Shown here piece by piece: positions 1 through 64,000 of a stretch of DNA of 64,000 nt. Origin of the DNA: Tubiluchus corallicola (taxonomy: Eukaryota; Priapulida; Priapulimorpha; Priapulimorphida; Tubiluchidae); contig JAQGDQ010000173.1 in the NCBI GenBank assembly GCA_030141605.1, positions 221,001-285,000 of the forward strand, written 5' to 3'. The translations under genes were made by a program, and so were the position numbers. The notes beneath the pieces were generated by a model. The model was not told the DNA's origin, ran no database searches, and saw nothing but the letters and a program-made list of their open reading frames with translations. Position 1 is the stretch's first letter. The number at the start of each line of letters is the position of its first letter.

Positions 1-1549
1 GGCTAGCCCATGTACGCCAATTGTCCTACTTTGGCTAGTTGGTTACTGGGTTCCCATCAAATCTAATCTAATCTAATCCATTATGCGGGTTGCGCGAGCT
101 TGCGAGGCTTCAAGAATTACAGAAATCGTATGAACGTAAACTACTATAAATGAGTAATTTTATAGCACGTGGTACTAAGGCGGTTGATGAAAAGTGAAAA
201 CTGAAGATTTTTTGGTAATTATTTTACGTAATAAAAGTTTCATAACGCTTACTACAGTTACAGTAGTATAAGTCTGTTAGGTCACCCACTGCAGTGCAAC
301 TACTTCTTTTAGGGTAATAATAGTGCATGAGACATCTACGTGTGATGTAATAATATTGATACTGGTACTGAGTGTCTCTTTGTATTGACTACTGTACTAG
401 TACTGAATGTAATAATAATAACTTCAAAATTCAGCTGAGTTAATATAGAATGTTGAATGAGTTTGGCATGTTGTAGCTGTAGTCTCTTATTCACACACTT
501 TCTTCAACTGTTACATGATGTGCATGGTTTGTAATGCGTGTTAAGATAAGTAAAGTAAAGATTATGTTATGCTATGCTAGGAAGCCTTAACACGTTATTG
601 TGTAGCAACAACCTACTTTCTCAAGATGAAGTCAATCCAAACCAGATGCAGAAGTTTAATGTAGAAAACCTGGAAACATACTAATGATTGGTTTAGAAAG
701 TTTATTTCATTATGAAATTGCAAAGTTGTTGGGTCAGAAAACCCAGCTTTTTAAAAATAAAAGATGCCCGAATTTTAGTTCAAACTAGGATTTCAGAATC
801 TTACCTAATGAAACAAAATGAAGTATATTTAAGATTTCTCTCTTGTGAATCAATAATTGTATAATATATAATATATATAATTAAAATTCTTTCACTGTCA
901 GCCTTTTATTTTGCTTTAAATGTTCTTCTTAAAAATCCTTTTTACTTTCCAAGCAAAGCTAAAACAATTATTAAAAAGCTAAATTATGTAAAGAAGCTGC
1001 ATTTAATTCATAATTAGGTGTTGTGGTTTTCTGCCTTAACATGACTGCTTATTATATGTATCACTCTTAGGGTAAAAATAGTCATAACCATTAATTATCA
1101 TATTCAAGGGAAGAGGAAAACCAGACTAGTCTAAAAACTAAATATAATGCTGAAAAGTAAAAAACACATCTTTGATTTTACTACATGTATAGTGTTAGCT
1201 CCAAAAATCACCAGAACTCAGCAATCTCAAACTTACCAATACATTTAATGTACTCAGTTGAATTGTACCCAGGGTGATTTTTAACGGGTCTTAACGTACT
1301 TTTCTAAACGAGCTTAATCACAAAATTTGCACTAGTATGTGTACAAATGCTTCAAAAGCTTCCAGGAAATGTGTCAGTTTCCGGCCTCGCTGTCCCAGAG
1401 CCCACCAGGGGAGCTTACACCACTCCCCACGGCTGCCTAGCTTATTTTTCCATGTGACAGCCAAACATATCAGTCCACCTTTGGGGGACCCTCTGGGTGG
1501 ACTAGACCCCTGGTTGATTGTGCTTCTTCTGCTTTCCTTAGGTAGCACC
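1..1549. other. Repeat-bearing intergenic DNA, no gene seen
   Basis: I see no convincing gene here. The left edge (about 55-80) has a short AATCT tandem tail like the 3' tail of the LINE fragment near 2970, so the window probably opens just after a LINE end. Positions 1340-1550 are clearly richer in GC than their surroundings and stay open in both strands, but show no recognisable motif or splice-framed exon; this is probably an old transposon piece. Confidence 0.4.
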
Positions 1550-1844
1550 TAGGCCTGTAATGATACATCGATGCATTAATGCATCATTATATCTTCTCAA
1601 AAGATACCAGTAATGCGATTATCTGAATTATCGATATTTAGCACAAACTTGACTCCTTGGTCACAATCAATGCAGTGAGTACAGCATTAGCAGAGGACCA
1701 GACTTGACCTTGACACGGGTACCTGCTGCTAACAGCCAGCCAAAGCGAAACAGTTGAAAACACAATGTGTTTGTAAAAATGTATGTAGTAGCAAACTACA
1801 ATTTTGTTTGTAAGTTTTTGAAATGGTTTGAAATAGTTTTTGAA

Positions 1845-1883
<39 letters not shown>

Positions 1884-2024
1884 GAGCAACAACTTAATCT
1901 GTTTTTTTTACCTAGTTAAAGCGTACAAACTTTAACTCAGTGTGTATCGTGATACATACCGTATGGTGAGGTTAATATCGTGATACGTATCGTATCATGA
2001 CTTAGGTGTATCGTTACAGCCTTA
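1550..2024. mobile_element. hAT-type miniature element (MITE), 475 bp
   Basis: The ends are imperfect terminal inverted repeats: TAGGCCTGTAATGATAC on the left and, reverse-complemented from the right end, TAAGGCTGTAACGATAC. It is flanked by a perfect 8-bp target duplication, GTAGCACC, at 1542-1549 and 2025-2032. The 8-bp duplication and the terminal sequence are typical of hAT transposons. It has no coding capacity, so it is non-autonomous. It ends only 96 bp before the start codon of the LEM gene. Confidence 0.9.
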
Positions 2025-2120
2025 GTAGCACCCCTTTAGCTGATGCCTAATAATTATCAATTTTTGTGTAATGTTACAGTGTAAAATCTGATGATATCGT
2101 AGATGTTCTGATAAACCAGT

Positions 2121-5100
2121 ATGATTGACAACATAGCTATTGCTGAGCTTACAGACGATGAACTAGTTGAAGTGCTTAAAGAGTATGGTTTTGATCCCGG
2201 ACCTATTGTAGGTATGTGCACGTAGAACACAATGTAAGCCAAAGCCAATTAAGCTATCTTTTAATTGTTGCCTCAACTGTGACTGTGATTAAAAACAGTG
2301 CAGGCTAATAGTAATTAATAATAACGTTTCGCTCTGCCCACATGCAGCAGTTTACTTTTGGGTCTGTTGTTTTGCAGTTTAAAAGTTTTGTGCCTAGTAA
2401 AAAAGAAAAATATCTGGGTCATATTTTATTAGATGACAATAGAGATGATTTAGATATATTACGACAATGTTCAATTTACTATGGTAGAGCAAATAAATTA
2501 CTCATGAAATTTACTCACTGTTTAGTTAACGTGAAGAGACAATTGTTTAATGCTTACTGCACAACTTTTTATTCTATGTCCACTTGGAGACATTTTTATT
2601 CTTACAATCTTAGCAAACTCAAGGTTGCATATAATGTATCAACACGGAAGCTGTTTAACTTTTCATATGATACGAGCGCGAGATATATTTCTACTAGACT
2701 TAATATTATTTATTTTGATGTGATTCACAGAAAATGTGCATACAGTTTACACGTCAGGCTGAATAAGAGTGAAAATTTTATATGCAAGAGCATTTTAAAC
2801 AGTGACGCAAACTTTACTTCTGTAATTAGACGTCATTGGCGTAGTTTGTTATATCGTTTATTGTTATTTGTGTTATTGTTGTGTGTCATGATTTATCATA
2901 TTATTTGTATTAATTTGTGATGTGTATATGAACTTTGTAAAGTTTGAAGTAAAATATTAAATCTAAATCTAATTTCACATATCCAAGAGTTTAGTAAATG
3001 CATTAGCAAATAAAAATTAGTTACAGTCTAGCCTCGTTATCTTGCCCCTCGTTATGCCGCCAAACTCGTCTCTCGCCATAGAAAGTACCAGGACGGATTT
3101 CCTGCTTTGATATTTACCTCGTTAAGTCGCCACCCTCGCTTCTCGCCCTCGCCACGTCATGCTAGGATGAGTGCTTATGTAAACTATATTCGTTATGTCG
3201 CCAAACAGACAAACTCAGAGGTGAATCGATCAATACATATACCGCGTGCCGATCAATATAACCGCGGTATGTAGACAATGCTGCTGTACTCGATAGACAG
3301 ACATAATTAATCTAGTGTGTGTCTCGCCAGGATTAGATTAGGAGTGCTGTGGTTGGTTAATGCGCAGAGAAACTAAAGCGTCACCGATATCCTTACTCTA
3401 TAACACCAAAGCTACATAGAGGAACACTATGTTAATCAACTATTATGTATATACATATAGACTAACTTCGTTATATTCCCGTTATCTCGCCATACTCGCC
3501 TCTCGCCAAAACTTTGCCCTAGACGTACAGTGGCGAGATAACGAGGCTAGATTGTATATATTTATTTTGGAAAAAATGTAAGTTACGCAGATTTAATAAA
3601 AATGTTTGATGTTACGTACAGTGTTAAATATATGAGTGAGACGGAAAGTTATTATATGTTAAAGGTTCTCGAGTTTTGGAATTGCAAATAGAATTTATGT
3701 ATATTTATGTTAATTTATTTCAACATGTGGAATGTCTGCCAAAATTTCCCAAACCGAAAGAAGCGAGAAATTTCAAAAAATATTTGAAAGCAATATTGCT
3801 GGCTTTTTTTACTGTAGCTACAACAAGGTCTGTGTACGAACGCAAGCTAGAGCGACTTATGACAGAAGATGCTGACAATGAAAAAAATATCAGTAATGAG
3901 GAGCAAACCAGTGACTCAAGGTATGTTGTTTCTTTTCATGAAACTTTTAGTCAAGGTTAATCAAGGGCGTATTAATCAATAGGCTAACTAGGCTATAGCC
4001 TAGTGCGCCTAGATGTGTTTGAGGGGCGTCTCATATTAGAAGATTCTTATTTTCCTCAGAAGATGTGTATACTTTCATATTCATGTAAAAGGCGCATTTT
4101 ATAGCACACCGCAGGCAGTTACTGAACACTGTTATATAAGTGCCACTTAACGAACAGGTGCAAGATATTACACAACAAGCAGTTGCATTGCGTGAATGTT
4201 AGTTCTTTGCAAATGCATGTAATTAATAATGACCACGTAGAAACTAGGTTAATAGTGTTTCCGATACACCACTAGTAATTGTTTAATCTTCTTGTTACAT
4301 GAACAATCATAAATTCACGATATAGAGATGGGCAATATAGCACCATCTGCCTTGAGCGTCGTATTCTTGATACACCCATAAGGCTAATTAGTAAAATCTG
4401 TGTGTTTTGGCCTTGCAGAAAAGGAAGCAATTTAGTTTACTGCTTAAGCAGAACAGACATGCAAGGAAAAGTAAGAAAAATTTCTTTGCTGCATGAGAAA
4501 TGTAAAAACTTTGAATGGCAATAGTTGACAATAGCATGTAACGCCTAGGACATAGTTTAATTATTCAAATTAGGCTTAACAAGATTAACTAAAATGGATT
4601 TAAAAAGAGATTAAATTGGAAAAGAATGAGATTTTGGAATAGGTATTTAGTACATTTTAGTTCTTTATGCTGTACTTTTTCAACTGTCATTTTTATTATC
4701 TAGTAGAGTTATTTACATTTTCCATTTCATCAGTTCGTATAACAAAAAATATTCTGATTTCTTGCCTCCAGATAATAGCTGTCTAAAACACCTGTTCTTG
4801 GTCACACTAATTATAATTAAATAAGTATAAAAGAGCCCATTTCGTGAATTAAATTATTCAATTCTTGAAGTCCTTGTTTGTAATTGAAAGTATACTACAA
4901 TATGACCGAAGATTGGGTTATAATTATTGATATTTTGACAGTTTGTCATTAGATGGCAGAACTGGTACATCGTTCGAATTGTATTATATTAGACGTGTTT
5001 ATTGAATAAAGGACTTCAGTGTTAGTTAAGTTGCCTCATGAAAATCTGTTTCCATTTTGGCTTGCTCTGAAAAATATTAGATAGTTACACTTAAATATCT

Positions 5101-8100
5101 TCAACTATTACATCTAAATCTAACATTAGGCTGAAATAACTGAAACAACCTTATAAATGTTAAATACCTACTCAGTGTCTACAAGAGGTGAATAGTTGTG
5201 CAATGATGAGGTAAGATTTTTTTCAATTACAACTGATAAATCAGGAGGGTGCAAATTATCTGACTAGCCGGGCTACATTAAATTTTCCCGCAATTCCTGC
5301 AGGCCACAGGCAGTTTGATCGAGGAGCCAAGTACAGAAAGGACTAATAACGATTTTTTTTGCATCCGACCTGCGCCCATCATTACTACTCCACTCAAGAA
5401 ACTATTTTAGAAGTTATTAAAATTTATATTACAAACCATATATTTATACTTTCAGGACAGATACTGGTAATTTCATTGCAATGCATATTAGTAATGTGTA
5501 TCACACAGTCTCTGTAGTACAGTGACATTAAGCTACAACCGTCTTGTAAGGGTTAGTGGCATCCGATCTAGTAGAAAAAACTACCTGCACTATCTTTGGT
5601 ATCGTGGCACGGACTTCAGATGGATACACTCAATTAATCGCCCGGGCCGCACTTTCATTAGGTTGACAAATCTTTTCGCGGGCCGCACAAATTCTCTCGG
5701 CGGGCCGCAATTTGCACACCCCTGTGATAAATGCTTCAAAAATACTTTTTGAGAAAACGAATTTTGCCATAATTTCTGTAACAGGTATACGAGATTGCTT
5801 TTCAGATATCAGTATAAATAACAATATTGTTCTTAATATGTTGATGATATGCTTTTAGGTACAAAGATGTATCTCATGTGATGGAATCATCTAAAGACAT
5901 CTCTGTTGATGCTGGTTTTCACATGCGACAATCATTCGAAGCCAAACGGCATACCCGAAAACGGTAGCTGTTGTATTTTTAGTAATACTCGTAATAAGAA
6001 TTATATCTTGCTTGTCTGTGGTATTAGATAAGTTAGATAAGATCACGTGATTGTTTCTTTCATTGTGTAATGTACGTTTAATGTTAATTGAGCTAATTAC
6101 TATCTACATTTATTCAGTAAATGTATTAGTTTTCGAATGTGACGTACAGTCTAGCCTCGTTATCTCGCCCCTCGTTATGCCGCCAAACTCGTCTCTCGCC
6201 ATAGAAAGTGCCAGGACGGATTTCCTGCTTTGATATTTATCTCGTTAAGTCGACAAACTCAGAGGTGAATCGATCAATATAACCGCGGTATGTACACAAT
6301 GCTGCTGTACTCGATAGACAGACATAATTAATCTAGTGTGTGTCTCACCAGAATTAGATTAGGAGTGCTGTGGTTGGTTAATGCGCAGAGAAACTAAAGC
6401 GTCACCGATATCCTTACTCTATAACACCAAACAGAAAACCAAATTTAATGTTGATTGGTATCGTAATGCGAAATATATTTTATATGTACATAGAGGAACA
6501 CTATGTTAATCAACTATTATGTATATACATATAGACTAACTTCGTTATATTCCCGTTATCTCGCCATACTCGCCTCTCGCCAAAAATTTGCCCTAGACGG
6601 ACAGTGGGGGGGGGGGGGGTAATGAGACTAGACTGTAACTTCTTATATAAATTTTCTTTTGAGTATGAAGCCACAGCTATATAATTACTAAATTTAAATT
6701 TTTTGAACATGGTTCCACTGTAATAAACCGCTGATTCCTTGCCTGCCTAAATGACAGTAATTTGTCATCGTAGAAATGCTATTGCGATTGGATGGAGGCT
6801 TTTCTGTTTGAGGAGTCAGGTATCACCAGATAGAGATGCCGTCTCTCCCTATTAAAATTGTGGTTCAAAGACAGTGAAGATGCGCTTTCTGTGCACTAGT
6901 GGCTACTGTTGTTTGTTTAGTGGAACTTTGCTTCTGCTAGGGGTGAGCATTCTCTACCAGAAAGCGAATTCGAATCGAACAGAATTTGTGACTTTCGAAT
7001 TCGAATCAAACCGAACTTCAGTGTTTCGAATTCGAACCAAATTCGAATTGAGATCGAATGATTTCGAACCACCAGGAAAAATTAGTCTTACAAAGATCAT
7101 GCATATCATTAAATTTTGTTCTGCAATAAAACGACTAGTAATTTCTTTAAAGTTGTGTGCAGAAATCACAGCTAAATTATGCTAATTGCATGATGTTTCA
7201 ATCGTTTTAGTGATTAAGAACATGTGTGATTGAAGTGCTGAATTATTCGAATCTATAGTTTTGGATTCGAATCGAGTTCGAACTAAAAAAACTCGTTCGA
7301 ATCGAATGTTCGAACTCGAACGTTCGATGCTCACCCCTAGCTTCTGCGTGATTGGTACATAAAACATGTTAATGACTTAGCTTATTATTGCTACTCTGAT
7401 TATTTCATGCAGTAGCTTTACTGTCTTGTGTTTCTCAGCTCGCAAAGAGAAATTAATGACAACTGTTTATGTTATTTAATTCCAAGAATCATGAATTTAA
7501 TTTATAATATACTGTTGTGGAGATCGCTGACGTCAAGTAGAACTGCATAGAACATCGTAGAACCGCCTTACCGTCCGTCTGGATTGTTCTCGAACATTTG
7601 TTCGAGAAGTTTCTGCAGTGCGCTATATATGGCGAAGATGGCGGATCGCACATTGCACACAGATCTTAACACGGACATATACTTGTATACTTACCTTTTC
7701 AGATATACTTAATCGTTTTCCAGATTTTCACGTTTAGTATAATCATTTCTTGTTCCTTCATCTTTGTGTTGTAAGAATTCTCGCTCAATAAAGTAATAAC
7801 ATTTAACGGTGTGTATTCTGGTTTTCTCTACGAGCCTTCCGAGAGAAACAAAACACAACGTATACATTGGTAACAGCTGTACAAAAAAGTTGAAATCTAA
7901 ATCACACTTATACGTAAAGGGTCTGCAAAACTCGCCTAGTTCCAGACTAATATTCTGAAAGTCTTGCACTTCAGCTTTTGAGGTCCTTACAGTGGTACAT
8001 TAGCTTAGTATATTCTACTATTGTACCCCATATCTGTAGTAAAACTTAAACACAGTAATACGGCCTCTTATTTCAAGTAACGAACTAGTTCAGCATAAAT

Positions 8101-8457
8101 AATTACAAAAATATCCTGCATGTAACAGAGATTTTTGTATTCGCCCCATTCTGCTTGTGAATATTATATACTCTGTGTGTAATTTTTATGTATATTTGTG
8201 TTGAACCTATAATTATTGGTGAACCATATTTATCCGTTTTCAGCGAGGTACCATCCCATGCCGAGTCTACGAAAGTTCACAAAGATGAAACGAAATCTGT
8301 GATTAAGCAGGAAAATAAGAAGATGTCCTGGTTATCAATTTGGGTTCAATTAGTTATATTGCTTGTCATGGCTGCTCTTGTTTACCTAGTGATTATGAAC
8401 ATGGAACAAGTGCAAGAAAGTCATATTCCTCGTTTGTCTGATGCTGATGTCGTCTAA
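2121..8457 (+). CDS. LEM-domain inner-nuclear-membrane protein (emerin/LAP2-like), 170 aa
   Basis: Four coding exons join in frame: 2121-2211, 3818-3920, 5859-5963 and 8244-8457 (TAA), all with GT-AG introns. The first ~45 residues form a LEM domain: MIDNIAIAELTDDEL, then YGFDPGPIV joined across intron 1 to ATTRSVYERKLERL, which matches the family pattern of two helices separated by a GP(I/V)V loop and R..YE.KL. The middle (about 46-110) is acidic then basic and low in structure. Near the C-terminus (about 119-146) is one hydrophobic segment starting at WLSIWVQLVILLVMAA, followed by a ~20-residue tail, giving a tail-anchored topology. LEM proteins bind BAF and tether chromatin at the nuclear envelope. 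It is shorter than human emerin (254 aa). Introns 1-3 hold a LINE piece, two pogo-like and two hAT MITEs and a solo LTR. A likely poly(A) signal is AATAAA near 9737. The family is secure; which member it corresponds to is not. Confidence 0.86.
2342..2970 (+). mobile_element. LINE 3' fragment (reverse transcriptase C-terminus)
   Basis: An open frame from 2342 to 2920 has the look of the thumb/C-terminal region of a CR1/L2/RTE-type reverse transcriptase: KYLGHILLDD, then YGRANKLLMKF, and a string of short basic-aromatic blocks ending at a stop. Soon after the stop comes a short AATCT/AAATCT tail, as in many non-LTR elements. There is no 5' part, so it is a 5'-truncated copy sitting in intron 1 of the LEM gene. 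Confidence 0.65.
3024..3554. mobile_element. pogo/Tigger-like MITE, copy 1
   Basis: Starts CAGTCTAGCCTCGTTATCT and ends with the reverse complement of nearly the same sequence (…GATAACGAGGCTAGATTG). It sits between TA dinucleotides, the target duplication of Tc1/mariner/pogo elements. It has no transposase. It is the same family as the copy at 6147-6635 and lies in intron 1 of the LEM gene. Confidence 0.88.
5242..5724. mobile_element. hAT-type MITE, 483 bp
   Basis: The left end CAGGAGGGTGCAAATT and the right end (reverse-complemented) CAGGGGTGTGCAAATTGCGG form terminal inverted repeats. The flanks carry a perfect 8-bp duplication TGATAAAT (5234-5241 and 5725-5732). The GC-rich GGCCCGC motifs next to the right end resemble Charlie-type hAT termini. 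It lies in intron 2 of the LEM gene. Confidence 0.88.
6147..6635. mobile_element. pogo/Tigger-like MITE, copy 2
   Basis: Same family as 3024-3554, with long stretches of near identity (for example the block ending AGACTAACTTCG). It is bounded by TA duplications and has a CAGTCTAGCCTCG terminus. Its right inverted repeat is interrupted by a run of G residues (6606-6619). It lies in intron 3 of the LEM gene. Confidence 0.88.
6938..7339. mobile_element. hAT-type MITE, 402 bp
   Basis: Terminal inverted repeats TAGGGGTGAGCAT and ATGCTCACCCCTA, with a perfect 8-bp duplication GCTTCTGC at 6930-6937 and 7340-7347. The inside is rich in TTCGAA motifs near both ends, so the whole element can fold back on itself. 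It has no coding capacity and lies in intron 3 of the LEM gene. Confidence 0.9.
7513..7860 (+). mobile_element. Solo LTR of a retrotransposon, 348 bp
   Basis: Begins TGTTGTG and ends CACAACG, an imperfect short inverted repeat of the kind that bounds LTRs. It is flanked by a perfect 5-bp duplication TATAC (7508-7512 and 7861-7865). Inside are a TATA-like CTATATAT at 7623-7630, a heat-shock-element-like block just upstream (7587-7613) and a poly(A)-like CAATAAA near 7787, in the order expected for U3-R-U5. No internal retroelement sequence follows, so it is a solo LTR left by recombination. It sits in intron 3 of the LEM gene. Confidence 0.8.
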
Positions 8458-9829
8458 TTAGTTTAGTCAGGCCATGTTTAGTTTACTTTTGTTATTTATT
8501 ATGAACGATAAACGTATTGACTGCTTTCCTAGAAAAATGTGATTAAAACTGCATTCATTCTTCTTAAAAATCCATAATGTGAAGTGTTAAACTAGTTTTT
8601 TTGTATTAAAATAGATATCTAAGTATATGTACTTTAGGTAAACACGGTCAAGAGCTATAAGAAAATATTTTGTATAAAAAATGTCGGCTAGTGTTACTTA
8701 GAAACTGTTAAAAGAAGAAAAGCTTTAAAAAGAACTGCTTAAGAAAAATCGCTTAGTGTCTGCCAGTGCAACCAATACTAAACTTTATTATAATCTCTTT
8801 AAGAAAAGCATTATGCAGAATATGCACTAGAGTAATGTAAGCAGGAAATGATAACGACTAACAAATAATGGTTCTAATACATGTATATATGTATATTCCT
8901 CATTATTCTAATTACGATCATTAGCAATAGATATATACACAATTTTAGTAAAGGCGGAAAAAGCACAAGAAGCTACGTCTGCAGTAAGAATAGGAGTTCT
9001 CAGTAATGTTCGTAACCATGACATTCGTTTGTTGATTTGTTAAGATCAAGATTATCAATACATGTAATTTGCCAACTTTTGTTCTTTTTTGTGATAATTA
9101 TTCACATTCTATGAGCAATCATTTATTTTGAATTTATCATCATACTATACTCATAGTAAAGGAGAAAAATAATAGCAAGCTTGGCATGTGGTGGAGAGTT
9201 TCCTTTGGACTTTATCTGACTATACTGACCAATTTTGCGGCAAGATGTGGTACATTTTTATGTAGTCCTGTTTGTAAAGTGCATGTAGAGCTAATTAGAC
9301 ATTTTTATTTAAAACAATTGTCAACATGTGCCTAATTTGACAAGCATTCTAAGTATATGGGTATTTATTATTTTCTTTACATGTTTCTGGCAGTGAATGT
9401 TACAATGGCTGTATAATCGTGTAATATTACAGTTACAGATATTTTAGGTCTAGGTCCTTATTGCAGAATCTGATATGCAACTGTTTCAATTTTATTATTA
9501 TTATGGTAATACTGTGCAAAGTGTCCAATAGTAAAATTTTGTTTAATGCAGACTTCTAATCTAACATAAATTAAGTTGACTTTCCTGCAATAGTAAATTG
9601 CAAAATTAAAATTGGGCAAATAGTTTCTATTTGATGCTTATAACTTTAACTAGTGATGCACTGAAATGTATTTATGGAATCATTTTAACAATGTGTGAAT
9701 TGAACTTTAACAAATGACAGTTTTATTAGTTTACAAAATAAAATTGTATTAGTTACTGCACTGGTTACTAGTTTATTTCTTATATTTAATTCGTTGGGTT
9801 GTAACACTTTGGACAGTTTATTATTTTTT
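8458..9829 (+). other. 3' flank / probable 3' UTR of the LEM gene
   Basis: About 1.4 kb of AT-rich DNA without an open frame of note. An AATAAA at about 9737 in a T-rich context could end the LEM transcript. No other element was recognised. Confidence 0.35.
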
Positions 9830-10152
9830 ACTAAACTAGACAGCTAAATTGATCACTGTGAGTAGTTTTGAATGTACTCAACTAGACAGCTAAATTGATC
9901 ACTGTGAGTAGGGTGAGTAGTTTTGAATGTAGTCAACTAGACAACTAAATTGATCACTGTGAGTAGGGTGAGTAGTTTTGAATGTAGTCAACTAGACAGC
10001 TAAATTGATCACTGTGAGTAGGGTGAGTAGTTTTGAATGTAGTCAACTAGACAGCTAAATTGATCACTGTGAGTAGGGTGAGTAGTTTTGAATGTAGTCA
10101 ACTAGACAGCTAAATTGATCACTGTGAGTAGGGTGAGTAGTTTTGAATGTAG
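9830..10152. repeat. Minisatellite, 55-bp unit, ~6 copies
   Basis: Head-to-tail units containing CTAAATTGATCACTGTGAG and GGGTGAGTAGTTTTGAATG. The first unit lacks the 9-bp GGGTGAGTA insertion found in the rest. Copies are nearly identical, so the array expanded recently. Confidence 0.95.
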
Positions 10153-10856
10153 TATGCCAGCTTTCTTGTACTTGCTACATTGTATAATTACTGTTTTACA
10201 AAAGGCAGTTTTTCAACAGTCATGCAGAATACCCTTACCGTTGAAGCATAAGAGCTTAAGGACCTCTCCACTCTTCTTTGTTGATTTTATTAAAAATAAA
10301 AATGAACAGAATAGGTGGCCACACAGCAATCATGAAGTGTAGCTCAAGACTTCTTGTTGCCATTTGTGACAACCTAGGGTCTGTATACTTTTCTGGATTG
10401 CATTTCCAGTGTCTATCAACACGAATCTGGAACTGAGCAGGACTAGAGGCTTGAACTACAGTGTCTGGCACATGTTCTGTTCATTAATTGCTGGCATTGC
10501 AAATGTATCTCATCCTGCGATTATAGCAAATGGAAAATTTCTGTACTTCACTTGCAACCCTTGCAAGCAGAGTAATAATTATGTTTGTTTGATTTAAAGC
10601 TTTATTTAATACTTCCTTTATAATTACAATAATATTATACTACATGCTAGCAGTAGTTTGACACTAATGAGGTAGCTGCAATTCGGGTTATAAACGCTAA
10701 ATTTAGCGCGTTGAACATGTGTTTGTAAGTTAGTTACGCCTGGAAAATTCATGAGCTCTTCAGGCGGAGCAAGAATAATTGGCAATGTTCCAATGTGTAC
10801 GTGCCGCATGGTTTTCGGATTTCCCATTTTTTAAGAAGGTTTTCCCCTTTTCCTCT

Positions 10857-10957
10857 GTATATATAAAGGATGGGTTATGGTAAAATCCCGTTTTATGTGT
10901 GTCAGTTTTCAAACTTGTATGTCAGTGTTCGGGCTGCCAGATTAGAGACTTTATAAG
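10857..10957 (+). promoter_or_regulatory. Candidate TATA promoter and 5' UTR exon of the caspase-STING gene
   Basis: TATATAAAGG lies at about 10859-10869. About 90 bases further is TTATAAG followed by GTAAGT, a strong splice donor (exon end 10957). The first coding exon of the caspase gene opens with a strong acceptor, TTTTTCAG, two bases before its ATG (12298), so a non-coding first exon is expected upstream. This placement is inference. Confidence 0.35.
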
Positions 10958-11470
10958 GTAAGTTACCTTAAAGTTTTTGTTATTACGACGTCCCGGCTTA
11001 CACGATTTGGCCATTATTAAAAATGATTTATTTGCACAAACATGCAAGTCACTACTACACTTGGATTGTTTATAGCAATTCTCGGACATAAATCACTATC
11101 ACCAAGATATCCACTTTTAGAAACTTTACTCACAGTAAATTGACAGTGTGCAGCTAATTCATATTTAAACGAAATGCTAGACTGTTGTACATTCTTGTTT
11201 TCGAAAATGACAGCTAGGTGCATATATTTATAATGCAAGTTGGAACTAACTGAGTAGCAGCACTGAGTGGACCCAGTAAAACGTGAGAGCTGTGGTGTTT
11301 TTAAACAATTTACCCCTAAATTGCACCCGTAGATTTAAATGCCACATGTGCATATTTATAACATTTTAATAAACTTATTAATAGCGTTCAGAGCAGTAAT
11401 AATTATAAGTACATACACCAAAGCAGCAGCCTAGTGTACTAAATTTATTGCATTATGATGATTAGACTAA

Positions 11471-11608
11471 AGTTTACAATTCCCCATACACAATAAATTA
11501 GTCTGTGAAGCAGACTAGGATTAGGGTTGAGGTTAGGGTTAGGGTTAGCTCTAGGGTTAGGGTTTGTTTAAGATTAGGGTATTTAAATTGTTTGTGGAAT
11601 TGTAAACT
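11471..11608. mobile_element. MITE carrying telomere-like TTAGGG repeats, copy 1
   Basis: The ends are inverted repeats, AGTTTACAATTCC on the left and GGAATTGTAAACT on the right. Inside is a degenerate TTAGGG array (about 11519-11582). A second copy with the same ends and core lies at 40971-41224. It is not a chromosome end. Confidence 0.75.
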
Positions 11609-12297
11609 TCTTCCAATGATTATTATAGCCATACTGCATGTTTTTAATAGCTTTGAAATACAGTATTTCTGTGTAATGTGGACATAGTTTTGTATGTGTG
11701 TACAGCAATGTTATGTGATGTGAATGCATTATATGAGAGGCGCTGCCACAACACGAGTTATTGTTGTGTCTACAGGAAAATGCATGTGAGTTGGGCACAG
11801 TTGGCCCTTCATGTGTGTCAGCATTTCTCCACTAGCATGGTCATGCCTAGAAGGTTTTCAGATTGAGGAGTACTTAGCAAATAAGTTCCTCGTGTCATGA
11901 TCCCATTTTATTGTATTTACCTGTATAACTATATATATAACACATATAGACATAATTATGCTCTTTTCTGTTTGAAAGCCCTGAGATGCTCGAATGCAGA
12001 TCTTGTATCGACTGTTGCATTAACAGTTTTTTCATTATTAATTAAATACCATATTGTTAAATTATGCAATAAAGCATCCATGAGTCTATTTATTACCACA
12101 GAACAGAGCTTTCCATTAAATTCATGTGCGATTTTACAAGACATTTCAGTATTTGCACTTCTTTGCTTTTTGTGGTGGAGGACTTTGCTTTTTGGACCTT
12201 TCGCTCTATCTTGGTGCCAACTTGTTAACCATGTAAACAAGCATTTTGGTTCTATCTTCAGTGCATCATATAGAACACTGACCGCCATTTTTCAGCC

Positions 12298-15200
12298 ATG
12301 GAAACTGGAGGTGGTGATGTTCCATCTACCGTCAAGGTGCTGAAAGGGACAATAGTGAATGCAAGATATGCTAGTCGACGAAATGTGAGTTACTAATTTG
12401 ATGTCGCATGTCATGTTATTAAGTTCGTAAAAACAACCAAATAAATTACTCAGTTGTCAGTGGGTTTATTTTTCCTAAGTCTGATAAAAAATATTCCCTT
12501 TTGGTTACTTTGTGAATAATAATAATAAATAAAGAAAATTTGCGGTTATCACAATTACAGATACAAATACACATGTAACGCTTTTCCTACATCCTCACTA
12601 ACTTTCTGGTCAAAGATTTTTTTCCAGGGGTCTGAAGTTCAAGGTCAAAACCTTGGTCAAAAGGTCATCAACTGAAAATCATCATATAGATTTGAGCTTG
12701 GATTTGGATTCTAGGTATTTTTCTGATTAAAAAAACACCTCTCACTTGAATTTTGGTGCAGTAGGTGTTGAGATATGAATTTTTGAAGTTTCAGGCGAAC
12801 GCGAAAGAGTGCGAAAAGCTCAAGTTTTCAAATTGTCATAACTTTTGAATGGGTGGACCAATTGACCTAAAATTTTGAACATAAATTATTGTCAAAAAGC
12901 CCAATAACCGTACCAAGTTTCATCAAAATACGAAATGGTCGGGGGTAGATAATCCAAAATTTTTGGTGAATTGACATGGAATGACCCTGTGGCCAAGTCA
13001 GCCATGTTTGAAATGTCTGAGGTGGCATGCAAAAAGTTGCCTGTTAATGCTTTATACATGAAAGAGCATTTTGAGGTAGGCAGTTTAGTATTTTGTTGCT
13101 CTGTGTGGTGCACCTGTGGTTGGCAATCATGCAGTCAGGGGCGTCGTGCACCAAAAAAAAATTGGGGGGCCCGACTGTATATAATGGCGGAACTTAACTG
13201 TTTAAAAAACGTATAATTTTGAATTCCCATACAGTATTTTGCGTGCAAGAAAAACGATTTATTTATTCCCAACTGGCATTTAACTTCAAGCTATAGCAAC
13301 GGAAACTTAATTAAAATTAAAAATTAAATTAAAATTTAATTAAGTATTTATTAGCTGTCAGGAATCCAAAGATTCGGCGAAAAGACATAGTAGGAGAAAA
13401 ATGATGAAATGTGCTCAAAATCACGCCCTTTTATGCAGCAAACTCCTGGGAAAGAGTCGCTAAGGAGTAGCAAAGAGTGGGCAATGTCCAATCAGGAGGT
13501 AGCTGAGCCGTGGCTCATCAATTTGTATCTCCCAAACCGACTCTCTGGTACTAGGCTAGCTCAACATGACTTCAATGTTTGCATTGTTTTCGCTCTATTA
13601 TTTCACTTATTCTCTATTATAACACACTGCTGAAGGAAGCTCGAGTGCTAACTGAGCCGTTTTGTTAATTAACAGTCTTTTGTACAAAGACGCTAATGCT
13701 ACTCAACGAGCTGGTTTGTTAACTGTTCCTGCCTGCCTCCTGAATAGATTACATGCAAACAAATTAACTACATCCTGACTTTCAGGTAAACACATCTGGT
13801 CAGGCACGTATTAACAGTCAGCATAATTTAACTCGGCGACAAACTTTAATGATAAAAAATATTATTGGGCTACTGTACCGAAACGCTCATACTGTTCGCA
13901 TTTATGGAGCGCTGGCCCGCTATTGTGTGTCAAAAAGTCAGAAATAAATTTGCTTACCGTTTGCCATTTTGACATTTTCTAAAAAATTGGGGGGGGGGGG
14001 GCTATAGCACGACGCCACTGCATGCAGTCTTTTTATGGACTTAGAACTTATCTGTGTTTGAAATTTAAGAGAAGCCTCAACAGATTTGGGAAGCAAATAT
14101 TACATAGAGATGTCTGTGATGCATTCCGTTTGTATTTACAGTGTCTTCTCTGTATAGTAACAATTCTGTCCTTTTGTTTAATATTTTGCCACTTTGATGG
14201 AATGTGAAAAACATTTTAAACATAGATAGCTTTTAAAAAAATTTGTTTTGATTTCTGAATTTAACTTATTTGATTTAATTCAAGATTACTAAATTACTAT
14301 TTTTTTCCAAACACACAACAAAACTGTATATTTCTTCAAAATTAGCGAAGATGCGCACAATCTTGTTAATGCTTTAAGCAACCTTCTAAAAGTACCGGTC
14401 ATTCATCATCCAATAAATGTGGCTGGTTGTGTGTCAGAATGTTATTTAACTCCCCATGGCAGATCTGCAATACGGATGTTCAGAACAGAACATGCTTTTT
14501 GAAGGTAGGTTTTGGTTATTCGGCAGCTCCACGTTAAGCAGAGGTCAGTAGAATCAGTAAAGTCAGTATTTCATAATCTGCACATTGTCGATCCAGATTT
14601 TATGTGGTTACGTCATGATTTTCACATTAGGGACCACATTTTGTATGTTGTCGCATAACTTACACGTTCTGGACCAACTGTGCATGCACTACTGTATAAC
14701 CTGTGCAATACAGACCCACATTTCTAGTGTTGTTACATGAGGTCACCACTTAACTACTGCATATGTTTAACATTTCTAATCAATGCATGTGTCTCAAACA
14801 GCATAAGTCATGAGATTTGTCACTGTTGCTTGGCAAACTGTTGTTATCAAATGTTGTTACTTATTAGGTATATCCCATGGATTCCACACCACGCGGCTAC
14901 TGCTTGATCATTAATAATGTTGAGTTTGATGCAAGAAAAGTAAAAAATGAGTATGACATGATAGTTGACTTCAAACCAGAAACTAGAAAAGGTTCTGATG
15001 TGGACGAAGTAAAGCTAAGGAGTCTGTTTGACCAACTGGGATATGTTGTTGACCCAACACAGTCCAATCTGACGTCTGAGGTATGATACAGGGCAGGTGT
15101 AGATACAGCCAAACTGATCAGATGAAATTTTGTTTGTTCAAGCCTCCATATGAAGTCCACATATTACATACTGAATACAGAAAGCTATAAATTGTAAAGC

Positions 15201-16888
15201 TTGTAGCACTGTTGGGTAATAATAAAACAATAGTAACTGATTACTGTAGATGCTTAGATACTGCTATCATGAAACATTAATACATTACTTTGGCTGGCCT
15301 GTAGTGTAACAAATTCTGGTTTTCATTGACTGCATTTGGTACACACCATCTGTTTTTGTTGTATAGTACAAGCATGCAGTTTTCATAATTATCAGATTTA
15401 ATTTCTCCTTATAGTTTACCTAAAATCTAAAAGTCATTTGCTGCTGTAAACTTTGGTAACTTTACATGCTGAAAATTATTTTAAGTTTTGCAGAGATGCA
15501 TCTGTAGGGAAATACATAGTTGTCTGGCAAAGCAGCAGCACCGTCACATCTCCACTTCTAAACATCGTAAATTATAGAGACCGAGTGTTAATAAGCCACC
15601 AGATTTTTTACTATTTCAATATTCTTTACAGCCAGTTTTTGTCTTCAAATACTGGATTCAGATAATTCGCTTTTTGGAACATTGAGCGGATCTTTTGATA
15701 GTATTACTGCTATTTATACTTATGCAAATTTTTGTTTCAGCAAATGCTGTCTGTCATTGAAAAGTTTGCGCAAGATACTAAGCATCTTAGTGTTGATTCA
15801 TGTGTTGTGGCAATACTAACCCATGGCAACAAAGGTGACCTGTTATTCACTAGAGATGGCCACTTGGACTTTGTTGAGCAGATTTTGCCTTTATTTAGTG
15901 GTAGGCCATTGATTATTTTAAAAGTACATATAATGGCATTGCTTAATGATAATGATATTGCTTTAACGGCATTCTTAAATAATTTACCGTAACCCGAAAC
16001 ATGGTTAAAGTACGACTGATTTTTTTCAGTTTTTGTGTCGAAGCCAAAGCTTCCCGTTTCATTAGGACACCCCTACCAGTCTAGATTTAGTTCCCGTCTA
16101 AGTATACAGGTATAGGTTTAGGGTTCACTTTATTAAATTCACAGCCCCCAACAATTGGAATAAAATAAGTGCCCAAGTAAAAATACACAAAACTATTTAT
16201 AGTTTTAAAAAGTACTTGAAAATGACCATTTTTGATTCATACTTATAATACAATTTTAATGGTTCCATGTCTCATGCAGCCCCAATATATGGCCTCCAAT
16301 CAATTATAATGCTATTTTAATATACCTCTATGTAAATTAAACATACACTGTGGTCGTTTCTTCTCCTCTTTTCCTTCTTCCTATCCCTAATCTTACTATT
16401 TTTTCCATTCCATTATTTCTTCTGACCCTAACCATTCTTTCATTCACTCATTTCTGCCACCTTAACAAGCCAAGCTTTCAAGGTGTCATACAGCAACTCT
16501 TTCATTTGGTTAATTTGACTTCATCAACATTTTTTTTTACCCATACTGTTTCTTTTTCTTCAATAATATTGAATGTTGATGTATTGTATATGTATTGCTG
16601 GAGTAAAATAAATTGATTGATTAATTCAAGGTGTTTTTATTTAAGATTCCACAGAGACGTTAAATTACTTTTATAGTTGATTTTGAGATTCATCTAACTT
16701 TTTCTCGAGTATGCGTTTAACTCATTCTACTGTGACTTAGCATTTCTTATTCTTACATATAGGATATTTGAGTAAATGCAGTGTCAATGTGCCCAGTTCA
16801 TATGCTGTACATTTATGGTGACTGAAGCCTTGAAAGTTTGATGTTTGCGATTTGATATATATATATATATACATTAATTATGTATATA

Positions 16889-16932
<44 letters not shown>

Positions 16933-19900
16933 GGTGAATGCTAAATAATGATAATAATAAATGAATTCTTAGGACGCAGTGCTGTGCATTTGTCTGGGAA
17001 ACCAAAAATATTTATCATTCAAGCTTGTCGTGGAGGTAGGTTTCTATTGTTATTTTTTATTTTTTTTGGAGTACTTTTAAACATTTATCAGTAAATTTAA
17101 TGCAGTTTCACTGAGCTATATATTGCCTTGCAAAAATAATGGGCAGTAACTACAAAATGTTGCTTTTGAGAATTGTGTGAAAAGAGAAGCAAAGCCTAAA
17201 GATACTGCTATTCAATCTGCAGTAAAAATGAAGTTACTTTACCGTTTTCATTTCTGTACACTGAAGTGGTAATTCTGATAGTCGTGCTGAGCAGTTACTG
17301 CCTATAATTCTGCAATGGAGCTAGTTTGTGCATAGCCTATGAATGGAAGTTACTTAATACACAAAAACTATCGCTTATAATAAAATTTCATAATAATAGC
17401 AAGAAAGAGCCATTTGTTGGGTAACACCTGTTCTAAATTAGTGAACTTCCTTGAGGAATTGGCTTCTAGCAGACACAAAAATGCTCTAAAATGCAGCAGA
17501 GTGCATTGTTGGATGGGGCTCCACCCTAGACCCCCCTAACTTCTTTCATACTGGGCCCACCGTTGTTCTAAAATCTGTATTCATCCCTGATTAGCCAGAA
17601 TGAATTCTGGAGACTGAATTATTCTCCCTATTCAGATGAGAGCCAGGAGCCAATTGAAGTATCCAAGCCGTCGGAGAAACGTTCATTTCCTGCTGGCGCT
17701 GATCGCGGAGACGACAAACTAACTCAAGATTCAGGGATCAGTTTAATCGCAAAGCAGAGGATGCCGCAAAAGACAAAGCAACCAAATGTTGGAAATACAA
17801 TTGTATGCCGAGCATCTGTGTCAGGTAATGTATCAATTTTATTCCCTTTTTCTTAAAAATTTAAGCATTTGCTTCTGTAACATTTGTCAAGTTAACAAAT
17901 CTTAACTCATTTAATATGTAATAAAGGAATATCGGATATGTTGCATCAGGTGAGAAGCTATTAGGATTGAATGAAGACATTTTTGATTATTAAAAGCTAT
18001 GTGGCTAATAGTATAACAAAATGTTTCACCTGTATAATCTGAAGGTGCCTGATTGAAATCCAGTACTAGTCCTGAATTTTTTCATTTCATTTTGTTCAAT
18101 CAAGCGGTTTAAAATATTTAATTCTAGAGGAGTCATTCAACCCGTGATTTATTAAACTTAGCCCATGTGTGACTAATTGATCCTTCTTTGATGCCTCTTT
18201 GATCCTTCGTGTGTGACGGAAGTAGCTGTGGCCACCGTGAAAAGAAAGTCGCATAGAGGCAGTTCTTATGGTAGTGATTCCTACCACCCCTTTACTGTCC
18301 AGGCTTGACGTTGCTTAATATCGGTCACTAAGCACTCACCTTGACCACCTGGCTGTCTCTGTCATGGTGTACTTATTAAAATAAAGGTGGTTGTGGTAGG
18401 ACCGGAATCCAGATTATCATGGCAGATAATCTTGTAAAGTGAGATGACCTGCTAAAGTTGTCTTGCCACTTCAGGTTTGTGTACTTCCTTCCTCTTTGAG
18501 GTAAATACCGTAAAGTAGTTTTCTCGATGGTCACCATTCATTTACTGGCCAGACTTTGTGTTGCTCAAGTTCAGTCATTTTTTACTTCGACACAACACAT
18601 ATTTCATATATCGTAATAATTACACAATATTTGAAGAATATTATCACCTGAGACTGAGAAACTTAATCTATTGATACATAAATGATTATTTTAAATCTTG
18701 TTCCCAACATGCCAATATGTCTCAAATCACTTTGAAGGCAGAACTCGTTAGAATGATTTGTTAGCAAAAAACGAAATATTAGAAAGAAAGAAAACAGAAG
18801 AAACAATGAATCAGTTTAGGATATAACTAGTTAAGCAGAATTTGAAAGGATTACTAAGGAGGAGTTAGTGAATGGCTGCTATGATAAAGCAATGACTCAA
18901 ACTCAAATTGTAGTGTGATTAATTATATTATATCAGGTTTTAGTTCAATGAAATTCTGTGCTGCTGTAAAGTTCACTATTTGGATCTGTATTAATAACAA
19001 TAGACTCATTAAGCTGCAATTAAGTACTGGTCCTGCTAATATGATAATGACGTATCTTCTTATGTATTAATCAAGACAAATTAAGACACTTGTTATCATG
19101 ATAATTGTTAAATTTTTCTGACTAGTAACATAATTTAAAACTTTTGATTGATATAGCAGATTTAACAGTAAGATTTAAAGTGTACCTTAATGACGTATAT
19201 GTGTACTGTAATGTGTATCCTATATATGTAATAGAATGTTTAGCCAGTTTTGATTTACAGTAAGGTAGCAAAAGTCTTGACGTAATGATAACACTGCTAT
19301 ACTACAGCTTCCTAGAGCCCCAAATGATGAAAAAATCCATTTTCATGTTACCAATTTTTCATTAGCGTTGTTTTTGGCTGTGTAGGATATGCTTCGATGA
19401 GGTCTGAAACTAGGGGTACATGGTTCATCAGAAAACTGGTGACAGAGTTTGCGCAGAATGCTAGCTGTCTACATATTCATGAACTAATGACTAGGGTGAG
19501 TTGATGCTAACGGTGCACCAGAACCGGCGAAAATTCTCCTGGCGCCCGGATCCAAAAATTCTACTAGTACATTTCAATAAATAATCCTGCATGATACTTG
19601 TTATCACTAATGCTTGATAATCAGTTCTTCACAATTAACAGCCTTCCTTAAATTTATTTTGAATAAACAGATCAGATAAGTTTTAATGAAACAAGAGATA
19701 TTTAAATTACATGATGACTAAAACGCAATGTGGGAAACCTTCGCTTGCAGTGTGCACAGGTACACGTCTGCTACATTGAGTAGAGAATAAATGTATCTTT
19801 CTGTATTTGAGGAAGCTGTGAAAAAACAGCACAGTGAACCAGTAGGAAATGAGTCCAAAATTTTAAACAAGAAACACTGTTGTCCAAAATGTTGTCCAAA

Positions 19901-22900
19901 CACGAGCTACCATCGCCAAACTATAGCTATTGCTGGTGCTATTGCAAAACAATTGTTGTCAATGGGCAGCCATTAAATATTATTAATAATAAGGGTCTTG
20001 CATTTGCTGTAGCTTAGTTTGCAGTCGTCTGTGTGATTCACTTGTTCTCATTTGTATGTTCTCACTCCTTTGTCTTTCCAGGTAAAAACAGATGCTTTTT
20101 GTCAGCATTCCCCAATCTTACAACTATTTTGGCGCGATCTGCAAGAGGAGGAACATCCTCCCAGCTGGCAGCAGTCATGCTTGACATATTTCTACAAAGT
20201 TAAAGATTTATGTTAAATGCAGTACCAATGTACACAGCATTAGGTGTAGAACTCCTTTTACTAGTTTGTTTTGAGGATCTTGGAGGTAAATAATATTCTC
20301 ACCTCAGGGTCAGAGGCCACAGCAGCAAGACCCAAACTGTGAAAATTAGGTCGAATAACTTTGTCACTCAACTGATCTTATAGTTTTAGACTAGGACCCA
20401 CTGTTATGTATATATAGGTTTTTGGGCATGTGCATTAAGAGTAGATGTGCATTAAGTATTTTTTGAAAAGTGGGCATTTGCCAGGTCACGTGACATGAGT
20501 GAAAGTGTTAAAATGGGGCCTGGTCAATAAATCCATAAGTGTAAGAACTAGAATCACGAAACTTTCAGGGGCACTTAACTTGCGCAGCTACAGAGCGGTA
20601 CAGGAGTGAGTACATATTTATTTAGGTAATCAAGTACGGAAAATTCAGTAATAGAAAAATTATGAACTTGAGACAAAGATCAAGTCAAGAAAGATTTTTC
20701 ACAGTCAGCAGTTGCAATTTTGCCATAATGCAGAATCTTAAGTTTTGACTTTGTTAATGACTAAGTTCATGACTTTGTCATAAACACGGTCTAGTATTAT
20801 TTTTCATTGCTTGCTGTTAGTACACTAACCATGCGCACTAGCTAGTGTGGCACACATTAGAACCGAAGTTGGGATAGCAACTTTTCCCCTAAGAACCAGA
20901 AAGATATTGACATGCTGAGAACAGTCTCAGATTTAAATATTCATCAAAGTGCGTTGTTTTAGGTACATCGTCAAGTGTTTGAATTGAAGGGTCGACAAGA
21001 GAGGATGTGTGCAGATGGTGCTAGCTTTGAGAAGTTTCTTGTTACTCAAGTTCCCGAATTGGAGTCTTCATTGATGACTCGACTATTTTTCAATCCACCA
21101 CTTGTAAGTGCCCAATTTCACATTGTAAGATGCATATAAGTCCTATATCACATTTTTTACTATCAATACTTGTTGCAATAGATACATTTTTGTGTATAAT
21201 ATTTAAAATTATCAATCAGCGTTTTTAAAGTTTGTTATGTAGTTTACAATTTTTCTGAACAACAGCGTTATGAAAACTGTTATCTTACTTCCTTGTAAAA
21301 TCTAAAACTGTTTAGGAAACTGGTCCAGTAGGATTAGGTGGAGCACTTGCTTACTGGCACTGGATTGGTTATCCTGCAGTTATCAAGGATGACTTTGTAC
21401 GAGAGATATCAACATGGAAAGAGAATGAAAGTTTGGAGCATGTCATCCCGAAACAAATTATTGTCTATTCACAAAGCTGTCTAGGAAGCCGTGTTTCTGA
21501 TGAAATTGGCAAGTTTAAGAAAGCTGCTAAGGTGTTTAACGTTACAAAAGATATGGCCGGTATGAAAGGTCGTAAATACGGAGTTACGGTATGGCCTATC
21601 AGGTCGGACGAGAAGAAATTCTATGTTGCAGTGGACTACCCGAGTGCTATAAAAGCCATTCCAGCCAACACTAATAATATCCGACAGCAGCTAGGAGAGG
21701 TAGCTGCATTTCACAAGACGTTGCAAGACATTGTGACACAGGAAGGTGCTGAGTCAATTCCATTTGTGTTGCTACCATATGACGATGAACAGGAGACACT
21801 TAGAGCTATCTTAAAGGAAGCTTGCAAACAGTTCGAAAAGCCTAACTTTGTCGTGGGTTCCTGTTTGAGGGGTCCAGGCACTGGCTGGGATTTTCCTGCA
21901 TGGGTGACTGAGTCAGATGCTAGTTATTTTAATCTCACTGCTGAGATGCCAGTCGGATTTCTTATAGCAGAAAGGTCTGTATGACTTTTTCCTTCAAGTC
22001 CTGTTCTAGATTGTGCAAAGTTTCTGATGACTGCTATTAAAATTTAACTTTTATAATTGTCAAATTTATAATGACATTCAACTTGTTCGTCAACTTGCAC
22101 TTTTTCTGGTACAGGTATGCTGGGCATTATTTCCACAATTATTCAATTAATCTTCAAGAGCGTTTGAATCAGTTTAAACGGCCAGGTGCACAGCAGAGTG
22201 TCGAGTCAGACAGTGATGATGACGATGATGAGGATGATGAACTGATGGAAACAGACGACCAGGTATGCAACATGTATAATCTTGCATCACTAATAGAACT
22301 GTGTTGTTTATAGTATTAGTCTCTTTTAACTGCTGTGCTAATCCAGTGACTGCACATTGTAATGAAGAGATTTTAATAGTTAAACATCTGATGTTTTTAA
22401 GCCTTTGTCTATCCAAGTTGTTTATTTTTCTAAAATGACATTGCAATGTTATTGGCACCAAAACACACAACGAACAGAACAGGAATGACAACAAGGAAAT
22501 GATTTCCAAAATCTGCATAATCCAGAAAATGTTTAAAGAACCACTGAAAAGGTTCATTTCATAGTAAATTTTATTAGAATGTATGAAGCTGAGCAAAATG
22601 GCACTGCATTGGCAGCATCTTAAGGCAAATGTGACAGTATTGGCACCTATTTTGTGCTTATAGAAGAATGTATCTGGAGGTTTCCATCCATCTAATGATG
22701 TTATTGCTTTTTTTAATTTAGGTCTTGGTTTTAATTTAGTGTATAGATTAACTGAACTTCAAGTACCAATTTACTTATATGAGGAAAAGTATAACTAAGA
22801 GAATGTTTTTTCTTTATAAATATCTTAGTAGGAGCTTTTTTGTTCAGCTAGTGAAACTATAAGTGGGAAAATCATTAGGTTTGAGCCATTTTACTTAATT

Positions 22901-23692
22901 TAAAACGAATAACTAGTAAATATCTCATTATTTATTTGTTAAAAAATTGCATACCAAGGAAAACTTCTAATGACATCTTTGGATTCAGTTGCAAGTGATG
23001 TGCTTTGCCACTACAGTTATTTTGTATGTAAACTGTGGTGACCAAGTTCAAGCTTTTGCCCTTCTAGCATTCACTGAGTTAGTGCCACCATTTTCGGATA
23101 ATTCTTCCTGACAAAAAACAGGACGCCGATTTATGATTATGGATCTTTTTTTTGAGAAAACGCAACAATGTAAGCATCTTTAGTCAATTTAACGATTTTG
23201 TTTTTTGATTTTAATTTTACTTTTTCGTAACAGGGTGTTAAATTTACTATCAACAAACTGCTGGTTCTTCTTCCGTCATCCTGTATTGTTCTTGACTCAC
23301 TGGAAAACGTAGCAGGAGTAGAAGTCATAGGCAACACAGACAGTCTACAGGGAGATTCTGCCAAGATCTTTCTTTCAGATAAGCAGAGATACGTTGGGCA
23401 CAGTACAGTATACAAGCTGGATGACGACTACTTTATTGCTGAATTTGCTACGCCATTACGTTTCCTCAGATACATGCGAGAGCATGGAGTGCTAGATGAC
23501 AGTTTGCTCAACACATTCTATGAGCAGTTCTGCATTAGACTGGAAAGTTTACTGGACGAGAACACCATATGGGAGAAAAATTTTCAAGTGGTTACTTACA
23601 ATGACATGCGCAAGACTATTGGCCCGCCGCTTGTGACCGAATTGCGTGGTATTTTTGCAGCACAGCGCTCTTGCTTGGTGGAAGGAAAATAA
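12298..23692 (+). CDS. Caspase fused to two tandem STING ligand-binding modules (~768 aa)
   Basis: Coding exons: 12298-12384, possibly 12998-13075, 14868-15080, 15741-15900, 16973-17035, 17636-17824, 19386-19495, 20963-21103, 21316-21974, 22115-22262, 23234-23692; all phases agree. Residues (second exon counted): 1-55 short prodomain; p20 from 56, with MDSTPRGYCLIINN, RKGSD, catalytic His154 in LTHG and Cys198 in QACRG; linker 201-263, with possible cleavage at TQD-S; p10 264-347, with GYASMRSETRGTWFI and the family's usual MTRLFF ending. Residues 348-566 match STING: ALAYWHWIGY (helix 1), then AGMKGRKYG and VDYPSAI, aligning with human Arg238/Tyr240 and the Glu260/Thr263 strand. Residues about 555-768 are a second STING module: RYAGHYF helix, acidic insert, KLLVLLPSSC, DKQRY, then AEFATPL. 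There is no transmembrane segment, no recognisable CARD/DED/death domain and no STING C-terminal tail. Caspases cleave after Asp; STING binds cyclic dinucleotides as a dimer. The fused function is inferred. Exon 2 is the weakest part (poor acceptor beside a repeat). Confidence 0.85.
12625..12989. repeat. Dispersed-repeat candidate in the caspase gene
   Basis: The left end CAGGGGTC and the right end ATGACCCTG are short inverted repeats. The interior (for example CCAAGTTTCATCAAAATACG) has the feel of a repeated element rather than unique intron. I find no clear target duplication. It ends nine bases before the doubtful second exon. Confidence 0.4.
13136..14020. mobile_element. hAT-type non-autonomous element, 885 bp
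   Basis: Inverted ends CAGGGGCGTCGTGC and GCACGACGCCACTG, each followed inward by a G-rich AAATTGGGGGG tract. A perfect 8-bp duplication CATGCAGT flanks it (13128-13135 and 14021-14028). It contains no recognisable transposase and lies in the intron before the first p20 exon. Confidence 0.88.
14868..17035 (+). other. Caspase p20 exons (catalytic large subunit)
   Basis: Three exons (14868-15080, 15741-15900, 16973-17035) encode the p20 core. In order: PRGYCLIINN, RKGSDVDEVKLRSLF with a LGY strand, DSCVVAILTHG with the catalytic His, then GKPKIFIIQACRG with the catalytic Cys. Both catalytic residues and the Arg residues of the P1-Asp pocket (PRG, and SMR in p10) are present, so an active protease is expected. 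The TRKGSD / NLTSE pattern is close to initiator and executioner caspases of animals rather than to metacaspases. Confidence 0.9.
16016..16622 (+). mobile_element. Degenerate LINE 3' end
   Basis: Around 16125-16245 a frame reads APNNWNKISAQVK and YSFKKYLK, the usual end of CR1/L2-type reverse transcriptase polyproteins (the 'WN.I......FK..LK' pattern), with stops and frame changes nearby. It closes with a short ATTG-type tail at about 16608-16622. It lies in a caspase-gene intron. Confidence 0.5.
20082..20216 (+). other. Possible alternative last exon of the caspase gene
   Basis: A very strong acceptor (CCTTTGTCTTTCCAG) precedes a frame that continues phase 0 from the exon ending at 19495 and gives 44 codons starting VKTDAFCQHSP before a TAA. 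Using it would yield a protein cut short inside p10, without either STING module. It could be a regulatory isoform or a cryptic site. Confidence 0.25.
21316..21974 (+). other. STING module 1 exon
   Basis: A single 659-base exon directly follows the caspase p10 end without a stop. Landmarks, with the human STING position each one aligns to by eye: IGY (Tyr167), KGRKYG (Arg238 and Tyr240), VDYPSA (Glu260, Thr263 replaced by Asp and Ser), then a long amphipathic stretch and PFVLLPYDDE, which corresponds to the strand near the lobe edge. Conservation of the Tyr and Arg that clamp cyclic dinucleotides suggests real ligand binding. The protein before it is soluble, so the usual four-helix STING membrane region has been replaced by a caspase. 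Confidence 0.82.
21945..23692 (+). other. STING module 2 (end of one exon plus two more)
   Basis: The second module starts near the end of the 21316-21974 exon (EMPVGFLIAER) and continues through 22115-22262 and 23234-23692. The first helix reads RYAGHYFHNY then INLQERLNQF, aligning with STING helix 1 with His in place of Tyr167. An acidic insert (SDSDDDDDEDDELMETDD) follows, then the core: KLLVLLPSSC, DKQRYVGHSTVYKL and AEFATPLRFL, which keeps the Glu-x-x-Thr-Pro of human STING 260-264. It ends VEGK-stop, with no TBK1/IRF3-recruiting tail. Confidence 0.82.
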
Positions 23693-23882
23693 TGATTAAA
23701 TCTATGGTGTGCAAAAAACTTATGTTAGCATAATTAATTTTCTTTCTACAGGTAGTCATTGACTTACAACCTATGCGACTTGCGACTGTTGGACTTTACG
23801 ACACAACCGCAACTAATTATACGAATATTAATATTATACATGTTATAGTATAATTATCATATATATCGTATATATTAATTTT

Positions 23883-24627
23883 GCTGGTATATATATATAT
23901 ATAAGATTCGAGGCTACATCTTTGACGACGGCACCATTTGCGGCGATCTATATATCAAAAGAAAAGTCTTGATCTAGTGTCGTGCCATTGGGGGTTTATT
24001 TTTCGAATCGGGCCCACCGGGAGGAACAGGGGGTGCAAAAAACCTCCAAAAATGGCCATTTTTCGGCCGTTTTTTGCAAAAAATTGCAAAACTTATACCC
24101 TTATTTCTAGAGAACGGAATGTGCCAGGAGCGGTGTCAATAATGGTTAGATAGCCCATTCAGCGGTGGGTGTAGTAGGCGTATTTAGAATACGCGAGAGG
24201 GCCTCGGTCTCCTGTAACGGATGTTTTCCCGGACCGATCTCCCGATTTTTTCGAAGTTTTGGGCAAACAGCCTATAGGAAAAACGTTCTAGCGGTGTTCA
24301 GTGGCACTCTTGGAAGAGATATACACCTCTTTAGAAAAAGGAAGAACAGGGCTACACGATGATGTGGGCCGTGCTTTAGAACACGTCCACCAAGAGGAGT
24401 GCCGACGAGTTAATTAGATGTTCTATTTTCGGCAATTTTCGCTTGGAAAACTGCTGACGCAGAGCTATTGTTCTGACATCATCCATTATACTCTGCTTAT
24501 AACCTTATAACTTTAGTTCAGTAAAAGCTGCTGCTCGCTTCACGTTGTAAATGAGGACCATGTAGGATGTTCGCGTATTTTTTATTATAAGTGGATTTAT
24601 ACGCAATTTTTGCAGGGCCTTTGCTAG
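23883..24627. repeat. Tandemly duplicated ~0.74 kb element, copy 1
   Basis: Starts at a TATATATATAAGATTCGAGG block and ends GGGCCTTTGCTAG. The body matches copy 2 throughout, with blocks such as GATCTAGTGTCGTGCC, AATCGGGCCCACCGGGAGG and AGGAAGAACAGGGCTACACG. The CTAG end and lack of inverted repeats would suit a Helitron-like element, but this is not proven. The open frames in it have no family signature. Confidence 0.7.
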
Positions 24628-24644
24628 TCTATATATTAATTTCT

Positions 24645-25363
24645 CTGGTATGTTATATATATATATATAAGATTCGAGGCTACAGCTTCAACGACGGCAC
24701 CATTTGCGCCGATCTATATATCAAACGAAAGGTCTCGATCTAGTGTCGTGCCGTTGATGGTTTATTTTTTGAATCGGGCCCACCGGGAGGAACGGGTGAC
24801 GAAAAATATTCAAAAATGGCCATTTTTTGCAAAACTTATACCTCTTACTTCTTGAGAACAGGAATGGGCCGATGGTGGTGCTGGCTATGGATAGATAGCC
24901 CGTTCAGCGGTGGGTGTAATAGGCATATTTAGAATTCGCGAGAGGGCCACGGCCATTTTCCTGGACCCGATTCCGGATTTTTTCAAAATTTTGACCAAAC
25001 GGCCTGTCGAAAAAACGTTCTAGCGGCACCTGGTGGGACTCTCGAAAGGAGATATATAGCTCTTTAGAAAGAGGAAGAACAGGGCTACACGATGACCTGG
25101 GCTATATTTTAGGACGCTCCCTTCCAGAGGAGCTGTGATGAGTTGATTGGAGGTTCCGTTTCGCACGATTTTCGCTTGGAAAACTGCTGACGCAAAGCCA
25201 TTGTTCTGACGTCATCCATTATACTCTGCTTATAACCCTATAACTTTAATTCAATAAAAGCTGCTACTGGCATTGCTTTATAAATGAGGACTATGTAGGA
25301 TGTTCGCACATTGTTGATTATAAGTGTATTTATACGAAAAAATTTTTGCGGGGACTTTGCTAG
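24645..25363. repeat. Tandemly duplicated ~0.74 kb element, copy 2
   Basis: Direct repeat of 23883-24627 in the same orientation, with scattered substitutions and small indels, starting at TATATATATAAGATTCGAGG and ending GGGGACTTTGCTAG. The divergence looks like roughly one change in ten by eye, so the duplication or the two insertions are not very recent. Confidence 0.7.
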
Positions 25364-25940
25364 TTATATTATTATTACAGTAATATTAATACACGTATTA
25401 ATTAATTATATGAAACTATAGCTCATATTTCCTTCCATTTTTTTAGCAAATTAACTTTAAATTGCTGTCTGTTTCAATAAATTCATTCTGGTTACTGCCA
25501 TAGTTAGTACTCCTACACACCCAACGTCTACACATTGTACGGATGTATCACTTTAATATACGGGTCCGGCTTGCACCCAGTTTGTCTTTATAACCAATTG
25601 TGGCTTTATACTTTCACATTATGTGCAGAAGTGAACGTAAGAACCCAAGTAATGCAGTATCTGCTTGAAATTGCCATCATGTATTCTAATTTTTATATGA
25701 CTTAAATTCCATAATGCAATTTCTTAAATTTATTTTATAAAGAAGAATATTTTCACAAAACAATTTTTAATTATTGTCAGTAGATATTCGCATAGTGATT
25801 TGAAAATATTCATTATGTGTTTAGAATTCCAAAGATATAGTGCCTATTCATTCCATACAACTTTAGTGCCTATGCCTACTTATGTCTAGAGTTACTAGTC
25901 TTTAGTCTAAGATTTTGACTTTGGCAGAAAATTAGTGGGA

Positions 25941-28900
25941 ATGTCTTGTAGGTTTACTACTGTGCTAAATTCACCGCGTGACCTTACATTGGTAAAGTTG
26001 TTTAATGTACTGCCATGGTATAGCACAGTTCTAGATACGAGTTACTCTGTCCAGCATCCAGCAGTACAGACCTACTTACAGGAAAGTGAGAAGAAATTAT
26101 GAAGTCAGAAAGATTTTTTTACTGTGACTTGAACTCACGTCATAGATATAAGGACACTGCATTGCAATTTCTTTTTTTCTTTTATCGATGAAGCGAGCAT
26201 ACACTGCGCTGACTAAGCATTTTCTTATTGAATTCAACGAAGCCAATTTACTGTTTTGAATTAAGAGTTGAACATACAGACTGTTTTGATCTTTGTTAAA
26301 CAACATATGGACTGCTTTGATCTTTGTTAATACTTCAAGAAAATAATATGTCATACTAGTATGTGTGATATTGCCACGATGGTCCATGTTATAGTATTTG
26401 ATTGTTTAGGGCAAAATTACTCTGGTTTGTTTAACTTTGTTACTGTAATTTAAACCATGAAACCTTTCATTGACTGTTATTTGAACTATACTTATCGTTC
26501 AACATATATACATGTAAATTATAGTTATAGTACATATGGCTATTTTAGTTACATTACATGTTAGTATTGTTCCGTTGCTGACCTTTTCGTTTCGTTATTA
26601 TTTCCGGTGATTTGTTCATATCCCATAATAATTTTATTGATTGTTACATTGTATTATAGATGTGCAGGAATAGTCACAAGCTATAGTATTGTAATGATAT
26701 GATACGACTTGATTTGAGATAGTATAATATAAAATAGTCCATACATTTTGGTGCACTACAAACCAATACTTGCCACTCTGCTGTAAGGAATTTTTCAGGT
26801 GATCATCTAATTACTGATCAGGCAAGACATTAATTAACTTTGTCGCTAAGCACCGCACTGTGACTATTTAATCACTCCCTTGCCAATAATATTATAAAAA
26901 AAAACACATTGTAAATATCTATACTGCGCAAACATTGATTACGTACAATAATGTATTGACTACTTGCTAGCGGCCTATATATGTAATTATGTACGTCCAC
27001 ATTAAAGCTCGGCTTGTATAAATGTGGCATGTGCGAAACTGGCGGCTTTGTTATCAACTTATAGGTTCATAATAATTAATAAAACTCTAGTGTGCCAAAT
27101 GAACTTTTGCTTGTGCAGAAGAAAATCTATATACCCAGTTATTACTGAGAGGTTCTATATACTACTGAGTGTTGCCAAATACACTTAGGATGAGTCCTGA
27201 CACTTTTTGAGTGTGTCTGGAGAATTTCGTGGTTCCGTTATTAACGTAATTCCATTTTTACGAGTAATAGGGGCGCACAAGGGTAAGGGAAGGTATCCAT
27301 TTGCTGGAGAGGACGTTGGCGATAATTCTGTCCCAGATATGATGCAGAATGAACACTTGCAAAAAGAGATGCTGAGTGTAAGAAGGGGCAAAGAAAAAGG
27401 CACATAATCCAAAATTGTAATCCTAACTCTTATAGCTGTGAGTTGTTCTGTGTTAATGATATTTTCCAGTATTAATGTTTTAAATTTTTTGTCCTTTAAT
27501 ATTGCTCAGAACTTTGCGCTATTGTTGAATATATAATAAACAGAATTTATTATAATTTTTATTCATTCTTTTACTTTTAATGTCAAATATCATTCTCTGT
27601 GTGTAGTGTAGATGGTGAAATATTAGGAAGTCAAACGATGAGTCAAAAGTGGGCTTATTAGGAAGTAAATTATGTTTAGATTTCCATGCATTAAAATATA
27701 AACGTTTGTGGTTCTATTTCGTTATTATTTGTCGCCGAATTGCAAAATACACCCATGGCATATACACAAAATAAAAGAGTTAAAAATAGGAGAAATTAAA
27801 AAAGAAAATATGCTCACAACACCACAAATAATAAAAGATTTACAAGACAAGGATTTCACAAGTACACACCACAATTTCAATCTGCTTGTATTTAAAAAAC
27901 CTTTATGTTTAATGTAACCGACATTAACATACTACATAAAAATAGTTTATTTAAAAGGCGAAATCCATCGTAATTTTATCTGTGTGGACTTATTGAATAA
28001 ATATATATATATATATATATATATAAAGTAATGCTTTAGATAGGTAAAAGTTTCTGATACTTTAATCCAGACTCAAAAAGCTGCTGTTATACTTACTGGA
28101 AACCCTCCGTGCTCTTGGATCAGCCACCAGACTCAAAAACGCTGCTGTTATACTTACTGGAAACCCTCCGTGCTCTTGGATCAGCCACCAGACTCAAAAA
28201 GCTGCTGTTATACTTACTGGAAACCCTCCATGCTCTTGGATCAGCCACCAGACTCAAAAACGCTGCTGTTATGCTTACTGGAAACCCTCCATGCTCTTGG
28301 ATCAGCCACCAGACTAAAAAAGCTGCTGTTATACTTACTGGAAACCCTCCATGCTCTTGGATTAGCCACCAGACTCAAAAACGCTGCTGTTATGCTTACT
28401 GGAAACCCTCCGTGCTCTTGGATCAGCCACCAGACTCAAAACGCTGCTGTTATACTTACTGGAAACCCTCCGTGCTCTTGGATCAGCCACCAGACTCAAA
28501 AAGCCGCTGTTATACTTACTGGAAACCCTCCATGCTCTTGGAGCAGCCACCAGACTCAAAAACGCTGCTGTTATGCTTACTGGAAACCCTCCGTGCTCTT
28601 GGATCAGCCACCAGACTCAAAAAGCTGCTGTTATACTTACTGGAAACCCTCCATGCTCTTGGATCAGCCACCAGACTCAAAAAACGCTGCTGTTATACTT
28701 ATTGGAAACCCTCAATGCTCTTGGATCAGCCACCAGACTCAAAAAGCTGCTGTTATACTTACTACAAACCCTCCGTGCTCTTGGATCAGCCACCAGACTC
28801 ATAAAACGCTGCTGTTATACTTACTGGAAATGCAGTTTTGCCTGCAACTGAAAATATTGCCTATGCGTAATTTTAGTAAATTTTTCTGAATCAAAATTAA

Positions 28901-29919
28901 TACCTAGACCAAGTCCTATTTCAGTTAATTGCTCCATATTCATACTAGAAATCTCTTTAAGGGTATACTGCAATGGCACTTGTTCTGATGCATCTGGTAG
29001 TTTGAAAATTACATGGTACACACACACTGAAAGCTAATTAATTTTTGTTTTATTTACAGAAATTTTTAAAAATTCTTCCCCAAACACTTTTATTAACTTG
29101 GGTTTTTTTTAGTGATACAGTTCACAATGCTTTAAAACTCTGCATGCTGTCAGTTAATTAATAGCTCCTTGAATACTGAAGACTAGCACCATCTAGTGGC
29201 TGATCTTGCAGTAATATGTAGCGCAATATATCAACTTTTGGAATGCTGTTTATTGGCACCACCTAGTGTCCGACTTTGTAGTAGTTGTAGTAATCTGCAG
29301 TGGAGCATCGGAGCTTTAAGTGAATTGCTAATTGTTGGCAACATCTAGTGGGTGATTTTGTAGTAACATGAGATCAGTTTTCTCAATTTTTTGAATGCTG
29401 GTGGCAGGTGCCATCTAGTAGCAGACTTTGTAGTAATATGTACTAGAGTATCACAAGTTTACTTTAAATTCTCATTGCTGGCGCCATCAGGTATCCGATT
29501 TTACAGTAATACTTTGTCAGCTATCTCAATTTTTCTTGAATGGTGACAGTGGATGCATTACCACTAGACTAAAACTAAAAGGCTCAAAGTGCTTAATGGT
29601 TTTTTAGAAGAGTAAGATATTGATTGAAATTGTTTAACTGAACTGATAACCAGGTAAAAGGCATAAAGTGTAAAAAATTGTGTCACAAAAACATCATATT
29701 TCTAAGCACGAAAGTAAAATTCAAAATGTGATCACAAAAAACAGTACAAATAAAGGCTTTATGAGAACAATAAATTATTTATTTACACATTCATAAAAAC
29801 TATAATACGGCACATTTGAAAAAATGTTTATTGAAAGTTAGATCTATAATAGCAATTTTTATTACTGTTGTTGCTTTGCTTTTGTTGTTGTTATTGGTGG
29901 TGGTGGTAGTGGTGTTGTG

Positions 29920-29969
<50 letters not shown>

Positions 29970-32248
29970 TACTATTAATATAAATCACATATTAAGCTTT
30001 ATATTGACTTACATAGTCACACTATCAGGAGTGCCTATTATTGTTAAGATCCACGAAATATTTTTACTAAGTTTCTTTCACAATACCATTTTGTATGTAT
30101 ATTTTATTGTATTTTTCTCTTAATCTATGCTGACAAGGATATGCTGTAGCAGATAAACTTCTAGCCTGGATTTGCTGTTTTTCAACCAACAAAATGCACA
30201 GAATTGAACTACTTATCATTTGTCATTGTGTCTGCAGGGCAGTGCATTTCATGTCATAATGCAGTTATTTGATTTACAAGATTTTTTTCTAAATGAGCTG
30301 CACATGATGTAATAATAAAACCAACATTCTAAGCATTGTGAATATGTCTCTCGATAAGCATTTTAGTAGTTTCGTTGTGCGCATGCGCAGTTGCTGTAGT
30401 TTCAAAGGCTAAGTGAACAGCTGTAACTACAATCGTCGCGTGACGTGTGGGTAAAGTAAAAGCGTCTGCCGCATCAGTTCAGTAACTTCAGTTGTTTTGC
30501 ATAAACTTTATTTAATTATGCATTATTCTGTGCTTAGAGAGCAGGATCTTGTGTACGAACAAGAAGAAATGAACTAGGTATAGGTTATAGCTCGATGTTA
30601 AATGTGTTACTATCACATCAGCATCAGCTGCGAGGCGTTGTCAAGTGTACACAAGTGCGTTGTCTGGTACACTTAACCTTTGACCTTTTCACGATCATCA
30701 TCAATTATGAAACTGGGAAAAGGCTTGTCAGAGGCCAAAGGCAATTTTTCAAAAACAATATTACAATAAAATTATGATAATGAACAGTTTGGTATGTTGC
30801 TATTAGAGGAGTGATGTTAAGTGAAAAAAAACAAATAAATAACTGTGCAGATAAGAAACCTGTTAAAAAGGTCTATTCTTAATTTTTGTTAATCTTGATA
30901 TGCACATTAACTAGTATAGCTAGCAAATGAAAAGATAGCACCCGATTTACAAAAAAGAGAACAAAAGAGCAACACGAAATAAACACGTGTAAAAGAAAGT
31001 CAAAGATTTAAATTAAGATTCAGAATAATATAAATTTTGCACAAAACACAATCAGAGAATAATGCAGTAAACATGGAAATTTTTTGTTTATTTATTGTAT
31101 TTAAATGAAACGAATGTACAGCTCAATGGTAGCTAGCTCGTATCTAACCCGGAAGGTCGAGGTACCAGCTCCAGACCGAGTAGTACCGCTGCTTCTTTGC
31201 ACAGGTGTCGTGTCTAAAGCCAGGTTAACTGAGCAACTAGGACAACTTTGTATAGTTAAGTATGTATTGAAGGTTTATATTTGTATTTCATACATGTAAT
31301 TTTGCATAAAGGGCACTGTGTGGAGCCTATAAAATAATCAAATATAATGTAATCATTGCGTAGTGAGAGCAGTTTTTCATAAAACCCTGTAGCAAACTCT
31401 TATAATTCTGAAGGAGTTAAATCACCAGTGGGACCAAAAAGCTCAAAATAAAGAATGAAGATTTTGTATTTACTTCATGGTGCACATATTTTTACCTAAG
31501 AAGCCAACCTGTAAAATTTCAGCTTTGTAACTTTAGCATTCGAGCTAAACACTGGACACACAGATGCACTCATATGCATACACATGCGCACACGCACGCA
31601 CGCACGCGCGCGCGCGCGCGCGCGCACACACACACACACACCCTCACACACATGTACACGCACTCTCTCACACACACTCACACAGGCTGTTTCCTTTATT
31701 AATCAATGGTATAGATGGCATATTATGTCAAAGCACTATATTTACTTAGTAAAATTGTTTATATTTGTAGGTACTTTCCACGTGCAACGGACTTTTCCAA
31801 TTTAATTACAAAGTATAGACATAGATGGCGCTTCTCTAAAGTTGATGACCTGATTTCAATCCAGAGGGAATACCAAGAGATGTTTGATAGTGACACGATG
31901 GAAGATGTGTCTGATGGAACAGCAAACTGTGCAATTAGTGAATTACCACTGAGGCGTAGCCAGTTTAAAACCAGCCTGATATCAGCAAGGTCCACTTTGA
32001 AACAGGTAATTGACTTGACTAACAAATTCAGTAAAGATGCTGACCACCCAGGTCAGTTCAGAAATTGGACAGCCTTGGTGGACCAATGTCTCGTGGAAGA
32101 CACAAAACTGCTGAAAAAAGACGATTTTTTGACCTTAGAGTCTGAAAGTGCTGGTCCTAGTGCAAGGAAGAAAGCAAGGCTTGACCAGAGCTCACCTGAG
32201 CTAGTGTCCAAGCGTCCAGCTTCAGGAAGAGTTGGAGATGGAGCCTAG
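25941..32248 (+). CDS. Unrecognised multi-exon gene (partial model)
   Basis: I see three pieces and do not recognise the family. A likely first exon, 25941-26085, starts MSCRFTTVLNSPRDLTLVKL and ends at a GTGAGA donor (phase 1). An exon at 30238-30308 (acceptor TGTGTCTGCAG, donor GTAATA) encodes QLFDLQDFFLNELHMM and joins in phase to the last exon, 31771-32248. That exon gives 158 aa with KYRHRWRFSKVDDL, a mixed acidic middle, a probable helix pair (SQFKTSLISARSTLKQVI…) and a basic, nuclear-signal-like end (ARKKARLDQ…SKRPASGR). Phases show that at least one exon between 26085 and 30238 is missing from my model. AATAAA at about 33164 is a likely poly(A) signal. The last exon is firm as coding; the rest is tentative. 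Confidence 0.45.
28067..28829. repeat. Minisatellite, 60/61-bp unit, ~12.5 copies
   Basis: Units contain GCTGCTGTTATACTTACTGG, AAACCCTCC(G/A)TGCTCTTGG and ATCAGCCACCAGACTCAAAA. Unit length alternates between 60 and 61 by one extra base, so long open frames appear in several frames; these are by-products of the repeat, not genes. On the minus strand every unit holds CCAGTAAGTATAAC, a splice-donor consensus. Confidence 0.95.
28829..29030 (-). other. Possible minus-strand exon next to the minisatellite
   Basis: On the minus strand an acceptor (AATTAGCTTTCAG) opens about 67 codons without a stop (LPDASEQVPLQYTLKEISS, then NMEQLTEIGLGLGINF) and ends at CCA|GTAAGTAT, a near-perfect donor. I do not recognise the protein. 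It lies inside the plus-strand gene model, so it would be an intronic antisense gene, a pseudogene piece or a part of a repeat. Confidence 0.25.
29184..29495. repeat. Degenerate tandem array of CTCF-like motifs, ~73-bp spacing
   Basis: Five related motifs occur at about 29186 (GCACCATCTAGTGG), 29255 (GGCACCACCTAGTG), 29337 (GGCAACATCTAGTGG), 29407 (GGTGCCATCTAGTAG) and 29480 (GGCGCCATCAGG). Each is followed by a GATTTTGTAGTAATA-like block. The core matches the reverse of the CTCF consensus (CCASYAGRKGGCRS). Spacing is 70-82 bp. Confidence 0.5.
29880..29985. repeat. Trinucleotide microsatellite (GTT/GGT then ATT)
   Basis: A simple run of TTG/GTGG followed by ATT repeats (about 29920-29970). 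The poly-Ile and poly-Asn open frames here are simple-sequence by-products. Confidence 0.9.
30419..30723 (+). repeat. Dispersed repeat, copy A
   Basis: Shares a ~300-base alignment by eye with the reverse complement of 39752-40066: blocks GTGGGTAAAG, GCAGGATCTTG, TTGTCAAGTGTACA and ACCTTTGACC occur in the same order. No clear termini or target duplications were found. Confidence 0.6.
31105..31210 (+). repeat. Weak tRNA-like (SINE?) remnant
   Basis: GCTCAATGGTAGCTAGCTCG resembles a Pol III A box and AAGGTCGAGGTACC a B box at about tRNA spacing, but the anticodon stem does not pair. It may be a decayed tRNA-derived SINE. Confidence 0.25.
31580..31690. repeat. CA/CG dinucleotide microsatellite
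   Basis: A run of CACG, then CG (about 31606-31625), then CA repeats. The Arg/Thr/His-rich open frames over it are by-products. Confidence 0.9.
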
Positions 32249-34327
32249 ACGTTAAAAAGATTCTACAAGCCTCCTCTTTCCAAGTGCAGTAAAGCTACAA
32301 ATGTTTAGGTGCCATTCACCGACTCAGTTGCCTAAACTAGGGTCACAAAAATTCCTGCTTGAAATCTCATTTTCAGAAAAATGTTGTGTGTCTTTAGTAA
32401 TTTAGTTGTTAGTCTTAAAAACACAAATGTTTGTATGTTTCTTCAGTAGAAAACAACAACAAACTCAAGACTTACGATATAATCTGGCTCCTAGATCACT
32501 TGTCCTCCTTATAAAGTGGTACCTTCCCCTCTGCCACCCAGCTTACAAACACTGAAGTATTATTAGGTGACATCATCCAATTTTCCTAGTGAAACCATTG
32601 TAACATAGATGCAATATACCATGGTAACAGCAGTCATCTCATTTGGTGGAGCATGAGCAGCTGAGGAGCTTATGAAGTTACAATGACGAACAGCCGGTTA
32701 AGAGGGGTATAATAGAAACCCAATGAGGTTACAAGAAAACAAATTAGGCCAACAATTAATGATAAAACTGTAGCTATTGTCACGTGTACATTGTTAGTGC
32801 TGTATACTCTCGTAAGTGTAATATTTTGATGTATTGCATTATTAAGAACATGATGTTTTTGTTTGATGCACTTTCTAGTTTGTGATGTTATTATACGTTT
32901 AATTTTGTGTTGAAATGTTCGTTTTAATGTCGTTATGTTATTGTATGTATTATTAATTTTGCTAAGTATAGTATTATACTACTGAGATTAGGCCTACAGT
33001 GTTTTTTACACTCGCGTACTCAGGCAATAATTTATGGCACTTTGCAAGATAGAAGCACTGAAAGATACTTGCCATACTATTTGTAAATAATTGCTATTAT
33101 TGTTAATTTATTTGGTAATTCTATGCACGAAATCAACTCAAATATTGAACACCACTTTTCTTCAATAAATGTGATGATTTAATATTTGTTAAAGCTATAA
33201 ATGTTTGTGGTGTACTAGTGCATTGTGTTTTGTGCTGTGTAACGACACTCATTAAGATTCGACAAAAATGTCAGTTCAGCATTGCTCCTTGATAAAGGTT
33301 TGTTTCAACAACAGTCTTTAACTTGATGAAAAACGAGTTGCACTAAAAAGAACAATGATTTTTGTTGTTCTTAAAAACCCTTGTCCAAAAATGATAAAAA
33401 GTTAACCTGTAATTTTTTTATTTTAAGACATAATACTAAATTCTTGATACCACATCATGCACACTCTACTCATGGACAATAATACCACTAAATTTTAAAC
33501 AATGTTAAACATCATAATAATGTCAACCAGTCACATGGTAAAAATTCACATTCTTTGCATTCTTTTCATTAAAAAACTAAACAGCCGTATTGTCAAATAA
33601 GCAAGTGCATCTGATTCTTTATATTTAGCTTTTACTATGCAACCATGTTTATGAAAATAATTCGTTAATTATACACAAAAATATGTATACATAAATATGT
33701 TAAAGAATTAACATTTTACTCTATCTATGCAGATAATAAAGACAATTCAATGTAATTCATTAATTTAACATGAAATGGCAAACAGCACTTGACAAATGGT
33801 ATGTTGCCTTCAAATATATAGATGACAGACAGATTCATGGACGGTAGTTGAAGTTAAGTATCAAACTAAATTTTAAATTGAATTGAACTTTAAATTTTAA
33901 TAAGAAAATCAAACACGTGAAATTTAATTTAATAAAAAAGAAAGCTATCATCAATAAATCTGTAAGATATATTTATTTATGAATATTTATGGATGCCAAA
34001 TTTGTTAAAGTGCATTATCTTTAACACTATTTTACAAAGCACAAAATCTTATAGAATATTCGTTGTTTGATAAACATGCAATGAAAATGATTTTTCACTA
34101 TTAATCGTACTTGAGAAAAAAGTATCATTGTTCATACAAAACTTACAAAATTTACCTTTTAAGAACTGCTTAACAAAGCCTAGTGTGTTGTACCAGCCAA
34201 TGGCAGGGTAGATAAGTCTAACTCTGCTGATTAATATTAATTATAAATTTAGATATTCTGGCATGATCATGTTATAGTAATCAATCCAAAAATTTTGTTT
34301 GAGATTAAATACAAGTTGGGAAAAATC
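32249..34327. other. Convergent 3' flanks, no gene seen
   Basis: AT-rich DNA between the stop of the unrecognised plus-strand gene (32248) and the stop of the minus-strand TNF-like gene (34328). It probably contains both 3' UTRs. AATAAA at about 33164 would serve the plus-strand gene. No repeats with clear ends were identified. Confidence 0.4.
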
Positions 34328-37300
34328 TTAGCTAACTAAGTAGCCATTGAATATGCTGCATTTAGAACATGTCGAAATGGTGGCACTACTCTCATATGTG
34401 ACATAAACTTCATCTCCTGCTTCGAGATGAAGAATAGCAGAGTTTGATATCGTTTGCCACTCGCCACCTGCAACAAAATAATATTATTTTTAAGTACAAC
34501 TTGTGTAAGAGCGAATACTAATCACAAGGATGCATCAGTTTATCTTAATGTCAGGATTATTGTTAACATCACAAGCCGAGAATTTAAAAATTTTGATACC
34601 AAACTTGAAAAATAGTAAATACGAAAAAGTTATATGCAGGATGGATTTGAACTAGCGCCCTATTGCTTGCAAGGCAAACGCTCAGCACCACATTCCCTGG
34701 TGATCATGGTTATTCATTATATTACAGCTGGTTAACTAAATTAGCACTTAAAAAGTTAAAGCACACAAACTAGACAGATTTATTTTAACTAATTTGAATA
34801 TTTTTAGTTTAATTTGATTAAATATTGTTAAATTTTAGTGTTTTGTATATTGTAATGCAGACAGAATAATGATGATTGGCTGTCATGCCATAGTTGTGAC
34901 ATAGTGACTGTTTTCTAATTTTGATTGCCTCAATTTTGCAGGCTATGTAAAAACTTTAGAGGACCAACTCAATGACGTACATCATTTTAAGTGGCCTTTA
35001 CGTAACATGCAGATGCAGTTGCATTTTGGTGGATGCGGAATAGATAATATTGGTTTATATTATTTCCAAAGCATCATTTATGGAGCCTGTGGACGTGTTA
35101 TTATTTTCTCCAGCAATTCCCTATTAATTTTTTCCACAGTTCTGCAAGTAGAAAATGCATCAACATATGCATCCGATTTCTTAGAATGCCAAGTTAGACG
35201 AGACCCCTGAACTCGAACCCAGGAATAAAATGGCACAAGACTTTGTTGAAAAGACAGAATTGCAGTCTCTTGACCTCAATAGATGGTGAAGCTGAAGTGC
35301 AATTGGACACCTTTGGTCATCCTCGTCCACCTTACAGACCACATCGTACTTAACCTTGACAGTGATGAGGAAACAACGTGGAGTTTCTTTCCTGCCATCC
35401 CTCTGCCCGAAGCATCATTACTGGTCTGCAGCCCTATTCGAGAGCCTCTTTCCGAATCTAAAAATTCCATGTAGTCTTCGCCTCCTGTAAGATACACTGT
35501 AAGGTCTTACCTGTAGGACCTTAAACTGCTCGTACTGTGACCTATGATGCCCACTCCTAAACAATATGACCTCCTCGACACTAGAAGCAAAACCGGACTC
35601 AATCTTAAACTGCAGATCAAAATAATTTAATTTTTAAAATATTGAAAGAAAGCCTGCTCTTTTTTCCAAAAATTACTTACGACACAGGCATTTCGTCATT
35701 AAATTTTGCTAGATGTGTTAGTTTGTGACCAACTTCGCATGTTCGACAGCACAGCGGCAAATTTAAAATTCGTGTTTTTATCCTAAAACTTGCCTAGCTT
35801 TAGTACAACACACTGAGTATATTACAGAAGGATTGTACTTCAATTTTCGTTATGATCCCAGAGTAATCAACAAGGCAAATGATATTTGATTGGCTGCTAG
35901 GTAGTCTTTCCCAAAGTTCCCCTCTTGCCCAAAAACGGCTAAAATAAATTGGTCCTGCTAGAGTTGACTCGAACATGAGGGAACCAAATACAAATTTGCT
36001 AAAGTCTCTGCCATCTCCTGTCTGGGCTGACCAATTTGACAGAAATCAGCAGACAATGTAACCTGAGCAATCAGTTTTACTTGCGTTCACCTACCTGATA
36101 TTTCAACCAATGACAACCCCAATGAATCACTTTCCCGGTCATCTCCTTGTGAAACTGCAGCTGAACCTTTTGACTTACCAAAAACTTGCCCTAAACATTC
36201 TCGGCAACCTCCTTCTCAGGTGACTTCCGTTACTATGACCCTACAGGAAAACGTACTTGCCACCTTAAACGGCATTCCTTCTTCGATTCCTGTTGGCAGC
36301 AGTTTTTACTCAGTGAAATTACTTCAGCTGTGTAATATCATTTAAAAAACATTAATTTACTATGGCTTTGTCTGTTTTAACGTGCAAGAGCCATTACCTA
36401 GTAGCACGAATGATTTCAGTGATACTTCTTCGTAGCTCTAAGTTGTAAATATTTGTAAATTTCATGATGATGCTCACAAGCTTGATTTTCCAGACCTGCT
36501 TCCATTGGCAGATCTCGACTGAAGATCTTGAGTAAAGACACAAAATTTGCGGAAACAAAACTTCATTTTTTCTACAGGTCGGTTTTTGTATTAAAATGAT
36601 TCATCACAGCATTGAGCATTAGCTCAGTGGTGCAACTCAATGCTGTATTGCTAATTATCTTTTTTTAAGTTTTGATAAATGAAGTAATTTGCATTTAATC
36701 ATTGAAATAATGATAAACACAGTATGATGATGATGTTTATTGTGCAGGTACCGTGCTCTGCTCACTCCCTTGTTCTTCTTTAGCCTGTATGGTTATTCTA
36801 TCGATTAATTGATTTTTTACTTTATCTGTGGCTGTAACCTTTTGTTGCTCAGGTAATAAACAGATTAACGTTTTATTTTCATTTTATTTTATTTTATTTT
36901 ATTTTGTCAGATTTCACAGGCGTCGGATCTGTTCACCTGTGTGTTGCCTTTTGACTCGAGTCAAACTTGCCTACTCCAAATTCTTCCGTAAAGATACGGC
37001 ATCCGTCAATTCCGTGGGAACTGGATTTCTCCAAACCCAACAAAACTTGCCTTTTCGATACCGTAAAGGTACGGTATCCACCGGCGCCTCGTAGAGTAGT
37101 CGGATTTCCCCTAGGTATAAACCTTTCACACGTTTGGATGTAGGAACTCGAGTGGTAACATCCTGAGCAGGAGATAACCTAGGTCGCCCTCCTTTGCCTT
37201 CCCAGGAACTTTCTAAACACCATACATGAGCCTCTAATCGCCGAGCGGACTAGTTTGGCTCTGACGTTCAGAAGACCGAGTGTCTTCAGGAGAACGTCGT

Positions 37301-39593
37301 TCTCTCCTCCTGCCCATTCCCCACGAAAGCCCACACAGATGCCGTGCGACGAGGCAGTGGCAGAGCCGCACCGCTGTTTGACGGCATCGAGGATCGGTTC
37401 GTACTTCAGGGCCTTGTCCCTGCACCTGGCCCTCAGCGAGTAGATGTTTCCTGCTGCCGAGATGGTCGGATCGATAACGTACGTATGACCATCTTTGGTC
37501 GCCAGGATGTCGGGGTGGTACCTTGTTCTGTTGATCTCGAACCAAGGTTCCCTGACGACCGTAAAGCCCTGCCCCTTCAAGGCTTCGGCGAGCACCTCGC
37601 ACAGTGCATTGTGCCTTCGTGATATGGCATTGTTTACTGTTATGCACTGTTGAAGTACGTGAACCTGACTCTCTGCATGTCTCCCGCACCTGCGACATCT
37701 CCTGATTGCATTGGGTTGTCCTCTCGTGGTGTTAACTCTAACTGGTAGAGAGTTGGTGATCATCTTGAGAACCAAGATATAATCACCCCCGCTCAGGAGT
37801 GTGCTGCTACGTAGGTAATGGGTACTCAGTGGGTCAGCAGACACGGCTGCAAAACCCTTCCCATGCACTTTACCGTTGAATGCCGATAGATGTTTGCGAT
37901 CGTTATCCCTTTTTGCACGATTTATGTCTTTTGCGTTACTGTAGGCTTCGAGGCTCGCCACCCTCTTAGCCCACGCAAGCTCCCTATTCCACACTGGAGC
38001 AGATGCACTCATGTTCACCAGCGGATCTAGTGAGGCCTGCAATCGGCTGAGCATCTTGACTTTCATCAAAGGAACATCCTTTTCAAGACAAGAAAATCCC
38101 AGCCCTCCCTTCTTCATTGACATGTAGAAGAATGCATTCGGGACATCCGTCGCCATATGAAGTATACGTTTTAGGCTTGATCTTCAAAGGTTCAGTTACC
38201 AAATATTCAGGACCCATTTATCTTATAGCTTAAATAGGCTACACCGTAGGCCCCTCAAAATTGGGGAGAGCATGCTTAAAGATTTTTAGGTATATTTTTT
38301 ATTTCAGGAGGATATTTTAACTTTTTGCAACGATCTTTTGATTCATTTCAAAACTAAACTAAAATTTAAAAAGGAAGACTGAAAATGTAATTTTAAATAT
38401 AAGCAACTATTTACACTACTGTCGTGTTGAAATATGTGCTAATTTGGTTTACTATAAATAGAAAAATAGTGATAAATTTGTAAAGAATATTTTTATTGAC
38501 AAACAAAGGATAGCTCTTCTGGTTTATTTAGCACTGGGCTAGGTCTTTATTTCATCATAATCTGATCCTGAATGACACTTAAAAAACATGCTTGATTGCT
38601 TAAACTTGAACGCAAAGAGATCAACGTTAGGGCATTACACAGTGAGTGTGTGTACTTACTTATATCAATAAACGATCGATCAATGATTAATACTAGTGGT
38701 AGAGAAGACTGAATAACCTTGACTTTGTAAAAAAATCAGCTCACATTTCTTCTAATGTAATTTACACTAAGCTAATAAACAAGCAGTTGCAATCACTTTG
38801 CTTAAGCGAGAGAGTATAAATACACTTTTTGAATGCACATCTTAGTGTGGAATCACTTAAGCTTGGTCATGTTGTTGATGGTGGTGGGAGTGGTGTTGCT
38901 GCCTTTGTTGCTACTGTTGCTGTCTGGTATGCTGGTTTGTTGCTGTTGCTGTCATTGTTGATTTTGTTGCCACATTTATCTTTGAAAGTTATAGGGTGAA
39001 TGGGGGCCATTTTGTGTATGGAAAAATTTTCTGATTTGGGATGAAAAACGATTTTTTTTCAGGGAATGCCGAACGGCAATAACCTGAAGCAGTCAAATAA
39101 AAACGCTTCGACAGGACTAATTCAATGGTATTAGTTATGTCCAGATTGGATTTCCTTTTACCTCACCATGAGGGAAAAACGTACACTGTGTGTCATAGAG
39201 ACAAATAGGCCTGCTTCTGGAATTGAAATGTAGTTGCTTGCAACGCATCAGATGAAAGATCTCCATGAGGCGGACTGAGTGGTAAAACTTGAAAGGCGAT
39301 TAGTTGATCTTTGATACTTGGTTGCAGATTGACCATGGTATAGTTTGGCAACCAAACAAGGCAAATTCAATAAGCTCAAAATGATGGCTTTCAAACAAAA
39401 TGCTTACGACATTTCACGATCAAACACTGTAAATGTTCATTGCAAAGAATGATTGTCAACTTGTTTGTTTTTAAATTTAGTTTGATTTTTATACACAATA
39501 ATATTACCGAACTAATATCATTTCCTTCATAAATTACCTTTATGAACAAATACTGAATAAATGGCATAAAAGCGAAGATCTTGACTACCAACT
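34328..39593 (-). CDS. TNF-like ligand, C-terminal part of the TNF homology domain
   Basis: Three minus-strand exons join in phase: 39593-39538, 39274-39167 and 34467-34328 (stop TAA 34330-34328). Together they give about 101 residues. The first encodes QDLRFYAIYSVFVHK, matching the 'Y.IYSQV.F' strand of TNF ligands. The second has two to three cysteines (RCKQ, PICLYDTQCTF) of the kind that form the loop disulfide. The last reads ISNSAILHLEAGDEVYV then SIFNGYLVS-stop, matching the 'GGIF.L..GD.i.V … SFFGAFLV' ending of TRAIL-like ligands. C1q proteins share this fold and end similarly, but the IYS strand favours TNF. TNF ligands are trimeric type II membrane or shed cytokines. The N-terminal exons (cytoplasmic tail, membrane segment, first strands) are not identified to the right. 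The last intron (4.7 kb) hosts an R2-type LINE. Confidence 0.68.
34627..34735 (-). repeat. tRNA-Ala(TGC)-like SINE or tRNA pseudogene
   Basis: On the minus strand GTGGTGCTGAGCG (A-box-like), a TTGC-CTTGCAA-GCAA anticodon arm with TGC at the anticodon, and CTAGTTCAAATCC (B box) occur at tRNA spacing. The acceptor stem does not pair well, so this is more likely a SINE head or pseudogene than a working tRNA. Confidence 0.45.
34900..36870 (+). pseudogene. Decayed open-frame fragments, origin unknown
   Basis: Two stretches keep protein-like composition on the plus strand. One is 35290-35470 (HIVLNLDSDEETTWSF…). The other is 35950-36345, where VDSNMREPNTNLLKSL is followed, after frame changes, by NESLSRSSPCETAAEPFDL and LQENVLATLNGIP. 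Stops and shifts separate them and no splice sites fit. They look like an old retroelement or pseudogene in the TNF-like gene's intron. Confidence 0.25.
36880..38160 (-). mobile_element. R2-type LINE, 5'-truncated, 3' half intact
   Basis: A minus-strand frame (38156-37179, 325 aa) has the C-terminal half of an R2-clade protein. After an RT thumb-like start (KKGGLGFSCLEKD) come ITNSLPVRVNTTRGQPN, then a CCHC zinc knuckle (CRRCGRHAESQVHVLQQC: C-x2-C-x7-H-x4-C), then a restriction-like endonuclease with RYHPDIL and YVIDPT carrying the PD…D core and a downstream KALKYE. The 3' UTR runs to an AAAAT repeat tail (minus strand, about 36905-36880). The RT catalytic domain is missing. No rDNA surrounds it. 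The frame is undamaged, so the copy is fairly young. It lies in the last intron of the TNF-like gene. Confidence 0.9.
38161..39166. other. Intronic DNA with simple repeats
   Basis: AT-rich, with a TGG/TTG/TGC-rich simple stretch at 38874-38960. A ~21-base string around 38430 (AATATGTGCTAATTTGGTTT) recurs near 63110, so a dispersed repeat end may be present. No gene was seen. Confidence 0.3.
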
Positions 39594-39751
39594 CTGGTTT
39601 AATGCAAACGTAATCCATTTTGTGGATTTTGCCCTAGGGAAAAACATATGTGCTTATTAAAAAGTTAATATTTGCCTTTCGCAAGCTGTTAGGCTCGCAT
39701 GTGCTAAAGCTAAAACGGAATAGAAATGGAATTTTTAGTGTATCGACAATA

Positions 39752-40066
39752 AACCTTTTCGCAGTTACAGCAATTGATGTTGAGTCTAAAGGTCAAAGGT
39801 TTAGACATATACTTTACAACTCATTTATGTACACTTGACAACCTAGCATTCTAAGCTTTTGTGATAATAACAGTTTTAACAGCTAGCTGGAACCTTACCT
39901 TGTTCATTTTTTCTTGTTCCCAAGCAAGATCCTGCTATTAAATTACTCTACACACAGACTAATGCATAATTAGGCAAAGTCCACTTAAAAGAACAGAAGT
40001 AACTGAACGGACAAAGGCAGACGGCTTTCCTTTACCCACATGTCATGTGACAGTTATAGTTAAGAT
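39752..40066 (-). repeat. Dispersed repeat, copy B (inverted relative to 30419-30723)
   Basis: The reverse complement follows copy A block for block (GTGGGTAAAG, GCAGGATCTTG, TTGTCAAGTGTACA, CCTTTGACC). It lies just upstream of the TNF-like exon at 39593. Confidence 0.6.
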
Positions 40067-40970
40067 GGTGCAAAAAACTTGTGACCTACAGCAATAGCAA
40101 AGGCCTACAATGTCCAAGCCAAAAGTCACAACGTATTTAAATGTACTATAATATACACGAATAAAGCCACTAAGCTTGCCACTAAGCCACTGTGCCACTG
40201 TGTGGGTGACACATTCTTGCAGCATAAGGTGATGTGGACGAATGTTAGCATTTTATTCTCAATGCTTTAGCGAAGCGTCTATGAGTTTCCAAGCCTTTAA
40301 TTAAAAAAATAGTGCACTTTTCATGCGTTCATGTGTTATTTATATAACCCACTGAGTCCTTTAGTGAAAAAGGACATCAATTTACAGAAAATCTGAGGTA
40401 GTATGGTATCACTCCACTGAAAGTTCGATTATCTACAGGAAGTATAGCCGCACACATCTTCCTGTTGCAGCGTGTCCTGGAATGTTCCAGGAAGTTTACA
40501 TCAGCATTGTGGGAAGGATTATGGAGCATTTGACAAGCAATGGTCGTAAGTGAAGAACATCTAACATACTCGCAACATTCAGGAGAAAAATGTTGAAGAA
40601 AATGTTCAATAAGTGAATTCAGAAAGTGATACTTTCAGAAAAGGTGCGTATTTATAGCGTTGTAATTCTTGTTAATGACTGTGAAGGTGAGATGTTATTA
40701 TAAATACTGGTGGAGAGCGTTTCCTTCTACTTACTTATACAAAGTAATTTGACTGACTCGTGGCAAGGCAAACACAGAGATGATAATGATATATTTAATA
40801 ATTAAGAAAAAATACTAAAGCATAATTTTTTTAAATAATGCATGATTTTCCCAAAAATAAATCAAACTGCAGAAAGAAAAGAATGTCTAGTTACTGTAAT
40901 GTGGCGTAATTCTTGTGTGTTACATTGTGTAACATTCGTGGTCTTTGTAGTTTTAGCTTAAGTTTACAAT

Positions 40971-41224
40971 TCCATCTACACAGGAAATTAGTTTGTGAGC
41001 GGATTAGGAATTAGGGCTAAGGTTAGGGTCAGGGTTAGGGTCAGGGTCAGGGTTATTGTTGGGTTCGGGTAAGGGTTAGGGTCAGGGTTAGGGTTAGGGT
41101 TAGGGTCAGGGTTATTGTTGGGTTCAGGGTTAGGGTTAGGGTCAGGGTCAGGGTTAGGGTTAGGGTCAGGGTTCTAGGATTAAGGTTTGGATTGGGACTT
41201 AAATTATGTGGGGAATTGTAAACT
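40971..41224. mobile_element. MITE carrying telomere-like repeats, copy 2
   Basis: Same inverted ends as 11471-11608 (AGTTTACAATTCC / GGAATTGTAAACT). The inside is a longer array of TTAGGG mixed with TCAGGG and TTATTG variants (about 41009-41185). Since both arrays sit inside the same element, the telomere-like repeat was probably carried by the transposon rather than left by chromosome fusion. Confidence 0.78.
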
Positions 41225-41932
41225 CTTTTCGTACTTTTCAGCGAAATACAAAAATAAAATATCTTCACTTCTTTTAGGCAAGCTTTACAAGGTCTACTGT
41301 AGTCTGTAACAAAGAGAACGAGAAGTATGTTTCTCGGCTGGGGGGAGGGGGAAAGGGGGACAGAGGGGGACAATTGTCAGCTTCACTGTATGAAATGTCT
41401 GAAACCTGCAAATAATTCTTAAAGAAACGAATATAAAATAAGTGAGAAAATTTAATTTTAATTGAAGTTTAATTTGTTGGTAATAAAATAAACCACTCCA
41501 CATGTAACGAATTAAAAATGTGCGGCTTGACTATTAGAAATCCATACAATTGTCTTGTCTTTAAAGAAAATACAATAATATAAAAAATCTTTTAATTAGG
41601 CAATAGTTTGAATAGGATCTTAGATGTTCAAGTAAAATTTTATGAAACTTTCGTTTTGTCACCACAGAGTAAAAATGTACAGACAAAGGTTTTTTACTGC
41701 ATAAATCATCTATATGCAGTACCGTGGCTTTACAATATTATACATAAGTAAACAGAATTGTTAGCATTTTGTAGAAACGTGTCACATGCATCAAAGAATT
41801 CTGTTTCCATTCTGTTCTAACCATGAGTGCCTCAAAGCTTGAATAGGACGAATATTTACTTTTTAATAAGCAAATAAAGGTTTTTCTTTTTGGCAGCTTG
41901 GTAACAAACTATACCTTTCACTGGCTTAGAAA

Positions 41933-42284
41933 ATGATCAGTTTTGCAAGGATAAAGCTTCTCTTAGTTTTTGTTACGTTGTGCGCATGCTCAGAAGCTGT
42001 GGAAAAAGCAAGACCAACTTATAGGCGATTCGCTGGTGAAGATTTCATAACAGAGGAAAATTTTGATCCTCATGGTATAAGTCAAGTGGCAGTTGGTTAT
42101 GAGCCTCCTGTAAGTAAAACTACTGACTAACAATGTGATTTTATTTATCTAATTTTTTAACAATTAATTTCTTAAATTTGGCATTGATTTGCATTAGTAG
42201 CATGATAGCATGGTAAAAATTTCAGAGACAAGCAAACTAAATACAATCGACTTATCAGTGCAGATACGTGGTGTTTCCTACCCA

Positions 42285-42370
<86 letters not shown>

Positions 42371-42382
42371 CTCCTCCCTCTT

Positions 42383-42419
<37 letters not shown>

Positions 42420-43882
42420 CTCTCTCTTTCTCTCTCCTCCTCCTCCCTCTCTCTCTCTCTCTTTTTCTTTCTTTCTTTTCTCTCTCTCTCTCTCTCTCTT
42501 TTTCTCTCTTTATCTTTCTCTCTCTTTCTCTTTCTTCCTCACCCTTCTCTCTCTCTGACTTTCTCTTTCTCTCTCCTTCCTCCTTCTTTCCCCCTCTCTC
42601 TCTTCCTTCCTTGTTAAACCTATTTCACTTGCATAAATCACATACTACATCTTCGTTGTCTCCTTCAGTGGAACTTGTATGATAACGGACGTAGATGTAG
42701 CTTCAATACGGACTGCAAAAGTGCTTGCTGCGTGAGAAGGGAGGGTATTTATACGTGTCAGCCAATGGCTAAGGAAAAAGAGCCTTGCAGCATAGCACCT
42801 CTAAAAGGAGGGAGATATCACGAGTATTGTCCATGTGAGGAGGAAACCGGAAATAGACCAGGTAAACCTATAATTGCTTAATTTTTCTGGTATTTTGTGA
42901 TTCTGTTCTGAAAGAATCCTGTATTTTTACAGCTAATCTAAATGATGCTAATTTTCTTCGTACAAATTGCCACTTTTGTGAATTTAGATCTTAGGAGCTT
43001 TTTGCATTCGATTTCAATACAAATTTTAATAAGTTTGCATATTGGCAGTGTAAATATTTACATTTACGGTAGATTTCGCCTACATACTAACCCTAATAAC
43101 AAGTACAAAATGTACATTTCAGTTGCTTAGTAACGCAAAGATTAATGATAGAAACGTTTCCAAAATAAGTTAAAACAATTGAGATACTTTATGTCAACAA
43201 AAATACAGCACAGGTAAAGAACAAACATGTGACTACCAGGTAACAGCCTGAAAGCTTGGCTTGAAGATAAAAGGTTTACATTGCTGCCACAGATGGCGCC
43301 GCATGCAAAAATATTATAAGCAAAATTAAAAAATGCAGCTAAGTTTGCTGCACTGAGTGTACATTTGGGGTGACTATTCAAGAAATTATGAATACCTCTC
43401 CATGAGTGAGCGCCAATACGAGACTTGCTGAGTTCTAATTAGCCAGCATAATCCCAAAAGAACTTCTTCCCAACCAGGTCTAAGCCTTTCAGTGAGTTCC
43501 AGGGACAAATTAGCACAAGAGCATCCATCAATAATGAGCTTCATCAGCTTCCAGAGGAAGTGAGTAAAATTGTCTTTCCCTTTCCCCACACTGCTGAAAT
43601 ATTTAGATTCACCTTGTAAAATATTTGTGTGTAAAAATTAATTTCTTGTGTCTTGTGTCTTATACACGTGGCTCCTAGCTGTGAGCCCAAGTCTACTGTC
43701 AATTCCAAAACAAAGAAACTTTTAGCTACAATAATTGTAAGATTATTATACTCTTTCAACTTTTTTCAGGTCTCAAGTGCAGAAAAAGAGGTGGGCGACC
43801 GGATTCCGAGATAAAATGTCGTCGTTCACATGGCCGTAAACGTCCTAAAAATTCAAAACGTCATTTTTCCAAATTAACTTAA
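41933..43882 (+). CDS. Secreted Dickkopf/colipase-like 10-cysteine protein, 160 aa
   Basis: Three exons join in frame: 41933-42109, 42669-42861 and 43770-43882 (TAA). The N-terminus is a signal peptide (hydrophobic LLLVFVTLCACSEA, cut probably near residue 22). After a ~38-residue spacer comes a ten-cysteine domain: RCSFNTDCKSACC, YTCQP, EPCS, EYCPCEEE, LKC and IKC. The C-x5-C-x3-CC … C-x-C … (G)LKC order is that of the colipase fold shared by the second Dickkopf domain, prokineticins and colipase. The tail is strongly basic (GRKRPKNSKRHFSK), which suits binding to proteoglycans. A true Dickkopf has two cysteine domains; only one is seen here, so 'Dkk-like' is a family-level call. It could act as a Wnt antagonist or another extracellular ligand. 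AATAAA follows at about 43917. Intron 1 contains a long CT microsatellite. Confidence 0.82.
42286..42606. repeat. CT-rich microsatellite
   Basis: Over 300 bases of CT with TTTC and CCTC interruptions in intron 1 of the Dickkopf-like gene. The Ser/Leu-rich open frames are by-products. Confidence 0.95.
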
Positions 43883-46800
43883 AAAAACTACCTAGTGTAT
43901 AGCAAAGTTTTACACAAATAAAGTTAGTTTACATTATGTAACAGTTTACCTGTATTACACACAGTCTGGACAATGGTACGTGTTCCCTTCTTTTACAGAC
44001 TACATTGGCAGCAAGATCCTACAGCATATTGACTGGGACAGTGATATTATACTGATGAGTTATTTCATCAAAAGCTTGATATTTTACTACCTCTTACAAA
44101 GTTTTAAGCTAAAATTGCGAAGCCATCTCAATACTGAATTTACTTTTAAATACGTAATTAAGTGAAACTCTTTTCGTCATTTGTATAATAGGATCTTTCT
44201 AACGATTCTTTAGAGAAACATGAGCTACACATAGATCAGTAATATATACATTTAGTAATTACATGATAACTGTTGTATTACTAACGTGTGTTAGTGTTTA
44301 TTATATTTCCTACAAAAATTTAACTTAATTTTAATAAAGATTTACATATTACTGTCAGTTTGCAACCTACAGCTCAGTCGAGACATTTTCTCTAAGTATT
44401 TCTTGCCACATCTACAGATCTCATACTCTCATACACTGATGGTTTATAATGAAAAGGTGTATTGAATGTTTAAATGATGTTTAGAGAAAGAAGCATTTGA
44501 GATGGCTTTGCCGGTCAGCCATCTTGTTTGCAGGAAGTCATGGTGGGAATTGAAAGCTATATTTTGCCAGCTGAAAACAAAAATAACGTGTTATGGGAGT
44601 CAGAAGAAGAGATCAGAATTCATGCAAAACACGTGATAACTATAGGTAACTAGAAACAGTAATTTCAGTTTATTTACTTCACTTCAATGGCACATCATAG
44701 TAGCATACACTTTACATACACGTATATCAATAATTTTATGGGCGTCACAAGAAGAGATCAGAATTCATGAAAAACACGTGATAACTATAGATAACTAGAA
44801 ACAGTAATTTCAGTTTATTTACTTCACTTCAATGGCACATCATAGTAGCATACATTTTACATACACGTAAATCATGATATAACTTCAAGCTGCTTTAACA
44901 GATAAATTTTAACACTTATAGGTATAATGATTTGAATTTATGTTAGTCTATGACAATACTACTGCAGCAGTTTAAGAAACTTATTATAGCTTTGTAAGAA
45001 CAGCTGAATGTAAAATAGAAACGAGGAGGTAAAACTACTTACAAGGGTAAATACAGAGATAGAAATATGTAAAAAATATTTTGGCTAAAACAAGAAAAGA
45101 ACAGGTGTAAGAATTACAGTTACTATGACAGCATCGACATGCGGCCATGTGTGGCAATGAGTCAATACTGATAAATATTAATTACCAATAAGTATCAAAA
45201 TATGCTGGTTAGCACGCCGCCCTGTTATGGCTGATGGTAATTAAACCTAAAACTAAATTTAACAAATACTAATATAATTGTTTTGCAGATCATGATAGGG
45301 AAAATGGAAGAAAATCTGTGACATATAGGCCCAAATTATTCCACATAAGTGACCCCTTCAACTCTTTCATAGTGGTTACAAAATCCCAACATATAATCAA
45401 ACTATAGTACTTTTGCCATATGAATAAAGGCTGCATTGATCTCTGCACTGGAGAACCACCGCCTCTTTTTCTTATTCCAAACTAAATGCACTCTGTTTTT
45501 AGAAAACACATTGCTAGTAGACAATTGTTCTTAAAGCCTACTTAGGGAAAAAAGGTGAGAAATTAAGCAAAAAAAAAAAACAGCTGAGTCTCTGCGAACT
45601 ACGGTAATAAACTTAAAGTAGGTTTAACCAGTTGATGGCTTCATCATTTTCATCCCGTCTACATTTTTGGCTAATTTTACTCCAGCGAACTCGTAATAAG
45701 CATTTACAAACTGCGCATTGTTCATTTTTCATGATGCGGCTTTTTCTCCTCACAGCTTACGCCTTACGGATTATGATGTGACACAGGCCTAATGGTTTTG
45801 AAATGCTTGACAATCCAAAAACTAGCATTCGTACTATTACTGTGCAGCATACAAACCATTATTACATTAAATAGTAAGCTTGTCTGTTTAACACAGATAT
45901 TATAAGTGTACGCACAACAAGATAGTATAAGAAAATCATCAAAGCACAAACTATTTTGCCATAAAATCCAACATTTAATCCTCACTAAACAGGGCTTGTT
46001 GCCCTTTTCATGCATACTTTTAAAAAAAGGACAAGCTATTTAGCATATTGAGTTTATTTTACTACTAACACTGAAATTTAGAAAAATATATCAAATAAAT
46101 TTACAGAAAAACTGTCTATATAAAGCATTAAGTTAATAAAAAAACTACTGTTGAATAGAAATTTTCAGGCATGGCGGTAGCCAACGTTTAATGGAAAATT
46201 ACGATGTAACTGGTGTGACTTTTCATTAGCATATCATGGCTTTTCATAAGTGTGTGCCACTTAAACAAATTCAGACTTGTACAGCTTGCCTAATGTTCGA
46301 GCAAGTATATCACAAACGTGCCAATAAAAAAATAAAACAAAAAATCCTGAGGCAATACATAATTTGGAAATTGTAAGTGAATAAATATCATTAGCTAAAT
46401 AATAGATGCCTCTTTTTAGACTTAATTTATGTAGATTTACAAAGTATTACTGCCATTTTCTTCTGTAGTGAGAAGGCGATATTAGCTTCCTTGAAAACAA
46501 AAGAAAAATTAATAACTTCAAAGTGATGGAATCATCACAACTAGTTAAAAATCTTGATACACTTTAAAGAATTGTCTTAAATACATTTAAAATATGCACA
46601 CTAACAAATTTACTAATAAATTGACAAAAGAAACATTTTGTTACTACAGGACCTGAACTTATTTGTTATGTCAGCCAGTCAGGGCAGTCCGCCACTAGCC
46701 AGTAAGGGCACATTTTAAATGACAGTGTTGCGTACTACGCAATGTTAATTTTTAAGCTACGGCAACTAGTCACTGCCCAGGCCATGAAAGACATGCACCG
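43883..46800. other. Intergenic DNA, no gene seen
   Basis: AT-rich. It includes a direct duplication at 44595-44870. Many short open frames exist, none with family signature, splice context or codon pattern that I trust. Confidence 0.35.
44595..44870. repeat. Direct duplication, ~146-bp unit x2
   Basis: AAGAAGAGATCAGAATTCAT through TACATACACGTA occurs twice in a row (starting at about 44595 and 44741) with only a few differences. Confidence 0.9.
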
Positions 46801-46854
46801 CGCATTCAATAGCGTGGTCGCGACGAATGACCGAAATGACGGGAACACGTGACT

Positions 46855-47060
46855 TCGGCGGAGTATATAAGTCCGAAAATACGCGGGATTCCGTTCTTTT
46901 CGATTTATGTTGTTTGCGTTTTCGTAAATATCGTTAGTTTTGTTGATAAGAGAAGCTGGAGAAAATTATTAAATCGGAAGCAAAAATGGGCGGCGAGTCT
47001 TTTCTTTGTTTAGTCAATTTAGATTGCCAAGTTCACTCTTTGTTTTCCAGAGAATAAAAG
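46855..47060 (+). promoter_or_regulatory. Promoter-like segment, gene not identified
   Basis: GAGTATATAAGTCC at about 46861-46874 is a good TATA context, and it lies within a locally GC-richer stretch with CACGTGAC just upstream (46846). The first ATG (46986) gives only 22 codons before a stop. It may be the promoter of a decayed retroelement or of a transcript cut by the transposons that start at 47067. Confidence 0.25.
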
Positions 47061-47066
47061 TCATCG

Positions 47067-48135
47067 GCGCTATTACACTTTCGCACCGCCTAGCTTTTTC
47101 TAGGTTATTACTCGTTTTTAGGCTCGTATGTCATCATTCTATTATTCTTACGTCATCAGTGAATGTTTCCGCTAATCTAATTGTAATTTAATCGTATATT
47201 TAGGTATAATTACCAATAATTACGCTGTATTCACAGTTCTACGGCGCTATTACACTTTCGCACCGCCTAGCTTTTCCTGGCCTATTGGTTGTTTTCACGC
47301 CTGCAGACCAACAGGCGTAATATACACCATATTCCCATAATATTATTGCTGCGTACGCTTTATAAGTCCAGATTAAAATCAGATTAAAATCATGCATTAC
47401 TTAGCTACAGCCGCCATTAAAAGCTGCACGTGAATAACCGTGTTTACATCACTGATGCGCAATCGCTCTCGCGCAGTGACGTATATGGCCCTTAACCTGT
47501 ATTTTTAGTTTCTTCACATAATTTATGATTATTAGGGTTGCAGCTACAGGAGTTTGTATCGTATCGCGGGTGGGCCTGGAACGGAACAGTTATTTATCAG
47601 TAATTTTATTTATTACTGTAGTATTATTACTATTAGATTATAAAAAAGTAAAGGTTTTTTCTTTATTTCGTAAATGCGGTGAAGATGAAAGTGTGTCACG
47701 TGCCTTTTAAGTTAGGCCCTGATAATGCATAAACTAGTACGAAATTCGTCACGTGACCACACACACAAACAAAATGGCGATACTGTGTCGAACTGTGAAT
47801 ACAGCGTAATTATTGGTAATTATGCCTAAATAAGATTAAATTACAATTAGATTAGCGGAAACATTCACTGATGACGTAAGAATAATAGAATGATGACTTA
47901 CGAGCCTAAAAACGAGTAATAACCTATAAAAAGCTAGGCGGTGCGAAAGTGTAATAGCGCCCAGTTCTACACCTATACAGGGCGTAGCGCCATCTTGTTT
48001 GTGTGTGTAGTCACGTGACGAATTTCGTACTAGTTTATGCATTATCAGGGCCTAGCTTAAAAGCACGTGACACACTTTTATCTTCACCACATTTACGAAA
48101 TAAAGAAAAAACCTTTATAATCTAATAGTAATAAT
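47067..48135. mobile_element. Mutator-like element, outer copy (interrupted, right end missing)
   Basis: Starts GGCGCTATTACACTTTCGC (47067), runs to 47242, is interrupted by the inner copy 47243-47961, and resumes at 47971 up to about 48135, where a minisatellite begins. Its two pieces match, in reverse orientation, consecutive parts of the inner copy. Its right inverted repeat is not found. Confidence 0.65.
47243..47961. mobile_element. Mutator-like MITE, inner copy, 719 bp
   Basis: Inverted ends GGCGCTATTACACTTTCGC… and the exact reverse complement, about 29 bases, at the right. It is flanked by a perfect 9-bp duplication CAGTTCTAC (47234-47242 and 47962-47970), the size made by Mutator-like transposases. 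It has inserted in reverse orientation into a member of its own family. Confidence 0.82.
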
Positions 48136-48646
48136 ATTCTTCTGTAACTGTAAGAACTGTCGTGCTCTAACTTCTTTTCTTCTGTAATTGCAAGAACTGT
48201 CGTGCTCTATCTTCTATTCTTCTGTAACTGTAATTACTGTCATGGTCTGTCTTCCGTTCTTCTGTAACTGTAAGAACTGTCATGCTCTATCTTCCATTCT
48301 TCTGTAACTGTAAGAATTGTCGTGCTCTATCTTCTGTTCTCCTGTAACTGTAAGAACTGTCATGCTGTATCTTCTATTCTTCTGTAACTGTAAGAACTGT
48401 CATGCTCTATCTTCTGTTCTCCTGTAACTGTGAGAACTGTCATGCTCTATCTTCTATTCTCCTGTAACTGTAAGAACTGTCATGCTGTATCTTCTATTCT
48501 TCTGTAACTGTAACAACTGTGTTGTTCTATCTTCTATTCTCCTGTAACTGTAAGAACTGTCGTGTTCTAACTTCTTTTCTTCTGTAACTGTAATTACTGT
48601 CATGGTCTATCTTCCATTCTTCTGTAACTGTAAGAACTGTCATGCT
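48136..48646. repeat. Minisatellite, 40-bp unit, ~12.7 copies
   Basis: Units contain TTCTTCTGTAACTGTAAGAA followed by CTGTCATGCTCTATC, with a few substitutions per unit. It starts exactly where the outer Mutator-like element breaks off. Confidence 0.95.
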
Positions 48647-51480
48647 CTTGACCAATAACAGTTTAACTGATTCAATTTAGGAGCTTGGTTTCTAAATCAA
48701 TGTGCATTCAGAATTTCTTTTGTAAAACACCTCATCTCAAACACTAGAACAGACTAATGCGCAAATATATGTGTGGATTAATTTTGGCCTAATTATCGAC
48801 TGAACACATTCACTCATCATTAAAATGTGCTTTAGTTGGTAATTTACATCTAAATACATCATTTTTGCATTTTACCTTTTTACCATGCGCATCCAGTAAA
48901 CCTTTTCTATGGCTTTTTCTAAATATGTTTTGCGCACAAAATACTTTCAGTTATTTATTTTAGGCGCATTGTCTCACCACGAAATAAAAGTGAAAATGCA
49001 ATATGTCGATTTCTTTAAAATTGTCGAAACTACTTCGCTTGTCTATACATTATACGGGTAGTATCTGATAAAACAAAATGTGAGACGTGCTGACGTAGAA
49101 CTAGTCTACTCACAACTACAAAGATAATCAGATCATAAACTCAGGCACTCAACATCTTCAGTTGATTGTCGGTTGTCTACAGTTATTCCAGCATAGATAA
49201 GTGAATGTAACTAAGTGAATTTAAATTTCGTATTACTAGTAAGTCCACCTGTCTTTAAGTGTAATGTATCCTATGGTGGTCAGCAAAACCACAAATTATG
49301 CTGTTGCTGTTTACTAATGAAACGCGGCGGTTTATCAAAAGTAATTTACAAATTATGGTGGCGGTAATTTTTTACCCCCTGTTACCAAAATCGGTTGTAA
49401 AAAGTCGTGACCCTATAAGGGTTAATTGACGCTTAATTATCATCATTAATTAAAACAACTGAATCTTTTCGCAAAACTCCCCTAGACTGAAATTTCTTAA
49501 CAGTGAAAAGTAGAGAGCTCAAATTAAGATATGAACCTGACCAAATATTCGAAAACTCATTAATCAAACTTCATGTTTGCTGAGTATGTAATAAAACACT
49601 TGGTCGCCATCTTATCGTCCGAAGCTGCTTACACAACAGGAGACCCAGTAGTAGTAGTAATTTATTGGATGTAACAATGAAATTATGAGTGGAACAATTT
49701 TGCAGTCCAATACATTACATTAAGCAAATCGTCTGATGTGTCACCTAGAAAATAGCGCCTTTACTAAAGCTCATGTCGAGTACTTTCCTACTGGCACCAT
49801 TAAAGAGACCTGGAACTCTCCATCTCGCACAGCAGGAACTTCTCACGGAAACTGTTTTCCATCATAATCAACTATGTACCTGACGCGAATCAGTAAATAT
49901 CCGCGAGAAACGTAGGGAACAACAATTTTCTTTTTTTGTTAATGTGGAACTATTTGGCAGGGAGGCGGAGGAGTTGGGAACTATTTTTTAGCAGACGAAA
50001 AAAACCGCTTTTATGTTAAATTTGTTCATTTTGTGTGGTGTTATTTTATATCTTTATAAGTTTTAATAAAAGCATTTAGTGTTCTGAATAATGCATGTCT
50101 GGAGCATTTGTTTTTGCCGCCTGCGTTTATTATTTGCGGGTTGTCTGTCTTGTTCGAAACAAGTGTTTACCCGGATATCAGAAGGGGTATCAGAACATAT
50201 GATTTTCCCCTCGCAAAGGTAAGGTTTTTTGTTAAATTTAATCATCAATGACCAATGGTAAAGGTACTACTCCGAACGTAAAAGAAGGGCATTTTCTATA
50301 GTACCAGCCTCTCATTTCACTGATCTCACTGCTGCTTTGGGTTGCTTCATCTGCCTTGTTAGTTAGTCTCTTAATGCCTTACTGATTGTCTGTGCTCAAG
50401 ACATAGGCTACACCACCTTAAAGAAGTGCATCTTTACAATGTTTGAAATGGACTTTACAATCATCAAAGTTCAGCTTCTCATTCCTCTGCTGTTTGACTA
50501 GACGTAGCCTCGTTAATAGATTCGTTCTTAATGGCATTCGCAGCTTCTACAAAGCTTTTTGCATTAGCTACTGTTTGTTTTCGTGCTCTTTACTTTGTTC
50601 TACGCGAAGCGCTTAGCTGCCCCACCGGTACCATCAACAGGCCACTTCTCGTGTGAAATGACGAAAAAATTCCACTCATTTTGACTGCTAATATTTTTAA
50701 CTGCTATCATGATTAGTGATACTTATTTTCATATTTTAACTACTCATTGCACACAGTAGCAAAATTTGAAATGATGTGATTTGTGGAGGTTTTATATTCT
50801 CGGGGGAGACAAGTGAATTCACTTTTCAGTTAGTAACGCTATACGGCTTGCTGAGGTTGGGAAAATGCAACTAAGTTGGCATTTTCAAGACGTATCTCTC
50901 AATCTTGCTAATATAAATCCATGAAGCCACTACACTGCCTGTATGGATTTGATACTTCTGATTAGAGTGCATTATTTATTTTGAATAGATGGCTTCTTTA
51001 CCATTATACAAATTTTGCCAATGAAATATAGCATGAAGTCTTAAAACACGTTTTATATTAAAAATTTTATTACCACTACATTTTTACAAGAACTTAAAAT
51101 TTGAAAAATATAACATCGACTGCGCCAAATTATACGCCCTATACACCTTTTCGCTTGGAAATTCTAGATTGTTCCTGTTAAATGAAGTTTACAACCCCGT
51201 GTTTGTAGCAGTACATTTAGACATTTTGTTATAACAATGTAAAAACAGGAGTAAAATAAATAATTTATAAATAAGTAAATAAGTACATAAATATTTCAGA
51301 CTTGCTTAGCAATTTCTATAATTAACGAGTTAATTTGAACGTATATTATAATCGTATCTAACTATAATCACACAAAATTGGGCCATAATTGGAAAACACT
51401 ACAGAAAAGACCAACTAAGTCCATTATTATCAAATCACTGTCAGTCTAATATTTTCCTACCGGAGACATAAACTAATAGT
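48647..51480. other. Intergenic DNA, no gene seen
   Basis: AT-rich unique-looking sequence with short open frames only. I see no splice-framed exon, tRNA or element ends. Confidence 0.35.
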
Positions 51481-52215
51481 TAAAGGGGAAGAAAAGGGGA
51501 TTTTAAAGTTTATCCCAAAAAAAACATTCCAAGCAAAGTTATACAACTTAGCATGACACTTAGCTATTTGAAAGACTTATGCAATTGGAAAAGAAAATTC
51601 TTGATAATTTAAAATGTTTGTGTCACCTGATAAAATGATACTGCATCACTGCCCAGTGTGGTCACCACTGCATCACTGTCCTAGTGTGGTCACCACCGCA
51701 TCACTGTTCTAGTGTGGTCACCACTGCATCACTGTTCTAGTGTGGTCACCACTGCATCACTCTCCCAGTGTGGTCACCACTGCATCACTGTCCTAGTGTG
51801 GTCACCACCGCATCACTGTTCTAGTGTGGTCACCACTGCATCACTGTTCTAGTGTGGTCACCACCGCATCACTGTCCTAGTGTGGTCACCACTGCATCAC
51901 TGTCCCAGTGTGGTCACCACTGCATCACTCTCCCAGTGTGGTCACCACTGCATCACTGTCCCAGTGTGGTCACCACTGCATCACTGTCCCAGTGTGGTCA
52001 CCACTGCATCACTGTCCCAGTGTGGTCACCACAGATTCAACAAAAAACACATTACTGATCTTAATAACAATATATAACAATTTGAGTTTTCTATTATTAT
52101 ATTATATTACCTTAACTAAGCTTTAAACTTAATTAGCAAAGTGCGCGCTAAGAATGCTTTCATTATTTTTTTAAATTTTACGCAAACTTACCTAAACTTG
52201 TTTCAAATGACTTGA
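51481..52215. repeat. Dispersed repeat with a 28-bp minisatellite inside
   Basis: Flanks of the minisatellite (TTTGAAAGACTTATGCAATT, AATAATTTAAAATG-like, and ACAAAAAACACATTA after it) match 59425-59735 in order. The array itself (51648-52031) is ~13.7 units with the core GTGGTCACCACTGCATCACT. The related copy at 59570 has just one to two such units. Confidence 0.75.
51648..52031. repeat. Minisatellite, 28-bp unit, ~13.7 copies
   Basis: Head-to-tail GTGGTCACCACTGCATCACT plus GTCCCA(G)/GTTCTA variants. The variants alternate in blocks, which suggests repeated expansion of higher-order pieces. Open frames in all frames are by-products. Confidence 0.95.
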
Positions 52216-52364
52216 ACTTAAATGACTGTGTGTAACGCTCTTTACGGGAGTATAAATGTGCTATCTTTATCAAGCGTTACTGCTAAGGCAAGCATTGTAT
52301 GCAATAAGATAGCATATAAATGATACGATTTAAAAAAATTAAGCATAATTTATGAAGAGTTTAC

Positions 52365-52540
52365 GACGAGATGGTTTAGTCTAGTGGTAATGCGTCTGCT
52401 TTCCGTCTGGGAGGTCGTGACTTCGAACCAGCGGCCGGGTCATACCAAAGACTTAAAAATGGTACCTGCTTCGCCCTGCCTGACGTGTGGTATTTAGGGT
52501 AAAAGTGGGGTAATAATAGTCTCTGTTATGTAGTTGTAGG
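52365..52540 (+). repeat. tRNA-derived SINE with conserved-core-like body
   Basis: The head has an A box (TGGTTTAGTCTAGTGGTAA), an anticodon-like arm and a B-box-like GACTTCGAACC. The body GTCATACCAAAGACTT, then AAATGGTACCTGCTTC, resembles the core domain shared by several invertebrate SINEs (MESC-type, from memory). It is unlikely to be a working tRNA because the acceptor stem is absent. Confidence 0.6.
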
Positions 52541-53533
52541 TTGTTATTTACAGTCGGCGATAATAGTTCTTTGAACTAATGTATTATTATTATTAGAGTA
52601 TTTTCATGTGCTTTAAAGAAATCCAGCAGTAATAACCTAACAGTGATGTACAATGATAACAACAACTTTTTGAAAATGATAACAACAATGCTTTGAAAAT
52701 TGCAACAACAATAACAATTAAATGCAATACAGAGTGCACACGATGCAGGATCTATGTGCGGGAAACAAACTGACAGATCTGTGGGCTCAACAAGTGCTGT
52801 TTTATATATATGCATAGGTATATATGTCACATGCAGATTTTTATTAAAACGTCCTTAATTTTCTGTTTCGGATGAACTGACCCTGCTTGCTTTCATGTTT
52901 GGGATCGGTACAAGAATCTGCCCCAGACAAAACAAGGTCAGACCAATGAAATGCAATCATTTTAATCACGTGTCATCTAAGATCTGTATATTAAAGTTAC
53001 CTATGACACTGTTTGCTTCATACAGAGGTTGCTGTGTAGGTGTAATGTTTTATCCCACATAATTTGAGTCAAATAATTGTGTGTCGGATAGATTTTTTTA
53101 CCATTTTTTACATACTAGTATAAGTACTAGTATGAAGCTGTGTATGTGTAAGCTAATAATGTATATCTTCAGCAATGCAGTTTGCTGTTTTTTACAAAGT
53201 TCAGTGTAACTTGTATTAATGGGCAATCACTCCACGGATCTGCATGCAAATTCGTATGATCAATTCTTACACTTAACACACTCTTTTTAACTCTTTCTTT
53301 CATTGTTAAAGAAAATAACACATGCACAACTTATGCAGTTATTCAGCTTAAAACAAGAACTATCTCGAAAAGTATGCAATGCTGAATACTAATTATTTTG
53401 CAATGTTAGATAATTACAATGTAAATCTAGTTAATTCTCGGTACCACATAAATTTTAAAAAATTGCACCCTTCCATAATACGTGTGTGTGTGTGTAATGG
53501 ATGCCCTTATATTAAAACCTAGCCTACACATCA

Positions 53534-53537
<4 letters not shown>

Positions 53538-53586
<49 letters not shown>
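53538..53586. repeat. TA microsatellite
   Basis: About 24 uninterrupted TA units just past the 3' end of the polycystin gene. Confidence 0.95.
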
Positions 53587-53587
<1 letters not shown>

Positions 53588-53631
53588 AAATGCTTTATTG
53601 CATGCATAATTTACTTAAGCACAATTAAGGC

Positions 53632-56600
53632 TCAAGCAAAAATTTCTTCAATATCCAGAGCCTGACTATTTTTTCTTGACTGTCGACGTCTCATTCGAGC
53701 TTGCTTGATTTGATTGAATCGTGTGAGTGAAGACACTCGCTTGGCTATGTACTCTGCAATGTCGTAATGTCGTTTATGTTTCATCTTCTTCACCATGGAG
53801 TCGTACGAATGCATAAGAAGTACCTTGAATATACCCAACACGTATACGAGGACGAAAGTCATGTAAATGGTGAAAAAGAGCGGGCCAAGTTTCGAATGAG
53901 CAGCATCGAAAACGCTGAACTCTCCACCTCGCACGATCATGTTAAACAAAGTTTCAAGACTCAAAATGAATGTAGTGAATTGCCTCGCTTCCAGACCAAA
54001 TACTAACATCCCAAACATTGCAAACGGTAGTAAGGTAAAAAGCAGAAACAAACAAAAATGCAACAGCGGTTTTATCGACAGCGCTAGACTGAAAAAATAC
54101 ACTGACATCATACGGTTAAAGATGAGAACATGCCACAGTTTGATGGTTACCAAGATGACCAACCACGCCAACCCACCCGTCAGCGAGAAATCTAACAAAG
54201 CGGCTTCATAGAAGCTGATGAACACAGATTTATCATTTTCGGAGTACCGCTCTAGTAATTTTCTCACGACTATCGCCTTCTTTGTGAACAAGATGATGCA
54301 TACGGTGGATAGCAGCACAATGACAAGCTCCACCCAGTTCCAGAATTTGCTGAAGTATTCCATTCGTTTATTATAAATCTTCTTGACTTCACGGTAGATG
54401 AAAATAAGCAGAAGCAAGACATAGATCACCTCGCTTGCAAGTAGAGACAAAGCATTCGACTGAACGTACTTGTATAGGTTCAGAGTGAATATGGACTGAT
54501 AGGGGAAAATTCCACCTGTCCCGTGGAACTCCACCATCAGATTGACGATGCTGAATAGCTGTGAATTAACACTGAAGAGAGTGAATTCGATCATCACAAC
54601 ACGAGTTTGGTCATCGATCCAGCGCGAGTTAATCAGGTGGTTGAATATTTGTCTGTTTACGGTCGTGTTGCGTGTTAGTTCTTGTACGTAGCCTCCGCCA
54701 CTGTACAGAGCAAAACGACCTGCGAAAATAATCAATAATTAGACAATAATAACCATTTTCACAGATCCACTGATTGATGAAGATCGTGAAAAAGTCAAAG
54801 GTTAAGTGAACCTACCAACATTATCCAGACCAAACAACGCATTTGTTTACACTTGATAATGCCTCGAGACCCACGGTGTTGTAATAGTAATAGTTGTTGG
54901 AGTTAATCTAAGTCATAATTAAGCGTAATTTTGACGGTAATAATACGAGCAGCACATTTTTCAAACATTTTAACTGTTTACATAAGAATGACGGCAGTTA
55001 AATTATTCATCTTTGCATCAAGTGCTATGCAGAGTATCCAAATAAACCGCAAACCATACTTACCAAATAGGACAGCTGATAAACTTGTATTTCTGCTTTG
55101 ACACCTGGTGATGAAAATGAACAATATTTAAGATTACTTGCCTACTAATGGCAAAGTCTGTAACTCTGTAGTTGATTGGAAAGTCCACTTATCGGGAGGA
55201 TACCTCGGGTACTGTCGGTAGCGCCACCCGGAACGGTACGATACCTTATCCTGCAGCGGCCAGTAATAGTTTCCGACACACCGCCGTCCAAATGGCTGTA
55301 CTATCTGAGGAGGTTTACACAAACCTAAAGAGCAAATTTGCCGAGAAATGAAATCACCTTATTACAATAATTCCGACTTTGTAATCTTTCCTTTTTGTAA
55401 TAACAAGTTAAAAATGTTTTATCATGAACAATCAACGACGTCTCAAGCAAATGTGACCTGCACATTGTAATTGTTGTAAACTGAGAAGTTTTTTGAAGTT
55501 TTAACTAAAAGTAACGACACGAAATAGTATGACAAAATACTGGGTTTTGTGAACAAGTGGAACACCCACATACAGGAGGCACCAAAAAACCTTTCTTCAC
55601 ATATAACAGGTTTTAGACTTGTATTGTAATCAATGATTTTTATTAAAAACAAAAAGAATACAAGAAAATTTTAACTGCCCATTATGAAAAAAGGAGAGCC
55701 AAATGATTCCAGTTATGATTGGCTGACAGTTAAGTAATATAACTTAGTAACTTACACAAAACATGTCACTTATATTGAGTCAACATATTGAAGTACTATT
55801 GTACAGCTTAAGTAAAAACCTTTAGTTACACGAAGTTGTCTAAGTCTGACCACACCCACAAGCCAGGTGGAGGAGTCACGGGTGAATCCAGGAGCAACTG
55901 GATCACTATTATTATCCATGTTTTCCACAAATAAACTCGGTTCTAATGTGTTTAATAAGTAATCCCACATACTATCAACATCTTTTATCTAAAAGAAAAA
56001 TTAACAAAAAAATCAGAAGAAGTTTTGAACTAAAATGGAAGAAAACAGAATTTACATTTTACTTGGATGATTTAAATTAGGTGTCTTAGTTTTAGAGTAA
56101 TGGTGAAATGTAGGTATTGTAAATACTTTATTGTGGTACATTACACTAAGCATGTGGTACAACCTGCTGTTAAAAATTTGATACTGTAATGTAGAGACAG
56201 AATTCTCTTTAAACCATGAATTTTGAAAAGCAATTTTATTTCATTCACAGAAAAGCTTCCACTGACACTTAATGTTTCACTTTTCTCTGTTTAGGTCACG
56301 CAAGTTATGAATGCAAAGCTCTGGGTTCAAATCTTGCTTTCTTCATAATTTTCCAGCACCTTTCTTCTCAGTAAATTAGCTATTAGATTAATGATTGTGA
56401 GTAGTGATGCTTCTCTTAATGAGGGAACATGAAATAATAACGAAGTAAAACCTTCTGTGTTTGTAAAATCATTAAGACTTCTATCCAGCATTAGGCATTT
56501 CATAAATAAGAAATAAAAATCTTCCATTTCGAGAAGCCTTTGTAATTGTGGTGCAAATAACTCGAGGCATTGATTAACCAAGTTTCCGCTAAGAGCATAA

Positions 56601-59600
56601 AAAAACACTATGTAACTTTAATAAATTCTTAGAATCTTATCTTGTATGCCGATATCTGAGTATCATTAATAATACACTACATTGTTCAATATCAAATCCC
56701 GATATTGTTCATCCACAACAAACAAGAGTTGATGCGTTTCTTGGTTTACTGCTGAAAAATTTTGTTTGGTCATAAAAATTTTTTTAATTTAAGAAATTCT
56801 GTAGGCAAACATGTGTCAGTGCATTCGCCTGCCAGCAGCCCTGTCCACCCTCATTAATCCTTGCCATTTTTTCCTCCTTGCACCTCTTGCTTCCTGTTTT
56901 ACTACCAATAGAAGTTATATAATATTTCTTAATGATTTTAAATACCGTTATATGATTTCAGGTGTCAATGTATGTACTGTTTCAATTTTCAGTACACTAC
57001 TAATAAATACAGTTTAAACTAATAGCGCACATGTTATAGGTCTAAGAGTTACAACAAGTATCATTTATCTCACCGCATGTTATACAACATACAGTCAAAC
57101 CTGTTTATACCAAGGACCAAAAAAAGTTGGCATTAGGCCACGATGCCGAAGTTTGTTAAGTAGAGACTATTGTCTTGACTTAGCCGACGCTTTCGATGCT
57201 TAAAGGCGAGCTGAAAAGGAATAATTAGTACATCTGATCCCTTTTGGCTTGATTTCTAGCATTAAAAATGACTCCTGAGTCAAAACAATCGTCTGTGCTT
57301 AACAAACATGTTGACTTTTTGTGAAATACAGAAAACCCAATAATTACAAAGTGCAATTGTTCTCTAATTAGCATTTGGTTCGAAAACAATTTAGTAATTT
57401 TTTTTACATATTTCTTTATCTCGCTCGCGTTTGATTTCAACAATTTAGCAAGTGACATAAAGTACGATCAGTACAACAGTGAGTTTCTGCATATTACAGC
57501 CAGTTTATAACAGAAAATACTGAGCTTAGTAACAAAATAAGAAGTTACTGTTTTAGAAAGATGTTACAACCATTTTATTGCAGGGAGTACGGACCTTAAT
57601 GACACAACAGAAAGCTACTGTATCCAGTGGCGGCTCGTGTATAGGGGGAGTACGGACCTTAATGACACAGCAGAAAGCTACTGTATCCAGTGGCGACTCG
57701 TGTATAGAGGGAGTACGGAGACCTTAATGACACAACAGAAAGCTACTGTATCCAGTAGCGGCCCGTGTATAGGGGGAGTACGGACCTTAATGACACAGCA
57801 GAAAGCTACTGTATCCAGTAGCGGCCCGTGTATAGGGGGAGTACGGACCTTAATGACACAGCAGAAAGCTACTGTATCCAGTGGCGGCTCGTGTATGGGG
57901 GAGTACGGAACTTAATGACACAGCAGAAAGCTACTGTATCCAGTGGCGGCTCGTGTATAGGGGGAGTACGGACCTTAATGACACAGCAGAAAGCTACTGT
58001 ATCCAGTGGCGGCTCGTGTATAGGGGGAGTACGAACCTTAATGACACAGCAGAAAGCTACTGTATCCAGTGGCGGCTCGTGTATGGGGGAGTACGGAACT
58101 TAATGACACAGCAGAAAGCTACTGTATCCAGTGGCGGCTCGTGTATAGGGGGAGTACGAACCTTAATGACACAGCAGAAAGCTACTGTATCCAGTGGCGG
58201 CTCGTGTATAGGGGGAGTACGGACCTTAATGACACAGCAGAAAGCTACTGTATCCAGTGGCGGCTCGTGTATAGGGGGAGTACGGACCTTAATGACACAG
58301 CAGAAAGCTACTGTATCCAGTGGCGGCTCGTGTATAGGTGTTCCAGAACTGCAGCACCTCCTATTGTCACTCAATATTATCGATAATTTTCACTATAATA
58401 ATTCTTTTTCTTCAGTTCTTTCATTATACTTGTATGGAATCAGAGCATGTGAGGGAAGCATTGTTTGCTTCACAGCCCAGCATAGTGTGCTCACAGGTCC
58501 GGCAACGAGGCGTTTGGCTGTTGTGAGCTAGCAGCATGCACACGTCTGAGCGCAGGTAGAGAAAGTACTGTCGCTCACACTGTTTGTTGTCAGTTGTCAC
58601 ATGCTTAACGTGAACAGATCAAGTTTGAGCTGCGAAATTTAGAGTATCGGTAAGCAAAAAACATTTTTTAAGATTTTATCACGTTTATGTATACTTTCGC
58701 ATGTTTTTTCTTTAAAATTACAACTTCAAACTACAACATTAAAATTACGTATGTCCGTTTCATTTTACTCAGTATTAAAACAATGGCTAAAAATTTTCTA
58801 AAGCAAGCAGCCCCACTAATTTTAGTTACGAGTCGCCACTGACCATTATTAATAAAGTTGCACATAGGATAATGCTTACTTGAGAGAAACCAGTGTGTCC
58901 AGCATAGTCTCCATTTAGTACAAGATTGTTTACTGTCCTTGTCACCCAAAATGATCTGTAAATCAAGCTAAGATGATACAAAATGTACATACTTGGAGTG
59001 TATATAACATGAGTTAATGAGAGGGCAATATGTACATACTTGGATTGTATATAACATGAGTTAATGAGAAGGCAATATGTACATACTTGGAGTGTATATA
59101 ACATGAGTTAATGAGAGGGCAATATGTACATACTTGGAGTGTATATAACATGAGTTAATGAGAGGGCAATATGTACATACTTGGAGTGTATATAACATGA
59201 GTTAATGAGAAGGCAATATGTACATACTTGGAGTGTATATAACATGAGTTAATGAGAGGGCAATATGTATGTACTTGGAGTGTATATAACATGAGTTAAT
59301 GAGAGGGCAATATGTATGTACTTGGAGTGTATATAACATGAGTTAATGAGAAGGTATTATGTACATACTTGGAGTGTATATAACATGAGTTAATGAGAAG
59401 GCAATATGTACATACTTGGAGTGGGAGAGGGAATTTTAAAGTACAACCCGAAAAAGTTCCCATAAAAAGTTGTATTTACACTTAACTGTTTGAAAAACTC
59501 ATGTAATTGAAAAGGAAAATTCCAAATAATTTAAAATGTTCACGCACTCTGGTAAAACGGCACTGCATCGCCATCCCAGTGTGCATCACTGATTCACAAA

Positions 59601-61849
59601 AAACACATTATTGATTTTATTGACAATATAAAGTAATTTATTCTTTGCTAAGTTAGGGAAGAGTGAGCTACGAAAGCTCTGGATATGTTTTCAAACTTTA
59701 AACAGTTTTATTTAAATTTGCTCAAAATGACTTGTTGTTGTTGTTGTTGTAAGTGTTGTCATTAGTACTGCTGCTACTGTTGCTGTTGCCATCTCAATTC
59801 GTATAAAAAAATCTTGCTACTTGCCTTTCATCACGAAATCGATAGACGATGTTGGACAGAAAGATGATGAAAGTAAGGAAGAGAACTAACTCCCAGGTGG
59901 CTTCACTCATCACTTGTCGGTGTTTCCGGTGCTCTCTCGCCCTCAGTATCTGCTCTGTGGTGGGAGGAATGAACGTGTGCTGACTGCGACGCTTCATTGC
60001 GCTACTGAAACATGCAAAAGGGAGCAGCAAATTCTAGCTGTAGAAATATGACTAGAATTAACTGATTGGCTTCTTTGTGCAAAATCAAAAGTTACAAAGT
60101 CAGAACACAAATTGATTTCAGTTTGAATGAACTGTACTTCAAATGTTCCAAGTCAAGAAATTTCTCTTTCATGTTTTGAACGTTTAAACGGTTTAATTTA
60201 TTTACCGCAGTGACACGCACATCAATAAGAAAGATATCATGAGTAAGTAAGTGAGTATTTGAACCAGAAACTTGCATTTTTATGACACATGTCCAACCAT
60301 TAATGTTATTGAATCAGCACAGCCAAACTGGTCTGAAATCTCAATCTACAAGTGCACAATTAGTCAGAGCCCCCCTATCTGTTACACAGTGATATTTCGC
60401 AAAATTTTGAATACATTTAAAATTAGGAGTCGATTTATAAGCCTCAACACTTCCTCATCATATGAGGAGCATACATTGAGCACATCACACTTGTAGCAAT
60501 TAGCAGTGGCTAATTAACTGAAGGTGTTGAAAGACACATACACGCGCACACACATACACAACTTTTTCATCCAAAACAAATGCTTTGCAAACATCTGCGT
60601 TTCACTTTTGATCCGCAGTGAATAAAAAGAGATATCAAACTTAGACACAATCAGTACAAACAAGCAATTTTGAGGAAAGATAAGACTTTGATTCAAACTT
60701 TCAAGCAGACACGCAAATCTTGAAAAGTTCAGTTTAGTTTAACTATTTTCAAAAAACCAAAAATAATCATATACTGACCTACACACTTTGCATGCAAAAA
60801 AGGTATCAAAAATTTTACAAATTTACAATAAGTTAAGTTAGTAGTCAGCCAGAAATATGAAGTAAATCTTTTCATGATCAACATGCCTCCTGTACTTCTC
60901 ATGCCATTCCTCTAACCAATCGTAATCTTCTTGCAGAATTGGTATGTCAACTTTGCCCTGCTTGAATTCCCACGGCCTGGGAAAGTTGTAGGCAACGATG
61001 GCGGCGTACAAGACGACTTGGAGTGGATCAAAGATGAAGATGCTTTGAAAGACGGACAGAATCATAGACATCACCCAGTCAGCACTCTTAGCATAACCAA
61101 ACTTTAGACCGTACAGCATGACTAGGTACGAACACAAGACTGAAAGGAATATGGCAATGAACCATCCAACGTAAACGCAATACCACGGCAATGAGAACGA
61201 TTGCGACGTCTCTTTTGTGGTGCAAGTATACAGGCAATTTGGGAACGGGAGAGGATCGCGGTCATCATCAATCATGTCACCAGACATTGCCGAGACCCTT
61301 GAAAGCCTCGACTTTGCCTTTTTCAGATCAATGCGATGAATGCAACGGTACAGCCCACTTTCCGAGTACAGTTCGGAGGGTTGGTCGGTGTCAAAGTCAA
61401 TGTTTCGTTTCAGTTCCTGAAGTAATATCCATGTTCCATCAAGCTGGTCGGAGACTTCCCGGAGATCAGATTCTAATGTCTGGTGTGTCTGTCTGACCCA
61501 CTCCAACCAGTCATCTTCAGTTTCAAACGGAAGCAACAATCCGAATCCCAGATCACTCCTTTGCCAGCGTTTCCTGCTAGGAGATTCGCTCCTCAACTAA
61601 AAGAGAAGTCAGAATTAAATGTAATGTCAGAACAAAAAGAGAAGACTGGGCAAAAAGAAATGTAAAGTAGAAATAAGACAGGATAGAATAAGAGTGAAAC
61701 ACATAGACGAGCAAGACGATGCATAATTGCTGTATCTACCCATTGCACAACATGTCAAGTAATTTTGACTTACTGCTAATTTTGACTTCCATTTCTTGGA
61801 ACTTGTTTTGCTTCTTGGTGAGGATTGCAATGAAGGCGGAATTGGCAAG
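53632..61849 (-). CDS. Polycystin-1-like channel, C-terminal ~825 residues
   Basis: Minus-strand exons in order: 61849-61774, 61596 to about 60896 (or 60887), 60004-59825, 58955-58880, 55988-55820, 55324-55142 and 54719-53632 (stop). All phases agree. The protein shows the PKD1 layout: LPWYCVYVGWFIAIFLSV and FQSIFIFDPLQVV membrane helices; the basic PTTEQILRAREHRKHRQ stretch; a further membrane helix; the extracellular polycystin (TOP) domain with MWDYLL, GVVRLRQLRV, two cysteines (LCKPP, RRCVG) and ELQTLPLVGRFALYSGGGYV; then S2-S6 with WNWVELVIVLL, a pore loop SLETLFNMIVRGGEF and a final helix. The tail is short (~60 aa, basic), without EF-hand or long coiled coil. Two introns use GC donors (after 55142 and 59825). 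Extracellular, GAIN/GPS and PLAT parts must lie past the right edge. AATAAA (minus strand, about 53599-53594) follows the stop closely. It is a ciliary or sperm-type cation channel family; PKD1 versus PKD1L/REJ is not resolved. Confidence 0.9.
57092..57180. repeat. Possible pogo-like terminus
   Basis: TA followed by CAGTCAAACCTGTTTATACC has the form of a Tigger/pogo end. I could not find the matching right end, so this is a fragment at most. It sits in a polycystin-gene intron. Confidence 0.3.
57583..58335. repeat. Minisatellite, 62/63-bp unit, ~12 copies, seeded by a hAT end
   Basis: Each unit is a ~42-base flank (GGGAGTACGGACCTTAATG…ACTGTATC) plus CAGTGGCGGCTCGTGTATAG, which is the terminal sequence of the hAT element starting at 58318. 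The array therefore grew from the junction between host DNA and transposon. It lies in an intron of the polycystin gene; open frames on both strands are by-products. Confidence 0.93.
58318..58841. mobile_element. hAT-type MITE, 524 bp
   Basis: Left end CAGTGGCGGCTCGTG; right end TACGAGTCGCCACTG, an inverted repeat of about 14 bases. The original left target duplication is masked by the minisatellite. About 280 bases of its interior (58335-58620) match the reverse complement of 63235-63520. Confidence 0.72.
58982..59420. repeat. Minisatellite, 47-bp unit, ~9 copies
   Basis: Units contain ACTTGGAGTGTATATAACAT, GAGTTAATGAGAGGGCAATA and TGTACAT, nearly identical. It lies immediately beyond the 58880-58955 exon of the polycystin gene. 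Confidence 0.95.
59421..59735. repeat. Dispersed repeat, unexpanded relative of 51481-52215
   Basis: Matches the flanks of the 28-bp minisatellite locus in the same order (TTTGAAAAACTCATGTAATT, AATAATTTAAAATGTTC, ACTGCATCGCCATCCCAGTG, ACAAAAAACACATTATTGAT). It contains only one to two minisatellite-like units. Confidence 0.7.
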
Positions 61850-61853
61850 CTAA

Positions 61854-61985
61854 ATAATAAAATAATAAAAATCAATACTTGAGAGCCATGACAGGTTCCT
61901 AAGCTGGGATTGTGGTGAAGGTGGAACTGAGAAGCTAAATAATAAAAATCAATACTTGAGAGCCATGACAGGTCCCTAAGCTGAT
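61854..61985 (-). repeat. Tandem duplication copying an exon start
   Basis: The 5' part of exon 61849-61774 with its acceptor (minus strand TTATTTAG|CTT…) recurs about 75 bases upstream on the minus strand, together with the shared TCAATACTTGAGAGCCATGA block. The copied exon piece reads FSVPPSPQSQ in the same phase but has no GT donor. Confidence 0.65.
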
Positions 61986-62250
61986 GAAATTATCATAACC
62001 ACCTCAGATGGAGACACCCCGCACCTGTCTTGATTATTTTTTACTCGTGATATATTTTAAATAAAGGGAAAAAGAAAGATCCTTCTCTCAAATAAAGGGC
62101 CTCAAACAAAAACCATTTACCTCAAACAAGGGGCCACTTTTTTTAAAATTGGGTTTTCAGACTCATTGGTTTCTGTTTTTTAAAGTTGAAATTTTATTTT
62201 AAGTTAGATGAATGATTCAGTAAAACAAAACATTGAAATCTTTTAGCAGA

Positions 62251-62702
62251 GCCACTAAGTTTGAGGTGGCTCCAAGCTTGAGCCGTGCTAGACTGTAGCT
62301 TATACTAGCCAATAAGCCACTAAGTTTGAGGTGGCTCCAAGCTTGAGGGGTGCTAGACTGCAGCTTATACTAGCCAATAAGCCACTAAGTTTGAGGTGGC
62401 TCCAAGCTTGAGGGGTGCTAGACTGCAGCTTATACTAGCCAATAAGCCACTAAGTTTGAGGTGGCTCCAAGCTTGAGGGGTGCTAGACTGCAGCTTATAC
62501 TAGCCAATAAGCCACTAAGTTTGAGGTGGCTCCAAGCTTGAGAGGTGCTAGACTGTAGCTTATACTAGCCAATAAGCCACTAAGTTTGAGGTGGCTCCAA
62601 GCTTGAGGGGTGCTAGACTGCAGCTTATACTAGCCAATAAGCCACTAAGTTTGAGGTGGCTCCAAGCTTGAGGGGTGCTAGACTCCAGCTTATACTAGCC
62701 TA
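62251..62702. repeat. Minisatellite, 65-bp unit, 7 copies
   Basis: Units start at 62251, 62316, 62381, 62446, 62511, 62576 and 62641, with GCCACTAAGTTTGAGGTGG and CTAGACTGCAGCTTATACTA. They are almost identical. It lies upstream (minus strand) of the polycystin exons, most likely in an intron. Confidence 0.95.
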
Positions 62703-64000
62703 TTGGCTAATCCGGACTTGTTTGAGAGATGACATTAAGAACAGTAATTCTTACAAGCTGGTGAGAACAAAACAGATTGACAGCTTTGCTTGCATCGCGT
62801 CTTAAATCCTCATAATAAAGGAACATCGATTTTTCTTACAGTGCCTTTGTCTTAGTCATTGTACGTTTGATCACATATAGTGTGTGATGCATATTCGGAC
62901 AATAGCCATCACGTTCGAATTAAAACGTATCTTGCATTACGGATTCCACATGCAAAAACCTTTGTTTAAATATAAACTTTTGCATATGCATCATGCATTA
63001 CGTATCACACATCACGCATTACATGCACATGCAACATGGAATCGTACCTCAAGGCTCCTCGGGCTTTCGTAACTTTTGGTAAAAATCTGTTTTTGGTTAC
63101 GGTTGTGCTCAAATATGTGCTAATTTGGTTTGTAATAAATATTTTTAAATCATCAGAACTATTTGCTGCTCAAAAAGATGGCAGCTGATAACAAACATAC
63201 AGAAATTCTATAAAAACTTGATAAAATCCTAAACCACGAAATTTATGATCACGAATAACCCAAGTTGTCGCAGCTCAAGAATAACAAACTGTGAGAGCAA
63301 CAGTACTTTCTCTACCTAGCATCAGACACTAGCAGAGCAGCGCACAGTGTGTCAACAGCCAAACAAACCACTGTGCAGGGCTGTGAAGCAAACAGTTCTT
63401 TCCTCACGTACCCTGGGTCTCTACCAGTATAAAGAAAGAACTAAAGAAAAAAGACCCATTATATGGAATATTATCAATAATATTGAGTGAAAACGGGGGG
63501 TGCTGAAGTTTCACAGTACCTATGCATTGTATTGTTAGGGAAACAATTTGATGATACATTTTTTTTTGTTATGCAGTTGTGTCATAATGCATGTTTTTTT
63601 AAGACTTGGATTTAACAGAAACTTGTAGTTCTTGGGGAGGTGCTGCCATCTTTTGGCTGTAAAATTAATTTACCTATTTCTTAAACTGTTTACTGTACAA
63701 TCTATTTACATACCATTTACTGGGTTTCAACTAAAGTTAATGAGCTGTAACAGGAGTCCTGGCTATTGTATGTTGGTCAGTAGATGTTCAGGTCTCATAG
63801 TCTGCTGGTGAATAATGTAATTGGTGAATTTCATAATGTAGTTTGTCAAGGTATGTTGCTTTAAATTATATTTTTGTGGTTTTTTTCTGATTTGCTAAAC
63901 TGAGAGGTTAGTGCTTTAATTTTTGTTATAGAGTGTTAAACTTTAGTGAATTATTAAGTTAAACTTCCCTAAATGTTGCTTTTACTTTTATTTCAGAGTG
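62703..64000. other. Probable polycystin-gene intron, no exon seen
   Basis: No further exon is recognisable before the right edge. 63235-63520 is an inverted, diverged relative of the hAT MITE interior at 58335-58620. A single CTCF-like site (minus strand CCAAAAGATGGCAGC) is at about 63640. Confidence 0.35.

Follow-up and report, generated by a model that had tools for sequence, protein, structure and literature searches.

Does a single gene at this locus encode a caspase fused to two STING modules, and what might such a protein do? Within the window, a 64,000-nt stretch of the Tubiluchus corallicola genome, we found ten in-phase exons between 12298 and 23692 (+ strand) that join into one 742-aa open reading frame, bearing out the original prediction of in-frame exons with matching phases. 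All nine introns are GT-AG, the exon end phases are 0,0,1,1,1,0,0,2,0, and an in-frame TAG lies at 12271, nine codons 5' of the ATG. Exon 1 (12298..12384, +) supplies the start codon and a short N-terminus; an ATG-led exon 1 was modelled likewise in four further genes of this genome (C414, C235, C1844 and C2192; see below). The caspase then extends over six exons. Exon 2 (14868..15080, +) encodes p20 sequence with PRGYCLIINN and Arg69, exon 3 (15741..15900, +) the catalytic His128 of LTHG, exon 4 (16973..17035, +) the catalytic Cys172 of QACRG, exon 5 (17636..17824, +) the intersubunit linker with Asp 197, 200, 201 and 206 and the beginning of p10, exon 6 (19386..19495, +) p10 with Arg243, and exon 7 (20963..21103, +) the p10 end (LFFNPPL). 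Pfam family PF00656 covers residues 38-316 (E 5.9e-44; 150.9 bits against a cut-off of 21.4), and PDB sequence matches of this part include CED-3 and caspases 2, 3, 8 and 9. By their caspase-3 equivalents, Arg69, Gln170 and Arg243 are the Arg-Gln-Arg of the Asp pocket. The catalytic pair, the PF00656 match and the FFNPP end of p10, which abuts the first STING module without a linker, agree with the intact caspase that had been proposed. CARD and DED had no match anywhere in the window protein.

The remaining three exons encode the STING part. Exon 8 (21316..21974, +) holds module 1 (AYWHWIGY...DMAGMKGRKY...DYPS) and an inter-module tail, exon 9 (22115..22262, +) helix alpha1 of module 2 with a polyacidic loop, and exon 10 (23234..23692, +) the remainder of module 2 and the stop codon. 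Two STING ligand-binding modules had been proposed to follow the caspase, and each, taken separately, clears the curated PF15009 cut-off (27 bits), with 40.3 bits (E 2.8e-10) for exon 8 and 40.7 bits (E 2e-10) for exons 9-10. The modules lie at approximately residues 321-538 and 539-742, and the bounds of 348-768 originally given for them were wrong. Against the PDB, module 1 matched 8ydn (E 9.7e-6) and 6wt6 (E 1.5e-5) as a single sequence and more strongly by profile (E 8.4e-11 and 2e-12, respectively); module 2 matched 8gjz and 8efm weakly as a single sequence (E 0.055 and 0.056) and at E 1.9e-7 and 2.1e-7 by profile. For the whole window protein Pfam gives caspase and STING only, with no SAVED domain, and no TIR domain was matched at a maximum E of 5. 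A plain hydropathy scan revealed no membrane segment, the highest 19-residue mean hydropathy being 1.62, within module 2. The N-terminal transmembrane anchor of canonical STING is absent, and the N-terminus of the window protein is the caspase.

An exon-wise caspase profile search of the 343.5-Mb genome gave 11 matches, one of them in this family (C235) and none in the window's own exons; since it had missed the latter, we considered it insensitive and located family copies by tblastn. We found counterparts of all ten exons, in order, at four more loci, the genes C414, C235, C1844 and C2192, each with the ten-exon structure and intact frames. The expected donor of C1844 exon 9 lacks GT, and a GC donor was assumed; the C235 profile match holds one TGA, which is located in the intron just beyond the exon 2 donor. 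Mab-21-type genes are also present in the genome, and its nine TIR_2 matches all lie on contigs other than those of the STING loci.

The original prediction had called for a search of related genomes, and the same architecture was present outside this assembly. Our protein searches were seeded by shared 5-residue words and length-bounded, and one of them scored the best 8000 candidates. P0001, which is 74% identical to one of the four further genomic copies, carries caspase, STING1 and STING2 uninterrupted on a 2188-nt contig, like a spliced transcript. In Priapulus caudatus, two 'uncharacterized' proteins, P0003 (LOC106806933) and P0005 (LOC106806925), have the same domain order, with the FNPP junction and the acidic loop as in the window protein; isoform X2 of LOC106806933 is without the QxCRG stretch. 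Because the ordered exons recur at four loci, and P0001 and the two Priapulus proteins share that order, the observation goes beyond chance, and by these comparisons the caspase-STING-STING architecture is a conserved gene family. Predicted structures added little to the STING assignment: a model of P0001 alone (mean pLDDT 32.1) was discarded, and an AlphaFold model of the tandem modules of a further Priapulus protein, P0002, built with seven alignment rows, was poor (mean pLDDT 42.0), so that its matches to STING folds count as weak support. The predicted STING match of the modules held by profile for both, with a fold match only from this low-confidence model of a relative.

Scanned with the family profile, prokaryotic contigs yielded 56 pattern matches, of which one encoded a relative by tblastn; this was not a STING, and we take its open reading frame to be PEP synthase. 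Viral contigs yielded 197 pattern matches and no relatives. In the window protein, the tail between the modules has no Pfam or NCBIfam family; it aligned with the C-terminus of that PEP synthase (29% over 70 aa) at 37.0 bits, and among 500 shuffles of the synthase the best window match reached 29.3 bits. The P0001 tail scored 19.2 bits at the same site and the four Priapulus tails aligned best elsewhere in the synthase; the likeness is perhaps due to chance. NCBIfam had no family for four queries and PADLOC none for two window exons, and the PADLOC assignments of P0001 to Cas5g (E 0.0087) and of P0005 to PDC-S02 (E 0.04) were taken as chance.

Constraint differs among the copies. Between the window gene and C1844, dN/dS was 0.24, 0.24 and 0.17 for the three modules, and against C235 it was 0.72. 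For module 1 it was 1.27 between the window gene and C414 (5.5 synonymous and 23.5 nonsynonymous changes) and 1.08 between C414 and C235, suggesting that recent copies are under weak constraint. The catalytic and Asp-pocket residues are retained in four of the five genomic copies. In C2192 and P0001 the catalytic His, the pocket arginines and the linker have all been lost, and this lineage is probably a dead regulator. Judged by these sequences, members of the family can do without the catalytic His, which means that a direct executioner role cannot hold for every one of them.

We consider it fairly probable that the window protein is a soluble, Asp-specific caspase activated by cyclic nucleotide through its C-terminal STING pair, instead of through an N-terminal CARD or DED, and it is plausible that a cyclic dinucleotide would lead to proteolysis in one step. 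A cGAS-like enzyme would make the cyclic nucleotide, which would bind the STING pair, probably at the interface between module 1 and module 2 of a single chain. Ligand-bound pairs would then stack, like STING and TIR-STING dimers, gathering caspase domains that would cut their own Asp-containing linkers and their targets, with cell death or NF-kB-like signalling as the outcome and the His-less lineage as regulatory partner. Three features of this picture are inferences: that the protein binds a ligand, that it is proteolytically active, and that its STING modules pair within one chain. The weak constraint on recent copies, the missing GT donor in C1844, the loss of the catalytic His in one lineage, the poor model of the tandem modules and the module 1 pocket changes described below weigh against the reading. 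More tentatively, the tandem modules may be a covalent, asymmetric one-chain receptor for an asymmetric cyclic nucleotide that directly switches the caspase. The STING pair would then be the counterpart of SAVED, and the dead paralogue would act on active members as cFLIP, which regulates caspase-8, acts on that enzyme.

The STING modules might also pair in trans, each with its counterpart on a second chain, so that the fusion would bring two caspases together, constitutively or upon ligand binding, with no intrachain pseudo-dimer. In favour of this, known STINGs form homodimers and the active state of caspases is dimeric, and the module 2 polyacidic loop of the window and Priapulus proteins, which is short in C2192 and P0001, could limit intrachain packing. 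However, the two-module arrangement occurs in all ten sequences, and the pocket residues differ consistently between the modules, which suits an asymmetric intrachain pair; we regard pairing in trans as possible but doubtful.

The pocket residues also bear on whether the STING pair serves mainly as a scaffold or for localisation, with nucleotide binding gone, the caspase fired by partners or concentration, and the fusion serving assembly. In module 1, the R232-like arginine is absent and His occupies the Y163-like position in all ten sequences, and the Y167-like residue is F or L in six, changes that could mean a different ligand or a loss of binding. Against loss, all ten sequences retain the R/K238-, Y240-, D/E260- and S/T263-like residues in module 1 and, in module 2, five out of six tabulated positions, despite only 29-37% identity between P0003/P0005 and the window-genome family with P0001. 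The pocket is only partly conserved, and we judge a mainly scaffolding role unlikely.

That a caspase gene and an adjacent tandem STING gene were falsely merged, as separate mRNAs would imply, is very improbable: Priapulus P0002 does begin at the extreme p10 end, perhaps as a partial model, but the junction intron (21104-21315) is without AATAAA or ATTAAA (several other introns of the gene do contain AATAAA), the junction is in phase 0 in all five genes, module 1 follows directly on FNPP in the sequences that were aligned, and the four further genomic copies, the uninterrupted P0001 and the Priapulus proteins P0003 and P0005 led us to reject a gene-fusion artefact.

STING-effector fusions are a known kind of protein, with TIR-STING in bacteria and oysters (PDB 6wt6). 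TIR-STING likewise joins an effector to a STING ligand-binding domain, and the profile alignment of module 1 to 6wt6 spans 156 positions; here, in contrast, the effector is a caspase and each chain has two STING modules. Both modules match the animal-type domain PF15009 of canonical transmembrane STING, from which the window protein differs in its tandem modules, its own protease and, by the hydropathy scan, the lack of a hydrophobic anchor. The CHAT protease is caspase-like. SAVED consists of two CARF domains, and SAVED-CHAT is described as a bacterial protease driven by cyclic nucleotide (PMC8204762, PMC11417357). It resembles the window protein in coupling two fused sensor domains to a protease, by analogy and not homology, while its sensor fold is unrelated and its context is bacterial CRISPR/CBASS. 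Other fusions join STING to a single effector enzyme as well, namely a hydrolase, a trypsin or a deoxyribohydrolase in bacteria and PNP-STING in fungi; in the main text of both reports 'caspase' is absent and 'tandem' is used solely for mass spectrometry (PMC10732462, PMC12424679). Among the literature matches listed, which lie mostly outside subscription journals, we found no caspase-STING or tandem-STING fusion, and the same kind of literature yielded no report of Priapulus caudatus with STING and cGAS. Two papers that did match wordings for such fusions deal, by their abstracts, with bacterial STING.

In animals, STING has mostly been known as an adaptor in the membrane through which kinases or FADD are recruited. 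In Drosophila, activated STING oligomers engage the caspase DREDD through the adapter FADD (PMC13144350). Here, too, STING would drive a caspase, with a single polypeptide where the fly has FADD as the bridge. The family makes testable which ligand a covalent STING pair binds, whether nucleotide binding alone fires the caspase, and what role the His-less paralogue has. If the asymmetric one-chain receptor proves true, these proteins would be a complete animal family of cyclic-nucleotide-gated cell-death proteases. The family suggests that the fly route from STING to caspase can be hard-wired, and caspase-borne STING modules suggest that animals, like bacteria, built one-protein switches from alarm to protease.

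The ten exons in the original prediction of a caspase-STING-STING gene are real: all are bounded by GT-AG, their phases are compatible, and together they form a single 742 aa open reading frame on the (+) strand (12298–12384, 14868–15080, 15741–15900, 16973–17035, 17636–17824, 19386–19495, 20963–21103, 21316–21974, 22115–22262 and 23234–23692). Upstream of the ATG is an in-frame stop codon, and neither AATAAA nor ATTAAA occurs in the caspase-STING intron (21104–21315). Pfam places the caspase domain at residues 38–316 (E 5.9e-44) and finds two STING_LBD stretches, with exon 8 (module 1) and exons 9–10 (module 2) scoring 40.3 and 40.7 bits by themselves at a cut-off of 27 bits. Module 1 starts directly after FNPP, the end of p10. 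Among PDB sequences, the first part of the protein matched CED-3 and caspases 2, 3, 8 and 9, and module 1 matched 8ydn (E 9.7e-6) and 6wt6 (E 1.5e-5), the latter a metazoan TIR-STING. Module 2 weakly matched 8gjz (E 0.055) and 8efm (E 0.056) as a single sequence, and reached E 1.9e-7 and 2.1e-7, respectively, with a family profile. The inter-module tail (21772–21972) is similar (37 bits) to the C-terminus of what we take to be a PEP synthase on a bacterial contig (L001:5001–5210); the protein's relatives show hardly any likeness to PEP synthase here, and the similarity is perhaps due to chance. Elsewhere, the window contains a polycystin cation channel exon (53638–54738, (−) strand; PF08016 E 7.4e-37, PF20519 E 1.4e-18), a long ORF, perhaps a retroelement, with a zf-RVT match under the cut-off (37185–38183, (−) strand; E 0.0022), and an ORF with a LEM-domain match under the cut-off (3640–3957, (+) strand; E 2.5e-4).

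When the STING part was used as a single query sequence, one protein out of 6196 candidates reached E ≤ 1e-3: P0001, 655 aa, a caspase followed by two STING stretches. With a profile, five of 7632 candidates reached E ≤ 10, P0001 and four ‘uncharacterized’ Priapulus caudatus proteins (P0002–P0005), and a wider profile recovered these five again from the 8000 best-ranked candidates. The predicted domain order recurs in P. caudatus: P0003 and P0005 each have a caspase and two STING stretches; P0004 begins within p10 and P0002 at its end, both with two STING stretches. P0001 is encoded without interruption in a single ORF on a contig of 2188 nt, and is 74% identical to the copy on contig C2192 of the window's genome, which has nine introns across ~11 kb. 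The simplest reading is that P0001 is the product of a spliced mRNA from a related species, with an intronless retrocopy as a less simple possibility; in either case P0001 holds the whole architecture in a single frame.

A STING profile matched the window's own genome (343,548,820 bases, 2344 contigs) at 22 exon-level sites: 10 form five pairs, one of which is the window gene, and 12 lie elsewhere. Around the four other pairs, tblastn located caspase parts in order, using the window protein and P0001 as queries. Exon models, guided by the window exons and built by hand for C2192, were free of stops and encode 745 aa (C414), 729 aa (C235), 753 aa (C1844, with the exon 9 donor set by us as GC) and 661 aa (C2192), with 92, 88, 80 and 47% identity to the window protein. 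C414 and C235 share mostly 83–95% identity with the window in corresponding introns and flanks, so these two and the window gene may have duplicated recently or may represent divergent haplotypes. Caspase-STING-STING is a gene family with three clearly distinct classes: the window group, C1844 and C2192. Apart from this family, the genome holds a second class of STING genes, apparently tandem (L018–L020, C460:509157–525694, (+) strand; L021, C818:25883–27723, (−) strand; L023, C1326:8227–8583, (−) strand). Their exons join the end of one STING module to the alpha1 helix of the next (GLAWSYYLG[FY]L[RK]IILPG), and tblastn found no caspase match in the stretches fetched around them.

By the Nei-Gojobori method, dN/dS between the window gene and C1844 was 0.24 for the caspase, 0.24 for STING1 and 0.17 for STING2. 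Ratios were higher among the recent copies (window–C414 0.48, window–C235 0.72, C414–C235 0.73), exceeding 1 on few changes in STING1 (window–C414 1.27, C414–C235 1.08), which may reflect relaxed constraint or fast immune evolution. Synonymous sites were saturated in most comparisons with C2192.

Residue numbers follow human STING and caspase-3, with module 2 placed by hand. In all 10 sequences, module 2 keeps Y167-, R238-, E260-, T263- and P264-like residues, with Tyr (8) or Phe (2) at Y163. Module 1 keeps a Y240-like Tyr in 10/10, with Asp at E260 and Ser/Thr at T263, and has His at Y163 throughout, Arg (6) or Lys (4) at R238, Met, Leu or Val at R232, and Tyr (4), Phe (2) or Leu (4) at Y167. 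The modules therefore differ consistently at the predicted pocket positions. Within one protein they are 24.6–25.9% identical over 55–162 positions (C1844, C2192, P0001 and P0005; the window and P0002 alignments, at 3 and 5 positions, were left out), less than between the window and P0001, C2192 or P0005 (module 1, 32–51%; module 2, 42–55%), so the doubling probably took place before these lineages diverged. The window gene, C414, C235 and C1844 (4/4), and also P0005, retain the catalytic His and Cys, the preceding Gln and both pocket arginines; the P0003 isoform examined is without the QxCRG stretch. C2192 (matches L016–L017) and P0001 have both lost the His, the two pocket arginines and the Asp-containing linker, and both keep the Cys.

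STING-effector fusions are already known as a kind, with TIR, transmembrane, hydrolase, trypsin and deoxyribohydrolase parts described in PMC10732462 and a fungal PNP fusion in PMC12424679. Transmembrane STINGs are described in a study of animal cGLRs and coral STING, the main text of which does not contain the word ‘caspase’ (PMC9980059). No animal caspase-STING or tandem-STING protein was among the literature matches listed, and the Priapulus sequences are public and uncharacterized; we therefore count the caspase and the covalent STING pair as the new traits here.

Caspases are activated by proximity, and CHAT is caspase-like. The Mab-21 family includes cGAS-like enzymes, and the window's genome has nine Mab-21 matches (C162, C716, C1992, C1560, C918, two on C2100, C2143 and C831), eight within open frames of 465–904 aa, making these putative enzymes a possible ligand source. 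Judged by sequence, the STING pair is the sole switch candidate in the window protein, since Pfam found no CARD or DED match and a hydropathy scan found no membrane-length hydrophobic stretch. STING is described as a dimer that oligomerises on binding cyclic dinucleotides (PMC13144350), and bacterial TIR-STING as forming filaments (PMC8204762). SAVED, two fused CARF domains that also accommodate asymmetric ligands (PMC8204762), resembles the STING pair as a tandem sensor, and the SAVED-CHAT protease likewise combines such an arrangement with a protease (PMC11417357). We propose that cyclic nucleotide binding to the STING pair would lead to oligomerisation and bring caspases into proximity. Whereas in Drosophila a separate adapter, FADD, is described as connecting STING oligomers to the caspase DREDD (PMC13144350), the window protein joins STING to the caspase and would dispense with the adapter step.
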